DNA of 64,000 nucleotides from Acidobacteriota bacterium (lineage in GTDB: Bacteria > Acidobacteriota > Vicinamibacteria > Vicinamibacterales > UBA2999): positions 1-64,000 of the forward strand of contig JAKFYH010000008.1 of the NCBI GenBank assembly GCA_021730945.1, written 5' to 3'. Within the stretch, counting starts at the first letter, position 1. Each line of letters begins with the position of its first letter. A model generated the notes under the pieces. The model made no database searches. It had not been told where the DNA came from and worked only from the letters and a program-made list of their open reading frames with translations. Of the stretch, positions 1-64,000 are shown in pieces. A program made the position numbers and the translations under genes.

Positions 1-46
1 AGTCCTACCGGCCCCACCCGCCCGAACCTGTCCATAAGGGAGCAGT
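1..46 (+). other. Partial intergenic hairpin arm and ribosome binding site upstream of rpsF
   Basis: The first 30 bases resemble the right arm of the intergenic hairpin at 20706-20721; both contain CCCCACCCGCC preceded by ACC-G. The matching left arm would lie outside the window. AAGGGAG at about 36-42 is a good Shine-Dalgarno for the ATG at 47. Nothing else can be read in this short stretch. Confidence 0.4.
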
Positions 47-514
47 ATGAGTAACCGCACGTACGAACTGATTTACGTCCTCAAGCCGGACGCGCCCGAG
101 ACGGAGGTCGCCGACCTGCACACGCAGGTGGCCGACATCGTCACCCGCCTGGGCGGCACCATCGACAAGACCGAGAACGTGGCGCCGTGGGGCCGCCGCC
201 GGCTCGCCTACGAAATCGGTCATCACAAAGAGGGCTTCTATGTCCTCGAGCAGATCACCGGCTCGGCCGAGTTGATGAAGGAAATTGATCGCCGCCTCAA
301 GGTGACCGAGGGGCTGTTGCGCCACCTGATCGTCCGGGTCGACGAGTCGACGGTCAAGGCCGAGCGCATGCGGGCCAAGCGGACCGAAGAGTCGCGCCGC
401 CGCCGCGTGGCGCGTGGCCTGCCGCCCGATCGTCAGCCGGGTGAAGGTCCGCAGGGTGAAGATAACGACGATTCCGGCGACATGATGTTCGACGGCGGGG
501 AGATGGAGGCTTAA
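47..514 (+). CDS. rpsF: 30S ribosomal protein S6 with extended C-terminus
   Basis: S6 of the small ribosomal subunit, which binds the 16S central domain together with S18. The start [15 protein letters not shown] and the internal [18 protein letters not shown] are typical S6. The protein has 155 residues, longer than the roughly 95-135 usual for S6. The extra C-terminal third (about residues 108-155) begins Arg-rich ([14 protein letters not shown]) and ends acidic and Asp/Gly-rich ([18 protein letters not shown]), and is probably disordered. The rpsR start follows one base after the stop, so the two are coupled. The usual ssb gene between rpsF and rpsR is absent. Start chosen from AAGGGAG six bases upstream. 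Confidence 0.96.
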
Positions 515-515
515 T

Positions 516-824
516 ATGGCATTCGGTGGACCCAAGCGAGGCGGCCCGGGCGGAGCCCGTGGCAAGGATGCCAAGGACGCCAAGGGTGGCGACAAGCGTC
601 GTGGCGGCGGATTCTTCCGGCGCCGCAAAGTCTGCAAGTTCTGCGCGGACAAGATCGACGACATCAACTACAAGGACGTCAAGCTGCTGAGCGGCTTCGT
701 GCCCGAGCGCGGCAAGGTGTTGCCGAGGCGGATTTCCGGCACCTGCGCCAAGCACCAGCGCGGCCTGCGCGTGGCCATCGTGCGCGCGCGGCAGCTGGCG
801 CTGTTGCCTTACGCGGCTGATTAG
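516..824 (+). CDS. rpsR: 30S ribosomal protein S18
   Basis: S18, partner of S6 on the ribosome platform. The core [11 protein letters not shown] and [33 protein letters not shown] is diagnostic. The CxxC plus a later C-x-x-H indicates the zinc-binding form. The protein has 102 residues, with an N-terminal Gly/Lys/Arg-rich extension of about 35 residues before the conserved core. It lies one base after rpsF and 14 bases before rplI, so the three form one transcription unit. The shared rpsR-rplI spacer carries GAGGAGAG as the rplI Shine-Dalgarno. Confidence 0.97.
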
Positions 825-838
825 AGGAGAGACGAACC

Positions 839-1285
839 ATGGAAATCATTCTCCGAGACCACGTGGAACACCTGGGCAACCGCGGCGACGTCGTCAAAGT
901 CGCCGACGGCTACGCCCGTAACTACCTGTTGCCGCGCAAGCTGGCCCTGCCGGCGACCGATGCCAACAAGAACTGGATCGCGCGCGAGCGCAAGATTGCC
1001 GAGGCGCGTGAAGGCGAAGAGCGCGTGGCGGCCGAGGCGCTGGCCGACCGGCTGGTCGCGCTCGACCTGCAGATTGCCCGCAAGGTGGGCGACAACGACA
1101 TCCTGTACGGTTCGGTGACCAATTCGGACATCGCCGATCTGATCAAGGAGAAGGGATTCGATGTCGACCGCCGCAAGATCTTGTTGCCCGACCCGCTGCG
1201 CGCACTAGGTGAAGCGCTCGTGCCGGTGAAGCTGCACAGAGACGTGACCGCGCAGCTCAAGATCACGGTCGTCAAGGAAGCGTAA
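839..1285 (+). CDS. rplI: 50S ribosomal protein L9
   Basis: L9, a two-domain large-subunit protein joined by a long helix. The N-terminal MEIILRDHVEHLGNRGDVVKVADGYARNYLLPRKLA is the classic L9 signature. The 148-residue length is normal, and the C-terminal domain ends LKITVVKEA. GAGGAGAG lies about seven bases before the ATG. It is the last gene of the rpsF-rpsR-rplI unit and is followed 19 bases later by an intrinsic terminator. Confidence 0.98.
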   Translation: MEIILRDHVEHLGNRGDVVKVADGYARNYLLPRKLALPATDANKNWIARERKIAEAREGEERVAAEALADRLVALDLQIARKVGDNDILYGSVTNSDIADLIKEKGFDVDRRKILLPDPLRALGEALVPVKLHRDVTAQLKITVVKEA

Positions 1286-1304
1286 CTTCCCGAGCGGCAC
1301 CGCC

Positions 1305-1346
1305 AAGGCCGGGCGCGTCAAAAACGCGCTTGGCCTTTTTCTTTTT
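1305..1346 (+). terminator. Rho-independent terminator of rpsF-rpsR-rplI
   Basis: Left arm AAGGCC-GG-GCGCGT (1305-1318), loop CAAAA, right arm ACGCGC-TT-GGCCTT (1324-1337), with T-rich tail TTTTTCTTTTT to 1346. The two 6-bp helices are separated by a small GG/TT internal mismatch. It ends the ribosomal unit before dnaB. It also rules out the upstream TTG at 1330 as the dnaB start. Confidence 0.85.
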
Positions 1347-1358
1347 CCGTCTCATACT
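1330..1358 (+). promoter_or_regulatory. Possible dnaB promoter overlapping the terminator
   Basis: TTGGCC (1330-1335), a 17-base spacer and CATACT (1353-1358) give a sigma-70-like arrangement just before the dnaB ATG at 1375. The match to consensus is moderate, and the -35 lies inside the terminator's right arm. This is inference from spacing only. Confidence 0.3.
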
Positions 1359-1374
1359 GCACCTCCGCTCGGTC

Positions 1375-2745
1375 ATGGCCACAGAAACCGCACCCGCATC
1401 AGCCGTACGCACACTGCCGCATAACCTCGAGGCGGAGCGGTCGGTGCTGGGCGCCATCCTGATCGACAACGACACCTACAACGTGGCGGCGGCGATGATC
1501 GACGCCAAGGCGTTCTTCCGCGACGCGCATCGGCGCATCTTCGAGCGGATGGCCGACCTGTCGGAGCGCAGCCAGCCGATCGACCTGGTGACGCTCAAGG
1601 AGGAACTGGAACGGGCCGGCGAGCTGGACGAGGTCGGCGGTCCCGCCTACGTGGCGTCGCTGGTCGACGGCGTGCCGCGCTCGACCAACGTCGAGTACTA
1701 CGCCCAGATCGTCAAGGAGAAGGCGACCCTTCGCAGCCTGATTTTTTCGGCCAACAAGATTGTCTCGAGCGCCTACGAGGCCGACCAGGAAGCCGACCTG
1801 ATCCTGGATGAAGCCGAAAGCGCGATCTTTGCCGTCGCCGAGGACCGCATCAAGTCGGGCTTCGTGCCGATGCGTGACCTGGTGCGCGAGAGCTTCCCGA
1901 AGATCGAGAAGCTGTTCGAGAACAAGACCTTTGTCACCGGCGTCCCGACCGGCTTTGACGACATCGACCGCAAGACACGCGGGCTGCAGCCCGGCGACCT
2001 GGTGATCGTCGCCGCCCGCCCCTCGATGGGCAAGACCAGCCTGGTCCTCAACATCTGCCAGTACGTCGCCACCCACGGCGGCGTGGCCGGATTCTTCAGC
2101 CTGGAAATGTCGAAGGAGTCGCTGTTCATGCGCATGCTCGCCTCCGAGGCGAAGATCGACATGTATCGCCTGCTGAGCGGCCAGATCGGGCAGAAGGAGT
2201 ACGGGCAGATTACCCACGCGCTCGAGACCTTGAGCGAGGGGCAGTTGTTCGTGGACGACACCGCCGGCATCGGCGTGATGGAAATGCGCGCCAAGGCGCG
2301 CCGCCTGAAGGCCGAACATGGCCTCAGCCTGCTGGCGGTCGACTACGTCCAGCTGATGACGGGCCGCGGCCGCTTCGAGAACCGCAACCTGGAACTGGCG
2401 TCGATCTCGCGCTCGCTGAAAGGACTGGCGAAGGAACTCTCGGTGCCGATCATCGTGCTGTCGCAGTTGTCACGCGCCCCCGAGGCACGCTCCGACAAGC
2501 GGCCGATGCTGTCGGACCTGCGCGAATCGGGCGCCCTCGAGCAGGATGCCGACGTCGTCGCCATGATCTTCCGCGAGGAGATGTACAAGACCGACGACAC
2601 CCCGGCCGACTCCGACGGCATCGCCGAGATCATCATCGCCAAGCAGCGTAACGGCCCGACCGGCACGGTCAAGCTGACCTTCCTGCGCGAACAGACCCGG
2701 TTTGCCAACTACTCGGGCCCGGGATATGCGGTCAGCGACGACTAG
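1375..2745 (+). CDS. dnaB: Replicative DNA helicase DnaB
   Basis: Hexameric helicase that unwinds DNA ahead of the replisome. The N-terminal domain begins at LPHNLEAERSVLGAILID. The RecA-like domain shows Walker A ARPSMGKTS, Walker B LLAVDYVQLM, and the motif region LSQLSRAPEARSDKRPMLSDLRESGALEQDAD. The protein has 456 residues, normal for the family, with no intein. The ATG at 1375 is chosen because the frame extends upstream only into the terminator. The rplI-dnaB neighbourhood is conserved in many bacteria. Confidence 0.97.
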   Translation: MATETAPASAVRTLPHNLEAERSVLGAILIDNDTYNVAAAMIDAKAFFRDAHRRIFERMADLSERSQPIDLVTLKEELERAGELDEVGGPAYVASLVDGVPRSTNVEYYAQIVKEKATLRSLIFSANKIVSSAYEADQEADLILDEAESAIFAVAEDRIKSGFVPMRDLVRESFPKIEKLFENKTFVTGVPTGFDDIDRKTRGLQPGDLVIVAARPSMGKTSLVLNICQYVATHGGVAGFFSLEMSKESLFMRMLASEAKIDMYRLLSGQIGQKEYGQITHALETLSEGQLFVDDTAGIGVMEMRAKARRLKAEHGLSLLAVDYVQLMTGRGRFENRNLELASISRSLKGLAKELSVPIIVLSQLSRAPEARSDKRPMLSDLRESGALEQDADVVAMIFREEMYKTDDTPADSDGIAEIIIAKQRNGPTGTVKLTFLREQTRFANYSGPGYAVSDD

Positions 2746-2754
2746 CGCCCAGCC

Positions 2755-3912
2755 ATGACCCGCTGCACCGCCGCGCGCGTCGACCTGGCGGCCCTCGACC
2801 GGAATTTCCGCGCCATCGGCGCCTACTTGCAGGGCGAGGCCTCGCTCAATCGCGACGCCGGCCGCGGCCCGGTGCGTTCGCCCGGCATCATCGCGGTGGT
2901 CAAGGCCAACGCCTACGGCCACGGCGCGCGCCCGGTAGCCAAGACACTTGAGGCGGCTGGCGCCACGATGCTGGCCGTGGCCGACATCGAAGAGGGTGTT
3001 GACCTGCGCACGGCGGGCATCCGTGCGCCGATCCTGGTGTTTGGCGCATTGAGCGTGAGCGACGTGGACGGCGTCTTCGACCATGGCCTCACGCCGACCA
3101 TATCGAGTCCGGCGGCGGGCGCGGCGCTGCAGGCTGCCGCCGCGAAACGACAGGTCAGGCTCGGCTATCACCTGAAGATCGATACCGGGATGAACCGCCT
3201 CGGTTTCCGCCACGACAACTTGCGCCGGACGGTGTCGGCGCTGCTCTCGGGGGCCAACCTGTCGCTTGATGCGGTCCACACCCACTTTGGCTGCGCCGAC
3301 GAGCCCGGCCACCCGCTGTTCGACCAACAACGGACACGGTTCGAGTCGGCCTGCCACGTGCTGGACGAACTTGGCGCCGGGCCGCACGTGCGCCACGCCG
3401 CCAACTCGGCGGCGCTGCTGCGTGACTCGCGCGTCTGGTACGACTTTGTCCGGCCGGGTCTGCTGCTCTATGGCCTGGTGCCGCCGCCGCTCGGGTCGAC
3501 GCTGGCACTGGAGCCGGTCATGTCGCTGACCAGCCGGGTCGTCGCCGTCAAGGGCGTTCGGGTGGGGGAGACCATCGGCTACGGCGGCCGCTTCACGGCC
3601 GAGCGGGCCGTGACCTTGGCTGTCATTCCGGCCGGCTACGCTGATGGCCTGGATCGACGGCTCGAAGGCCGTGGCGCGGTGCTCATTCGTGGCCGGCGGG
3701 CGCCGATCGTCGGCGCGGTCAGCATGGACATGCTGACGGTGGACGTCACCGACATCGACGCCGTGGGGCCGGGCGATGAAGTGGTGTTCCTGGGGTCGCA
3801 GGGGAGTGAGCCCCAGCAGATCATCGACGCGCGCGAGATGGCGGCATGGATTGGGACGATTCCGTACGAAATCCTGTGCCGGCTCGGCGCCCGCGTCGAA
3901 CGGAAGTATTAG
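2755..3912 (+). CDS. alr: Alanine racemase
   Basis: PLP-dependent interconversion of L- and D-alanine for peptidoglycan. The PLP-binding lysine lies in AVVKANAYGHG (about residue 50). The catalytic tyrosine lies in GETIGYGGRF (about residue 275), and AVSMDMLTVDVTD is also typical. The protein has 385 residues, slightly long because of an insertion after LQGEASLN near the N-terminus. It starts nine bases after the dnaB stop without a clear Shine-Dalgarno, so it is probably coupled to dnaB. It is followed by a repeat-bearing spacer before radA. Confidence 0.95.
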   Translation: MTRCTAARVDLAALDRNFRAIGAYLQGEASLNRDAGRGPVRSPGIIAVVKANAYGHGARPVAKTLEAAGATMLAVADIEEGVDLRTAGIRAPILVFGALSVSDVDGVFDHGLTPTISSPAAGAALQAAAAKRQVRLGYHLKIDTGMNRLGFRHDNLRRTVSALLSGANLSLDAVHTHFGCADEPGHPLFDQQRTRFESACHVLDELGAGPHVRHAANSAALLRDSRVWYDFVRPGLLLYGLVPPPLGSTLALEPVMSLTSRVVAVKGVRVGETIGYGGRFTAERAVTLAVIPAGYADGLDRRLEGRGAVLIRGRRAPIVGAVSMDMLTVDVTDIDAVGPGDEVVFLGSQGSEPQQIIDAREMAAWIGTIPYEILCRLGARVERKY

Positions 3913-3913
3913 C

Positions 3914-3968
3914 CACCGAGGACTCAGAGGACTCAGATTACTCTTCGTCCTCGGTGTCCTCTGTGGCC
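3914..3968. repeat. Inverted short-period repeat between alr and radA
   Basis: CACCGAGGAC (3914-3923) is the exact reverse complement of GTCCTCGGTG (3947-3956). CAGAGGAC (3925-3932) pairs with GTCCTCTG (3956-3963). GAGGACTCA-type units repeat with a period of about nine. The segment begins immediately after the alr stop codon and ends CTGTGGCCC, the same ending as the arrays at 5368 and 8147. Confidence 0.7.
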
Positions 3969-3986
3969 CAATGTTTGTGACACGCG

Positions 3987-5366
3987 ATGAAACAAACCAA
4001 TAAGCCGGTCTTCGTGTGCCAGGAATGCGGCACCCAGCAGCCCAAGTGGCAGGGCAAGTGCCACGACTGCGGCGCGTTCAACTCGTTTGTCGAAGAACGG
4101 GTCACCGAGCCCAGCGCCGGGCCGGCCGAGCATCGCTATTCGACGCTCGGGGTTACCTCGCGTGGCGCCAAGAAGTACGCCGACATCGAGGCCTCGGATG
4201 CCGACCGCATCTCGACCGGCATCACCGAGTTCGACCGCGTCCTGGGAGGCGGCATTGTTCCCGGCTCGCTGATCCTGCTGGGCGGGGAGCCGGGGATTGG
4301 CAAGTCGACGCTGCTGCTGCAGGCCGCCGCCAACTTCGCCCACCATGTCGGCCCGGTCCTCTACGCGTCGGGCGAAGAGTCCGAACACCAGATCAAGTCG
4401 CGCGGCGACCGCCTCGGCGTCGGCGATGCGCCGCTCTTCCTGTTGTCGGAAACCTGCATCGAGCGCATTCTCGAGGAAGTCGGCCGCGTCAAACCGGCGC
4501 TGCTCGTGGTCGACTCGGTGCAGACCGTGTTCTCGCTGAAGTTCCAGTCGGCGCCCGGCAGCATCGGCCAGGTCCGCGAGGCGGCCACCCAGTTCCTGTT
4601 CATGGCCAAGGGCCACAACGTCCCGACCTTCCTGGTCGGCCACGTCACCAAGGACGGCAACATCGCCGGTCCCAAGGCGCTCGAGCACGTGGTGGACACG
4701 GTGCTCTACTTCGAGGGCGAGCGCCATCATTCTCATCGCGTGGTGCGCGCGGTCAAGAACCGTTTCGGCGCCATCAGTGAACTCGGGGTGTTCGAGATGA
4801 CCGGCACCGGTCTGCGGCCGGTACCGAATCCGTCGGCGATGTTCCTCGCCGAGCGGCCCACCGCCACTCCGGGGTCGGCGGTGCTGTGTTGCCTTGAGGG
4901 GTCGCGCCCGTTGCTCGTGGAAGTGCAGGCGCTCGTCAGCACCAGCAGCTACGGCACGTCGCGCCGCATGGCGGTGGGCATCGACCAGAATCGATTGTCG
5001 CTGCTGCTCGCCGTGCTCGAGAAACGCGCCGGGCTGCACCTGGTGTCGGATGATGTGTTCGTCAACATCGCCGGCGGCATGAACATCGACGAGCCGGCCG
5101 TGGATCTCGGGATTGTCGCCGCCGTCGGCTCGAGCCTTCGCAACCGGCCGGTGGCGGCCGGCACCGCGGTGTTTGGCGAAGTGGGCCTGGGCGGCGAGAT
5201 CCGCGGTGTCTCGCAGGCCAACCTGCGGATTCGCGAGGCCGAGCAAATGGGCTTCACCCGCATTGTCCTGCCGGCCTCGAACATGGATGCGAGTGAAGAA
5301 GCGGGCAAAGCCGAACTCGTGGGGGTCCGCTCCGTCGGCGAAGCCCTCGATATGCTGCTGCAGTAA
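3987..5366 (+). CDS. radA: DNA repair protein RadA
   Basis: RecA-like branch-migration ATPase of recombinational repair. It has an N-terminal zinc finger (CQECGTQQPKWQGKCHDCG), Walker A GGEPGIGKSTLLLQ, the RadA-specific motif KNRFG, and a C-terminal Lon-protease-like domain (VNIAGGMNIDEPAVDLGIVAAVGSS). The protein has 459 residues, normal for RadA. The next gene is a YacL-like PIN/TRAM protein, the same neighbour as in Firmicutes. The stop codon is followed directly by a tandem repeat. Confidence 0.97.
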   Translation: MKQTNKPVFVCQECGTQQPKWQGKCHDCGAFNSFVEERVTEPSAGPAEHRYSTLGVTSRGAKKYADIEASDADRISTGITEFDRVLGGGIVPGSLILLGGEPGIGKSTLLLQAAANFAHHVGPVLYASGEESEHQIKSRGDRLGVGDAPLFLLSETCIERILEEVGRVKPALLVVDSVQTVFSLKFQSAPGSIGQVREAATQFLFMAKGHNVPTFLVGHVTKDGNIAGPKALEHVVDTVLYFEGERHHSHRVVRAVKNRFGAISELGVFEMTGTGLRPVPNPSAMFLAERPTATPGSAVLCCLEGSRPLLVEVQALVSTSSYGTSRRMAVGIDQNRLSLLLAVLEKRAGLHLVSDDVFVNIAGGMNIDEPAVDLGIVAAVGSSLRNRPVAAGTAVFGEVGLGGEIRGVSQANLRIREAEQMGFTRIVLPASNMDASEEAGKAELVGVRSVGEALDMLLQ

Positions 5367-5367
5367 C

Positions 5368-5429
5368 CATCTGCGTCATCTGCGGCCCCTGCGTCATCTG
5401 TGGCCCCGTCATCTGCGTCATCTGTGGCC
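5368..5429. repeat. Tandem CATCTGCGT / CATCTGTGGCCC repeat after radA
   Basis: Four to five units of CATCTG(C/T)G(T/GCCC) run head to tail from two bases after the radA stop. The word CGTCATCTGCGGCCCC (5374-5389) is the exact reverse complement of GGGGCCGCAGATGACG, found twice in the array at 39210-39290. There are no coding or CRISPR-like spacers. Confidence 0.8.
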
Positions 5430-5472
5430 TTGACCTCCTGCCCCCGTGGGTTCTAAGGTTGCCTGATACCCG

Positions 5473-5490
5473 GCCCGCGGCTTTGCGGGC
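5473..5490 (+). promoter_or_regulatory. Small hairpin just upstream of the PIN/TRAM gene
   Basis: GCCCGC (5473-5478) and GCGGGC (5485-5490) form a perfect 6-bp stem with a 6-base loop, ending six bases before the ATG at 5497. There is no T-tract, so it is not a terminator. It could influence initiation, but no function can be assigned. Confidence 0.4.
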
Positions 5491-5496
5491 ATACAT

Positions 5497-6588
5497 ATGG
5501 CCTGGTTCATACTCGCGCGACTCGCTTTCATCGCAGCAGTTGCGGCATCGGCGGTGATGTTGCGGCCGGTTGGCAGTGACTCGCCCCTGGCCAACATTGC
5601 CCTGGGCGCGGCCCTGGCGGCATCGGCAGTTGGCTTCGAGTGGCTGCTGCGCAATACCGCGGTCACTCACATGCTGGGTGCCTTCATTGGCGGTGCGGTC
5701 GGCCTGCTGTTGGCCAAGGGTATCAGCGAGGCCCTGTTCTGGATCGATCACGGCGACTCCCGCGTCGCCTTCATGCACAGTTTCATCCTGCTGGTGTTTC
5801 CCTACATCGGCGCGGTGATCGGCGGACGCAAGGGCGAGTGGCTCGAACCGGCCCGGCTGATTGCGCTCTTCCGCGCGGCCGGACCCGAGCGCCACTACAA
5901 GATCCTCGACACCTCGGTGATTATCGACGGCCGGATCGCCGACTTGTGCGAGACCGGCTTCATTGATGGCGCCATGGTGGTCCCGCAGTTCGTCCTGAAG
6001 GAGCTGCAACTGGTGGCCGATTCATCGGATTCGATGAAGCGCAACCGCGGCCGCCGCGGCCTCGACATTCTCCAGAAGATCCAGAAGATGTCGGGCGTCG
6101 AAGTGGTGATCTCCGACCTCGACTACCCCGACGTCAAGGAAGTCGACCTCAAGCTGATCGAACTGGCCCGCACGCTGTCGGGAAAGATTGTCACCAACGA
6201 CTTCAACCTGAACAAGGTGGCGCAACTGCGCGGCGTCGCGGTGCTGAACATCAACGAACTGGCCAACGCCTTGAAGCCGGTGGTGCTGCCGGGCGAGGTC
6301 ATGAAGGTGTTCATCCTCAAGGAAGGCAAGGAATACAACCAGGGCGTGGCCTACCTGGACGATGGCACGATGGTGGTGGTCGACAACGCGCGCAAGATGA
6401 TCAGCAAGACCATCGACGTCGTCGTCACCAGCGTGCTGCAGACGACGGCCGGCAAGATGATCTTCGGCCGCTATCTCGAGCCCGGCGGCGCCCAGGCGTC
6501 GGCGACGCGTTCGACGCAGGCCACCTCGGGATCGTCGACGCCGGTGGCATCGCCCGCGCCGATTGTCGCCAAGCCGGCGGACCGCTAG
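5497..6588 (+). CDS. Membrane PIN/TRAM domain protein (YacL-like)
   Basis: About four hydrophobic segments in residues 1-110 are followed by a PIN nuclease-like domain starting KILDTSVIIDGRIADL (about residue 130, with the first catalytic Asp). A second acidic region lies in GKIVTNDFNLNKVA. A TRAM-like RNA-binding domain follows (VMKVFILKEGKEYNQGVAYLDDGTMVVVDNA). The tail is low-complexity Ser/Thr/Ala/Pro. The architecture and 363-residue length match B. subtilis YacL, whose gene also follows radA. A role in RNA cleavage is inferred from the PIN domain only. No strong Shine-Dalgarno is seen. Confidence 0.9.
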   Translation: MAWFILARLAFIAAVAASAVMLRPVGSDSPLANIALGAALAASAVGFEWLLRNTAVTHMLGAFIGGAVGLLLAKGISEALFWIDHGDSRVAFMHSFILLVFPYIGAVIGGRKGEWLEPARLIALFRAAGPERHYKILDTSVIIDGRIADLCETGFIDGAMVVPQFVLKELQLVADSSDSMKRNRGRRGLDILQKIQKMSGVEVVISDLDYPDVKEVDLKLIELARTLSGKIVTNDFNLNKVAQLRGVAVLNINELANALKPVVLPGEVMKVFILKEGKEYNQGVAYLDDGTMVVVDNARKMISKTIDVVVTSVLQTTAGKMIFGRYLEPGGAQASATRSTQATSGSSTPVASPAPIVAKPADR

Positions 6589-6597
6589 GCCGCTACC

Positions 6598-7407
6598 TTG
6601 TCCTTTCACTGGTTCCGCACGGTCTTCTGGCTGATCCCGACGATCGCCATCTACACCGTCGTCCTGGGTATCGCCTCGATCACGTCCAGCTTCTTTGATC
6701 GCCGCGGCCACTTCGCCCACGGGTGCGCCCGCACCTGGTCGTGGCTGATCCTGGCGACCACCGGCGTGCACGTGACGGTGGAGGGCCTCGATCGCCTCGT
6801 GGCCGGCAAGACCTACGTGTTCGTCGCCAACCACCAGAGCATCTATGACATCCCGGTGCTGTTCTGGTCGATTCCGTTTCAGCTCCGCATCATCGCGAAG
6901 GAGTCGCTTGGCCGCTTTCCCATGCTGGGGCCGCACTTGAAGCGGACCGGGCACCTCCTGGTGGACCGCAGCCGGCCCGACAAGGCCGGCATTGCCGGGT
7001 GGGCGAGCCGGCTGACCGCGAATGGCCTGTCGCTGATCGTGTTTCCCGAAGGCACGCGCAGCCGCGATGGCATGATGGGCAAGTTCAAGGGCGGCAGCAT
7101 CCTGCTGGCCATGCAGGCCGGCCTGCCGCTGGTGCCGATTTCCGTCGTCGGCAGCCGGCATGTGATGAAGAAGGGCGAACTGACAACCCGGCCCGGCCAC
7201 GTGACCCTGATCGTGCACCATCCACTGGAGACGGCGGCGAACGCCGAGCCGACACCGGCCGAGATCCGAGCGTTGGCCGACCAGGTGCGAGAGGTAATCC
7301 GGCCGGCAGTGGAGGCGGAGGCCTCGGGTGCGCGGCCGGAGCCCGGCACTGGGACGGCACCACGAAGCTCGGACGAGTCAGGAACGAAGGCGGGCATCCA
7401 TGGCTGA
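6598..7407 (+). CDS. plsC: 1-acyl-sn-glycerol-3-phosphate acyltransferase (PlsC family)
   Basis: Membrane acyltransferase that makes phosphatidate from lysophosphatidate. It shows acyltransferase motif I NHQSIYD (H-x4-D), the later block FPEGTRSRDG, and the VPISVVGS region. The N-terminus has one hydrophobic helix (about residues 6-28). The start is TTG at 6598, nine bases after the preceding gene; no better start precedes the first helix. The C-terminal 30 residues are Ala/Gly/Pro-rich. The end overlaps the next gene by eight bases, implying coupling. Other PLSC-superfamily substrates are possible. Confidence 0.85.
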   Translation: MSFHWFRTVFWLIPTIAIYTVVLGIASITSSFFDRRGHFAHGCARTWSWLILATTGVHVTVEGLDRLVAGKTYVFVANHQSIYDIPVLFWSIPFQLRIIAKESLGRFPMLGPHLKRTGHLLVDRSRPDKAGIAGWASRLTANGLSLIVFPEGTRSRDGMMGKFKGGSILLAMQAGLPLVPISVVGSRHVMKKGELTTRPGHVTLIVHHPLETAANAEPTPAEIRALADQVREVIRPAVEAEASGARPEPGTGTAPRSSDESGTKAGIHG

Positions 7408-8038
7408 TTTCACGCTGGCATCTGAACTGAGCGCGATTGTCCGTCCCGGGGTGCTGTGGTGGAGCGGCGCGACCGTGGTGGCCCACGAGCACCGGCTCGA
7501 TCCCCTGCTGGCCGAGGCCGAGGCGCGCGTGCGGCTGTCGCCGCCGGCGGAATCGGCCGCCGTGCGGACCATGTACAAGCGCGTGGGCATCGATCCGACG
7601 AAGACGCGCCCCTCCAACGAGGCGCTCCTGCGGCGCGTCCGCAAGGGCGACACCATTCCGCGCATCAACTCGATGGTCGACATCATCAACTGGTGCTCGC
7701 TCGAGTTCCAGTTGCCCTACGGTCTCTACGATCGGTCGAAGGTCTCCGGCGCCGTCACCATGCGTCTCGGCGCCGAGGGCGAGTCGTACGCGGGCATTCG
7801 CAAGGACGATGTGAATGTGGGCGGGCGGATCACCATGGCCGACAGCGTCGGCGCGTTTGGGAATCCCACCTCCGACTCGGCGCGCACCATGGTGACGCCG
7901 GCGACCACCGAGGCGCTGGTCGTGGTGTACGCCCCGATGGAAATTCCCGCCGCGCAACTGGCGCGGGTGCTCGACGTGACCGCCAGCCGCATGGCCGAGA
8001 TCGTCGGCGGCCGCGAGACCGCGCGACAGACGGCGTAG
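7400..8038 (+). CDS. B3/B4 domain protein (PheT-editing-domain-like)
   Basis: A 212-residue stand-alone protein resembling the B3/B4 domain of the phenylalanyl-tRNA synthetase beta chain (COG3382 type). Recognisable stretches are MYKRVGIDPTKTRPSNEALLRRV, INSMVDIINWCSLEFQLPYGLYD and the C-terminal TTEALVVVYAP. In PheT this fold hydrolyses mis-charged tRNA, so a trans-editing or tRNA/amino-acid-binding role is possible but unproven. ATG 7400 overlaps plsC by eight bases. The longer frame upstream only shadows plsC. Confidence 0.75.
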   Translation: MADFTLASELSAIVRPGVLWWSGATVVAHEHRLDPLLAEAEARVRLSPPAESAAVRTMYKRVGIDPTKTRPSNEALLRRVRKGDTIPRINSMVDIINWCSLEFQLPYGLYDRSKVSGAVTMRLGAEGESYAGIRKDDVNVGGRITMADSVGAFGNPTSDSARTMVTPATTEALVVVYAPMEIPAAQLARVLDVTASRMAEIVGGRETARQTA

Positions 8039-8146
8039 GCAGCCGCCGTTTACACGCGTGTCACTGACAGCCGCAGATTTTCACGGGTGTCAGAGAGCCT
8101 CTTCGCGCTGCGAACTAGTATCTGCAGGTCGCGGGTGTCACTCTGG

Positions 8147-8242
8147 GTCGAATCCGCGGCGCTCGAATCTGCGGCAGTCGAATCCGCGGCTGTCTTCATC
8201 TGTGGCGTCGAATCTGCGGCTGCGGCTGTCTTCATCTGTGGC
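8147..8242. repeat. Tandem GTCGAATCTGCGGC / TGTCTTCATCTGTGGC array
   Basis: Six or seven units of 14-16 bases run head to tail: 8147-8160, 8161-8175, 8176-8190, 8191-8206, 8207-8220, a short 8221-8226, and 8227-8242. Two unit types alternate. An isolated copy, GACAGCCGCAGATT, lies at 8066-8079; the identical 14-mer occurs at 56282-56295. The last unit overlaps the 3' end of the minus-strand peptidase and supplies its stop codon (8232-8234). The rest of 8039-8146 shows no gene. Confidence 0.85.
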
Positions 8243-10403
8243 CCCGGAGCCGGCGGTTGAAAAAATCAGTGGCCGCCTTGTAGCCGCGGACCCAGTTACC
8301 GTGGCGCAGGAAGTCGTGGACTTCGTCCGGGAACACCAGCTGCTCGACTTCCACGCCGCGCCTGCGCAACGCCACGATCAGGTTGATTGACTCGATGAAC
8401 GACACGTTGCGGTCGTCGTCGCCGTGGATCAGCAGGACCGGCGACTTCCAGCCGTCCACTGACGCCATCGGCGACGAGGCGAAGGCTTTGCGCGAGAAGT
8501 CGGGATCGTCCAGCACGTTGTAGTCGGGCACGAACGTGCGGATGCCCTGGTTCCAGTCATGGACACCGTGAAAGTCGACGCCGGCGGCAAACAGGTCCGA
8601 TGCGCGCGACAGGCCCATGGCGGTCAGGTAGCCGCCGTACGAGCCACCCCATAGGCCGATCCGGCTGGCATCGACGTCGGCCCGGCCCTTCATGAACAGG
8701 CCGGCGCCCATCACGTCGTTGAATTCGGCGCCGCCCGACGCGCCGTAGTTCAGCGCTTCGCGGAACTCGAGGCCGTAGCCGATGCCGCTGCGATAGTTCA
8801 CCGACAGCACCACGTAGCCCTGGCTGGCAAGCCACTGGTTCATCGCGTAGGCGTTGCGGTAGTAGTAGTTGTAGTGCCAGTTGAGCAGCATCTGCCGGCG
8901 CGAGCCGCCGTGGAAGAAGATCAACCCCGGCCGCTTCTCGCCCGCCTTGAGGTCCTTCGGCAGGAACAGTTGCGCGGGAATGGGCATGCCGTCGGTGGCG
9001 GTCACGGTCACCGCCGCTGGTTGAACCAGCGCCGATGGATCGAAGCCGGCCGGCAGCATGTTCTCGAGCAGGTTGTGCGCGTTGCCGTCGGGCCAGATAA
9101 CCATCACGTTCGGCGGCATCTGCGCGTCGGCGTGCAGGACCACGGTGTCGCCGTCGCTCGTCATCACGGGCTGCCACTCGCTGCCGTTCGACTTGACGGC
9201 ATTGCGGGCGGGCCTGGCTGAGCCGTCAACCGGCACGGTCCAGACGTGGCGCCGATCGATGTCGTCCTGATTCGAGTTGTAGAGCATCCGCGACCGATCG
9301 GGTGTGATGTTCACGTACTCGACTTCAAACGCGCCGGGGGTCAGCAGCGTCGCCGTTGAGCCGCGACCGTCCCTGCTGACGCCCATCCCGCCGGAGGCGG
9401 GAATAGAGTAGAGGTGCAGCCAGCCGTCCTTCTCCCACGGGAAGACCAGGCGGTCGCCGCGCCCCCAGTGCAACTGGCTGTCGGCCACGACCGGCTGGAA
9501 GGCGCTCCCGTAGCCGGCATCGGCTTTCCAGGCCTGATGCGACTGGCCGGTCTTGATGTCGGCGACCTGAATCGACCACGGCTCGTCCACGGTCCGGCGC
9601 GGCGAGAACATGCGCGCCCGCGGCGCGGCGCCCTGGCGAATCCAGGCGAGACGGGTGCCATCGGGTGACCACACGGGGTTGCCATCGCGATCGAGTGACG
9701 GATCGAGGTAGCGAAGTTCTCGGGTCGCCAGCGTGAACACGCCGACATAGCTATGGGTGCCGCGGTTGCTGGCAAAGGCCAGCGACGAGCCATCTGGCGA
9801 CCAGGCCAGGGCCGACGCGCTGCCGCGGGCGTTCACCAGTTGCGCCGGCTTGTCGGTGGCCGACGCGAGATCGACGCTCCAGATCTGGCCGCGCGACACC
9901 CACGCGACCCGCTGGCCCCTGGGCGAGGGCACCGGCCCGCTGCCGGCGCCCAGCCGGCGCGGGGTACCGCCAGCGGTGGCGACGGCGAACACCGCCTGCT
10001 CGGTGCCGTCCTGTAGCTGCGCCGGGTTTGGCGATTCCCCTTGCCGGTTGGCACCATCGCCGCGGACATAGACGAGTGCCTGGGCATCGCTCGTCCAGCC
10101 CAGCTCGGTGATCCAGAGTCCGCTGTCGCCGGTATAGGTGGTGACTGCGCGCCACTTGTGATCGGTGCGGCCGGCCATTGGGCCGCTTCCCGGCGACGGG
10201 TCAGCGATCAGGACGTTGTGGACGCCGCTGTTGCTCGACACCCAGGCAATCCGCCCGCCGGCGGGGGCCGCCACCAGCTCGGTGGGAAACGGCGTGGCCA
10301 TCAACGTGTCGAGCGACACGGGCGACGCCGGCTGCGCTCCAACGTCGGTGCCGAGAAGGGCGATCAGTGCAAGTGCAGAGAGCAGGCTGGTTGAGCGGGT
10401 CAT
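8232..10403 (-). CDS. Exported S9 family prolyl oligopeptidase-like peptidase
   Basis: Serine peptidase of the S9 (DPP4/acylaminoacyl peptidase) type. A signal peptide (residues 1-23, cleavage near DVGAQ-PAS) is followed by a beta-propeller with repeated WSPDG-type blades (to about residue 450) and an alpha/beta-hydrolase domain. The nucleophile is in LWGGSYGGYLTAM, the Asp in LLIHGDDDRNVSF and the His in FPDEVHDFLRHG. The protein has 723 residues. GGAG lies eight bases before the ATG. phoD ends 22 bases upstream on the same strand, so the two are probably co-transcribed. The final codons and stop come from the repeat array. Confidence 0.92.
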   Translation of the reverse strand: MTRSTSLLSALALIALLGTDVGAQPASPVSLDTLMATPFPTELVAAPAGGRIAWVSSNSGVHNVLIADPSPGSGPMAGRTDHKWRAVTTYTGDSGLWITELGWTSDAQALVYVRGDGANRQGESPNPAQLQDGTEQAVFAVATAGGTPRRLGAGSGPVPSPRGQRVAWVSRGQIWSVDLASATDKPAQLVNARGSASALAWSPDGSSLAFASNRGTHSYVGVFTLATRELRYLDPSLDRDGNPVWSPDGTRLAWIRQGAAPRARMFSPRRTVDEPWSIQVADIKTGQSHQAWKADAGYGSAFQPVVADSQLHWGRGDRLVFPWEKDGWLHLYSIPASGGMGVSRDGRGSTATLLTPGAFEVEYVNITPDRSRMLYNSNQDDIDRRHVWTVPVDGSARPARNAVKSNGSEWQPVMTSDGDTVVLHADAQMPPNVMVIWPDGNAHNLLENMLPAGFDPSALVQPAAVTVTATDGMPIPAQLFLPKDLKAGEKRPGLIFFHGGSRRQMLLNWHYNYYYRNAYAMNQWLASQGYVVLSVNYRSGIGYGLEFREALNYGASGGAEFNDVMGAGLFMKGRADVDASRIGLWGGSYGGYLTAMGLSRASDLFAAGVDFHGVHDWNQGIRTFVPDYNVLDDPDFSRKAFASSPMASVDGWKSPVLLIHGDDDRNVSFIESINLIVALRRRGVEVEQLVFPDEVHDFLRHGNWVRGYKAATDFFNRRLRGHR

Positions 10404-10425
10404 ATCGGTTACTCCAAGGGTGCGT

Positions 10426-11973
10426 CTATTTCTCGGCGTCCAGGTCCTGGCTCCAGATCCGCTCGTTCTTCAGGTTCCAGAGTGCCGCCGTCAACCGCAG
10501 GGTGCGCGGATCTACTGTCAACGTGCCGAAGAACTGGAGCCCGTCGCTCGGCGGCCGATTCGGTTTGGTCGCCGCCGACGTGCCGTTGAATACCTGGGTG
10601 CAGCCGAAGGTGGGGTCGGCCACGCTCGGGGCAAACGTCCCGGCATGGAGCGGCCCGCCGACCAGTTCCCAGAACGGCGTGAAGTCCTTGAAGACCGCGG
10701 TTTTGGGATCGTAGAAGTGGGCGGCTGAGTAGTGCACGTCGGCGGTCACCCACACCACGTTCTTCACGCGTTGTCGCCGGATGAAGGACAGCAGGTCGGC
10801 CAGTTCGTGCTCGCGTCCGAGCGGTCCGCCCGGACCGTTCGCCCACCCTTCCCACGCCGGGACGCCGTTCACCTGTCCGTCGCCGACCAGCAATCCGAGC
10901 GGCATGTCGCTGGCGATGATCTTCCAGGTGGAACGCGATGCTGCGAGACTCTGTTTGAGCCAGGCCAGCTGGACTGCGCCCATCATGCGTGATGCCGGCC
11001 CGGCCTGTTCCTGGCGATTGGCACCGTTGGCGGCGCGGTAGCTGCGCTGGTCGAGGACGAACACCTCGGCCGCCGGCCCGTATCGGTAGGCGCGATACAC
11101 GCGTTCGGCTTCGTCGGGGTGAGAACGAATTGGCAGGTATTCGAACATCGCGCGCCTGGCGCGCGCGGCCAGCAAGGCAATGCTGCGTTCGGTGTAGCCG
11201 GGCCGCAGCGTCGGGTCCGTGCCCGGACTCCAGTTGTTCATCACGTCGTGGTCGTCCCACTGCACCACCATCGGCACCTGGCTGTTGAACGCGCGGGCGT
11301 GGGTGTCGAGCAGGTTGTAGGCGTAGTTGCCGCGGAACTCATCCAGCGTCTCGGCCACCTTGCTCTTGGCCGGGGTCACCAGATTGCGCCAGATGGTCCC
11401 GTCATCCAGCGTGATCTCCGGCGGCAGCGGGACGTCGGCATAGATCATGTCGCCGGAGTGGATGAAGAGATCGGGGTGGTGGCGCGCCATGGTCTCGTAG
11501 AGGCGCATGCCGCCGAAGTCGGGATTGATACCCCAGCCCTGGCCGGCGACGTCGCCCGACCAGCAGATGGTCAGCGGCCTGGCAGCGGTGGGGGCAGCGC
11601 GAAAGTGCCCGGTGATCGGCGCACTGCGCAAACCCGGCCGCGCGAGATCATCGAACCAGACGCGGTAAAACACCGGCTCGCCGGCGGCCAGGCCGCCAAG
11701 GTCGAGTTTGGCGGTGAAGCCGGTGGTTTCGAGTGCCGCCGGACCCTCGATGAGGCGCGAGGTGAGAAAACGCTCGTCGCCAGCCACCTCCACCATCATC
11801 CGGGCCGGCCGGTCGGTGGCGCTCCAGATCATTGCGCGCGAGGCCGTGACGTCGCCGGCCTGGACCCCGCCCGGCATTGTTGGCGCCGCCGATTCCTGCA
11901 GCACGCGGCTCATGACGGCTGGGGCGGCGAACAGCCCCGAGGCGGATTTGAGGAGTGCGCGTCTGGTGATCAT
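10426..11973 (-). CDS. phoD: Alkaline phosphatase D family protein (PhoD-like)
   Basis: Metallophosphoesterase of the PhoD family, which releases phosphate from esters outside the cytoplasm. A twin-arginine-type leader ([20 protein letters not shown]) precedes the N-terminal Ig-like PhoD domain ([21 protein letters not shown]). The metal-binding blocks are [35 protein letters not shown] and [13 protein letters not shown]. The protein has 515 residues, normal for PhoD. It is the first gene of a two-gene minus-strand unit and divergent from ispDF with a 63-base gap. No pho box could be identified. Confidence 0.9.
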
Positions 11974-12020
11974 GTTGGGGTGACTCGTGGCGCCGGGTTC
12001 ATGCTAACTCACCGCCGGAG

Positions 12021-12026
12021 TACAAT
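12021..12026 (+). promoter_or_regulatory. -10-like TACAAT close upstream of ispDF
   Basis: TACAAT lies ten bases before the ispDF ATG at 12037. Initiation 6-7 bases after it would give a 5' leader of only about 3-4 bases. No Shine-Dalgarno is present. The 63-base divergent spacer also has to hold the phoD promoter. Confidence 0.5.
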
Positions 12027-12036
12027 CGGAAGTTCC

Positions 12037-13221
12037 ATGCATGTTGCCGCCATCATCGCCGCCGGCGGGCGAGGCGTTCGGCTGGGTGCCGATCGCCCGA
12101 AGCAGTTCCTTGAGCTCGACGGCCGATCGATTCTCGAACTGAGCATCGAGGCGCTGGCGTCGAGCGCCCGCATCGACGAAATCGTGGTCGCCCTGCCGGC
12201 CGATCACCTTGACGCCACCTCTGCCTCGCTGTCGAATCGTACGGCCAAGCCGCTGACGTTTGTCGCCGGCGGCATCCGCCGGCAGGACTCGGTCGCGCTG
12301 GCGTTCGCCCGGACCTCGGCCGCCGCCGATATCGTGGTGATTCATGATGCCGCGCGGCCGTTTGTCACCGACGCCGTCATCGGCCGCGCCATCGAGGCGG
12401 CGCAAACCCACGGCGCCGCGATCGCGGCGATCCCCGTGCGCGACACGGTGAAGCAGGTCGCGGCGAGTGGAGCGGATGGCTCGCGCCGGATTACCGCCAC
12501 CCTGCCGCGCGAATCGATCCTGCTGGCGCAGACACCACAGGCGTTCCGGCGCGAGGTGCTGGCGCAGGCGCTGGCCGCCGGACACGAGGTCGAAGCCACC
12601 GACGAGGCCATGCTGGTGGAACGCCTGGGCTTGCCGGTGCATGTGGTGAGCGGCGATCCCGGCAACATGAAAGTGACGACGCCCGAGGACCTGGTGGAGG
12701 CCCGCCGGCGCGCGAGCCGCGATGGTTCCGGCCAGCCATTGATTCGGATCGGCAACGGCTACGACTTGCATCGGCTGGTGCCGGGCCGTCCCCTAATCCT
12801 GGCCGGGGTCACCATCCCGTTCGAGCTCGGCCTCGATGGCCACTCCGACGCCGACATCGCCTGCCACGCGGTCACTGATGCCGTGCTGGGGGCGGCGGCC
12901 GCCGGCGACATCGGCCGGCTGTTTCCCGATACCGACGCCAGGTGGAAAGGCGCCGACAGCATCGCGCTCTTGCGCCACGCCCTGGCGCACGTGCACGCCG
13001 GCGGCTATCGCGTGTCGAACGTGGATGTGACCGTAATCGCCCAGCGGCCCAAGCTGCTGCCGCATCTCTACGCCATGCGCCAGAACCTGGCCGCGGCGCT
13101 GGGCGTCGACGTAACGGCGGTGAGCGTGAAGGGCAAGACCAACGAGGGAGTCGACAGCATGGGCCGCGGCGAATCCATGGCCTGCCATGCGGTCGCCCTG
13201 TTAGTGAAGTCCGCGTCATGA
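12037..13221 (+). CDS. ispDF: Bifunctional IspD/IspF isoprenoid enzyme
   Basis: One protein of 394 residues joins two MEP-pathway enzymes. The N-terminal half is 2-C-methyl-D-erythritol 4-phosphate cytidylyltransferase ([30 protein letters not shown], and T-x-E-D-L near residue 220). The C-terminal half is the 2,4-cyclodiphosphate synthase ([52 protein letters not shown]). The linker is only about ten residues (RASRDGSGQ). The frame stays open upstream for 300 codons, antisense to phoD, but homology starts at ATG 12037. The stop overlaps the gltX start by four bases (ATGA). Confidence 0.95.
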
Positions 13222-14690
13222 GGGTACGCTTCGCGCCGTCGCCGACCGGCCACCTGCACGTCGGCAACGCCCGCACCGCGCTCTTCAACTGGCTGCTGGC
13301 CCGAGGGCAGCAGGGCACCTTCATCCTGCGCATTGAAGACACCGACCTGGAGCGTTCCACCAAGGCGTCGGAGCAGGCCATTCTCGACGACCTGCGGTGG
13401 ATGGGACTGCAGTGGGACGAGGGCGTGGAGGCCGGCGGCAGCTTTGGACCCTATCGCCAGACCGAACGGCTGCGGAACTATGCCGACCACGCCGCCCGCC
13501 TGCTGGCGGACGGCACCGGCTATTACTGCTTCTGTTCCGCCGAGACGCTCGATGCGCAGCGCAAGGCGCAGTTGGCGGCGGCCTTGCCGCCGAAGTACGC
13601 CGGGACCTGCCGCAACATTCCGGCCGCCGAGGCATTCGCGCGCAAGGCCGGCGGTGAACCGGCCGTGATCCGGTTGCGCGTGCCCGAGCGCCGCGAGGTG
13701 GCGTTCACCGACGTGGTCCGCGGCCTGGTCACCTTCCACACCGACGTCATCGGCGATCCGGTGCTGGTACGCTCCGACGGCATCCCGGCCTACAACTTCG
13801 CCGTCGTCATCGACGATGCGGAGATGGAGGTGACGCATGTGATCCGCGGTGAAGATCACATCTCGAATACGCCGCGGCAGATTCTGGTCTACGAGGCGTT
13901 CGGCTACACGCCGCCGGCGTTTGCTCATCTCTCGCTGGTGATGGGGCCCGACCACGCGCCGCTGTCGAAGCGGCATGGCGCGACCTCGGTGCGCGAATTC
14001 CGTGAGAAGGGCTACCTGCCGGAGTCACTCGTCAACTATCTGGCGTTGATCGGCTGGTCGCCGGGCCAGAACGAAGAGTTGTTGCCGGCCGAGGAACTGG
14101 CGCGCCGGTTCCGCCTTGAGAACGTGGCGCACAGTGCCGGCGTGTTTGACGAAGACAAGCTGGCGTGGGTGAATCGTCACTACTTGAAGCTGTGCGCGCC
14201 GGATCGGCTGGCCGAGTTGGCCGAGCCGCACTTGCGCGCGCGCGGGCAGGTGGTCGGTCCGCTGTCGGCAGCGGCGCGGGACTGGCTCGAGCAGGTGCTC
14301 CCGGCCATGGCGACCTCGGTCGATCGCCTGCCGCAGCTGGCTGATCGGCTCGAGGCGGTGTTTCGTCCAGCGGGCGGGCCACTGGAGAGTGAACCGGGCC
14401 TGGCCGAAGTCGCCTCGGCCCTGGCGGCCGAACTGGCCGGCGGCCTGCGGTTGATCGACAAGGACACCTTTCGAGCCATGGCCGGCCGCGTCAAGGATCG
14501 CACTGGCTTGAAGGGCAAGGCGCTGTTTCATCCGATCCGCGTGATTCTGACCGGCGCGGCCGAGGGACCGGAGCTCGACTTGATCCTGCCGGCGATCGAT
14601 CGGGCGGCCGAACTGAGCGACTCGGGCCTCGCGCCGGTGGCGAGCTGCCAGCAGCGCGCCCAGTTCGCCACCGGTCTCCTCAACCCCTGA
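13218..14690 (+). CDS. gltX: Glutamyl-tRNA synthetase
   Basis: Class I synthetase charging tRNA-Glu. It begins [26 protein letters not shown], with HLHVG as the HIGH-type signature. The KMSKS-type loop is [21 protein letters not shown] and [13 protein letters not shown] are further signature blocks. The protein has 490 residues, normal. The start ATG overlaps the ispDF stop (ATGA), implying translational coupling. The ispDF-gltX neighbourhood is conserved with Firmicutes. Whether it also charges tRNA-Gln cannot be judged here. Confidence 0.97.
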
Positions 14691-14703
14691 CCCCGGATCC
14701 CGG

Positions 14704-14709
14704 TACAAT
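14704..14709 (+). promoter_or_regulatory. -10-like TACAAT predicting a leaderless mRNA
   Basis: TACAAT ends seven bases before the ATG at 14717, and no Shine-Dalgarno is present. Initiation at normal distance from this hexamer would fall on or next to the start codon. It sits 14 bases after the gltX stop. Confidence 0.5.
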
Positions 14710-14716
14710 CCGCGGC

Positions 14717-17704
14717 ATGAAGCGTTCATTCATGCTGTTCGCCCTGGCGGCGATAATCTCGGGACTCGTCACGCAGGCACAGCAGCGGCCGATCGCCCGT
14801 CGAGCCAGCGCCGCGGCGGCGCCTGCCAGTTCCATTGAAGTCACCGTTCACGAGGGCACCTCGATGTCGGTGGCGCTCTCGCCCGATGGCCGGACGATCG
14901 CCGCCGACATGCAGGGCAGCATCTGGACCCTGCCGGCCACCGGCGGCGCCATGACGCGCATTACCGACGTCTTCAACGACGCGCGCCAGCCGATGTGGTC
15001 GCCGGATGGCCGCACCATCACGTTCTTTGCCTACCGCGACGGCGGTTACGACATCTGGTCGATCAATCCCGACGGCACCGGCCAGCGCAAGCTCACGTGG
15101 GGCACCTTTGACGATCGCGAGCCGATCTGGTCGCACGACGGCACCCGCGTCGCCTTCTCGTCGGACCGCGGCAACCCGCTGGGCAGTGACTACAACATCT
15201 GGATGCTCGACACGCGGTCGGGCGCCATCACCCAGGTGACCAAGGGGCCGAGCGAAGATTTCATGCCCACCTGGTCGGCCGACGACACCGAGATCGCGTT
15301 TGCCTCGTCGCGCGACAGCTACGACGGTGTGTGGGTGGTCAACGTCGCCACCGGTGCCGAGCGCAAGGTGCGCACCGTCACGGGGGCGCGGGTGGACGCG
15401 CCGTCGTGGGGACCGGGCGGCCAGTTGCTCTATCACGTGACCGCCGGCAACCAGACCCGCTACGAACTGGACGGCAAGCCCGTAACGGGCGCCGAGAACG
15501 TGTTTGCGTTCCGGGCGTCGTGGGCATCGGCGTCGGAGTTCCTGTATGTGTCCGACGGCCGGATTCGCAAGCGCTCGGTGGCGGGTCTGCCGATGCAGAC
15601 GGTGGAGTTCACCGCGGCCATGCAGGTGACGCGCCCGCAGTACACCCGCCGGGTCCGCGACTTTACGTCGACCGCGCCGCGCAAAGCGCTTGGCATCGTG
15701 CGGCCCGTGATCTCGCCCGACGGCACCCAGGTCGCGTTTGCCGCCGTCGGCGACATTTACGTGATGCCGATCGGCGGCGCGGCTGTGAACGTGACCCGCG
15801 ACGAAGCGCTCGATACCGACCCGTCGTGGTCGCCCGATGGCTCATCGCTGGTCTACTCGTCGGACAAGGACAGCGAGCACTTGCAGTTGTGGGTTCGCGA
15901 TCTGAAGAGCGGGCAGAGCCGCAAGGTGACCAATCTCGCCACCCAGCCGCAGGGCGCGTCGTTCTCTCCCGACGGCAAGCGGATCGCCTTCTTCAACGTC
16001 GACGGGATGTGGCGGGTGGCCGAGATGTCGATTCTCGATCTCGACAGCGGCCGCGTCACCAGGATTCACGAGTCGCTGCCGCAGCCCGGCACGCCCACCT
16101 GGTCGCCCGACGGCCGCCGCATCGCGCTGGCCGGCATCGCGCCGATGACCGTGCGATTCCGCGAGGGCACCAACCAGGTGCAGACCATGTCGGCGTCGGG
16201 CGGCGACGTGAAGTGGTACGCGCCGATCCCGATGCTGTCGATCGATTCCCGTGGCGGTGGCGGGCCGGTGTGGTCGCCCGATGGGACCAAGATGGCGGCG
16301 ATCTATGAAGGGGTGTTGGCGGTGTGGCCGGTGGCGGCGAGCGGCGAACCGCTGGGGCCGCCGCGGCGGGTGACGTCGGAAAGCGCCCACGCACCCAGCT
16401 GGCAGGGCGACTCGCGCCACATCCTCTACCAGTCCCTCGACCAGTTGCGCATCGTCGACATCGAGACCGGCGAGACCCGCACCGTGCCGCTCGCCCTGAC
16501 CTGGACCCCGGCGATTCCCAGGACCCGCACCGTGATTCACGCCGGCCGGCTGCTCGACATGAAGAGCGCGACGCCGCGCACCGACGTCGACATCACGGTG
16601 GTGGGGAACAAGATTGTGTCGGTCGTGCCGCATGCGGGCGCCAATCATGTCAAGGCGGAAGTCGTGGACGCCTCGAACCTGACCGTCATGCCCGGCCTGG
16701 TGGAGTTTCACTCGCACCTGCAGAAGGACTTCGGCGCGGCCCAGGGGCGCGCCTGGCTGGCGTTCGGCGTCACCACCGTGCGCAGTCCGGGCAATACACC
16801 CTACGAGGCGGTCGAGGATCGCGAGGCCAACGAGGCGGGCGTGCGGCCCGGCCCGCGCGTGTATGGCACCGGCTACCTGATGGAGTGGAACCGCGTCTAT
16901 TACAAGATGGGCATCGCCATCTCGAATGTGGCCCAGTTCGAGATGGAGTTGCAGCGCGCGAAGGTGCTCGAGCACGACCTGATTAAGAGCTACGTGCGGT
17001 TGCCGGATCTGCAGCAGAAGCGCATGGTCGAGTTCGCGCACAGTATCGGCGTGCCGGTGGCGACCCATGAGATCTGGCCGGCGGCGTTGATTGGTGTCGA
17101 CAATACCGAGCACACCGCGGCGACCAGCCGCCGGGGTTACTCGCCCAAGCAGGCCACGCTGCAGACCGCCTACGAAGATGTGGTGCAGCTGTTTGGCCAG
17201 AGCCAGCGAATCTTCTGCCCGATGATTTCCGGCGGCGGCGCCCGCAAGCTGTTCGTGGACGATGCGGCGTTGAAGCTGGATCGGCGTTTCACGCTCTACC
17301 CGGCCTGGATGCAGCGCCAGGTGGCAGCGCAGCCCAACGCGCCGGCCCCGAGCGGCGGCGTCGATCCCACTGGCGGCCACGGCAAGATGGTGATCGACAT
17401 CATGAAGGCTGGCGGCCTGGTGGTGGCCGGCACCGATACGCCCAATGCCATCAACCTCCACGGCGAGTTGATGTCCTACCGCCTGGCCGGCATGGCGCCG
17501 TTTGATGTCCTCAAGACCGCGACGGTGAATCCCGCCCGGGCGCTGGGGCTCGAGGCTGGAACGATCGAAGCCGGCAAGCTCGCCGACATCATCATGATCG
17601 ACGGCGATCCGCTCGAGAACATCGCCAACACCGTCAAGGTGCGCAAGGTGATGGCCAACGGACGGATGCACGACGTCGCGCAACTCGTCGCGACGAAGCA
17701 GTAG
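14717..17704 (+). CDS. Exported beta-propeller/amidohydrolase fusion protein
   Basis: A 995-residue protein with a signal peptide (residues 1-21, ending near TQAQQ). Residues about 35-600 form TolB/PD40-like propeller repeats with many S-P-D-G blades. The C-terminal 390 residues are an amidohydrolase: TVMPGLVEFHSHLQ gives H-x-H, KSYVRL a candidate bridging Lys, VATHEIWPA and NTEHTAA the metal His, and VVAGTDTPN the Asp. LADIIMIDGDPLENI is the usual end strand. Such fusions are known in Acidobacteria and Bacteroidetes; the substrate is unknown. It lies between gltX and rlmB and probably has its own promoter. Confidence 0.88.
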   Translation: MKRSFMLFALAAIISGLVTQAQQRPIARRASAAAAPASSIEVTVHEGTSMSVALSPDGRTIAADMQGSIWTLPATGGAMTRITDVFNDARQPMWSPDGRTITFFAYRDGGYDIWSINPDGTGQRKLTWGTFDDREPIWSHDGTRVAFSSDRGNPLGSDYNIWMLDTRSGAITQVTKGPSEDFMPTWSADDTEIAFASSRDSYDGVWVVNVATGAERKVRTVTGARVDAPSWGPGGQLLYHVTAGNQTRYELDGKPVTGAENVFAFRASWASASEFLYVSDGRIRKRSVAGLPMQTVEFTAAMQVTRPQYTRRVRDFTSTAPRKALGIVRPVISPDGTQVAFAAVGDIYVMPIGGAAVNVTRDEALDTDPSWSPDGSSLVYSSDKDSEHLQLWVRDLKSGQSRKVTNLATQPQGASFSPDGKRIAFFNVDGMWRVAEMSILDLDSGRVTRIHESLPQPGTPTWSPDGRRIALAGIAPMTVRFREGTNQVQTMSASGGDVKWYAPIPMLSIDSRGGGGPVWSPDGTKMAAIYEGVLAVWPVAASGEPLGPPRRVTSESAHAPSWQGDSRHILYQSLDQLRIVDIETGETRTVPLALTWTPAIPRTRTVIHAGRLLDMKSATPRTDVDITVVGNKIVSVVPHAGANHVKAEVVDASNLTVMPGLVEFHSHLQKDFGAAQGRAWLAFGVTTVRSPGNTPYEAVEDREANEAGVRPGPRVYGTGYLMEWNRVYYKMGIAISNVAQFEMELQRAKVLEHDLIKSYVRLPDLQQKRMVEFAHSIGVPVATHEIWPAALIGVDNTEHTAATSRRGYSPKQATLQTAYEDVVQLFGQSQRIFCPMISGGGARKLFVDDAALKLDRRFTLYPAWMQRQVAAQPNAPAPSGGVDPTGGHGKMVIDIMKAGGLVVAGTDTPNAINLHGELMSYRLAGMAPFDVLKTATVNPARALGLEAGTIEAGKLADIIMIDGDPLENIANTVKVRKVMANGRMHDVAQLVATKQ

Positions 17705-17718
17705 AATTAGAGGAGGCT

Positions 17719-17774
17719 AGGAGATCAGGAGCAATGTTTTTTTGAAATGCCTGCTCCTGCTCTCTTGATCTCCT
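17719..17774. repeat. Imperfect inverted repeat between amidohydrolase and rlmB
   Basis: AGGAGATCA (17719-17727) pairs with TGATCTCCT (17766-17774). CAGGAGCA (17726-17733) pairs with TGCTCCTG (17752-17759). Seven Ts (17737-17743) lie in the loop. The composition (GGAGATCAGGAG) is again a short-period repeat. It might terminate or attenuate transcription, but the T-run is on the loop side, so a terminator role is doubtful. Confidence 0.6.
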
Positions 17775-17794
17775 GTTGAGTCCCCTGAACCACC

Positions 17795-18532
17795 ATGATC
17801 ATCTACGGGATTAACCCGGTCGCCGAGGCGATCAAGAGCGGTCGCGTGAAGGAAATTCGCGTCGCCGAGCGGTCTGATGAGCGCCTCCAGCGTCTCCTGG
17901 ACGATGCGGCGCATCACGGCGTGCGCGTCCGGCGGGTGCCGCGGGACGTGCTCGACAACGAAGCGCGCGGCGGGTCCCACCAGGGGGTGGTCGCCGATGT
18001 CGCCAAGCGCGCCGAGGTCACGCTGGACGACCTGGCCAGCGGCGCTGATGGTCCGCCGTTGATCGTGGTCCTGGACGAGGTTGAGGATCCCCAGAACGTG
18101 GGTGCCATTCTGCGCACCGTGGATGCGTCGGGCGCGACCGGGGTGGTCCGGCAGACCCGCCGGGCGGCTGCCCTCGACGGGGCGGCGGCGAAGGCCTCGG
18201 CCGGGGCCGTCAACTACGTGCCGGTGGCCGACGTCGTCAATATCGCCCGTTCGCTCGAGGAACTAAAAAAAGCCGGGGTCTGGACCCTGGGACTCGACGC
18301 CGATGCGGAAATGTCTTACTATGAATGGGATCTCACCCTTCCGACGGCGCTGGTTGTAGGCGCCGAGGGTCACGGGCTGCGACGGCTTGTGAGGGAACGG
18401 TGCGACCAGGTGGTCAGCATTCCCATGCTTGGCCATGTGGGCAGTCTAAATGTTTCGGCCGCCACGGCCATCGTCTTGTATGAGGCGGTGAGACAAAGGC
18501 GGAGCCGGAGCCGGGGGAGGCCAGAATCCTGA
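17795..18532 (+). CDS. rlmB: 23S rRNA 2'-O-methyltransferase RlmB (TrmH/SpoU family)
   Basis: SPOUT methyltransferase expected to modify 23S rRNA G2251. The N-terminal substrate-binding domain starts MIIYGINPVAEAIKSGRVKEI. The SpoU motifs are VLDEVEDPQNVGAILRTVDASGATG, LVVGAEGHGLRRLVRERCD and IPMLGHVGSLNVSAATAIVLYEA, the last two forming the trefoil-knot SAM site. The protein has 245 residues, normal. Its place between gltX and rpmG/secE mirrors B. subtilis. The initiating ATG has no strong Shine-Dalgarno. Confidence 0.95.
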   Translation: MIIYGINPVAEAIKSGRVKEIRVAERSDERLQRLLDDAAHHGVRVRRVPRDVLDNEARGGSHQGVVADVAKRAEVTLDDLASGADGPPLIVVLDEVEDPQNVGAILRTVDASGATGVVRQTRRAAALDGAAAKASAGAVNYVPVADVVNIARSLEELKKAGVWTLGLDADAEMSYYEWDLTLPTALVVGAEGHGLRRLVRERCDQVVSIPMLGHVGSLNVSAATAIVLYEAVRQRRSRSRGRPES

Positions 18533-18607
18533 GGATTCGGCCGTTTGCACCCCGGAGCAGAGTAGGACGTTGAAGAGTGACCTTGTTGAGACCGGTGTCC
18601 CTGCCGG

Positions 18608-18637
18608 TTGCATAGCTGGCACAAGTCGTGCTAGCAT
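18608..18637 (+). promoter_or_regulatory. Putative promoter of the tRNA-tuf cluster
   Basis: TTGCAT (18608-18613), an 18-base spacer and TAGCAT (18632-18637) end 15 bases before the first tRNA. It is the best sigma-70-like arrangement between rlmB and the tRNAs. The whole 18533-18652 spacer holds no gene. Confidence 0.5.
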
Positions 18638-18652
18638 TCCCGTTTTGTCTAG

Positions 18653-18729
18653 GCTGGCGTAGCTCAGCCCGGTAGAGCAGCTGATTTGTAATCAGCCGGT
18701 CGGGGGTTCAAATCCCTTCGCCAGCTCCA
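18653..18729 (+). tRNA. tRNA-Thr (anticodon TGT)
   Basis: Acceptor arms GCTGGCG and CGCCAGC pair fully. Anticodon loop TTTGTAA reads TGT. T-arm GGGGGTTCAAATCCC is canonical. The 3' CCA is encoded (18727-18729). First of a Thr-Tyr-Gly-Thr series before tuf, an order common upstream of tuf in many bacteria. Confidence 0.97.
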
Positions 18730-18817
18730 TCTTTGAGCACGCTGGAGCCAGGACGGGCAGCAATACAGGGGTCATCCTCACAAGACAGTACCGGCTCGGC
18801 GAGCCGGAAAGACCAAG

Positions 18818-18904
18818 GGGCAGGTGGCGGAGCGGTCAATCGCAACAGACTGTAAATCTGTCGCCCCAGTGGCTACGAAGGTTCGAATCCTTCCCTGCCC
18901 ACCA
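18818..18904 (+). tRNA. tRNA-Tyr (anticodon GTA)
   Basis: Acceptor GGGCAGG pairs with CCTGCCC. Anticodon stem ACAGA/TCTGT holds loop CTGTAAA, anticodon GTA. The long variable arm (CGCCCCAGTGGCTACG) is the class II form expected for bacterial tRNA-Tyr. CCA is encoded. Confidence 0.97.
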
Positions 18905-19044
18905 GCCTTCGCTCTGGGGCTATAAACGTGAGAGTGCCGATCAGGCGGAACTGGCCGGGATCGGAAAAGGGCGCAGAAGTGCAATATCGGCGGGTGAAAC
19001 CCCGCCGAAGCGCCGAGCAGTAAGTGGAGTGGCGAGGCGCGAAG

Positions 19045-19119
19045 GCGGGAGTAACTCAGTGGTAGAGTCACAGCCTTCCAAGCTGTTGGTCGCGGGTTCG
19101 ATCCCCGTCTCCCGCTCCA
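19045..19119 (+). tRNA. tRNA-Gly (anticodon TCC)
   Basis: GCGGGAG pairs with CTCCCGC. Anticodon stem ACAGC/GCTGT holds loop CTTCCAA, anticodon TCC. T-arm GCGGGTTCGATCCCCGT, CCA encoded. Confidence 0.97.
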
Positions 19120-19270
19120 CTCGACGCGCCGTGCGGCCCGCCTCCGGCGAGCCGCAGGCTCGCTCGCGGCAGGCCATTCGACGGTCGAGTGTCCTGGGCG
19201 AGTGATCGAGCGGCTCGAGCCGTTCGATCGCGAGGCGAAGGGCATTGGCGGCGCGGGTCGAAGGACAGAC

Positions 19271-19346
19271 GCTGATGTAGCTCAGTAGGTAGAGCACGTC
19301 CTTGGTAAGGACGAGGTCACCGGTTCGATCCCGGTCATCAGCTCCA
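19271..19346 (+). tRNA. tRNA-Thr (anticodon GGT)
   Basis: GCTGATG pairs with CATCAGC. Anticodon stem CGTCC/GGACG holds loop TTGGTAA, anticodon GGT. CCA encoded. It ends 108 bases before tuf, so it is probably processed from a tRNA-tuf transcript. Confidence 0.97.
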
Positions 19347-19454
19347 AGTTTGAATGGTGAGAGCTTCGGTTGGCGAGCCCAGCCGGATGGGCAGTAACAC
19401 CCTAAACCGACGCGGCACGAAGCCGGGTCGTAAGGAAGCGAGCGCAGACGAGTC

Positions 19455-20654
<1,200 letters not shown>

Positions 20655-20675
20655 GCGGGTTAGGCAGGTCGGGCG

Positions 20676-20721
20676 GGTCAGGCCGGTGGGGTTTGCCCAT
20701 ACCAGCCCCACCCGCCTGACC
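20676..20721 (+). promoter_or_regulatory. Strong hairpin between tuf and rpmG
   Basis: GGTCAGGCCGGTGGGG (20676-20691) and CCCCACCCGCCTGACC (20706-20721) form a 16-bp stem with a single mismatch around a 14-base loop. No T-run follows, so it may act as an RNA-stability or attenuation element rather than a terminator. Its right arm resembles the sequence at 3-30, upstream of rpsF. Confidence 0.7.
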
Positions 20722-20747
20722 AGGCTCACCGGCCTTGGGGAACAGCA

Positions 20748-20897
20748 ATGAGAGACATCATTCAAATGGCGTGCGGCGAGTGCAAACGCCGGAACTACAG
20801 CACGACCAAGAACAAGAAGAAGACGACCGAGCGGCTGGAAATGAAGAAGTACTGCCGCTTCTGCCGGAAACACCAGCCGCACAAGGAGCAGAAGTAG
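20748..20897 (+). CDS. rpmG: 50S ribosomal protein L33
   Basis: A 49-residue zinc-binding (C+) L33 with paired CGEC and CRFC motifs in [39 protein letters not shown] form (read in segments). It lies between tuf and tRNA-Trp, followed by secE, the standard order. The start ATG at 20748 is chosen by family length; a second in-frame ATG lies six codons later (20766). The upstream GGGGAACAGCA is a weak Shine-Dalgarno. Confidence 0.93.
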
Positions 20898-20903
20898 GCG
20901 CGA

Positions 20904-20979
20904 AGGCCAGTAGCTCAATTGGCAGAGCACCGGTCTCCAAAACCGGGGGTTGGGGGTTCGATTCCCTCCTGGCCTGCCA
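20904..20979 (+). tRNA. tRNA-Trp (anticodon CCA)
   Basis: AGGCCAG pairs with CTGGCCT. Anticodon stem CCGGT/ACCGG holds loop CTCCAAA, anticodon CCA. Discriminator G and encoded CCA (20977-20979). It lies six bases after rpmG and 34 bases before secE, the usual tRNA-Trp position. Confidence 0.97.
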
Positions 20980-21013
20980 TCCATGACTGCGGCACGCGAC
21001 GCTTTGCGAACCG

Positions 21014-21271
21014 ATGAGCACCGAGATTATTGAGCAGCCCGGCGAGCGCGCCCCTTCGGGGCCCCTGGGCTGGTGGCAGCGTGCGGGGGAGTTTTTCTCC
21101 GAGGTGCGCAACGAGATGAAGCGGGTCACGTGGCCCTCGCAGCGCGAGGTCTACGCGACGACCGTGGTCGTGATTCTCACGTCGGTGTTCTTCGGGGTCT
21201 ACCTGTTTGGCGTCGACTTGCTGTTCGGCCGCGCGGCCGAATGGGTGTTTCGCCGCTTCGGAGGCGCGTAA
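21014..21271 (+). CDS. secE: Preprotein translocase subunit SecE
   Basis: Essential subunit clamping SecY in the Sec translocon. The 85-residue single-helix form has the conserved amphipathic [21 protein letters not shown] followed by one membrane helix ([23 protein letters not shown]). nusG begins directly at the next base, as in nearly all bacteria. Confidence 0.96.
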
Positions 21272-21814
21272 ATGACCGACGTCGCCGCCAAGAACTGGTA
21301 CATCGTCCACACCTACTCGGGCTTCGAGAACAAGGTGAAGGAGTCGCTCGAGGAGCGGGTCAAGGCGTACGGGCTGCAGGATGAGATCGGCGAAGTCCTG
21401 ATTCCGAAGGAAGACATCATCGAGAAGCGCAACGGCAAGGAAGTCAAGACTGCCCGCCGCTTCTTTCCAGGCTACATCCTGGTTGAGATGAACATGACCG
21501 ACAACGCGTGGCACGTCGTCAAGAACACGCCGAAGGTCACGGGGTTTGTCGGCGCCGGGGCCAAGCCGACGCCGATCAGCCGCGAAGAGGTCGAGCAGAT
21601 CCTTGACCAGGTGAAGACCGCGGCCGAGAAGCCGCGACCGAAGTACACGTTCGACAAGGGTGACCAGGTCCGCATCAACGAGGGGCCGTTCACCGGCTTC
21701 AACGGCGCGGTGGACGAGGTCAACGCGGAGAAGAACACGTTGAAGGTCATGGTGACCATCTTCGGCCGCGCCACCCCGGTCGAACTCGATTTTCTGCAGG
21801 TTGAGAAACTGTAA
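21272..21814 (+). CDS. nusG: Transcription termination/antitermination protein NusG
   Basis: NusG links RNA polymerase to Rho or the ribosome. The NGN domain starts [20 protein letters not shown], with [16 protein letters not shown]; the C-terminal KOW domain is [24 protein letters not shown]. The protein has 180 residues, normal. The start abuts the secE stop, and the stop overlaps rplK by one base (TAATG). Confidence 0.97.
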
Positions 21815-22239
21815 TGGCGAAAAAAGTTCAGGCAATGGTGAAGCTCCAGATTCCCGCCGGCAAGGCCACTCCGGCCCCGCCCGTGGGCACGGCGCTTGGT
21901 CCGCACGGCGTCAACATCATGGACTTCGTCAAGGCCTTCAACGCGAAGACGGCCAAGGACGACGGGCTGATCATCCCCGCGGTGGTGACGATCTATTCGG
22001 ATCGCTCCTACACCTTCATCACCAAGACGCCGCCGGCGTCGGTGCTGCTCAAGAAGGCGGCGAACCTCGCCAAGGGGTCCGCGGTGCCCAACAAGAACAA
22101 GGTCGGCCAGGTGACGGCCAAGCAGGTGGAAGACATCGCCAAGCTGAAGATGCCCGACCTCAATACCGATTCAGTCGAATCGGCGATCCGCACCGTGTCG
22201 GGCACGGCGCGTTCGATGGGACTCGACGTAGTCGGATAG
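21814..22239 (+). CDS. rplK: 50S ribosomal protein L11
   Basis: L11 of the GTPase-associated centre. [34 protein letters not shown] is diagnostic, with the C-terminal rRNA-binding domain ending [12 protein letters not shown]. The 141-residue length is standard. It overlaps nusG by one base. Confidence 0.98.
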
Positions 22240-22243
22240 GCAA

Positions 22244-22280
22244 GTGGGAGGTCCGCTTTGGCGGCCCGTTAACACCACGG
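22244..22280 (+). promoter_or_regulatory. Likely L1-binding autoregulatory mRNA site
   Basis: GTGGGAGG (22244-22251), hairpin CCGC-TTTG-GCGG (22253-22264) and CCCGTTAACACCACGG (22265-22280) fold with GTGG pairing to CCAC. This matches the L1-binding motif known between rplK and rplA in many bacteria, where free L1 represses translation. The rplA Shine-Dalgarno (GGAG) follows at about 22283. Confidence 0.7.
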
Positions 22281-22290
22281 TTGGAGAAAC

Positions 22291-22995
22291 ATGAGAACAC
22301 ACGGCAAGAAATACACGGCGGCCCGCGAACAGGTGGAGAACAAGCTGTATCCCCTGGCTGATGCGCTTCCGCTCGTGCAGAAGGTCAAGTTCGCCAAGTT
22401 CGACGAGACCGTGGCGCTGTCGATTCGCCTCGGTGTCGATCCCAAGCACGCCGACCAGATGGTGCGCGGCACCGTGGTGCTGCCGCACGGCCTGGGCAAG
22501 TCCAAGAGCGTGCTGGTGATCGCCGGTCCGGACAAGCAGAAGGAAGCGCTCGAAGCCGGCGCCGACATCGTCGGCGGCGAGGAACTGGTCGAGAAGATCA
22601 ATGGCGGCTGGACCGCGTTTGATGCCGTGGTGGCGACACCCGACATGATGCGGGCGGTCGGCAAGCTGGGCAAGGTGCTCGGCCCGCGCGGCCTGATGCC
22701 GAACCCGAAGACCGGCACCGTGACGCCCAACGTGGCGCAGGCGGTGAAGGAAATCAAGGCCGGCAAGGTCGAGTTCCGCGTCGACAAGACCGGCATCGTG
22801 CACGCCCCGGTCGGCAAGATTTCGTTCTCGGCCGAGAACCTGGTCGACAACGCGACCGCGCTGATTGACAGCATCGTGCGGGCCAAGCCGGCGGCGGCCA
22901 AGGGCAAGTACCTGAAGAGCATCACGGTGTCGTCGACCATGGGCCCCGGCGTCAAGATCGATGAGAGCGGCGTCGAAACCGCCGTGAAGAAGTAG
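22291..22995 (+). CDS. rplA: 50S ribosomal protein L1
   Basis: L1 of the tRNA exit stalk and translational repressor of its own operon. Markers are [46 protein letters not shown] and the C-terminal [14 protein letters not shown]. The 234-residue length is normal. It is preceded by a recognisable L1-binding hairpin. Confidence 0.98.
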
Positions 22996-23013
22996 GCGGG
23001 GGAAGCAGATATC

Positions 23014-23541
23014 ATGGCAGTGACACGAGCCGACAAGACCGCCACAGTGGAAACACTGGAAGGCATGTTCAAGGGCGCCGAGGTGGCGATCCTTCTGGAC
23101 TACAAGGGCATCAACGTGCCGCAGGTGACCGAGCTGCGCTCGCAGCTGCGCAAGTCGAAGGCCAACTACAAGGTGGTCAAGAACTCGCTGGCCAAGCGCG
23201 CCCTCAAGGGCACCGCCTACGAGACCCTGACTGCGCACTTCGAGGGCACGACCGGTGTCGTCTACACCGACGGCGACCCGGTGGCGCTGGCCAAGACGCT
23301 GACGACCTTCATGAAGACGGTGCCGTCGCTGCAGATCAAGGCGGCGGTGGTCCAGGGCCAGGCCCTGAAGGCGGCGGAAGTGGCGAGTCTTGCCACCCTG
23401 CCGGGCAAGCCGGAACTCTACGCGAAGCTGCTCTTCCTCCTCCAGGCCCCGATGGTGAACCTGGTGCGCGTGCTGAACGCGGTGCCGAGGGACCTGATGA
23501 GCGTGCTCGTGCAGGCGGAAGAGAAGCGAAAAGAATCATAG
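23014..23541 (+). CDS. rplJ: 50S ribosomal protein L10
   Basis: Stalk base protein that anchors L7/L12 dimers. It begins [33 protein letters not shown], with [14 protein letters not shown] the rRNA-binding segment. The C-terminal helix ([12 protein letters not shown]) binds L12. The protein has 175 residues. It lies 18 bases after rplA. Confidence 0.97.
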
Positions 23542-23583
23542 GGTAGGGACCCTCGACGTTTTACTTTTTAAGGAGCGATAGCA

Positions 23584-23979
23584 ATGGCCGACGTGAATCA
23601 GCAGCAGGTGATCGAATACATCAAGGGCATTTCCGTGATGGAGCTCTCGCAGCTCGTCAAGGCGCTCGAGACCGAACTCGGCGTGTCGGCAGCGGCCGCC
23701 ATGCCGATGGCGATGCCGATGGGCGGCGGCGCGGCGGCCGGCGGCGGCGCGGCGGCGGCGGAAGAGCAGACCGAGTTCACGGTGGTCCTGACCGACGTGG
23801 GCGGCAACAAGATCAACGTGATCAAGACCGTGCGCGAAGTCACCAGCCTCGGCCTGAAGGAAGCCAAGGACCTCGTCGAGGGCGCGCCCAAGCCGATCAA
23901 GGAAGGCGTGACCAAGGAAGAGGCCGCGGGCATCAAGAAGAAGTTCGAGGACGCCGGCGCCAAGGTCGAGATCAAGTAA
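23584..23979 (+). CDS. rplL: 50S ribosomal protein L7/L12
   Basis: Stalk protein recruiting translation factors, 131 residues. An N-terminal dimerisation helix is followed by an Ala/Gly/Met-rich hinge ([19 protein letters not shown]) and the C-terminal domain [36 protein letters not shown]. The hinge is somewhat long. AAGGAG sits about eight bases before the ATG. A terminator-like hairpin follows before rpoB. Confidence 0.98.
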
Positions 23980-24014
23980 CACCTCGATCGACGCGGACAG
24001 TTCAGTCGTGGTGA

Positions 24015-24058
24015 CGGACACCGGGGGTGCGCCCCTGGTGTCCGCCGTACGTTTTTTT
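24015..24058 (+). terminator. Attenuator-like hairpin between rplL and rpoB
   Basis: CGGACACCGGGGG (24015-24027) and CCCCTGGTGTCCG (24032-24044) form a 13-bp stem with one mismatch and a 4-base loop. Seven Ts (24052-24058) follow after seven more bases. The T-run is displaced, so partial termination is more likely than a full stop. Partial termination between rplL and rpoB is known in E. coli. Confidence 0.7.
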
Positions 24059-24083
24059 CACCCTCCGGGATCCCGAGCGACGC

Positions 24084-28376
<4,293 letters not shown>

Positions 28377-28381
28377 TGAAC

Positions 28382-32605
<4,224 letters not shown>

Positions 32606-32617
32606 GCTTCGGTGGAG

Positions 32618-32635
32618 GCAACCCTTCAGGGTTGC
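32618..32635 (+). repeat. Small perfect hairpin after rpoC
   Basis: GCAACCC (32618-32624) and GGGTTGC (32629-32635) form a 7-bp stem with loop TTCA, 12 bases after the rpoC stop and ahead of the main terminator. It may protect the mRNA 3' end. Confidence 0.5.
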
Positions 32636-32652
32636 GTATCCTGAAACACCGA

Positions 32653-32692
32653 AAGGCCCCAGAGAGCAACTCTCTGGGGCCTTCTTCTTTTT
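32653..32692 (+). terminator. Rho-independent terminator of the rpoBC operon
   Basis: AAGGCCCCAGAGAG (32653-32666), loop CAA, and CTCTCTGGGGCCTT (32670-32683) form a perfect 14-bp stem, followed by CTTCTTTTT to 32692. It is the strongest terminator in the window and separates rpoC from the accessory island. Confidence 0.95.
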
Positions 32693-32841
32693 GGGCGCCT
32701 ACTTGCCCTGGCTCTTGGCCACCGTCACGTTGACCACACGTCGTCCACCCAAACGCCGCCCGGCCCCTCGATGCCCGGCCGGATCGCCGCGTCCGCATGC
32801 TCCGCTAACCAGTTCTGGCGCGGCCGCTTCCCGCCCCGAGC

Positions 32842-32870
32842 TTGACATGACAAAGCGATGAAAACATCAT
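32842..32870 (+). promoter_or_regulatory. Promoter of the first toxin-antitoxin pair
   Basis: A perfect TTGACA (32842-32847), a 17-base spacer and a weak CATCAT (32865-32870). The -10 ends six bases before the antitoxin ATG at 32877, and no Shine-Dalgarno is present, so the mRNA may be leaderless. Between the rpoC terminator and this promoter (32693-32841) no gene is seen. Confidence 0.6.
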
Positions 32871-32876
32871 CATGGC

Positions 32877-33110
32877 ATGTCCAAGACCATGGTCCAGATC
32901 CGCAATGTCCCGGCCGCGTTCCATCGCCGGCTGAAGGCGCGAGCCGCGATCGAAGGCATGTCGATGTCCGACTTCGTCTTGCGCGAGGTCGGCAAGGCGC
33001 TGGACCGGCCGACCCGCCAGGAGGTGCTGGACCGCTTGACCGCCGGAGCTGCTCGCCAGCTGCCGCGCGACCCCGCTGAGGTGATTCGCGACGGGCGAGC
33101 CGAGCGGTGA
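32877..33110 (+). CDS. FitA-like ribbon-helix-helix antitoxin
   Basis: 77 residues. The N-terminal ribbon-helix-helix is MSKTMVQIRNVPAAFHRRLKARAAIEGMSMSDFVLREV (read in segments), and the C-terminal tail would wrap the toxin. It is the antitoxin half of a VapBC/FitAB-type pair: the next frame is a PIN toxin overlapping by four bases (GTGA). Autoregulation by binding its own promoter is expected of the family, but no clear operator palindrome was found at this promoter. Confidence 0.88.
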   Translation: MSKTMVQIRNVPAAFHRRLKARAAIEGMSMSDFVLREVGKALDRPTRQEVLDRLTAGAARQLPRDPAEVIRDGRAER

Positions 33111-33529
33111 TCGTGCTCGACGCGTCGGCGCTGGTCGAGCTGCTGCTCGAGACCGCCTCGGGGCACCGGATTGCCGCGCTGATTGCCGACCCGGCCGTCG
33201 CTCTTCATGTGCCCCATCTCGCCGATATCGAGGTGACGCAAGCCCTGCGACGGTACGAGCGCGACGGCGCGATTGGCGAAGGGGAAGCAGAAGGCGCGAT
33301 CGGCGTGCTGCATACACTCGACCTTCAACGTCACGCGCATGAGCCGCTGCTTGACCGTGTCTGGGAACTGCGTCACAACATGAGTGCCTACGACGCGGTT
33401 TATGTCTCTCTGGCCGAGGTACTCGACGCCCGGCTGCTGACCTGCGACCGCCGACTGGCCCGCGCGCCAGGTGGACGGGCGCGCTTGGAGTTTGTGAAGG
33501 AAGGTGAGCGACATGACAACGACCAGTGA
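33107..33529 (+). CDS. PIN-domain toxin (VapC/FitB type)
   Basis: 140-residue PIN ribonuclease toxin. The acidic residues are in MIVLDASALVELLLE (Asp5), PHLADIEVTQAL (Glu) and MSAYDAVYVSLAEVLDARLLTCDRRL (two Asp). It starts with GTG overlapping the antitoxin stop, implying translational coupling. Family members cleave tRNA or rRNA; the target here is unknown. Its 3' end overlaps the DinB-family gene by 17 bases. Confidence 0.88.
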   Translation: MIVLDASALVELLLETASGHRIAALIADPAVALHVPHLADIEVTQALRRYERDGAIGEGEAEGAIGVLHTLDLQRHAHEPLLDRVWELRHNMSAYDAVYVSLAEVLDARLLTCDRRLARAPGGRARLEFVKEGERHDNDQ

Positions 33530-34025
33530 TGCCACGGCCCGCGCTGCCCTGAGGCAAATGGCCGCGACCCTGGCCTATCGGGCCGCCAAGGTCCTTCGGG
33601 ACGTGCCGCCGTCCTTCGCCCACCAGGCCTTCGGCGACGCCACCCGCCAACCGGTGCGCATCGTCGCTCATATGGCCGACCTGATGGCGTGGGGCGTGTC
33701 AATGGCCGGTGGCGTCACGGAATGGAAGCCGGCCGGTAGCGACAACTGGGACACCGAGGTCGATCGGTTCTTCGCGGGCCTGGCGGCCCTTGATGCGGAG
33801 CTGGCGGCAGACGGGCCATTGGCCGGTTCGATCGACCAGTTGATCCAGGGGCCGCTTGCCGATGCGCTGACGCACGTCGGCCAGTTGGCGATGCTCCGCG
33901 GGATGGCCGGCGCGCCGGTCAGGCCCGAGAGCTACGCGCGCGCGACGATCGAGCCCGGGCGGGTCGGCCGTGACCAGGCTCCACCCGGCCGCGAGTTTGA
34001 TGGCGACGCCAGCGCGAGACGATAG
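33513..34025 (+). CDS. DinB-family putative metal-dependent protein
   Basis: 170 residues of four-helix DinB/YfiT type: VRIVAHMADLMAWGVSM holds the first conserved His, and DALTHVGQLAMLRGMAGAPV the typical final H-x-x-Q-L block. Members include thiol transferases and hydrolases; the activity here is unknown. The ATG at 33513 lies inside the toxin gene and has AAGGTGAG about six bases upstream. The gene ends three bases from the convergent toxin on the other strand. Confidence 0.75.
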   Translation: MTTTSDATARAALRQMAATLAYRAAKVLRDVPPSFAHQAFGDATRQPVRIVAHMADLMAWGVSMAGGVTEWKPAGSDNWDTEVDRFFAGLAALDAELAADGPLAGSIDQLIQGPLADALTHVGQLAMLRGMAGAPVRPESYARATIEPGRVGRDQAPPGREFDGDASARR

Positions 34026-34028
34026 CGC

Positions 34029-34436
34029 CTACCAGATCACCTTCACGGCCCCGGCCCGCTCGATTTCGATATCGCGCGTGAGCAAGGGCAGGTCCAGTGC
34101 CTGTGCCGCAGCGACGATGAGCGCATCGAACGGATCGCGGTTGAATCGCAGCTCGTCGGCGGCCACGACCTGCTCACGACTCAGATCGAGAGGCTGATAG
34201 GCGGCGTTGGTGAACAAGTCATCGAAGAACCCGCGTGACGTCCGCCGCAGGTTCACCCGGCCGGCCCTTGCCAGCAGCATCACTTCCCACATGACCGCCA
34301 CGGGCACGTAGACCAGGGCACGGCGTGCCTCGGCCGCCCGAAACACCGCGGCTGCCTTCGGTCCGAGTCCACGCCCGCCGGCGGCGTGGAACAGCAGGGC
34401 ATGGGTATCGGTGACAACGGCGTCGCTGTCAGCCAC
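34029..34436 (-). CDS. PIN-domain toxin (VapC family)
   Basis: 135 residues with VVTDTHALLFHA (first Asp), VAVMWEVMLLARAGRV (Glu) and RDPFDALIVAAAQALDLPLLTRD (two Asp), the PIN catalytic set. It starts with GTG and overlaps the antitoxin gene by eight bases. It is of a different VapC subtype from the pair at 33107, so the two loci are not recent duplicates. Confidence 0.88.
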   Translation of the reverse strand: MADSDAVVTDTHALLFHAAGGRGLGPKAAAVFRAAEARRALVYVPVAVMWEVMLLARAGRVNLRRTSRGFFDDLFTNAAYQPLDLSREQVVAADELRFNRDPFDALIVAAAQALDLPLLTRDIEIERAGAVKVIW

Positions 34437-34755
34437 GGGCCTTCTTCTTTCTGGATGCGGCCGTGGTTGAACGTGGCGCTCGCTCGAGGGAACCCCCGAT
34501 TGAGCGCGTCAGGGAATCGGTGAACCCGGCTCGGACAGCGGCGTCGGCGCCGGCCAGCAGGGGATCCTCGGCCAGGTCGATCGTGCCGACGACCGACCGT
34601 GCCGGCTCGCTACCGCCCAGGCGTCCGGCCCGCGCTTCGGCTACCAGCTGGTCGACGGCTGCGCTGACGCTGCCGCCCGCCACCACCCGGGCCCTGCCCT
34701 TCAGCCAGAGCAGGTTGGATTCCTCAATCGTGAGCGAGATCGGTTGTTTCGCCAT
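34429..34755 (-). CDS. VapB-like antitoxin
   Basis: 108 residues. The N-terminus (MAKQPISLTIEESNLLWLKGRARVVAGGSVSAAVDQLV in segments) has ribbon-helix-helix character. The C-terminus is basic (SRKKKARG). It precedes the PIN toxin with an eight-base overlap. The ATG lies inside a perfect 26-bp palindrome, which indicates tight autoregulation. Confidence 0.8.
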   Translation of the reverse strand: MAKQPISLTIEESNLLWLKGRARVVAGGSVSAAVDQLVAEARAGRLGGSEPARSVVGTIDLAEDPLLAGADAAVRAGFTDSLTRSIGGSLERAPRSTTAASRKKKARG

Positions 34756-34783
34756 GATTACAGCCTAGGCTGTAATCATAGCA
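34754..34783 (-). promoter_or_regulatory. Antitoxin operator palindrome overlapping promoter and start codon
   Basis: Positions 34754-34779 are a perfect 26-base palindrome centred on CCTAGG with outer arms ATGATTACAG/CTGTAATCAT. On the minus strand the extended -10 TGCTATGAT occupies 34775-34783, and the antitoxin ATG (34753-34755) lies at the other end. A dimeric antitoxin bound here would block both the promoter and initiation. Confidence 0.8.
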
Positions 34784-34794
34784 TTGCCCGATGG

Positions 34795-36828
34795 TCACCA
34801 GATCTTCACCCGATCGGCCGGGGCGCGGTACAGCTTGTCGCCCGGCTTCAGGTTGAAGGCCGCGTAGAACGCGTCGATGTTGGTGAGCGGAACGAAGGCG
34901 CGGTAGGCCCCTGGCGAGTGTGAGTCGGTGAGCAGCTGGTTTCTGAGCGCTTCGTCGCGGGTCAGGGTGCGCCAGACCTGGGCCCATCCCATGAAGAACC
35001 GCTGGTCGCCGGTGAAGCCGCCAATCACCGGCGCCGGGTTGCCGTTGAGCGAGATCTGGTAGGCCCGGTAAGCCACCGCCAGGCCGCTCAAGTCGCCGAT
35101 GTTCTCGCCCATGGTCAGCTGGCCATTGATCTTCATACCTGGCAACGGCGCGTACGACTCGAACTGCGCGCCCAGCTTCGCGGCCCGCGCGTCGAAGTTC
35201 TTCGCGTCCTCGGCCGTCCACCAGTCGCGCAGGTTGCCGTTGCCGTCGGATTTGCGGCCCTGGTCGTCGAAGCCGTGGCTGATTTCGTGGCCAATGACTC
35301 CGCCAATTGCGCCGTAGTTGATCGCATCGTCGGCGTCGACGTTGAAGAAGGGCGCTTGCAGGATGCCGGCGGGAAACGTGATTTCGTTGTTGGTGGAACT
35401 GTAGGAGGCGTTCACTGTCTGCGGCGTGAATCCCCAGCGCCAGCGCTCCATCGGCTGACCCAGGCGTGCCCACGACTCGGCGCTCTGGAAGGCGCGGAAG
35501 CGCATCTGGTTGCCGACGTGATCGCCGGGCTTGATCTCGAGCTTCGAGAAATCGCGCCACTGATCGGGATAGGCAATCTTGACGCGAAACTTGGCGAGCT
35601 TGGCCTGTGCCTCGACTTTGGTCGGCGCCGACATCCACTCGAGTTCGTTGATCCCCACCTTGAACGCGGCGAGCAAATTGCGAATCAGCGCGTCCATCCG
35701 CGCTTTGGCCTCGGGCTTGAAGTGCTGATCGATGTAGAGCCGGCCGACTGGCTCGCCAAGCGCCTGCTCGACTTCGGTGACGCCGCGCTTCCATCGCGGC
35801 TGCTGCACCTGGCGTCCGGCGATCACCTTGCCGTTGAACTCGAACTGGGAGTCGGCGAACGGCGTTGACAGATCGGAGGCATACGCACTGATCAACCCGA
35901 AGGTCAGGTATTCCTTCCAGGTCGCCAGCGGCACATCGGCGAGCAGCGCGTCGACGCCCTTCAGGTAATCGGGCTGGCGGACGATGATGTCGCTGACCGG
36001 TGAGGTGGCGCCGGCCGCGGCCAGGTAGGCTTGCCAATCAAAGTGCGGCGTCGCGCTTTGCAGGGCCGCAATGGCCGTCTTGTTATAGGTCGCGTTGCGA
36101 TCGCGATTGCGCGCGCGGTCCCACTGCAGCTCGGCGAGCTTGGTTTCGAGCGAGACGATGCGCGCGGCCGCGGCCTCGGGTTCGGGCTGGTTGCCAAGGG
36201 CAAAGAGGCGCGCGATGTAGGTGTTGTAGGCCTTGCGCGTGGCGGCGAAGCGCTCGTCGTTCCTGAGGTAGTAGTCGCGGTCGGGCATGCCGAGACCCGC
36301 CTGTCCCACCTGGACCGCGTACTGTTCGGAGTTACGCGCGTCGGCGCCGACCCCAACCGAGAAGGGCAGTCGCACGCCCAGACGCGCCGCGCGCGCGAAC
36401 GCGGCCGGCAGTTCGCGGCTGTTGCCGATGCGGGCGATCGCGCTCAACTCGTCCTTGAGGGGCGCGATCCCCAGCGCGTCGATCCGCGCTTCGTCCATGA
36501 AGCTCTTGTAGAGGTCGCCGATCTTCTGGCTGTTGGTGCCCGGCGCTGACTGCGACTTGCCCTGGCTCTCGATGATGGTGCGCACCGCCTCCTGGGCGCG
36601 GTCGCGCAGAAGGGCGAAGGTGCCAAAGCTGGACTGATCGGCCGGAATCGCCGTGTCGTCGGCCCATCGGCCGTTGACGTAGCGGAAGAAGTCGTCCTGT
36701 GGCCGGGCCGTCAGGTCCATGCCGGCAACGTCGATGCCGGGCACGACCGGCGTGGGGACTTGCGCCGCGGTGATCGCGGCGGCCGCGCACAGCGCCACCG
36801 CCAGGAGAATGGGTCGGGCAGGCTTCAT
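34795..36828 (-). CDS. Exported M13 family zinc metallopeptidase (neprilysin-like)
   Basis: 677 residues with a signal peptide (1-22, IITAAQ region). Zinc site HEISH in GGVIGHEISHGFDDQGRK; third ligand Glu in GENIGDLSGLAVAY. NASYSSTNNEITFPAGILQAPFF is the typical M13 substrate-binding block. The C-terminus ends DRVKIW, the W being characteristic of the family. Function is peptide hydrolysis in the periplasm or outside the cell. No Shine-Dalgarno; TAAAAT lies six bases upstream. Confidence 0.93.
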   Translation of the reverse strand: MKPARPILLAVALCAAAAITAAQVPTPVVPGIDVAGMDLTARPQDDFFRYVNGRWADDTAIPADQSSFGTFALLRDRAQEAVRTIIESQGKSQSAPGTNSQKIGDLYKSFMDEARIDALGIAPLKDELSAIARIGNSRELPAAFARAARLGVRLPFSVGVGADARNSEQYAVQVGQAGLGMPDRDYYLRNDERFAATRKAYNTYIARLFALGNQPEPEAAAARIVSLETKLAELQWDRARNRDRNATYNKTAIAALQSATPHFDWQAYLAAAGATSPVSDIIVRQPDYLKGVDALLADVPLATWKEYLTFGLISAYASDLSTPFADSQFEFNGKVIAGRQVQQPRWKRGVTEVEQALGEPVGRLYIDQHFKPEAKARMDALIRNLLAAFKVGINELEWMSAPTKVEAQAKLAKFRVKIAYPDQWRDFSKLEIKPGDHVGNQMRFRAFQSAESWARLGQPMERWRWGFTPQTVNASYSSTNNEITFPAGILQAPFFNVDADDAINYGAIGGVIGHEISHGFDDQGRKSDGNGNLRDWWTAEDAKNFDARAAKLGAQFESYAPLPGMKINGQLTMGENIGDLSGLAVAYRAYQISLNGNPAPVIGGFTGDQRFFMGWAQVWRTLTRDEALRNQLLTDSHSPGAYRAFVPLTNIDAFYAAFNLKPGDKLYRAPADRVKIW

Positions 36829-36834
36829 GGCGCC

Positions 36835-36840
36835 ATTTTA
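36835..36840 (-). promoter_or_regulatory. -10-like TAAAAT predicting a leaderless M13 peptidase mRNA
   Basis: On the minus strand, TAAAAT is followed by six bases (GGCGCC) and the ATG of the M13 gene. No ribosome binding site is present in the 43-base gap to the upstream gene. Confidence 0.5.
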
Positions 36841-36871
36841 TCGCGCCTGCAAGCCCGGGTCATCAGAACGC

Positions 36872-37687
36872 CTATTTCTTGCGCAAGTGGCCGTACATGA
36901 GCTCTTCGGCAAACTCCACGCACTTGTATTCCATCAGCCGCGCATTGGGCTCGCGGCGTCGATAGAGCGGCATGCTCATGGTCCACGGCTTCGAGAACGT
37001 CTTCGGATCCTCGATGGTCGCTTCGTATTGCAGGGTATTGGCGTCGATCGCGGTGTAGCGTTCGGTCACCTTCAGCGCGTCGCTGTGGTGATTGCCGGCG
37101 CGATCGAACCAGGTCTCCTCCATGTGGTCGGTGACCTCGATCACCAGCGTCTCGCCGTCCCACCGGCCCATTGACCATCCCATCCAGGCCGGCGCCGGGC
37201 TCTTCTCCTGGCTGTTCATGCGGACGATGCGGCTGGCGCTGGCGAATTCATACGCAAACAGCACAGTGTCGGCGGACTGCACGATCTGGAACGGGTACGG
37301 CATGTAGGTGGCGCGCGGGATGCCGGGCATGAAGCACTTGACCTCGGGATCGAGCGTGGTCCAACTGGCGGCGTTCGCGTTTCGTTTGGCGAGCGCCTCC
37401 GGCAGGTAGGGGATCTCGTCGCCGTCGACGACGCCCATGCCGGGGGGCACGCTGAAGGCGGCGCCGAGCGCGAAGACGGGCCCTTGCCTGGCCACGTGCG
37501 CCTCGATGTTCCAGTTGGCGGTGTTGTTGGCCTGCCAGATGCCGTTCAGGTCGGGCGTGCCTTCCGGCGTGCGCGGCGCGCGATACGACTGCGGCGTGGC
37601 CACGGGGATGGCTCCGCATGCCGCCAGGGCCGAGCCGAGCACGAACGCCGCGAGAGCTGCCGACGCGAGGCGGGTGCGCCTCGTCAT
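36872..37687 (-). CDS. Putative lipoprotein with P-D-L-x-G-x-W N-terminal motif
   Basis: 271 residues. A signal peptide ends with lipobox-like LAAC at about residue 24. The mature N-terminus is YRAPRTPEGTPDLNGIWQ. The C-terminal half has GRWDGETLVIEVTD, LKVTERYTAID and ATIEDPKTFSKPWT. The same blocks occur in the divergent gene at 38192, so the two are paralogs. The function is unknown. It overlaps the DUF6152 gene by four bases (ATGA), so they are coupled. Confidence 0.8.
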   Translation of the reverse strand: MTRRTRLASAALAAFVLGSALAACGAIPVATPQSYRAPRTPEGTPDLNGIWQANNTANWNIEAHVARQGPVFALGAAFSVPPGMGVVDGDEIPYLPEALAKRNANAASWTTLDPEVKCFMPGIPRATYMPYPFQIVQSADTVLFAYEFASASRIVRMNSQEKSPAPAWMGWSMGRWDGETLVIEVTDHMEETWFDRAGNHHSDALKVTERYTAIDANTLQYEATIEDPKTFSKPWTMSMPLYRRREPNARLMEYKCVEFAEELMYGHLRKK

Positions 37688-38151
37688 CGCGAAGGTCCCT
37701 TTGGTTTGGGTTTCTCGTTGGGATCGCGGCCGTCCTTGGGGGCGCCGGTGCCGGACGAGCCCATGAACAACGTGCGGCCGTCCGGAAACGTGATGTCACG
37801 GCCATTGGCACGCAGCCGGCCGTCCTTGGCGCGGAAGCCGGCCACCACGATCTCGGTGCCGATCTTGATCGAATCGCGCGAGATGCCGCCGCGCTGCAGC
37901 GTGTTCGGCGTGCCGCCCTCCACCATCCAGATTTCCTTCTTGCCGTCCGGCTTGGTGACCTCCATGTGGATCCACGCGTGCGGGTTAATCCACTCCACCC
38001 GGGTAACGGGGCCCTTGAGCGTGACCGGCGCCTTGGCGTCGAACTCCGCCGAAAACGCGTGGTGGGCCACGACCGGACCGCCCGCCAGGAGGAGGGCGGC
38101 CAGCAGCGTGGGCTTGAGGCGTGTCGCTTGGGGCTTGGGACGGCTGAACAT
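37684..38151 (-). CDS. DUF6152 family exported protein
   Basis: 155 residues: a signal peptide (cleavage near VVAHHA), then HHAFSAEFDAKAPVTLKG and VTRVEWINPHAWIHMEV, the hallmark of DUF6152. The C-terminal tail is low-complexity Lys/Pro. GAGGAG eight bases before ATG 38151 fixes the start; the longer frame would run into the divergent gene. It is the first gene of a minus-strand unit with the lipoprotein. No activity is known for the family. Confidence 0.85.
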   Translation of the reverse strand: MFSRPKPQATRLKPTLLAALLLAGGPVVAHHAFSAEFDAKAPVTLKGPVTRVEWINPHAWIHMEVTKPDGKKEIWMVEGGTPNTLQRGGISRDSIKIGTEIVVAGFRAKDGRLRANGRDITFPDGRTLFMGSSGTGAPKDGRDPNEKPKPKGPSR

Positions 38152-38191
38152 TGCTCGATCTCCTCGCTCGGGGGAGGATATCATTCGCCGC

Positions 38192-39199
38192 ATGCGAAAC
38201 CTTCACGCGGTTCTCGTCGCGTTGGCCCTGGCGGCCGGCTCGTGGGTGGGCGTGTCGCTGACGGCACAGGCACCGGCGGGGTGGCAGGTGCCGCGGACGC
38301 GCGACGGCCGGCCCGACCTGCAGGGAGTGTGGGGCAACAACAGCGTGACCCCCATGACCCGGCCCACGCAGTGGAAAGACAAGGCGTCGCTGACCGACGC
38401 CGAACTGGAAGACCTGAAGAAGATGGCCACTCAGTATGTGGACCAGGGCGGTGACGCCATCTTTGGCAACTTCGTCCAGTTGATGCTGAACGCCAAGGAT
38501 CAGGGCGCGTTCAAGCAGCTGTCCTACGACCCGACCACAGGCAACTACAACCAGTTCTGGATGGCCGATCGCGAGTGGGACCATCGCACGTCGCTCGTCA
38601 CCGACCCGCCCGACGGGCAGTTGCCGCCGCTCACGCCAGCGGCCGTGGCTCGGCGGGCCGAGGCCGTCAAGGCCAGGGCGGCTCGGGGCCGTGGACCATC
38701 GGATGGGCCCGAGGATCGCCCTCTATCCGAGCGCTGCATTTCCTACGGCGCGCCGCGGACGCAGGCCAACTACAACAGCTACACGCAGATCATCCAGTCG
38801 CCGGCCACCGTCGTGCTGCTACAGGAGATGATCCACGACGCGCGGGTCGTGCCGTTGACGCCGGGGCCGCGGCTGCCGGCGCGCATCCGCCAGTTGCACG
38901 GCGATTCGCGCGGCCGCTGGGACGGCGACACGCTGGTGGTCGAGACCACCAACTACATCAACGGCTTCCAGGGTTCGACCAACAACGTGAAGCTCACCGA
39001 GCGCTACACCCGCGTCAGTCCCGACTTCATCAACTGGGAAACCACGGTGGAGGATCCTGACACCTGGGCCAAGCCGTACACGTTCATGATTCGGCTGAAG
39101 AAGGCGACGGGACTGATCTACGAATACGCCTGTCATGAAGGCAACTACGCCATGGAAGGCATTCTGGCCGGCGCGCGTGCCGAGGAGCGCCGCCGATGA
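38192..39199 (+). CDS. Exported protein, paralog of the neighbouring lipoprotein
   Basis: 335 residues with a signal peptide (1-25). The N-terminal motif is VPRTRDGRPDLQGVWG, followed by conserved blocks ERCISYGAPR, GRWDGDTLVVETTNYINGF, KLTERYT and ETTVEDPDTWAKPYTF. It has no recognised enzyme motif. GGGGGAGG and TATCAT (38179-38184) both lie upstream, so the start could be served by a Shine-Dalgarno or be leaderless. Its start is 40 bases from the divergent DUF6152 start. The stop codon TGA lies inside the first unit of the following repeat. Confidence 0.85.
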   Translation: MRNLHAVLVALALAAGSWVGVSLTAQAPAGWQVPRTRDGRPDLQGVWGNNSVTPMTRPTQWKDKASLTDAELEDLKKMATQYVDQGGDAIFGNFVQLMLNAKDQGAFKQLSYDPTTGNYNQFWMADREWDHRTSLVTDPPDGQLPPLTPAAVARRAEAVKARAARGRGPSDGPEDRPLSERCISYGAPRTQANYNSYTQIIQSPATVVLLQEMIHDARVVPLTPGPRLPARIRQLHGDSRGRWDGDTLVVETTNYINGFQGSTNNVKLTERYTRVSPDFINWETTVEDPDTWAKPYTFMIRLKKATGLIYEYACHEGNYAMEGILAGARAEERRR

Positions 39200-39309
39200 C
39201 ACCGATGACGGGGCCGCAGATGACGAAGACAGCCCTGGTGACGGGGCCGCAGATGACGAAGACAGCCCTGGTGACGGGGCCGCAGATGACACAGATTACG
39301 CAGATGGGG
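39196..39309. repeat. 33-bp direct tandem repeat
   Basis: Two identical 33-base units (39210-39242 and 39243-39275) plus a 15-base third copy (39276-39290). Each starts GGGGCCGCAGATGACG, the reverse complement of the word at 5374-5389. Flanks continue with shorter (CC)GATGAC and CAGATxACGCAGATG units. 33 is a multiple of three, so the array stays open in several frames, but no homologous protein is evident. Confidence 0.9.
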
Positions 39310-39316
39310 AGGTAGA

Positions 39317-40798
39317 TTGCTGCGCGTAGTTGCCGCGGCGCTGGCACTGGTTGCCTTTCAACACCCGGCCGCCCCGTGGCAGCCATCCTTCGAGCGGGTT
39401 CAGCCAGAGCTGTTTGCTACACCAGGAGGCCAGGCCAGCGCCTGGGCCGACGCCGATGGTGATGGCGACCTCGATTACTTCGTGGCCTTCCGCGGCCGGC
39501 CCAACCGCTTCTATCGCAACGACCACGGCACCTTCCGCGATGTCGCGGCCGAAGTGGGCCTGGCCGACAACCTTGAGACCCGCGCGGTGGCGTGGGGCGA
39601 TTTCGATGCCGACGGCGATCCCGATCTCTACATCGGTTTTGCCGATCCCAAGGTGCCGGCCAAGGTCTACCGGAACGACGTGAACGGCACCCGGTTCGTC
39701 GATGTGGCCGCCGCCATTGGCGTGAACCTGCGAGGCGTGGCCAGGCAGCCGGCGTGGGTGGACTACGACGGCGATGGCGACCTCGATCTGTTCGCGGCCT
39801 TTCGGGATGTGGCGAATAAGCTCCTGCGCAATGACCGGGGCAAGTTCGTGGATGTGACGGCGGCGTCCGGCATCGGCGATACCCGCAAGACTGTCAGCGG
39901 CGTGTGGTGGGATTTTGATTTGGATGGCGACCTCGACCTGTTCGTCGCCAATCAGGAGGGCGAAGCCAACGGCCTGTATCGCCAGAACCGCGGCCGCTTC
40001 GAGGATGTTGCCGCCGCCATGGGCGTGGCCGGCATACCACGTCCGGCCGCCGACGGCGGTGTCGGCCCCAGCGTCGCTGACTTCGATCTCGACGGCGACC
40101 TGGATCTGTTCGTGGCCAACTACGGCCCGAGCGCCCTCTATCGCAACGAAGCGGGGCAGGGCTTTACCGAGGTGTCAAAGGCCAGCGGGATCGACTTGAA
40201 CGGTCACGGCGTGACGTCGGCGTGGGGTGACCTCAACAACGATGGCCGGCCGGAGCTGTATGTCGGCAACTTCATCGCCGGGCAGCCGCTCTATCGGGAC
40301 GCGTTGTTCGTCAACCGCGGGACGACGGACGGCGTCTGGGGTTTCGCCGAGGCGCTCCCCGACGTGATCTTGAAACACGATGCCACGCACGGCGTGCAGT
40401 TTGTCGACTTCGACGGCGACGGCCGCCTCGACTTGTCGCTGACGAACAACGATCCCGAAGGCGGCGGTCATCCGCTGCTTCGTAACATCGCCACCACGCT
40501 GGGCCGCGGCTTCTTTGTTGAGGTGACCGACGAGGCCGGACACCTGACACGGGCGGGGAGCGAGGTGCGGGTGTTCCAGCCCCGCACGCGGCAACTGCTG
40601 GCCTCGGCGCTGGTTGATGCCGGCAGCGGTTACTGTTCGCAGAACGCCGTGCCCTCACACCTCGGTGTCCCGGCCACGTGGGCTGGCCGTGTCGATGTCG
40701 AGGTGACCACGGTTGTGCAAGGGCAGCGTCGCATCACCTCGATCAAGGGTGTCGCCCCCGCCGCTCATACCCGCCGCCCGTTGCGCGTTACGCCCTGA
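39317..40798 (+). CDS. CRTAC1/UnbV family FG-GAP repeat protein
   Basis: 493 residues, exported (signal peptide 1-15). Seven or so VCBS/FG-GAP calcium-binding repeats carry D-x-D-x-D-G/D motifs, for example DADGDGDLDYF, DFDADGDPDLY and DFDLDGDLDLF. The C-terminal ASPIC/UnbV domain has LVDAGSGYCSQNAVPSHLGV. The fold suggests a beta-propeller in adhesion or matrix binding; the function is unknown. It starts with TTG at 39317, after GGGGAGG ending at 39312. It ends directly against the convergent gene with no spacer. Confidence 0.88.
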   Translation: MLRVVAAALALVAFQHPAAPWQPSFERVQPELFATPGGQASAWADADGDGDLDYFVAFRGRPNRFYRNDHGTFRDVAAEVGLADNLETRAVAWGDFDADGDPDLYIGFADPKVPAKVYRNDVNGTRFVDVAAAIGVNLRGVARQPAWVDYDGDGDLDLFAAFRDVANKLLRNDRGKFVDVTAASGIGDTRKTVSGVWWDFDLDGDLDLFVANQEGEANGLYRQNRGRFEDVAAAMGVAGIPRPAADGGVGPSVADFDLDGDLDLFVANYGPSALYRNEAGQGFTEVSKASGIDLNGHGVTSAWGDLNNDGRPELYVGNFIAGQPLYRDALFVNRGTTDGVWGFAEALPDVILKHDATHGVQFVDFDGDGRLDLSLTNNDPEGGGHPLLRNIATTLGRGFFVEVTDEAGHLTRAGSEVRVFQPRTRQLLASALVDAGSGYCSQNAVPSHLGVPATWAGRVDVEVTTVVQGQRRITSIKGVAPAAHTRRPLRVTP

Positions 40799-42814
40799 TC
40801 AGGGACAGCTCACCGGGATCGAGACCGAGACTGTCTCCAACTGCTGCAAAGAAACCGGCACGAAGAACACGACCGAGGTCTGGGTGGGGCACGAGGCCAC
40901 TGTCGCCCTCAGCGACACGGTGCCGGTCGTACCCCCCAACGCCGGCGCGGTCAAGGTGCCGGTGAAAATGCTGGGCAGTGTTTGGACGCCAATCGATGAA
41001 CCTGCTCGCGCGGCCAGGATGGTGCCGGCCTGAACGTTGATTGCCCCGGTGCAGCTGCGGAAGTTACTGGTCGAGTTCGCGGCTGTGCAGCTGAATTGGC
41101 CCAGGCCGACCGTCGACGGTCTGTTGCTGGTGGGCGTGGGATTGCCAGTGGTGGTGGTGGTGGTGGTGAACGAGTCGGTCTCCTCAGCGAGCAGCTGCGC
41201 CTGTTGGTAGACATAGGCGCCGCCAACGATGCCGCCGACCAGTGCGGTCGTCAACCCGAGGATCTTGCCCATGGATGGACCGGCCGGTGGCGGTGTCACC
41301 TGAGTCGGGGCCTGCGTGGGAGCGTTCTGCTCCTCGGTCTTCTGCTTTTCCTCTTTCTTCTCGCAGTCTTCCGCTTCCTTCAGGTCCTTCTGGAAGTCAG
41401 CGTCAAGGGTCTTGGGCGATGGATTGGTAAACGCCGGCGAACATGACTGGGCTGCCGCCTTCGCGACCTTGCTGCCGCACGAGGATGTCTTCTCTGGGGG
41501 CGGCGGAATGTCGAGGAAGACCTCGAGTTCGAGCTGATTCAGGGTGACCGACTTTTCGATCACTTTCCCGTTGCTCGTGACCGCGCGCACCAACAGGTCG
41601 CCGACCGGGAGCTTATCGAGCTTGCTGGGAAAGATCGGTCCGCCTTCCAAGCCAGGACCCGAGACGGTCTCGCAACTGAGCTGATGCAGTGTTTCGAGAC
41701 CGCGTCGCGTTGGCTTCGCCCACACCGAGACTTGCACGTCCCCCTGAAGTGGCCCGGTGCGGCGCAGGTGCGTGATGACCGTGCCGTACAGTGTGAAATC
41801 GTCCGGCGACGTGTTAGTTGGTTGCCCAGACGAGTTGTAGTCGAATTTGAGTCGTTCGGGCTCGTAGGGCGGCACGTCGCTCGCCAGGGACGCGAACACC
41901 GCAGTGTGCGCCCTCGGTAGACTGGGCGTGCTGTTGGTCGGCCAGACTCGACCGATGTACTGGCTGGCCGTCGACGTCATTCGATTGAGCCGCATCAGCC
42001 GGTCCCTGACCGAATACATGCCCTGAGCCGAGCAGTCACTTGGGCGCTGGCGCGGTGACATCGCGGCCCTGAATCGCTTCAGGGCGTCAACCGTCTTCTG
42101 GATCATGAGATTGGTCTGGTCGGGGCGATGGCTCAGAAAGTCCGTGGTCGCCCCCATCGGTAGCGTAGGGTCTGCGAGGAGGTCCAGTGCCGCCAGGCTG
42201 ACGTCGGGAACGGCGGCTTGTGGCGCACCGGTGCCCGTTTGCCGCGCCAGCTCGTCCAGCGCCCGTTGACTCGCTGCCGGGGCAGCCCGCAGCATGGCCT
42301 CGGCTCCCGCCGCCGCGCTCACCCAATGGCCACCCGCGCTCGCATAACCAGCGTGGGACGGCTCATCCTGGATAAAGTGCAGCAGGACGCCTGGATTCTT
42401 CATGTCCGTCGCGTTCTTCCAAAGAGCCGCTTCCTGCAGTGCGATCTCCGCCATGGCTGTCGCTTCGGTGCGTGCTGGCGCACGGGCATCCCTGAAGGCA
42501 TGAAAGGCCACTCTCGGCGCTTGCGCGCGATCGGAGATCGCCTCTCGCAGCAGCGGACCAAATCCGCCCGCCACCACGGCCGCCCCGGTGTAAAGCTCGT
42601 TGATCGCCTGGACGGGCTCAGTGGCACGCGCATAGTCGACCGACAGGTTGGCGCTGGCCATGCGGTAGGCCTGCAGTGGTGTATACCCGCATTCGCGCGC
42701 CATGTAGTAGGTGAAGGCGTAGTGGGTGTCGTCGTAAAAAGCAGCCGTCCACTGCGTAGTGCCGGCAATAAGCGTGGCGACCAGCGCCCCGCACAGTAAT
42801 CGACGAACTCTCAT
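40799..42814 (-). CDS. Large exported protein with zinc-phospholipase-C-like N-terminus
   Basis: 671 residues, no confident family. A signal peptide (1-24) is followed by a helical domain with DDTHYAFTYYMARECGY, ANLSVDYARA and LLHFIQDEPSHAGY plus GGHW. These His/Asp positions resemble the zinc PLC/DUF6765-type fold. Then come a Cys-containing linker (SSCGSKVAKAAAQSC), a charged stretch (KDLKEAEDCEKKEEKQKTEE), a hydrophobic segment (ILGLTTALVGGIVGGAYVY), a run of seven Thr and a C-terminal beta-rich domain with four Cys. The start overlaps the stop of the TPR/DUF2846 gene (ATGA). No function can be assigned. Confidence 0.7.
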   Translation of the reverse strand: MRVRRLLCGALVATLIAGTTQWTAAFYDDTHYAFTYYMARECGYTPLQAYRMASANLSVDYARATEPVQAINELYTGAAVVAGGFGPLLREAISDRAQAPRVAFHAFRDARAPARTEATAMAEIALQEAALWKNATDMKNPGVLLHFIQDEPSHAGYASAGGHWVSAAAGAEAMLRAAPAASQRALDELARQTGTGAPQAAVPDVSLAALDLLADPTLPMGATTDFLSHRPDQTNLMIQKTVDALKRFRAAMSPRQRPSDCSAQGMYSVRDRLMRLNRMTSTASQYIGRVWPTNSTPSLPRAHTAVFASLASDVPPYEPERLKFDYNSSGQPTNTSPDDFTLYGTVITHLRRTGPLQGDVQVSVWAKPTRRGLETLHQLSCETVSGPGLEGGPIFPSKLDKLPVGDLLVRAVTSNGKVIEKSVTLNQLELEVFLDIPPPPEKTSSCGSKVAKAAAQSCSPAFTNPSPKTLDADFQKDLKEAEDCEKKEEKQKTEEQNAPTQAPTQVTPPPAGPSMGKILGLTTALVGGIVGGAYVYQQAQLLAEETDSFTTTTTTTGNPTPTSNRPSTVGLGQFSCTAANSTSNFRSCTGAINVQAGTILAARAGSSIGVQTLPSIFTGTLTAPALGGTTGTVSLRATVASCPTQTSVVFFVPVSLQQLETVSVSIPVSCP
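41148..41168. repeat. Seven-copy GTG trinucleotide repeat in coding sequence
   Basis: Seven GTG triplets on the plus strand encode seven consecutive Thr in the minus-strand gene, just after its hydrophobic segment. Length changes would keep the frame and only alter the linker. Confidence 0.8.
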
Positions 42815-44058
42815 CTCCGCCTCCCTGGTGTCGGTCGAGTGGTGACGGCGGCGCATTCGGCGGCGAACGTGTTCCGCGCATCGTTGACTTTCATTCCCTG
42901 TGCTCGCATCTCGGTCTGCGCCGCCTCGGTGCTGATCAGCCGCAGTTCCGGGCCCTGGGCAAACTGAAAGTGCCCTTCCAGGGATGCCCGGTAGTGGTAC
43001 TCACGCCCCGCTTCGACGTCGGCGGCGATCTGGTGATTGCGGAACTTGAGCGAGTGCGAGCCCACAGCTGCCTTCAGCACGACGTACCGGTTATTCTGGA
43101 GTTTGGCCACCTTGACGCCGTTGCACTGGACCGTTTGCCACTTACCGCCGCGTTGCTGCTCCGGCCAGTAGATGTAGATCAGCGCCGGGCCAACCGGTGT
43201 GGCCGCCGCTGGCGCGCTCGGATCCGTCGCCGTGTCGCGTGGCGACGCGCGTGCCGCTCTGGCCGCGTAGCCTTGCGGGTCAGCCAACCGATAGAGGTTA
43301 AGGTTCGCCAACGCTTCGTCGCCACGCTGGAGCCGTTGCAGGAGCGTCGCGAACCTGAAGGTGATCTCACCCGACCAGGGCGCAAGACGGATCGCCCGGC
43401 GCAATTCGGCCACCGCCTGTTCCGAACCGGCACCGGGGCCACCGCCAAGAATCGCCTCGGCATCCAACAGGTCCTGGGCTCGTGCCGCATGGTCGCGCGC
43501 CTGCGGCGGAATGGCGGGAGCGGCTGGTAACTTCGGGACCAGTTTGATAATCCGTTCTCGCAGGCGCTGGTCGACGGCGGGGTCCCGCGGTTCCGGAAGG
43601 TCGTGATACGCCTTCAAGTAAGAATCAAAAGCGAGTTGAAAGTTGCCGACCCGGTCGGCTGTGTCGCCGGTGGCCTCTGCACTTGGGGCCCCCGAGGGGC
43701 GAACTTCGTCGAACAACGCAACCACGGCGGTCGAGAGGCCGTTGGTGGCGACGTTCGGGTCGGACTTGAGGGCCAACAGCACTGCCGCCCTGGCCCGTTC
43801 CAATTGTTCCAGACCGAGGTAGGCCTGGGCCCGAAAGGCGTGGGCACGCCCGGCAATCGGCGCGTCCTCTGGGCGCGTGGATGACTGGGTGACCACCGCA
43901 TTAAGCGTCACGATTGCGGCGAAGAAGTCGCCCGCTCGCACCTGGCCGATACCGGTCTCGAGACCGGCGGTGGTGGGCGGAGCCTGGGCCGAGACCAGGG
44001 ACGAAACACAAAGCACGCAGGCCACAATGACGCCGGTCACACGCGCGTTGGCAAACAT
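42811..44058 (-). CDS. Exported TPR protein with DUF2846 domain
   Basis: 415 residues. A signal peptide (1-24, LVSAQ) is followed by tetratricopeptide-like helices (about 30-270) and a C-terminal DUF2846-type beta domain: ALIYIYWPEQQRGGKWQTV, CNGVKVAKLQNNRYVVL and VGSHSLKF, ending AGREYHYRASLEGHFQF. DUF2846 proteins are usually lipoproteins of unknown role. ATG 44058 is chosen by the signal peptide; a longer TTG start (44100) is possible. It overlaps the downstream gene by four bases and is divergent from the HTH-sensor gene 83 bases away. Confidence 0.78.
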   Translation of the reverse strand: MFANARVTGVIVACVLCVSSLVSAQAPPTTAGLETGIGQVRAGDFFAAIVTLNAVVTQSSTRPEDAPIAGRAHAFRAQAYLGLEQLERARAAVLLALKSDPNVATNGLSTAVVALFDEVRPSGAPSAEATGDTADRVGNFQLAFDSYLKAYHDLPEPRDPAVDQRLRERIIKLVPKLPAAPAIPPQARDHAARAQDLLDAEAILGGGPGAGSEQAVAELRRAIRLAPWSGEITFRFATLLQRLQRGDEALANLNLYRLADPQGYAARAARASPRDTATDPSAPAAATPVGPALIYIYWPEQQRGGKWQTVQCNGVKVAKLQNNRYVVLKAAVGSHSLKFRNHQIAADVEAGREYHYRASLEGHFQFAQGPELRLISTEAAQTEMRAQGMKVNDARNTFAAECAAVTTRPTPGRRR

Positions 44059-44141
44059 GGCGGGAGCATGGCGCCGCCGCCGGCCCACCTCAACCGGCAA
44101 CTGCGCGCAACACCGCGCACGGGACCCGAATCCGAAGAATA

Positions 44142-45434
44142 ATGAGCCTCCCCATGAGCGAAGTGCCGGTTCCGCGTGAACGCCTCGATTCGTGGAAGGC
44201 TATTGCCGACTACCTGCAGCGAGACGTGGCCACCGCTCGGCGATGGGAAAAGGGCATGGGCCTGCCCGTCCACCGCGTGGCCGGGACCGGACGGTCGGTC
44301 TTCGCCTACACCTCGGAGATCGATACCTGGCTTGGCACCGCCAAACCAGGGCAGGCCGCGCCGGCGCTCGCTGGCCAGATCGAATCGACCTCACCTCCCA
44401 CTCGCCGTCCGTGGCTTGGCGTCGCCCTGGCTGTCGCGGTATTGGTCATGGTGGTGGGCCTCGTGGCCCGGTCGCGGTCGATCGAGCCAGGCGACCTTCG
44501 CGTTGAGGCGACCGGTGCGGGCGTGGTCGCCCGGGATGCGGCGGGGGTGGAGCAGTGGCGCTACCCGTTCCCGTCGACCTACAAGACCGATGTGCCGCGC
44601 GATCCCGTCCTGGTGACCGGCGGCGCCTCCGCGGGCGTCTACTTCGCGACCAGTTTCCGCGGCCGGCAGATGGAAGACCGCATCGAAAGCGGCGCGCTCA
44701 CGCTGCTCGATCTTCAGGGCCGCCCCCAGCGCTCGTTTACCTTTGACGACGAGGTCACGTTTCAGGGCCAGCGCTTCGGCGCACCGTGGGCGGTCTCTTC
44801 CTTCGCGGTGGATGAAGGCGTGACTCCGAATCAGATCGCCGTGGCCGCGCACCACTACACCTGGGATCCGGGCATCGTCACCGTCCTCGACGCCGACTGG
44901 CGGCGCCGCGGGACGTTCGTGCATGCCGGGTGGATCGAGGTGGTGCGATGGGTCGCCCCCGACCGCCTGGTGATCGGCGGCTTCTCGAACGCACACGATG
45001 GCGGCATGCTGGCGTTGTTGGATAGCAACGCGCTCGATGGGCAAGGCCCGGAGCCGGAGGGCAGCCGGCATCACTGCGATTCCTGCAGGACGGGCGGCGC
45101 CTTGCGCATGTTCGTGTTTCCGCGATCGGAGCTGAATCACGTGACTGCGTCACGATTCAATCGCGTACTGCTGAACACCGGCCCCAACCGCCTGTCAGTG
45201 CGCACGATTGAGATGCCGTCGGCCGACGGTGACGCCGACGCGGTTTATGAGTTCACGCCGGCGCTCGACCTCGTGAGTGCGCGGTTCAGCGACCGGTACT
45301 GGGAGTTGCATCGCTCATTGGAGACCGAAGGCCGGATCCGTCACACCCGCGACCAGTGTCCCGATCGCGATGGACCGCGACCGATTCGGATGTGGACACC
45401 GTCGAGCGGCTGGCTGCCGGTCACCGCGCCCTGA
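44142..45434 (+). CDS. HTH domain-membrane-beta-propeller sensor protein
   Basis: 430 residues. Residues 12-65 form a MerR/excisionase-like winged helix (RLDSWKAIADYLQRDVATARRWEKGMGLPVHRV, read in segments). A linker and one membrane helix follow (RPWLGVALAVAVLVMVVGLVA, about 90-110), then about 310 residues outside the membrane with propeller-like strands (LTLLDLQGRP, ITVLDADW type). There are three Cys, two of them in HHCDSCRTG. This looks like a one-component membrane-anchored regulator. It is divergent from the TPR/DUF2846 operon, a likely target. The start may be 44142 or ATG 44154; neither has a strong Shine-Dalgarno. Confidence 0.72.
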   Translation: MSLPMSEVPVPRERLDSWKAIADYLQRDVATARRWEKGMGLPVHRVAGTGRSVFAYTSEIDTWLGTAKPGQAAPALAGQIESTSPPTRRPWLGVALAVAVLVMVVGLVARSRSIEPGDLRVEATGAGVVARDAAGVEQWRYPFPSTYKTDVPRDPVLVTGGASAGVYFATSFRGRQMEDRIESGALTLLDLQGRPQRSFTFDDEVTFQGQRFGAPWAVSSFAVDEGVTPNQIAVAAHHYTWDPGIVTVLDADWRRRGTFVHAGWIEVVRWVAPDRLVIGGFSNAHDGGMLALLDSNALDGQGPEPEGSRHHCDSCRTGGALRMFVFPRSELNHVTASRFNRVLLNTGPNRLSVRTIEMPSADGDADAVYEFTPALDLVSARFSDRYWELHRSLETEGRIRHTRDQCPDRDGPRPIRMWTPSSGWLPVTAP

Positions 45435-45527
45435 CGCTGCTGCCGGCGACCTGACACTTCTGTGGGTCGACATACGCCGTGGGACCGCCCATCTCAGGAA
45501 CCGTCACGATCAGGGACGGATGAGGAA

Positions 45528-45551
45528 AGGGGCTGCCCTTAAGCAGCCCCT
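45528..45551 (-). terminator. Hairpin terminator at the end of the TauE operon
   Basis: AGGGGCTGC (45528-45536) and GCAGCCCCT (45543-45551) form a 9-bp perfect stem with a 6-base loop. On the minus strand TTT follows. It lies 26 bases after the TauE stop and may also serve the convergent plus-strand gene ending at 45434. 45435-45527 holds no gene. Confidence 0.65.
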
Positions 45552-45576
45552 CGTCTTCGAGATAGTGGTGTCGGCG

Positions 45577-46470
45577 TCAGACTGCCGCGGCGGCCGCCGC
45601 CGCCTTCTCCTGCGCGGCGGACTGCAGCATCCGGACCGCGGTGTAGAGCACCACAGCCAGCACGAGGAAGCGCAGGTAGTAGAGCGGGATGGCATCGACC
45701 AGCGGCGCCGCGATCAAGACCGCGAGCGGTCCGGCGATCAGGAACGCCATGGCGGTGCGCAAGTCGTAGCTGCCCTTGCGGATGAACTGGATGCTGCCCG
45801 ACGGCATCAGGAAGGCGCAAGCGCCCATCATGATCGGGTATGAGACGCGCGGGTCCATGCCGAGCAGGCTGATCATGATCAGGCACGGCCCGTAGAAACC
45901 GATCCCGAGCATCATCAAGGCGCCGAGCACCATCGACACGCCGACGGCAATGCCGAGCTTCATACCCGACAGGCCGAGCGCTTCGCCCGGGGCCGGTCCC
46001 TGGCCGGACATCGACAGGATCATCAGGGCCGAAGCGGCGAGCAGCGCCAGACCCATGCCGACCTGGACCTGCCGCCGGGAGAAGCCGGCGACCACGCCGG
46101 CGCCGAGAAACGCGCCGAGGACCGCCGCGCCGATGATGCTGATCAGCGTGACGAAATCGACCTCGATGATGGTCATGAAGATGACCGCCTGCACCACCGT
46201 CGCCAGCACGTAGCCGACGTTCAAGGTGCCGGGAATCTTCTCGTCCGGCATGATCTTCCACAGCTTCGACATCGAGGTGGTCGTGGCGTAGGAGCCGATG
46301 CCCAGCGTATCGAAGAAGTTCGCCACGAACGCCACGCCCAGCGCCAGCGGGCGCGGACGAATCGTGCCTTCGTGCCGGTGCCGCTGCTGGCGCTCGGTGA
46401 AGTACCAGTAGGCGTGATACGCGATCGCGATGACGATCAGCAGCAGGATCAGGATGTTCTTGGGTGCCAT
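45577..46470 (-). CDS. TauE/SafE family sulfite/anion exporter
   Basis: 297 residues with about eight to nine hydrophobic helices. The family-typical motifs are ALGVAFVANFFDTLGIGSYATTTS near the N-terminus and the repeated GAFLGAG and MGACAFLMPSGSIQF. It is predicted to export sulfite or sulfonate-derived anions across the inner membrane; the actual substrate is unknown. It is last in a TPR-HK-RR-TauE unit, 12 bases after the regulator. The Ala-rich C-terminus (AAAAAAAV) is probably unstructured. Confidence 0.85.
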   Translation of the reverse strand: MAPKNILILLLIVIAIAYHAYWYFTERQQRHRHEGTIRPRPLALGVAFVANFFDTLGIGSYATTTSMSKLWKIMPDEKIPGTLNVGYVLATVVQAVIFMTIIEVDFVTLISIIGAAVLGAFLGAGVVAGFSRRQVQVGMGLALLAASALMILSMSGQGPAPGEALGLSGMKLGIAVGVSMVLGALMMLGIGFYGPCLIMISLLGMDPRVSYPIMMGACAFLMPSGSIQFIRKGSYDLRTAMAFLIAGPLAVLIAAPLVDAIPLYYLRFLVLAVVLYTAVRMLQSAAQEKAAAAAAAV

Positions 46471-46482
46471 GTGCGCGCGATT

Positions 46483-47169
<687 letters not shown>

Positions 47170-47224
47170 CGTCAGGTCTCACCTAAGAGCGTATCAATAC
47201 GGACAGGCGGAGTGGCACGGCCGG

Positions 47225-49015
47225 CTAGGAGGCTTGCCGGGCCGCCTCATCGGAACCTCGCCCCGCATCGTCGATGGCGGGCGCCGCGAAGGTCGGCTCG
47301 AACGCGTTCTCGCCGGGGATTGGGAAGTACAGGGTGAAGGTGCTGCCCTGATGTGGTTCGCTCGCGACCCGCACGTAGCCGCCGTGTCCCCGCATGGTGT
47401 GATCGACGATCGCCAGGCCGAGGCCGGTGCCTTGCGGACCGCCGCCCAGTTCACGCTGCACGCGGTAGAACTTGCGGAAGATTCGCGCCTGTTCGCGCCG
47501 CGAGATGCCAATGCCGTGGTCGGTCACGCTGACCTCCAGGTGGCCGCCGGCCTGGCGGGCCCGCACCTCGATTTGCCGGGCGTCGCCCGAGTATTTGATG
47601 GCGTTGGCCAGCAGGTTCTCGATCGCCTGTTCGGTGGCGCCTTCATCGGCCATGACCCTCGGCAGCCCGGGCGCAATCTCGGTGTGGACCGTGAAGTTGC
47701 CTTGCGAGAACTGGGTCTCCATGCGCGCCAGCACCTTGGCCACCAATTCGCCCACGTCGGCCGGCTCCATGCGGTACGGCCGCAGGCCGGCTTCCATTCG
47801 TGAGAAGTCGAGGATGTTTTCGATCAACCGGGTCAGCTTCTTCGACTCGCCGTTGATGATGCGGTAATACTCCTGCGCCCGTTCAGGCGTGCGCACGCGT
47901 CCCAGTTCGAGCGTCTCGGCGAACAACTGGATGAGCGCCAGCGGCGTCTTGAGGTCGTGCGACACCGAGGCCACGAAGTTCGACTTCAATTCGGCGACCC
48001 GCACTTCGCGCGCCGCCGCGCCGGCGACCAGGAAGACGCCCAGGGCCATGGCCACCGCCAGCACAAACATCAAGGCCATCTGCGGCCGCGTGCTGGCGCT
48101 GACGATCTCGGCAATCGCATGCGGACCGTAACCCGTGCGCAGCCCCCAGATCTCCCGTTGCTGTTCGTAAGGCGCCGCGAAGGCCAGCAGCTCCTTGTCG
48201 AAAAAAATCACCGCGAAGCTGCGCTCGTCGACCGGCATGTCGTCGGCGCGCGCGGGGTTGGAGGCGAAGATACGCGAGCCGTCCTCCGCCAGCACGGCCG
48301 CCTCGAGCGACGGGAACCCCACCGGTTGCTGCACGTTGGCCATGCGATCGCGCAGCAGCGCCGGGATGAACTCGTGGCGCAGGCGTTCGGCGTCGACCGC
48401 GATGGCCACCACGCTGGTCATGCGCTCGCGCGCGAAGGATTCGAAGCGCAGTTGGGCCTGAACGTAGTAGTTGCGACCGTTGATCTCCTCGGTGAACGCC
48501 ACGATCGCCCGGCGTTGCGTCACCAGCTGATGGAGGCGCGGCAGCAGCTTGGCGCCAAACACGGTGTCGTTGCGGAACCGCTGTTCCGGGCCGGTTCCCG
48601 GCACCGAGCCCGAGGTGCGGTCGTAGGCCAGCCACTGGTTGGCGTGCGGACCGCGCTCGGTCCACACGAAGAATGACGTGACAAACGGACTCTCTTGCAG
48701 CCCTTCGTTCATGATCGGATCGATCCACGCCAGGTCCAGCGGTTCGATCCGGGCCTGCGGCACACGGAGCAGCACATTCAGGTAGGGCCGCTTGAGGTAG
48801 GCCTCGACCGTCTCGGTCAGCGAATCCGCGGTGTCGCTGCTCAGCTGGCGCAGCACGACCGCCGAGGTCTTCTCAATATCGTTGAGGGATCGAAACTGGA
48901 AATAGAAGAGCACCGCCATGGGGATGGCGACGACGATGGCCAGGCCGAGCGCCAGCCGCATGCCGCGGTCATGGATCAACTGCCAGCCGGGACCAGGACG
49001 GGTTCCCTCGCTCAT
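47225..49015 (-). CDS. Sensor histidine kinase
   Basis: 596 residues. One membrane helix at about 19-40, an extracytoplasmic sensor region of about 270 residues with no recognised domain, and a second helix near 315-337. HisKA has the phospho-acceptor in NFVASVSHDLKTPLALIQ (about residue 355). The HATPase boxes are NLLANAIKYSG, DHGIGI and GTGLGLAIV. There is no HAMP domain. It lies four bases after the TPR gene and upstream of the regulator. The signal sensed is unknown. Confidence 0.92.
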   Translation of the reverse strand: MSEGTRPGPGWQLIHDRGMRLALGLAIVVAIPMAVLFYFQFRSLNDIEKTSAVVLRQLSSDTADSLTETVEAYLKRPYLNVLLRVPQARIEPLDLAWIDPIMNEGLQESPFVTSFFVWTERGPHANQWLAYDRTSGSVPGTGPEQRFRNDTVFGAKLLPRLHQLVTQRRAIVAFTEEINGRNYYVQAQLRFESFARERMTSVVAIAVDAERLRHEFIPALLRDRMANVQQPVGFPSLEAAVLAEDGSRIFASNPARADDMPVDERSFAVIFFDKELLAFAAPYEQQREIWGLRTGYGPHAIAEIVSASTRPQMALMFVLAVAMALGVFLVAGAAAREVRVAELKSNFVASVSHDLKTPLALIQLFAETLELGRVRTPERAQEYYRIINGESKKLTRLIENILDFSRMEAGLRPYRMEPADVGELVAKVLARMETQFSQGNFTVHTEIAPGLPRVMADEGATEQAIENLLANAIKYSGDARQIEVRARQAGGHLEVSVTDHGIGISRREQARIFRKFYRVQRELGGGPQGTGLGLAIVDHTMRGHGGYVRVASEPHQGSTFTLYFPIPGENAFEPTFAAPAIDDAGRGSDEAARQAS

Positions 49016-49019
49016 CTCC

Positions 49020-50180
49020 TCACCCCTTCAGCTCGCCTGTCACCCAGGCCTGCACCGGTTGCCATCCCGACAGCCCTGGGTGCTGGGTCACCAGCGCCCA
49101 CAAGATCGCGCTGGTATCGGCGAGCAGTTGCTGCCGGTACTCGCGCGGCAGGCTTTCGGTGGCTCGCCGCAATTCGCGCAGCCCGCCTTCGCCATCGCCG
49201 GTGGCAACCAGGCACAGCGCGAGCCGCGATGCCTGCACCGGATTCTTCTCGGTGTCCCGGGCCTGGCCCTCAGCATAGGCCGAGAGGGCGGCCTGAAACC
49301 GACCCTGCAGGAACAGTGTATGTCCCAAATTGTAATGGCCAAAGGCCTGGCCTGGGGTCAGATCGATGACCTGGCGAAACGCCGCTTCCGCTTCCGGCAG
49401 CCGGCCAAGCTCGCGCCGGACCACCCCGACGTTGTTGAGCGCCTGCGGGCTGGCGGGATCGAGCGCGAGGGCCCGTTCGAACGCCGCCAACGCTTCGGTT
49501 GGCCGATCCAGCTCGCCAAGGGTCGCGCCGAGATTGGACCAGGCCGGAGCGAAGGCCGGCAACAAGCCGGTGGCGGTCTGGAACGAGAGGGCGGCCTGGG
49601 GCATGTCGTCGCAGCGGAGCCAGAGCTTGCCGCGCTCGTAGTGCGCGGCCGCCCAGCCCGGGGCCAGGGCGAGCGCCTCGTCGAGTTCGCGTGCCGCCGC
49701 GTCGAGGTCGTTCACTTCCATACAGACACTGGCCGTGGCCACGAGCGCCGGTGGCGTACGGCCCTCGGCGAGCGTCTCAAGGCACAGGCGCAGGCGTTGC
49801 TCCGGATCAGCGCTGCGGAACGCGCGGGGCAGGAGTGCTGACGTGCTGTGGTGCTGAGGTGGTGGGGTGCTGACCAGCAGCAGCACCGCGCCAGGGTGGC
49901 CGGCCAGTGCCGCCGACCATGCCGCCTCCAGGTAGGCTCGCTGTGTCGTCACCAGTTGAGTGCCGTTGGACTGGTGATTGACGAAGGCCTCGTCAAATGC
50001 GTTGGCGCGCAGCACCACCGGGACGGCCGGCAACTCCGGTGCCAACGGATGGCGAAACGGCCACTCAGCCGGCGATGGCGCGGCGAGCACGCGGCCGGCA
50101 GGATGCTCGCCCTGCCACGTCTCGATCCATTCCGCTGCCTCGCTGGGCGAGTCAATGGTGACAAGGCTCGGCAAACCCAC
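49020..50180 (-). CDS. Tetratricopeptide repeat protein in a two-component operon
   Basis: 386 residues. The N-terminal 90 residues have no recognised domain (MGLPSLVTIDSPSEAAEWIETWQ). From about 120 there are five to six TPR units (for example AAHYERGKLWLRCDD, AWSNLGATLGELDRPTEALAAFERALALDPASPQALNNVG in segments). No signal peptide, so it is probably cytoplasmic. It starts with GTG; GACAAT lies five bases upstream on the minus strand, so its mRNA may be leaderless. It is first in the operon, four bases before the kinase, and may feed information to it. Confidence 0.82.
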   Translation of the reverse strand: MGLPSLVTIDSPSEAAEWIETWQGEHPAGRVLAAPSPAEWPFRHPLAPELPAVPVVLRANAFDEAFVNHQSNGTQLVTTQRAYLEAAWSAALAGHPGAVLLLVSTPPPQHHSTSALLPRAFRSADPEQRLRLCLETLAEGRTPPALVATASVCMEVNDLDAAARELDEALALAPGWAAAHYERGKLWLRCDDMPQAALSFQTATGLLPAFAPAWSNLGATLGELDRPTEALAAFERALALDPASPQALNNVGVVRRELGRLPEAEAAFRQVIDLTPGQAFGHYNLGHTLFLQGRFQAALSAYAEGQARDTEKNPVQASRLALCLVATGDGEGGLRELRRATESLPREYRQQLLADTSAILWALVTQHPGLSGWQPVQAWVTGELKG

Positions 50181-50267
50181 GCGACATTGTCACACGCCGC
50201 GCGGCCCGGAAAGACATCACAGGATGAGACATGACAAGAGATGACGTGCGAGATGGCCGGTGTTTCC

Positions 50268-50273
50268 TATAAT
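50268..50273 (+). promoter_or_regulatory. Consensus -10 of the Rieske-cytochrome b operon
   Basis: A perfect TATAAT lies 68 bases before the Rieske ATG; the -35 is poor (CGTGCG at 17-base spacing). The roughly 60-base leader holds a small hairpin AGCGA-GGCT-TCGCT and the Shine-Dalgarno AGGGAG seven bases before the start. Confidence 0.6.
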
Positions 50274-50341
50274 TTGCCCTGAAGTACGAGCGTAGTTTTC
50301 TGTTCCAGCGAGGCTTCGCTCCCTTCACAGGGAGTGTGTGA

Positions 50342-50821
50342 ATGCAAGCACGACAACCGGCACCGTCGGCCAACCGCCGCGGGTTTCTCGTCCGTCTCAT
50401 CCAGACCGTTCATGTGGGCATCGGCGCCACGCTGGCGTTCGTTGTCGGTGGCGCGGTCGTCGCGCCCAGCTTCACGCGGCGCGCAGTGCGCTGGCTGCCC
50501 GCCGGACGCCTGCCGCAACTACAGGACGGCGTGCCGGTGCCGGTGACCCTCAGAGTGGCCCGGCCCGACGGCGCCAGTGAAGTGGTCGAACGCCGCCTGG
50601 TCTACCTGGTGAAGTCGGGCGACGGCGTGCGCGCGCTCGACTCGACGTGCACCCACCTCGGCTGCCGGACCAAATACAACACCGAGACCCGTCAGATCGA
50701 ATGCCCGTGCCACGGCGGTGTCTACGACACCCAGGGCAACGTGGTCTCGGGGCCGCCCCCCTCGCCGCTGCAATCAGTACCGACCCGTATCGAAGACGGC
50801 CAGGTCCTGGTGCAGGTCTAG
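50342..50821 (+). CDS. Rieske 2Fe-2S protein of a cytochrome bc complex
   Basis: 159 residues. One N-terminal membrane helix (VGIGATLAFVVGGAVVAPSF) is followed by the Rieske cluster motifs CTHLGCRTKYN and CPCHGGVYD, giving two Cys and two His ligands. It transfers electrons from quinol to the cytochrome c domain. It lies five bases upstream of the cytochrome b gene and has its own promoter. The basic N-terminus could act as a twin-arginine signal, but no strict RR motif is seen. Confidence 0.92.
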   Translation: MQARQPAPSANRRGFLVRLIQTVHVGIGATLAFVVGGAVVAPSFTRRAVRWLPAGRLPQLQDGVPVPVTLRVARPDGASEVVERRLVYLVKSGDGVRALDSTCTHLGCRTKYNTETRQIECPCHGGVYDTQGNVVSGPPPSPLQSVPTRIEDGQVLVQV

Positions 50822-50826
50822 GCACG

Positions 50827-52425
50827 ATGGCCGCACTGCTCGACTGGCTCGATTCACGAACTGGCTATCGTTCGCTGGTGCGCCGGGCGCTGTACGAAGA
50901 ACTGCCGCGGGGCACCGGGTGGCCCTTCACCACCGGGAGCATCGTCACGCTCCTGGTCGGATGCCAGTTCGTGACCGGCGTGGGCTTGACGATGTACTAC
51001 GTGCCGGCGCCGTCGCTGGCCTACGACAGCGTCCGGTTCATCATGAGCGAACTGCCGCTCGGCTGGATGCTCCGCGGCCTGCACTACTGGGGCGCGAGCT
51101 TTCTTGTGGTGGCCGCCGTCGTCCACATGCTGCGGGTGTTCCTGCTGGGCTCGTACAAGGCGCCGCGCGAGGTCACCTGGCTGAGCGGCCTGGCCATGCT
51201 GCTGGTCATCCTCGGGTTTTCGCTGAGCGGCTATCTCTTGCCGTGGGACCAGAAGGCCTATTGGGCGACCACGGTTACGATCAACGTCGCCCGTTCGACC
51301 CCGATACTCGGCGAGTACATTGCCAGCGTCCTGCGTGGCGGCCCCGACCTGGGCGCCCTGACCCTTGGGCGCTGGTACTCCGCTCATGTCTTCCTGCTGC
51401 CGGCCACTCTCGTCACCCTGATCGTCGCGCACATCGCCTTGATGCGCATGCACGGGATCTCCGGGCCGATCGAGCCCAAGACCGGACGAGGCGAGGCGTT
51501 CTTTCCTGGGCATGTCGCCAAGGACACCGTGATGATGGCGGTGGTGTTCGCGTCGCTGTTCACCGTCGCGGCCCTGCTGCCGGCGCATCTGGATGAAGTG
51601 GCCAACCCGGCGGACGCCGACTACATCCCGCGTCCCGAGTGGTATTTCCTGTCGCTGTTCCAGTTGCTCAAGTACTTCCCAGGGCCGCTCGAACCGGTGG
51701 CGACGATGGTGATTCCCGGCGTGGTGATCGGATTCCTGGTCCTGCTGCCGTTTGTCGATCGTCACGACGGCCGGCATCCGTTGCGCGCGCCGCGCCGCAT
51801 GTTCACGGCCGCGATGGTCGTGATCGGGATTGGCGTGGCCGGCCTGACCGGCCTGGGCGTGGCCGACAGTCCGCCGGGGTACGACGCCGATTGGGGACTG
51901 CTGCCGATTGCCGGCTGGCAGATCGCAACCGATGCGGCGAGTCCATGCGCCCGCTGTCATACCTCGGGCGGCCCGGCGGCGCCGCTGGCGTCAACCCGCA
52001 TCACCAAAGACGAAGAGTGGCTGCTGTCGCATATGGCCGACCCGGTGGCTCTTGGCCCCGGTGTTCGCTCGGCGCAGGAACCGGCGCCGCGGGCGATGAT
52101 GTCGCGCTTCAAGGCGCAGGCGGTGGTGGCGTACCTGCGCCGCGAACGGGCCGGCCGCGCCGTTCCCGAGATCGATGCGAGCGGCCGGCTGGCGGCGGTG
52201 ACTTACGCCGAGACCTGTGTCGCATGTCACCGCATTTCCGGTGATGGTGGGACGATGGGGCCCGACTTGACCCGGGTCGGGTCGCGGCGCGACCCGGCGT
52301 CGATCCGGGCGGTGATCGAGGACGCGCCGGCGGTGTACGGCGAGACCGCCATGCCACCCTTCAAGTCCAGGCTCAAGCCCGAGCAGATCGACGCCCTGAC
52401 CGCCTACCTGGCGTCGCGGCAGTAG
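50827..52425 (+). CDS. Fused cytochrome b6-subunit IV-diheme cytochrome c
   Basis: 532 residues. Cytochrome b has heme His pairs spaced 14 (LHYWGASFLVVAAVVHM) and 15 (AHVFLLPATLVTLIVAH), the b6-type spacing, and the quinol-site PEWY in RPEWYFLSLFQLLKYFP. About eight membrane helices are predicted. From about residue 370 two c-type hemes follow: PCARCHTSGG and CVACHRISGDGGTMGPDLT. One polypeptide thus replaces b6, subunit IV and cytochrome f/c1. With the Rieske gene it should form a complete quinol:acceptor oxidoreductase. The start ATG 50827 is five bases after the Rieske stop. Confidence 0.92.
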   Translation: MAALLDWLDSRTGYRSLVRRALYEELPRGTGWPFTTGSIVTLLVGCQFVTGVGLTMYYVPAPSLAYDSVRFIMSELPLGWMLRGLHYWGASFLVVAAVVHMLRVFLLGSYKAPREVTWLSGLAMLLVILGFSLSGYLLPWDQKAYWATTVTINVARSTPILGEYIASVLRGGPDLGALTLGRWYSAHVFLLPATLVTLIVAHIALMRMHGISGPIEPKTGRGEAFFPGHVAKDTVMMAVVFASLFTVAALLPAHLDEVANPADADYIPRPEWYFLSLFQLLKYFPGPLEPVATMVIPGVVIGFLVLLPFVDRHDGRHPLRAPRRMFTAAMVVIGIGVAGLTGLGVADSPPGYDADWGLLPIAGWQIATDAASPCARCHTSGGPAAPLASTRITKDEEWLLSHMADPVALGPGVRSAQEPAPRAMMSRFKAQAVVAYLRRERAGRAVPEIDASGRLAAVTYAETCVACHRISGDGGTMGPDLTRVGSRRDPASIRAVIEDAPAVYGETAMPPFKSRLKPEQIDALTAYLASRQ

Positions 52426-52438
52426 CCGATCGGCCGGT

Positions 52439-52843
52439 TCAGTTCCCGCCTGGGGGCAGCTTGGGGGTGGATTCGCCCTGGTGGCAGGTGTAACAGGTCA
52501 CCCGTCCGAGCACCGATTCCCCGGGCTTGGGCTTGTGGTCGGGGAAGAACTGCTTGTTGATGGCCTTGGTCATTTCGAGCATCCGCCGGGCGGTGATTTT
52601 CTTGGCGTTGTCTTCGCTGGCGAAGTTGCCGCGGACGTGGCAGGTGCCGCACGACACGCCCAGGGCCTGCACCATGTGGTTCATTTCTTCCTGGAATTCG
52701 GGCGCCAGCAGCCCGGTGAGCACCTTGACATTTGGCGTGTCGACCACGGTCGGCGTCGGCGCCTGCGCGGCCAGGGGCAGCGAAAAAGTGAGCAACATCG
52801 TGAAGGTGAGCAGGGCGGTCGTGTGGCGAGTCGCTACAAGCAT
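52439..52843 (-). CDS. Diheme c-type cytochrome, reaction-centre cytochrome family
   Basis: About 134 residues. The signal peptide is MLVATRHTTALLTFTMLLTFSLPLAAQ (read in segments). Two heme sites are VSCGTCHVRGNF and VTCYTCHQGES, with Met-rich helices (EEMNHMVQALG, RRMLEMTKAINKQFFP) that could give axial Met ligands, as in the photosynthetic reaction-centre cytochrome family. Non-phototrophic Acidobacteria carry many. Longer starts at 52855, 52867 or 52885 are possible; 52843 gives the best signal peptide and has AAGGA upstream. It is convergent with the bc gene, so likely its electron acceptor. Confidence 0.82.
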   Translation of the reverse strand: MLVATRHTTALLTFTMLLTFSLPLAAQAPTPTVVDTPNVKVLTGLLAPEFQEEMNHMVQALGVSCGTCHVRGNFASEDNAKKITARRMLEMTKAINKQFFPDHKPKPGESVLGRVTCYTCHQGESTPKLPPGGN

Positions 52844-52887
52844 CGTTGTGAACATCCTTGAGAACATGGTGGTGAAACTTAGCACGC

Positions 52888-52917
52888 TTGCGCCTGTTTG
52901 GACCGTCGTGCTATATT
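52888..52917 (+). promoter_or_regulatory. Promoter of the str/S10 ribosomal operon
   Basis: TTGCGC (52888-52893), an 18-base spacer and TATATT (52912-52917). Initiation would fall near 52924, about 290 bases before rpsL. It is divergent from the cytochrome gene. Confidence 0.55.
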
Positions 52918-52922
52918 CGTCA

Positions 52923-53216
52923 GGTTCTCGTGAGACTAGGACACCCTATCTAGTCTCAACCGTATCGTGACGCACCTGCGCCGCACCCTTTCGGGGGAGC
53001 AGCAACGGGCCTGAGCTTGCGAAGAGCCTGGTGAAAGGCGTCCGCCGATACCGAAAACACCATTAGTAGGGTTTTACCGTTCGAGGTGCCAAGCCAGTCT
53101 CCCAGAGAGCGGCTTTCAGGCCTCGAGCACCACGGTCGCCGGCTTTGGCGGCGGTGGGCAGTTTTTCGCTAGTTGCGCCGCGCGGAGACGTCCGCCTGCG
53201 GTGCTGTGGAGTGCTC
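52923..53216 (+). ncRNA. Long untranslated leader of rpsL with 5' hairpin
   Basis: About 290 bases with no gene. The 5' end forms a hairpin: TGAGACTAG (52931-52939) pairs with CTAGTCTCA (52950-52958), and flanking GGTT (52923-52926) pairs with AACC (52958-52961). A second weak hairpin AAAAC/GTTTT lies near 53055-53078. No known riboswitch or tmRNA/SRP/RNase P signature was recognised. An autoregulatory ribosomal leader is possible but unproven. Confidence 0.4.
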
Positions 53217-53591
53217 GTGCCGACGATTAGTCAGCTGGTCCGCAAGGGACGCGAAAAGGTCGAGTGGAAGACGAAGAGCCCGGCGCTGCAGAACAGCCCG
53301 CAGAAGCGCGGCGTCTGTGTGCGCGTCTTCACCCAGACCCCGAAGAAGCCGAACTCGGCGCTTCGCAAGGTGGCGCGCGTGCGCCTGACCAACAAGATTG
53401 AAGTGACGACCTACATCCCGGGCGTCGGCCACAACCTGCAGGAGCACTCGCTGGTGCTGATTCGCGGCGGCCGTGTGAAGGACCTGCCGGGTGTGCGCTA
53501 TCACGTGGTGCGCGGCACGCTTGACGCCGTCGGCGTGCAGGGCCGCAAGCAGGGTCGTTCGAAGTACGGCGCCAAGCGCCCGAAGTCATAG
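53217..53591 (+). CDS. rpsL: 30S ribosomal protein S12
   Basis: S12 of the decoding centre, 124 residues. The GTG start at 53217 gives the universal [16 protein letters not shown] lies five bases upstream. [13 protein letters not shown] and [16 protein letters not shown] contain the lysine and proline sites at which streptomycin resistance arises elsewhere; both look wild type. First gene of the str operon. Confidence 0.97.
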
Positions 53592-53644
53592 GCGACGGCT
53601 GAAGCCATCGCCCTCCGAACGTTTGAAGAAGCAGAGACTGACAT

Positions 53645-54118
53645 ATGCCGCGCAGACGAGTAATCGCGAAACGTGAACTGTTGCCGGACGCCCTCTACGG
53701 GAGCCCGCTGGTCACCAAGTTCATCAACACGATCATGAGCGAGGGCAAGCGTTCGACCGCCGAGCGCATCCTCTATCAGAGCTTCGACCTGATCAAGGAA
53801 CGGTCGGGCGACGATCCGCTCAAGATCTTCAAGAAGGCCGTCGACAACGTCAAGCCGGCGCTCGAAGTGAAGTCGCGCCGCGTCGGTGGCTCCAACTACC
53901 AGGTGCCGATCGAGGTCAACCCGAACCGCCGGCTGTCGCTCAGCATCCGCTGGCTGGTGGGCTTTGCCCGTTCGCGCGGCGATGGCAAGACGATGCAGGA
54001 AAAGCTGGCCAACGAGTTGCTCGATGCCGCCAACCTGCGCGGCGGCGCCGTCAAGAAGCGCGAAGATACGCACCGCATGGCGGAAGCGAACAAGGCCTTT
54101 GCTCACTACCGCTGGTAG
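53645..54118 (+). CDS. rpsG: 30S ribosomal protein S7
   Basis: S7, primary binder of the 16S 3' domain. It begins [37 protein letters not shown] (in segments), with the typical C-terminal [18 protein letters not shown]. The 157-residue length is normal. It lies 53 bases after rpsL and 41 before fusA. Confidence 0.97.
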
Positions 54119-54159
54119 TTACGAGCCTGGAATTCTGAAGTCACAAGCGACGAGTTGAA

Positions 54160-56268
<2,109 letters not shown>

Positions 56269-56311
56269 GCCGCGCAGATTCGACAGCCGCAGATTAGACG
56301 CCGATTACGAC
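56269..56311. repeat. GCCGCAGATT tandem repeat between fusA and rpsJ
   Basis: Three units: 56269-56285, 56286-56299 and 56300-56311, consensus GCCG(C)AGATTxGAC. It begins at the base after the fusA stop. The 14-mer GACAGCCGCAGATT (56282-56295) also occurs at 8066-8079, and the unit is the reverse complement of that at 8207-8220. The spacer occupies the place of tufA. Confidence 0.75.
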
Positions 56312-56332
56312 CTGAGAAGCTGAGAGCTAAAT

Positions 56333-56662
56333 ATGCTGGGCGACAAGATTCGAATTCGATTGAAGGCCTACGACGCACGGGTGCTCGACCAGAGCACCGG
56401 TGAGATCGTGGAAACGGCCAAGCGCACCGGCGCGCGGCTGGCGGGGCCGATTCCGCTGCCGACCGAGATTAACAAGTGGACGGTGCTCCGTTCGCCGCAC
56501 GTGGACAAGAAGTCGCGCGAGCAGTTCGAAGTGCGAACGCACAAGCGCCTGATCGATATCTTCGAGCCAACGCCGCAGACGGTGGATGCCCTGATGAAGC
56601 TGGACCTGCCGGCGGGTGTCGACGTTGAGATCAAGGCGTTCGGCAAGGAACACGGAAAGTAG
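56333..56662 (+). CDS. rpsJ: 30S ribosomal protein S10
   Basis: S10/NusE, 109 residues. [39 protein letters not shown] (in segments) is diagnostic, then [24 protein letters not shown]. First gene of the S10 cluster, here continuous with the str operon. rplC begins six bases after its stop. Confidence 0.97.
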
Positions 56663-56668
56663 GCTCTG

Positions 56669-57355
56669 ATGGTCACCGGAATCATCGGCAAGAAAGTCGG
56701 CATGACGCAGCTGTTCCTCGAGGACGGCACGCTCGAGCCCGCCACCGTCATCCAGGCCGGGCCCTGCATCGTCGTGCAGAGCAAGTCGGGCGCGACCGAC
56801 GGCTACGAGGCGGTGCAGCTCGGACTGGTCGAGAGCAAGCCCATTCGCAACGCCAACAAGGCGCTGACGGGTCACCACCAGAAGGCCAATGTGCCGCCGA
56901 CCCGCGTGCAGCGCGAGGTCAAGGTCGCCAAGGGCGCCGAGACCCCGAAGCCGGGCGATCAGGTGCTGGTTTCGATCTTCAATCAGGGCGAGCGCGTCGA
57001 CGTGATTGGCACCAGCAAGGGTCATGGCTTCCAGGGCGTGGTGAAGCGTCACCACTTCCGCGGCGGCGATGCCTCGCACGGCTCGATGTTCCATCGCGCG
57101 CCCGGCTCGATTGGCGCCTCGTCGTATCCGTCACGCGTCATGCCGGGCATGCGCGCGCACGGGCACATGGGCGTGGACCGGGTGACGGTCCGCAACCTCA
57201 AGGTGCTGAAGATTGATTCGGAGAATCACCTGTTGCTGGTCAAGGGCGCGATTCCCGGCGCCAACGGCGGCTACGTGGTGATCCGCAAGGCGGTGGCAGC
57301 CAAGCCGGAGCCGCAGCCGCAGCTGCAGGAAAAGCCCAAGAAGGGCAAGAAGTAA
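56669..57355 (+). CDS. rplC: 50S ribosomal protein L3
   Basis: L3, 228 residues. [17 protein letters not shown] and [40 protein letters not shown] (in segments) are definitive. The C-terminal tail is Lys/Pro/Gln-rich ([15 protein letters not shown]), slightly longer than usual. Confidence 0.97.
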
Positions 57356-57404
57356 GTGTGCCAGGAGGGTGGCACGTTAGTGCCGCCGCCGGTGAGAAAC
57401 AATC

Positions 57405-58028
57405 ATGACGATTGATGTAGTCAACGCGGAAAACAAGAAGGTCGGCTCGGTAACCCTCAACGACGAGGTGTTCGGCGGGCGCGTGAAGACCGACCTCATC
57501 CACGAGTCGGTGGTGCGCCTCAACGCGGCCGAGCGCCGGGGCACCCAGGCCACCAAGACCCGTGCCATGGTCAGCGGCAGCGGCAAGAAGCCGTGGCGCC
57601 AGAAGGGCACCGGCCGTGCCCGGGTCGGCGAAATCCGCAATCCGCTGTGGCGGGGTGGCGGCACCGTGTTCGGTCCCCAGCCGCGCAGCTATGAGTACCA
57701 GCTGCCGAAGAAGGTCGAGAAGGGCGCGCTGCGCGCGGCCCTGATGGAAAAGCTGCAGTCCGGCTCGGTGATCGTGGTTGACGCCATGACCGCCGTTGAA
57801 ATCAAGACCCAGGCGGCCGCCGGCGTGCTCAAGGCGATTGGCGTCACCGGCAAGGCGCTGTTAATCGACGCCCGGCTCGACGACAACTTCGCGAAGTCGG
57901 TGCGTAATCTGGCCCGCGTGACGCTGGTGCAGAGCAATCAGGTGACGGCGCGCGACGTGGCCAACACCCGCCAGGTCGTGGTGACCACCGCGGCGATGGA
58001 AAAGCTGGAGGCGGCGCTCAGCGCGTAA
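57405..58028 (+). CDS. rplD: 50S ribosomal protein L4
   Basis: L4, 207 residues, of the exit tunnel. The tunnel loop is [35 protein letters not shown] (in segments). The ATG is 49 bases after rplC. It ends two bases before rplW. Confidence 0.97.
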
Positions 58029-58030
58029 TC

Positions 58031-58321
58031 ATGAAACTAACTGAAGTCATCCGCCGGCCGCTCGTGACCGAGAAGACCACGTTGCTTCGCGACGATGGCA
58101 AGACCATCGTGTTCGAGGTGGCGAAGGACGCCAACAAGATTGACGTGCGTCGCGCGGTCGAGAAGCTGCTGGGGACCAAGGTGGCCGACGTGCGGACCTC
58201 GATCACCCGCGGCAAGCTGAAGCGCCAGGGCCGTTTTGTGGGCCGCCGCTCCGACTGGAAGAAGGCATACGTCACGCTGCGTGCGGGCGAAAAACTGCCG
58301 GACTTCCTCGAAGGGGCATAA
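58031..58321 (+). CDS. rplW: 50S ribosomal protein L23
   Basis: L23, 96 residues, at the tunnel exit. It begins [30 protein letters not shown], with [30 protein letters not shown] (in segments). It starts two bases after the rplD stop. Confidence 0.97.
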
Positions 58322-58331
58322 GAGGACGATC

Positions 58332-59156
58332 ATGCCGATCCGAAAATACAAGCCGACTACGCCGGGCCGCCGTCAGATGACGGTGCTGGTGTTCGACGAG
58401 ATTACGACCGACAAGCCGCACGGGCCGCTGACCGAAAACCTGCACACCACGGGTGGCCGCAACAGCACGGGCGAGCAGACGATGTGGTGGCGCGGGGGCG
58501 GGCACAAGCGCCTCTACCGCATCATTGACTTCAAGCGCGACAAGACGGGGATTCCCGGCAAGGTTGCGACCATCGAGTACGACCCGAACCGTTCAGCGCG
58601 CATTGCGTTGATCAACTACGCCGACGGCGAGAAGCGCTACATCCTGCAGCCAATCGGGCTCAAGGTAGGCGATGCGATCATTGCCGGCGACAACGTCGAC
58701 ATCCTGACCGGCAACTGCCTGCCGCTCAAGAACATCCCGCAGGGCACGATGGTCCACAATGTCGAGCTCAAGCCCGGCAAGGGCGGCCAGATGGCGCGCA
58801 GTGCCGGTGCCGGCGTGCAGGTGGTCGCCAAGGAAGGCGACTACGTCTCGGTCAAGATGCCGTCGGGTGAAATCCGCAAGATCTACCAGGACTGCCTGGC
58901 GACGATCGGCCAGGTCGGCAACATCGACCACGAGAACGTCTCGATTGGCAAGGCCGGCCGCAGCCGCTGGCTGGGCAAGCGTCCGCACGTGCGCGGCGTG
59001 GCCATGAACCCGGTCGACCACCCGCTGGGCGGTGGCGAGGGCAAGACCTCGGGCGGCCGTCACCCGGTGACGCCGTGGGGCGTGCCGACCAAGGGCTACA
59101 AGACGCGCCGGCCGCAGCCGAGCGACAAGTTCATCGTTCAGCGCCGTTCGAAGTAA
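58332..59156 (+). CDS. rplB: 50S ribosomal protein L2
   Basis: L2, 274 residues, near the peptidyl-transferase centre. It begins [49 protein letters not shown] carries the conserved His. AGAGGACG lies upstream of ATG 58332. The frame is open farther upstream inside rplW but without homology. Confidence 0.97.
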
Positions 59157-59187
59157 CTGGCGATCGATTGATTGTGAAGAGAAAAGT

Positions 59188-59502
59188 ATGAGCCGCTCAC
59201 TCAAAAAAGGCCCGTTCGTCGACACGCATCTCCTTGAAAAGGTCGAGGCGATGAACCGCGCCAGCGAAAAGAAGGTCGTCAAGACCTGGTCGCGCCGGTC
59301 CACCGTGATTCCCGAGATGGTGGGACACACGCTGGCGGTGCACAACGGCAAGAAGTTCGTGCCGGTGTATCTCACCGAGAACATGGTGGGCCACAAGCTG
59401 GGCGAGTTCTCGCCGACCCGGCTGTTCAAGGGTCACTCAGCCAAGTCCGACAAGGCGGCGTCGTCGTCGGGCGCGCCGGCGGCGCCGGCAGGGAAGGGCT
59501 AA
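59188..59502 (+). CDS. rpsS: 30S ribosomal protein S19
   Basis: S19, 104 residues. [19 protein letters not shown] and [46 protein letters not shown] (in segments) are definitive. The C-terminus has an extra Ser/Ala/Pro-rich tail ([16 protein letters not shown]). Confidence 0.97.
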
Positions 59503-59505
59503 GCC

Positions 59506-59889
59506 ATGGTGCGCGCAGAGGCCACGGCCAAGTACATTCGCACCTCGGCCCAGAAGGCCGGGCTGGTGCTCGATCTGATCCGCGGCAAGGACGTGAACCA
59601 GGCGCTGTCGGCGCTTCAGTTCAGCCGCAAGTCGGTGGCGCGCGACGTCGCCAAGGTGCTGCGGTCGGCGGTCGCCAACGCGCAGCGGCAGGAGACGTTC
59701 GGCGGCGACCTCGGCCGGCTGTTCGTCTCGGGCGCATTTGCCAACAACGGCCCGTCGCAAAAGCGGGTGCGTCCCGCGCCGATGGGCCGGGCGTTCCGGA
59801 TTGTGAAGCGGACCACGCACCTCACGGTGGAAGTGACGGAGCGGGCCCAGGTGATCAAGGCTGTCGCAGCCGCAGGGAAGGGACAGTAA
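59506..59889 (+). CDS. rplV: 50S ribosomal protein L22
   Basis: L22, 127 residues. [29 protein letters not shown] and the C-terminal [24 protein letters not shown] (in segments) are typical. ATG 59506 is three bases after the rpsS stop. One base separates its stop from rpsC. Confidence 0.97.
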
Positions 59890-59890
59890 C

Positions 59891-60628
59891 GTGGGCCAGA
59901 AAGTTCACCCATACGGGTTTCGCATCGGGTTCAACAAGACCTGGAAGTCGCGCTGGTTTGCGACCAAGGACTACGCCAACCTCCTGCACGAGGACCTGGC
60001 GCTCAAGACGGATCTGAAGAAGCGGTTCCAGCACGCCGGCGTGGCGATGATCGAGATCGAGCGCGCGGCCCGCAACTTGAAGATCAACATCCATACCTCG
60101 CGACCGGGCATCATCATCGGCCGCAAGGGGCAGGAAGTCGACAAGCTGAAGCAGGAGATCCAGAAGCGGACCAACCGCGAGGTCTTCATCAACATCCAGG
60201 AGATCCAGAAGCCGGAACTGGATGCGCAACTGGTCGGCGAGTCGGTGGCGATGCAGCTCGAGAAGCGGGTCGCGTTCCGCCGGGCCATGCGCAAGGCGGT
60301 CGAGTCGGCGCTGCGCTTCGGCGCGCGTGGCATCAAGGTGCGCGTGTCGGGCCGCTTGAACGGCGCGGAGATTGCCCGCTCGGAGTGGTACCTGCACGGC
60401 CAGCTGCCGCTGCAGACGCTGCGGGCCGACATTGATTACGGCTTCGCGGAAGCCAACACCACCTACGGCAAGATTGGCGTCAAGGTGTGGCTCTACAAGG
60501 GCGAGCGGCTGACACCGCGGACCAGCCGTGAAGAGGAATTTGGCACGGGTGGTGGCGGCGGCCGCGACCGTGACCGCGATCGCGGTCCGCGTCGCCCGTC
60601 GGGCGACCGTCCCGGAGCGAGAGGATAG
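59891..60628 (+). CDS. rpsC: 30S ribosomal protein S3 with basic C-terminal tail
   Basis: S3, 245 residues. GTG start giving [24 protein letters not shown]. The KH domain has [16 protein letters not shown], and [27 protein letters not shown] follows (in segments). The C-terminal extension is Gly/Arg/Asp-rich ([20 protein letters not shown]). It is followed by an unusually long, repeat-bearing spacer. Confidence 0.96.
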
Positions 60629-60736
60629 GGGATTTAGTGATTTGGTGAGTTGGTGATTGGATGATTTGGGTCGGCAGGTGATCCCAAAACACCTGAACAC
60701 CAGAGCGCGAGATCGCAAGATCCGAGGATTGACATT
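60629..60736. repeat. Short-period GTGATTTG repeat in the rpsC-rplP spacer
   Basis: From 60631 to 60670, units of 7-9 bases (GATTTA, GTGATTTG, GTGAGTTG, GTGATTG, GATGATTTG) run in tandem, AT-richer than the flanks. A 6-bp hairpin CAGGTG/CACCTG follows (60675-60695). The spacer is 108 bases where S10 operons usually have almost none. Confidence 0.7.
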
Positions 60737-61159
60737 ATGTTGATGCCGAAGAAGGTCAAATACCGGAAGCAGCAGCGCGGCCGTATGCGCGGCAAGGCGT
60801 GGCGCGGCTCCGACGTGTCGTTCGGCGACTTCGGGCTGAAGGCCCTGGAGCCGTGCTGGCTGACCGACCGCCAGATTGAGGCGGCTCGTGTCGCGATGAC
60901 CCGGTTTGTGAAGCGCGGCGGCAAGGTGTGGGTGCGGGTGTTCCCCGATAAGCCGATCACCAAGAAGCCGCAGGAAACCCGCATGGGTAAGGGCAAGGGT
61001 GCGCCGGAAGGCTGGGTCTGCGTGATCAAGCCGGGGCGCATCCTGTTCGAGATGAACGGCGTGCCGGCGGCCGAGGCGCGCCGCGCATTCGAGCTGGCCG
61101 GGGCCAAGCTGCCGATCATGACCAAGTTCGCGACGCGGTTTGCCGAGGAGAAAGCGTGA
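60737..61159 (+). CDS. rplP: 50S ribosomal protein L16
   Basis: L16, 140 residues. [19 protein letters not shown] and [22 protein letters not shown] (in segments) are diagnostic. The stop overlaps the next gene's start (GTGATG). Confidence 0.97.
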
Positions 61160-61347
61160 TGAAGGCCGCTGAATTGAGAGACATGGACGCCGAGACGCTG
61201 CGCGCCAAGACGCAGGAAATCGACGACCAGTTGTTCCGGATGCGGATCCAGAAGTCGATGGGCCAGTTGGCGACCCCTGGGGACATGAAGGCCGTGCGCC
61301 GCGAGCGCGCGCGTATCCTCACGATTTTGAAAGAGAAGGCGAAATAG
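61159..61347 (+). CDS. rpmC: 50S ribosomal protein L29
   Basis: L29, 62 residues. [37 protein letters not shown] with the C-terminal [11 protein letters not shown] is typical (in segments). ATG 61159 is preferred over GTG 61156 because GAGGAG (61145-61150) is then eight bases away. Confidence 0.94.
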
Positions 61348-61349
61348 CC

Positions 61350-61604
61350 ATGGCGGGCAAAGCGGAAGTCCAGGGCGTGGTAGTCAGCGACAAGATGCAG
61401 AAGAGCGTCATCGTGGCCACCGAACGGCGCGTGCAGCACGGCCTCTACGGCAAGATGCAGAAGCGCACCTCGCGCTTCGTCGCGCACGACGAGAACAATG
61501 AAGCCAAGCTGGGCGACACCGTGGTGATCGCCGAGTCGAGGCCGCTCAGCAAGCGCAAGCGGTGGTCGCTGGTGCGCGTCGTCGAGCGCGCGGCGCAGGT
61601 TTAA
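61350..61604 (+). CDS. rpsQ: 30S ribosomal protein S17
   Basis: S17, 84 residues. [29 protein letters not shown] and [18 protein letters not shown] (in segments) are definitive. It starts two bases after rpmC. Confidence 0.97.
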
Positions 61605-61613
61605 GGAGACGCC

Positions 61614-61982
61614 ATGATCCAGATGCGATCGATCCTCGACGTCGCCGACAACTCCGGCGCGCGCAAGATCTCGGTGATTAACCCGATTGGCGGCTCGACC
61701 GGCCGCTATGCCTATCTCGGCGACATCGTCACGGCGAACGTGAAGGAAGCCACGCCCGAGGGCACTGTCAAGAAGGGCCAGGTGGTCAAGGCGGTGGTGG
61801 TCCGCGTGCGCAAGGAACAGCGCCGCAAGGACGGCAGCTACATCCGCTTCGACCGCAATGCGGCCGTGCTGATCAACGATGCGGGCGAGCCGATTGGCAC
61901 CCGCGTGTTCGGGCCGGTGGCCCGCGAACTGCGCGAGCGCCGGTTCATGAAGATCGTCTCGCTCGCGCCCGAGGTGCTGTAA
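61614..61982 (+). CDS. rplN: 50S ribosomal protein L14
   Basis: L14, 122 residues. [19 protein letters not shown] and [32 protein letters not shown] (in segments). AAGGAG about eight bases before the ATG. Confidence 0.98.
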
Positions 61983-61986
61983 GGCC

Positions 61987-62310
61987 ATGGCAATGTCGAT
62001 TCGCAAGAACGATCAGGTCGTCGTCCGCGCCGGCAAGGACCGCGGCAAGCGCGGCCGCGTGCTGTCGGTGCTGCCCGAGAAGAACCGGGTCGTGGTCGAG
62101 GGCGTGAACATGATTAAGCGCCACACGCGCCCGAACCCGCAGAAGAACATCAAGGGCGGGATCGTCGAGCGCGCGGCGCCGATCCATGCCAGCAACGTGA
62201 TGCTGGTGGATCCGGAGACCAACGAGCCGACGCGCATCGGCAGCAAGATGCTGCCCGATGGCACGCGCGTGCGTATCGGCCGCAAGAGCGGCGCGGTGGT
62301 GGACAAATGA
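61987..62310 (+). CDS. rplX: 50S ribosomal protein L24
   Basis: L24, 107 residues, KOW fold. [43 protein letters not shown] (in segments) is typical. Two in-frame ATGs (61987, 61993). Its end overlaps rplE by four bases (ATGA). Confidence 0.96.
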
Positions 62311-62891
62311 GCAAGGCAAAGGCAACGGCAAGCGACTCGACCCTGCGGCTGCGCGAGAAGTACCGCGCCGAAGTGGTTCCCGCGCTCCAGAAGGAGTTCG
62401 GCTACAAGAACGTGATGGCGGTGCCCAAGGTCACCAAGGTCGTGGTCAACATGGGCCTCGGCGAGGCGACCCAGAACGCCAAAGTGATCGACACCGGCGC
62501 CGAGGAACTCGGCAAGATCACCGGCCAGAAGGCGGCCGTGCGCAAGGCCAAGAAGTCGATCGCCCAGTTCAAGGTGCGCCAGGGCCAGCCGATTGGCGCC
62601 ATGGTCACGCTGCGCGGCGACCGCATGTATGAATTTCTCGACCGCCTGGTCAGCATCGCGCTGCCGCGGGTCCGCGACTTCCGCGGAGTGTCGCCCAAGG
62701 GTTTTGACGGCCGCGGCAACTACACGCTCGGCCTCAAGGACCAGCTGATCTTCCTTGAGATCGACTACCTCAAGGTCGACAAGGGCCGCGGCATGAACGT
62801 GAGCGTGGTGACCACGGCGAAGACCGACGAAGAGGCCCGCAAGCTGCTGCAGCTGATGGGCATGCCGTTCCGGAACGTAGGGAGCAACTAG
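62307..62891 (+). CDS. rplE: 50S ribosomal protein L5
   Basis: L5, 194 residues; binds 5S r[57 protein letters not shown] (in segments) are diagnostic. It overlaps rplX by four bases and rpsN by one. Confidence 0.97.
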
Positions 62892-63076
62892 TGGCGACAA
62901 GCGCGAAGAAAGCACGCGAGAAGAAGACCCTGAAGTTCAACGTGCGTCACCGTAACCGGTGCCGCCGCTGCGGCCGGTCGCGCGCCTACATGCGCAAGTT
63001 CGCGCTGTGCCGTTTGTGTTTCCGCGAGCTCGCCCTGACCGGGGACGTGGCTGGCGTGACAAAGAGCAGTTGGTAA
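62891..63076 (+). CDS. rpsN: 30S ribosomal protein S14 type Z (zinc-binding)
   Basis: 61 residues, the short zinc form: [20 protein letters not shown] gives CxxC-x12-CxxC. GTG start overlapping the rplE stop (TAGTG). The last codons and stop are imperfectly repeated 32 bases downstream. Confidence 0.95.
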
Positions 63077-63229
63077 CAACTGCGCAGGCAAGACTGCGCA
63101 GCTGGTAAGAACTCATCAGCCGCCGGCCGGAACTAGGGTGCCTACCGTGCGTAGAGTGCCTAGGGTGCCTAAGGGTTGGTGCTTAGCTGGCAGCAAATAG
63201 CTGACAGCCGAAAGCGATAGAGAGAAACG
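63077..63229. repeat. Repeat-rich spacer between rpsN and rpsH
   Basis: GCAGTTGGTAACAACT (63066-63081) is repeated as GCAGCTGGTAAGAACT (63098-63113), 14 of 16 bases. ACTGCGCAG occurs at 63079-63087 and 63093-63101. TAG(G/A)GTGCCT occurs at 63134-63143, 63152-63161 and 63161-63170. TAGCTGxCAGC occurs twice near 63184-63208. There is no gene in the 153 bases. Confidence 0.75.
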
Positions 63230-63643
63230 ATGACAGATCCGATTGCCGACATGCTGACAAGGATCCGCAACGCCGTCACGGCGCGCCACGCGCGCGTCGA
63301 GATGCCGGCGTCGAAGTTGAAGGCGGAGATTGCGCGGATTTTGCAGGACGAGGGCTACATCTCGGGTTTCAAGATGGTTGAGACCCCGGCCGACCGCCCC
63401 GGAAAGGCGCCGCGCCAGCAGATGCGGATGTTCCTGAAGTACGGCGCCGGCGGCGAGAAGGCCATTTCCGGCATCTCGCGCGTCAGCCGTCCCGGCCGCC
63501 GTGTCTACGCCAACCGCGACGAAGTGCCGTCGGTGCTGGGCGGCCTCGGCGTCACCATCCTGACCACGTCGCGCGGAGTGATGACCGGCCGTGCCGCCAA
63601 GCAGGCGGGCGTCGGCGGCGAAATCCTCTGCAACGTTTGGTAA
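63230..63643 (+). CDS. rpsH: 30S ribosomal protein S8
   Basis: S8, 137 residues. [20 protein letters not shown] and the C-terminal [32 protein letters not shown] (in segments) are definitive. GAGAGAAACG precedes the ATG. Confidence 0.97.
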
Positions 63644-63661
63644 GAAGAAAACGGTAGAGCC

Positions 63662-64000
63662 ATGTCACGAATTGGAAAGAAACCGATCACGATTCCGAAG
63701 GGTGTGACCGTCAAGGTCGACGGCGCGGCCGTCGACGTGAAGGGCCCCAAGGGACAGATGAACCAGCCGCTGCCGCCGGGCGTCACTGCTGCGGTGGAGG
63801 ACGGCACCCTGGTCACGAGGAAGATCTCGGACGAGCCGGCGCTGGACAAGTTCCACGGCCTGGCGCGCAGCCTGGTCAACAACGCCGTGCTTGGCGTGAC
63901 CGAGGGCTGGAAGCGCGAACTCGACATCGTCGGCGTCGGCTATCGCGCCGAGATGAAGGGCCAGCAAGTGCACCTGGCGCTGGGCTATTCGCATCCGGTG
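63662..64000 (+). CDS. rplF: 50S ribosomal protein L6 (partial, runs off the window)
   Basis: First 113 codons of L6: MSRIGKKPITIPKGVTVKVDG, the VKGPKGQMNQPLPPGV strand and KFHGLARSLVNNAVLGVTEGW (in segments) are typical. The C-terminal domain lies beyond the window end. It begins 18 bases after the rpsH stop. Confidence 0.96.
   Translation, partial: MSRIGKKPITIPKGVTVKVDGAAVDVKGPKGQMNQPLPPGVTAAVEDGTLVTRKISDEPALDKFHGLARSLVNNAVLGVTEGWKRELDIVGVGYRAEMKGQQVHLALGYSHPV

Follow-up and report, generated by a model that had tools for sequence, protein, structure and literature searches.

The winged helix-turn-helix (HTH) of ToxR and CadC is of the OmpR/PhoB type, and the cadBA operon adjoins the gene encoding CadC. 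According to PMC5936718, membrane-integrated one-component regulators of the ToxR/CadC type use a winged HTH as their DNA-binding domain, and CadC controls the cadBA operon. A second point of comparison is BldC, characterized in PMC5859096 as a free 68-residue MerR-like winged HTH protein that binds direct repeats. Here we describe three adjacent genes, S, T and P, in a 64,000-nucleotide stretch of Acidobacteriota DNA (the window). S resembles the ToxR/CadC-type regulators, as far as these are described in PMC5936718, in its predicted N-terminal cytoplasmic DNA-binding domain, single membrane helix and C-terminal extracytoplasmic sensor, but differs from that family in that its HTH is HTH_17/MerR-like, its sensor is a predicted beta-propeller and its partners are exported proteins differing between loci. 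No OmpR/PhoB-type winged HTH family was among the Pfam matches of S or of 18 aligned S-type HTHs. As in the BldC family, the S HTH is MerR-like. The putative S site can be read as a 10-bp direct repeat, one of its two possible symmetries, or else, with a slightly better score, as an inverted repeat. Unlike the stand-alone BldC of PMC5859096, S has 430 residues with a predicted membrane helix and propeller. Sequence similarity between S and BldC is marginal (6amk, E 0.25).

Gene layout and predicted architecture of S

Three open reading frames (ORFs) were confirmed for S, T and P (Table 1). The gap between the divergent genes S and T measures exactly 83 bp (44059-44141), and the overlap of T with P is an ATGA at 42811-42814. 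The ORFs lie where the initial annotation, which placed S opposite two overlapping exported-protein genes 83 bases away, put them. A second possible start of S is the ATG at 44154. Strand folding of the intergenic region was unremarkable (z -1.5) and a find_repeats search of 44000-44200 found no repeat.

Table 1. Features of the S-T-P locus (positions in the window)
Feature	Position	Strand	Basis or remark
S, candidate one-component regulator, 430 aa	44142-45434	+	ORF, full-length relatives, model
S predicted cytoplasmic HTH (HTH_17/MerR-like), residues 14-64	44181-44333	+	Pfam matches of aligned HTHs
S predicted membrane helix, residues 92-111	44415-44474	+	hydrophobic stretch and helix in model
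S predicted external beta-propeller, residues about 115-430	44484-45431	+	model, structure comparison
Putative S operator CTCAACCGGCAACTGCGCGCAACACCGCG, 29 bp	44089-44117	+	recurrent site in S-T gap
T, predicted exported TPR protein with DUF2846-like C-terminal domain, 415 aa	42811-44058	-	first gene of divergent pair
T DUF2846-like domain, residues 290-361	42976-43191	-	30.7 bits, below gathering cut-off 34.3
P, predicted exported multidomain protein, 671 aa	40799-42814	-	ORF
P N-terminal region, DUF6765-related, residues 24-330	41825-42745	-	alignment with relatives
P C-terminal part, residues 440-671	40802-41497	-	layout comparison with G005 and G026

The proposed combination of a membrane-bound HTH with an external propeller is borne out as a prediction by a hydrophobic stretch and by an AlphaFold2 model of S (mean pLDDT 87.9) comprising HTH, membrane helix and beta-propeller, with pLDDT above 90 across most of the propeller. 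Solved propellers fill the VIA-align list for S (Z 14.6-16.7 over 183-241 residues), and Foldseek returned E-values from 8e-6 with modest TM-scores, at most 0.38 over the whole 430-residue model among the matches listed. As modelled, the domain matches solved propellers over most of its extent, and we assign it to the beta-propeller fold on that basis. It contains a nearly invariant C312-x-x-C315. Aligned S-type HTHs match HTH_17 in 16 of 18 cases and MerR_1 in nine; the sole Pfam match of the window HTH is a weak one to HTH_23 (E 0.032). A match of S to a 'Methylation-associated defence' HTH (E 0.037) was rejected, as it scored 14.3 bits where the cut-off is 80.

Within the phylum, core S genes are rare, occurring in 8 of 396 sampled genomes; S matches of any kind occur in 20, of which 12 hold distant relatives lacking an exported partner. 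The genome of the window carries two S genes. A literature search, its reach excluding most subscription papers, recognized no paper on the S family among those listed.

Exported partners and a recurrent 29-bp site

The proposal that S stands next to divergent exported genes is mostly true of its core relatives. A partner was defined as a divergent ORF with a signal peptide whose start lies no more than 450 bp away. By this rule 24 of 33 core S sites have a partner, the background among control genes being 32 of 245 (Fisher p = 2e-12). The score threshold for 'core' was chosen post hoc, once the list had been seen, and loci from the same genome or close relatives are not all independent. None of 13 distant relatives has such an ORF. 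Four sites were left out of the count: L061 (147 bp upstream), L066 (343 bp upstream), L009:11691, where an insertion splits S and the rule gives no partner, and L046, where S is split between contigs and a partner is present; across all 50 S sites listed, 25 have a partner. Four of the nine core sites missed by the automatic rule look exported, namely the second site of L034 and L039 by eye, and L042 and L059 just past 450 bp.

Partners include propeller proteins (Kelch, PD40 or NHL), Ig-like giants and lipoprotein-like proteins, with Kelch repeats found in 10 of 27 first partner proteins scanned against Pfam (a scan omitting the second gene of L057 as well as the partners of L055, L059, L069, L071 and L156). 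Exported Kelch, PD40 and NHL propeller proteins that carry Ig-like domains (HYR, MBG, Big) are frequent partners, whereas no Pfam match to any of these domains was obtained for T or P in the window. The partners of the close sister units are unrelated: a Kelch protein, a lipoprotein-like protein, a small exported protein accompanied by a BACON/Big_2 protein and, here, T-P.

The 29-bp site lies inside the S-T gap, the interval earlier named for HTH binding. It precedes all 12 members of the clade of the window S, and the 12 S proteins with a strong site form a single clade with 100/100 support, to which the strong form is limited. The site was first noticed by eye, and matrix sites were likewise chosen by eye. 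A first matrix of eight sites was run on 34 upstream regions (8 training, 26 outside the matrix); the highest score among 215 control upstream regions was 11.0, and six of the 26 exceeded it with 29.7, 29.6, 18.1, 17.9, 12.3 and 11.7. The top four of these had been spotted by eye too, and the lowest is that of L156, whose best place differs in another scan. Half of the outside regions (13/26) were indistinguishable from controls at p 0.05. Leave-one-out scores for a 12-site matrix ranged from 23.2 to 35.1, and this matrix produced 15 matches above 20 in 506,587 bases (30 loci, mostly chosen for an S gene): the 12 sites, that of an S gene split by an insertion, and two more in the vicinity of S genes.

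Using a search pattern that we drew from the sites, exact matches in the whole 4.7-Mb genome occur solely upstream of its two S genes, and allowing up to three mismatches gave 10 places versus one for the reversed pattern. Across 43 family genomes at up to two mismatches, six of seven matches lie just upstream of an S gene, five of these belonging to sites that had shaped the pattern, and the seventh falls inside an ORF. Three of the weaker matches, inspected individually, are a real second site (G007:C21), the start region of a transporter-like ORF (G000:C20) and a place inside an ORF (G026:C142). The two candidate symmetries of the site score alike (inverted repeat 4.9, 10-bp direct repeat 4.2).

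The site ends 16-26 bp before an S ATG in 9 of 12 loci, a proximity that would fit a role as just a promoter or autoregulatory part of S, with T-P transcribed independently and adjacent as exported genes are common neighbours. Two loci (L049 and L053) agree with this, since a 90-residue LuxR-like ORF (by eye) intervenes between the site and an exported ORF starting 332 and 351 bp away, and the site may there serve S or the LuxR-like ORF alone. We nevertheless regard this explanation as unlikely in view of the strong enrichment of divergent exported partners, the strong copies that precede other genes near S rather than S itself (L009:16731 and L038:13826), and the window site, which is 30 bp from T.

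The T-P pair

T had been described as a TPR plus DUF2846 protein; both domains were matched, yet each under its Pfam cut-off, with E 2.7e-5 for TPR_19 and a near miss for DUF2846 (PF11008; E 3.3e-7, 79 of 92 profile positions). P has the 671 residues, the HFIQDEPSHAGY motif (residues 146-157) and the Thr run ascribed to it. Its C-terminal part consists in order of a charged segment, a Pro-rich linker, a hydrophobic helix-like stretch, the Thr run and a C-terminal domain, with the hydrophobic stretch beginning near residue 532 (one scan numbered it from a start lying 14 residues further upstream). This layout recurs in genes of genomes G005 and G026 at just 20-29% sequence identity.

Zinc-dependent phospholipase C and S1-P1 nuclease type enzymes have a helical fold with clustered His/Asp metal ligands. 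The label 'PLC-like' given to P is unproven, the support for it consisting of a match to DUF6765 below the cut-off and of His/Asp positions common to three sequences. Specifically, P resembles DUF6765 (PF20551) at its N-terminus with E 1.3e-4 and 22.1 bits for the whole protein, or 24.0 bits for the N-terminal part over just 43 of 325 profile positions (cut-off 26.6 in both cases), and all three aligned relatives match this family (best E 1.5e-6). A three-sequence alignment of P and two relatives has HxxxDxxxH and further His/Asp in common (H31, H105, H146, D150, H154, H163 and D225). Among PDB sequences, P alone had no convincing match (best E 0.93) and the alignment of its N-terminal part had none, no relatives of the N-terminus turned up in viral contigs, and no paper on DUF6765 was found in the literature search, most subscription papers being outside its reach. 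A fold model of residues 25-330, built without relatives, was unusable (mean pLDDT 38.7).

The initial annotation treated the three families as a module, in which case S-T-P would be a dedicated, conserved unit and P a secreted zinc phospholipase-type enzyme under S. Consistent with this are the T/P overlap, the His/Asp pattern, and G005, in which a T homologue directly precedes a gene with the C-terminal layout of P. However, no S occurs within the 18 kb retrieved around that T homologue, and T was found in only four of the 396 genomes sampled from the phylum, two of which have it at full length, with no second S seen beside T in the stretches retrieved. Full-length P was found solely in the window genome among 43 searched, and P has neither a PDB match nor a usable fold model. 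In G026 the gene with the P-type C-terminal layout is one regulator-like ORF away from an insertion-split S gene, and T is absent. The refuting outcome named in the initial annotation, no co-occurrence of the three families elsewhere, was obtained for the trio, S having other partners, and a conserved S-T-P trio was rejected for the genomes searched; we consider the dedicated module with P as phospholipase improbable.

Proposed regulation by S and its implications

Divergent signal-peptide ORFs are not rare as background in these loci (32/245), but the enriched partners and a site that is almost unique within the genome make it very unlikely that S controls distant genes beside coincidental exported neighbours. 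The computations show the gene layout, an architecture and fold predicted for S, a site that recurs and is nearly unique, and an enrichment of exported divergent partners; DNA binding, ligand sensing, autoregulation and the sign of regulation are inferred. The likely explanation is that S is a ToxR-like membrane one-component regulator, not a member of the ToxR family, that binds the putative site and controls T-P and probably itself. In this mechanism the propeller would bind or sense something outside the membrane, a single membrane helix would join it to the cytoplasmic MerR/excisionase-like HTH, and the HTH would bind the 29-bp site in the S-T gap, thereby controlling the divergent pair and probably its own gene. 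Activation as the sign of regulation is a guess by analogy with CadC and ToxR.

Because S stands back-to-back with exported genes and the recurrent site lies between them, the unit appears to be a small dedicated sensor-and-switch with a locus-specific exported partner. S-plus-site units would recur in Acidobacteria, each with a different exported protein, T-P being the local version. A more tentative possibility is a reusable sensor-promoter cassette, in which the exported protein is replaced behind a constant regulator and operator, and the outside propeller gates a fast-changing repertoire of surface and secreted proteins; many of these are propellers too and may share a class of target with the sensor.

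Few sensory switches are known to have been worked out in Acidobacteria. If true, regulation by S would provide a testable regulator, binding site and target-gene set for large exported proteins of this phylum, and would represent a membrane one-component design pairing a MerR-like DNA-binding domain with a propeller sensor. The 29-bp site would predict additional targets, and sister units with unrelated partners would allow asking whether a regulator retains its DNA site as its targets are exchanged.

Gene layout and the predicted regulator S

The window lies on contig 24 of a 4.7-Mb genome (G000), and the three genes described in the initial annotation are present at the positions claimed: S, a predicted membrane regulator with a helix-turn-helix (HTH) and a beta-propeller, lies 83 bp from T, a TPR/DUF2846-like exported protein gene that overlaps P, encoding a 671-aa exported multidomain protein, by ATGA. 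A 493-aa protein, FG-GAP-like by eye, is encoded convergently with P, its end abutting the P stop codon.

Coordinates of features in the window and regions of the S protein model
Feature	Position	Strand	Type
S	44142-45434	+	ORF
T	42811-44058	-	ORF
P	40799-42814	-	ORF
FG-GAP-like repeat protein	39317-40798		493-aa protein
Putative operator	44089-44117		29-bp site
S HTH	residues ~14-66		model region
S linker	residues 71-91		model region, low-confidence
S helix	residues 92-111		model region
S mostly beta domain	to C-terminal end		model region

An AlphaFold2 model of S, based on an alignment of 27 full or nearly full proteins, had a mean pLDDT of 87.9. The model aligned with solved beta-propellers (Z 14.6-16.7 across 183-241 residues), consistent with the external propeller proposed initially, and Foldseek returned a best E-value of 8.4e-6 with modest TM-scores. 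Pfam HTH_17 was matched by 16 of 18 aligned S-family HTHs and MerR_1 by nine, placing the domain, as judged by sequence, in the HTH_17/MerR-like group. PDB matches to the HTH included terminase small subunits (E 0.003-0.03), RacA (0.028) and BldC (0.25), the last a MerR-like regulator described in PMC5859096 as binding direct repeats; designed Kelch proteins in the top PDB rows were discarded as repeated matches to one 15-residue tail. C312 and C315 are nearly invariant across the 27-protein alignment, and the second S of G000 lacks this stretch.

Distribution and divergent exported partners

A single-protein search (E <= 0.001) matched S in 16 of 43 family genomes, five of them (G002, G023, G025, G027 and G038) through the HTH only or short pieces. 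At E <= 1e-40 the S profile was positive in 20 of 396 phylum genomes, with copies per genome being a lower bound as four candidates were scored in each; eight (G000, G005, G007, G026, G034, G125, G372 and G385) hold core S genes and 12 distant relatives only. Named records with full-length relatives are for the most part Acidobacteria or Terriglobia MAGs, which suggests that the window, too, comes from an acidobacterium. Two contigs titled Acidimicrobiia (L048) and Cyanobacteria (L051) carry S genes that cluster with those of Acidobacteria MAGs in the tree, and are possibly mislabelled MAGs.

We defined a partner, using a crude, home-made signal-peptide rule, as an ORF on the opposite strand with a signal-peptide-like start <=450 bp from S. 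Of the 33 S sites classed as core (HMM score >230, a cut chosen post hoc with the list already seen, and >=400 bp of upstream sequence), 24 have such an ORF, versus 32 of 245 other genes in the same loci (Fisher p 2e-12). Distant S relatives have none (0/13), and without the core cut 25 of 50 examined S sites have a partner. Nine core sites lack a partner by this rule; by eye the ORFs at L039 and at the second site of L034 seem exported, and at L042 and L059 a signal-peptide ORF lies 483-485 bp from S. Kelch repeats occur in 10 of 27 first partner proteins scanned against Pfam, frequently alongside HYR, MBG or Big domains, in proteins of up to 2,879 residues in the stretch available; the second gene of L052 encodes another Kelch protein. 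Other partners contain NHL (two), PD40 (one), SBBP with ASH-type domains (one) or Laminin_G_3 (one). Eleven of the 27 had no Pfam match at E 0.01, seven of these being lipoprotein-like by eye (Cys behind the leader), and one more had a weak match only. At the second S of G000 (L218:2886-4386, G000:C1), the divergent position is taken by two small lipoprotein-like ORFs and not by T-P.

The proposed three-gene module did not hold up, as S is paired with differing exported partners elsewhere. T has matches in three of the 43 family genomes and in four of the 396 from the phylum, two of the latter at full length; among the 43, P is matched at full length in its own genome only, with partial matches in four others. 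The conserved arrangement is S plus an exported gene, and not the S-T-P trio.

In G005:C60, a T homologue (43-44% identity) is followed directly 3' by a 401-aa exported-protein ORF, its likely ATG 8 bp past the T stop, that shares the C-terminal layout of P: helical part, Pro/Gly linker, Gly-rich hydrophobic stretch and C-terminal domain. The same layout occurs in a G026 gene one AraC-like ORF (by eye) from an insertion-split S. Homology of these C-terminal parts is likely but weak given pairwise identities of 20-29%. The N-terminal part of P recurs in G010 and G040 joined to other domains (PASTA-like by eye in G040), and its profile was positive in 11 of 396 phylum genomes, several through short pieces. 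Since the two parts recur separately, P appears to be a mosaic of a DUF6765-related N-terminus and a T-associated C-terminal part; the suggested phospholipase C (PLC) label gained no real support. A 1,111-aa TPR protein, CHAT-like by eye, precedes the T homologue and its partner in G005:C60 (L041:3896-10415), as does an ORF that may encode a sigma factor.

A putative 29-bp operator

Reading the S upstream regions revealed a common 29-bp site with the consensus CTCAACCGGCAAATGCGGGCATTAGCGG plus one variable base. A first matrix of eight sites was applied to 34 upstream regions, 26 of which had not contributed to it. Six of these 26 scored above all 215 control upstream regions (four had also been spotted by eye), seven more had p <0.05 and 13 did not reach that level. 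Leave-one-out scores of 12 sites were 23.2-35.1. Across 506,587 bases in 30 loci, the majority picked for containing an S gene, 15 matches exceeded 20; besides the 12 sites, these were the one belonging to the insertion-split S of G026 and two more near S genes. The whole G000 genome has two exact matches, each ahead of one S gene; as the pattern was hand-drawn from the sites, these two are built in and the absence of others is the result. Eight more G000 matches have 2-3 mismatches (reversed-pattern control, one in total). In 43 family genomes at <=2 mismatches, six of seven matches lie immediately upstream of S genes (five of the six had themselves shaped the pattern), and the seventh is within an ORF. 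Beyond the 12-member clade, S upstream regions have a weaker site, many of them showing a CAA-CAA-CA skeleton, a fit biased by its iteration. The site ends 16-26 bp ahead of an S ATG in 9 of 12 loci and lies 20-75 bp from the partner start in eight; at L049 and L053 the latter distance is 332 and 351 bp, with a 90-residue LuxR-like ORF intervening.

Further copies were observed. In L009 (G026:C183) an S gene, with a strong upstream site (37.9), is split into two parts ~3.2 kb apart (12221-15472) with several ORFs in between, probably through an insertion. Another strong copy there (26.9, 16731-16759) is just upstream of ORF 16771-18087, which encodes a class-V aminotransferase with, by eye, an Arg-Arg leader; genes of this aminotransferase family also adjoin S in L034 and L035. 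A second strong site in L038 (27.7, 13826-13854, G007:C21) lies between genes for an OMP_b-brl_4 outer-membrane receptor-like protein and a 1,387-aa Kelch protein, the next genes past S, which suggests additional S targets. The 22-mer TGAACCGACAAnCGCGGGCATT, partially resembling the site, occurs in seven genomes of the genus: at G000:C20:49687-49708, around the start of a transporter-like ORF, and once each in G001, G002, G003, G005, G007 and G008.

Proposed mechanism and variable partners

The regulator idea for S has gained real support. S would remain membrane-bound while its propeller samples the cell exterior, and its HTH, on binding the 29-bp site, would switch the T-P pair and probably S itself; by analogy with CadC and ToxR, our guess is activation. 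S would work in a similar manner to ToxR-type membrane one-component regulators as portrayed in PMC5936718 (see also PMC5430869 and PMC9214523), but we keep it outside the ToxR family because its DNA-binding domain differs.

In the S tree (30 rows), the 12 strong-site proteins form a single clade (support 100/100) and the window S belongs to a four-member group (95/85). Each member of this group has its own partner: T-P for the window S and, for the other three, a lipoprotein-like protein of 285 aa, an exported protein of 200 aa with a Big_2/BACON protein encoded after it, or a Kelch protein of 1,202 aa. With four different partners in one group, the S regulator and its site persist while the exported partners vary.
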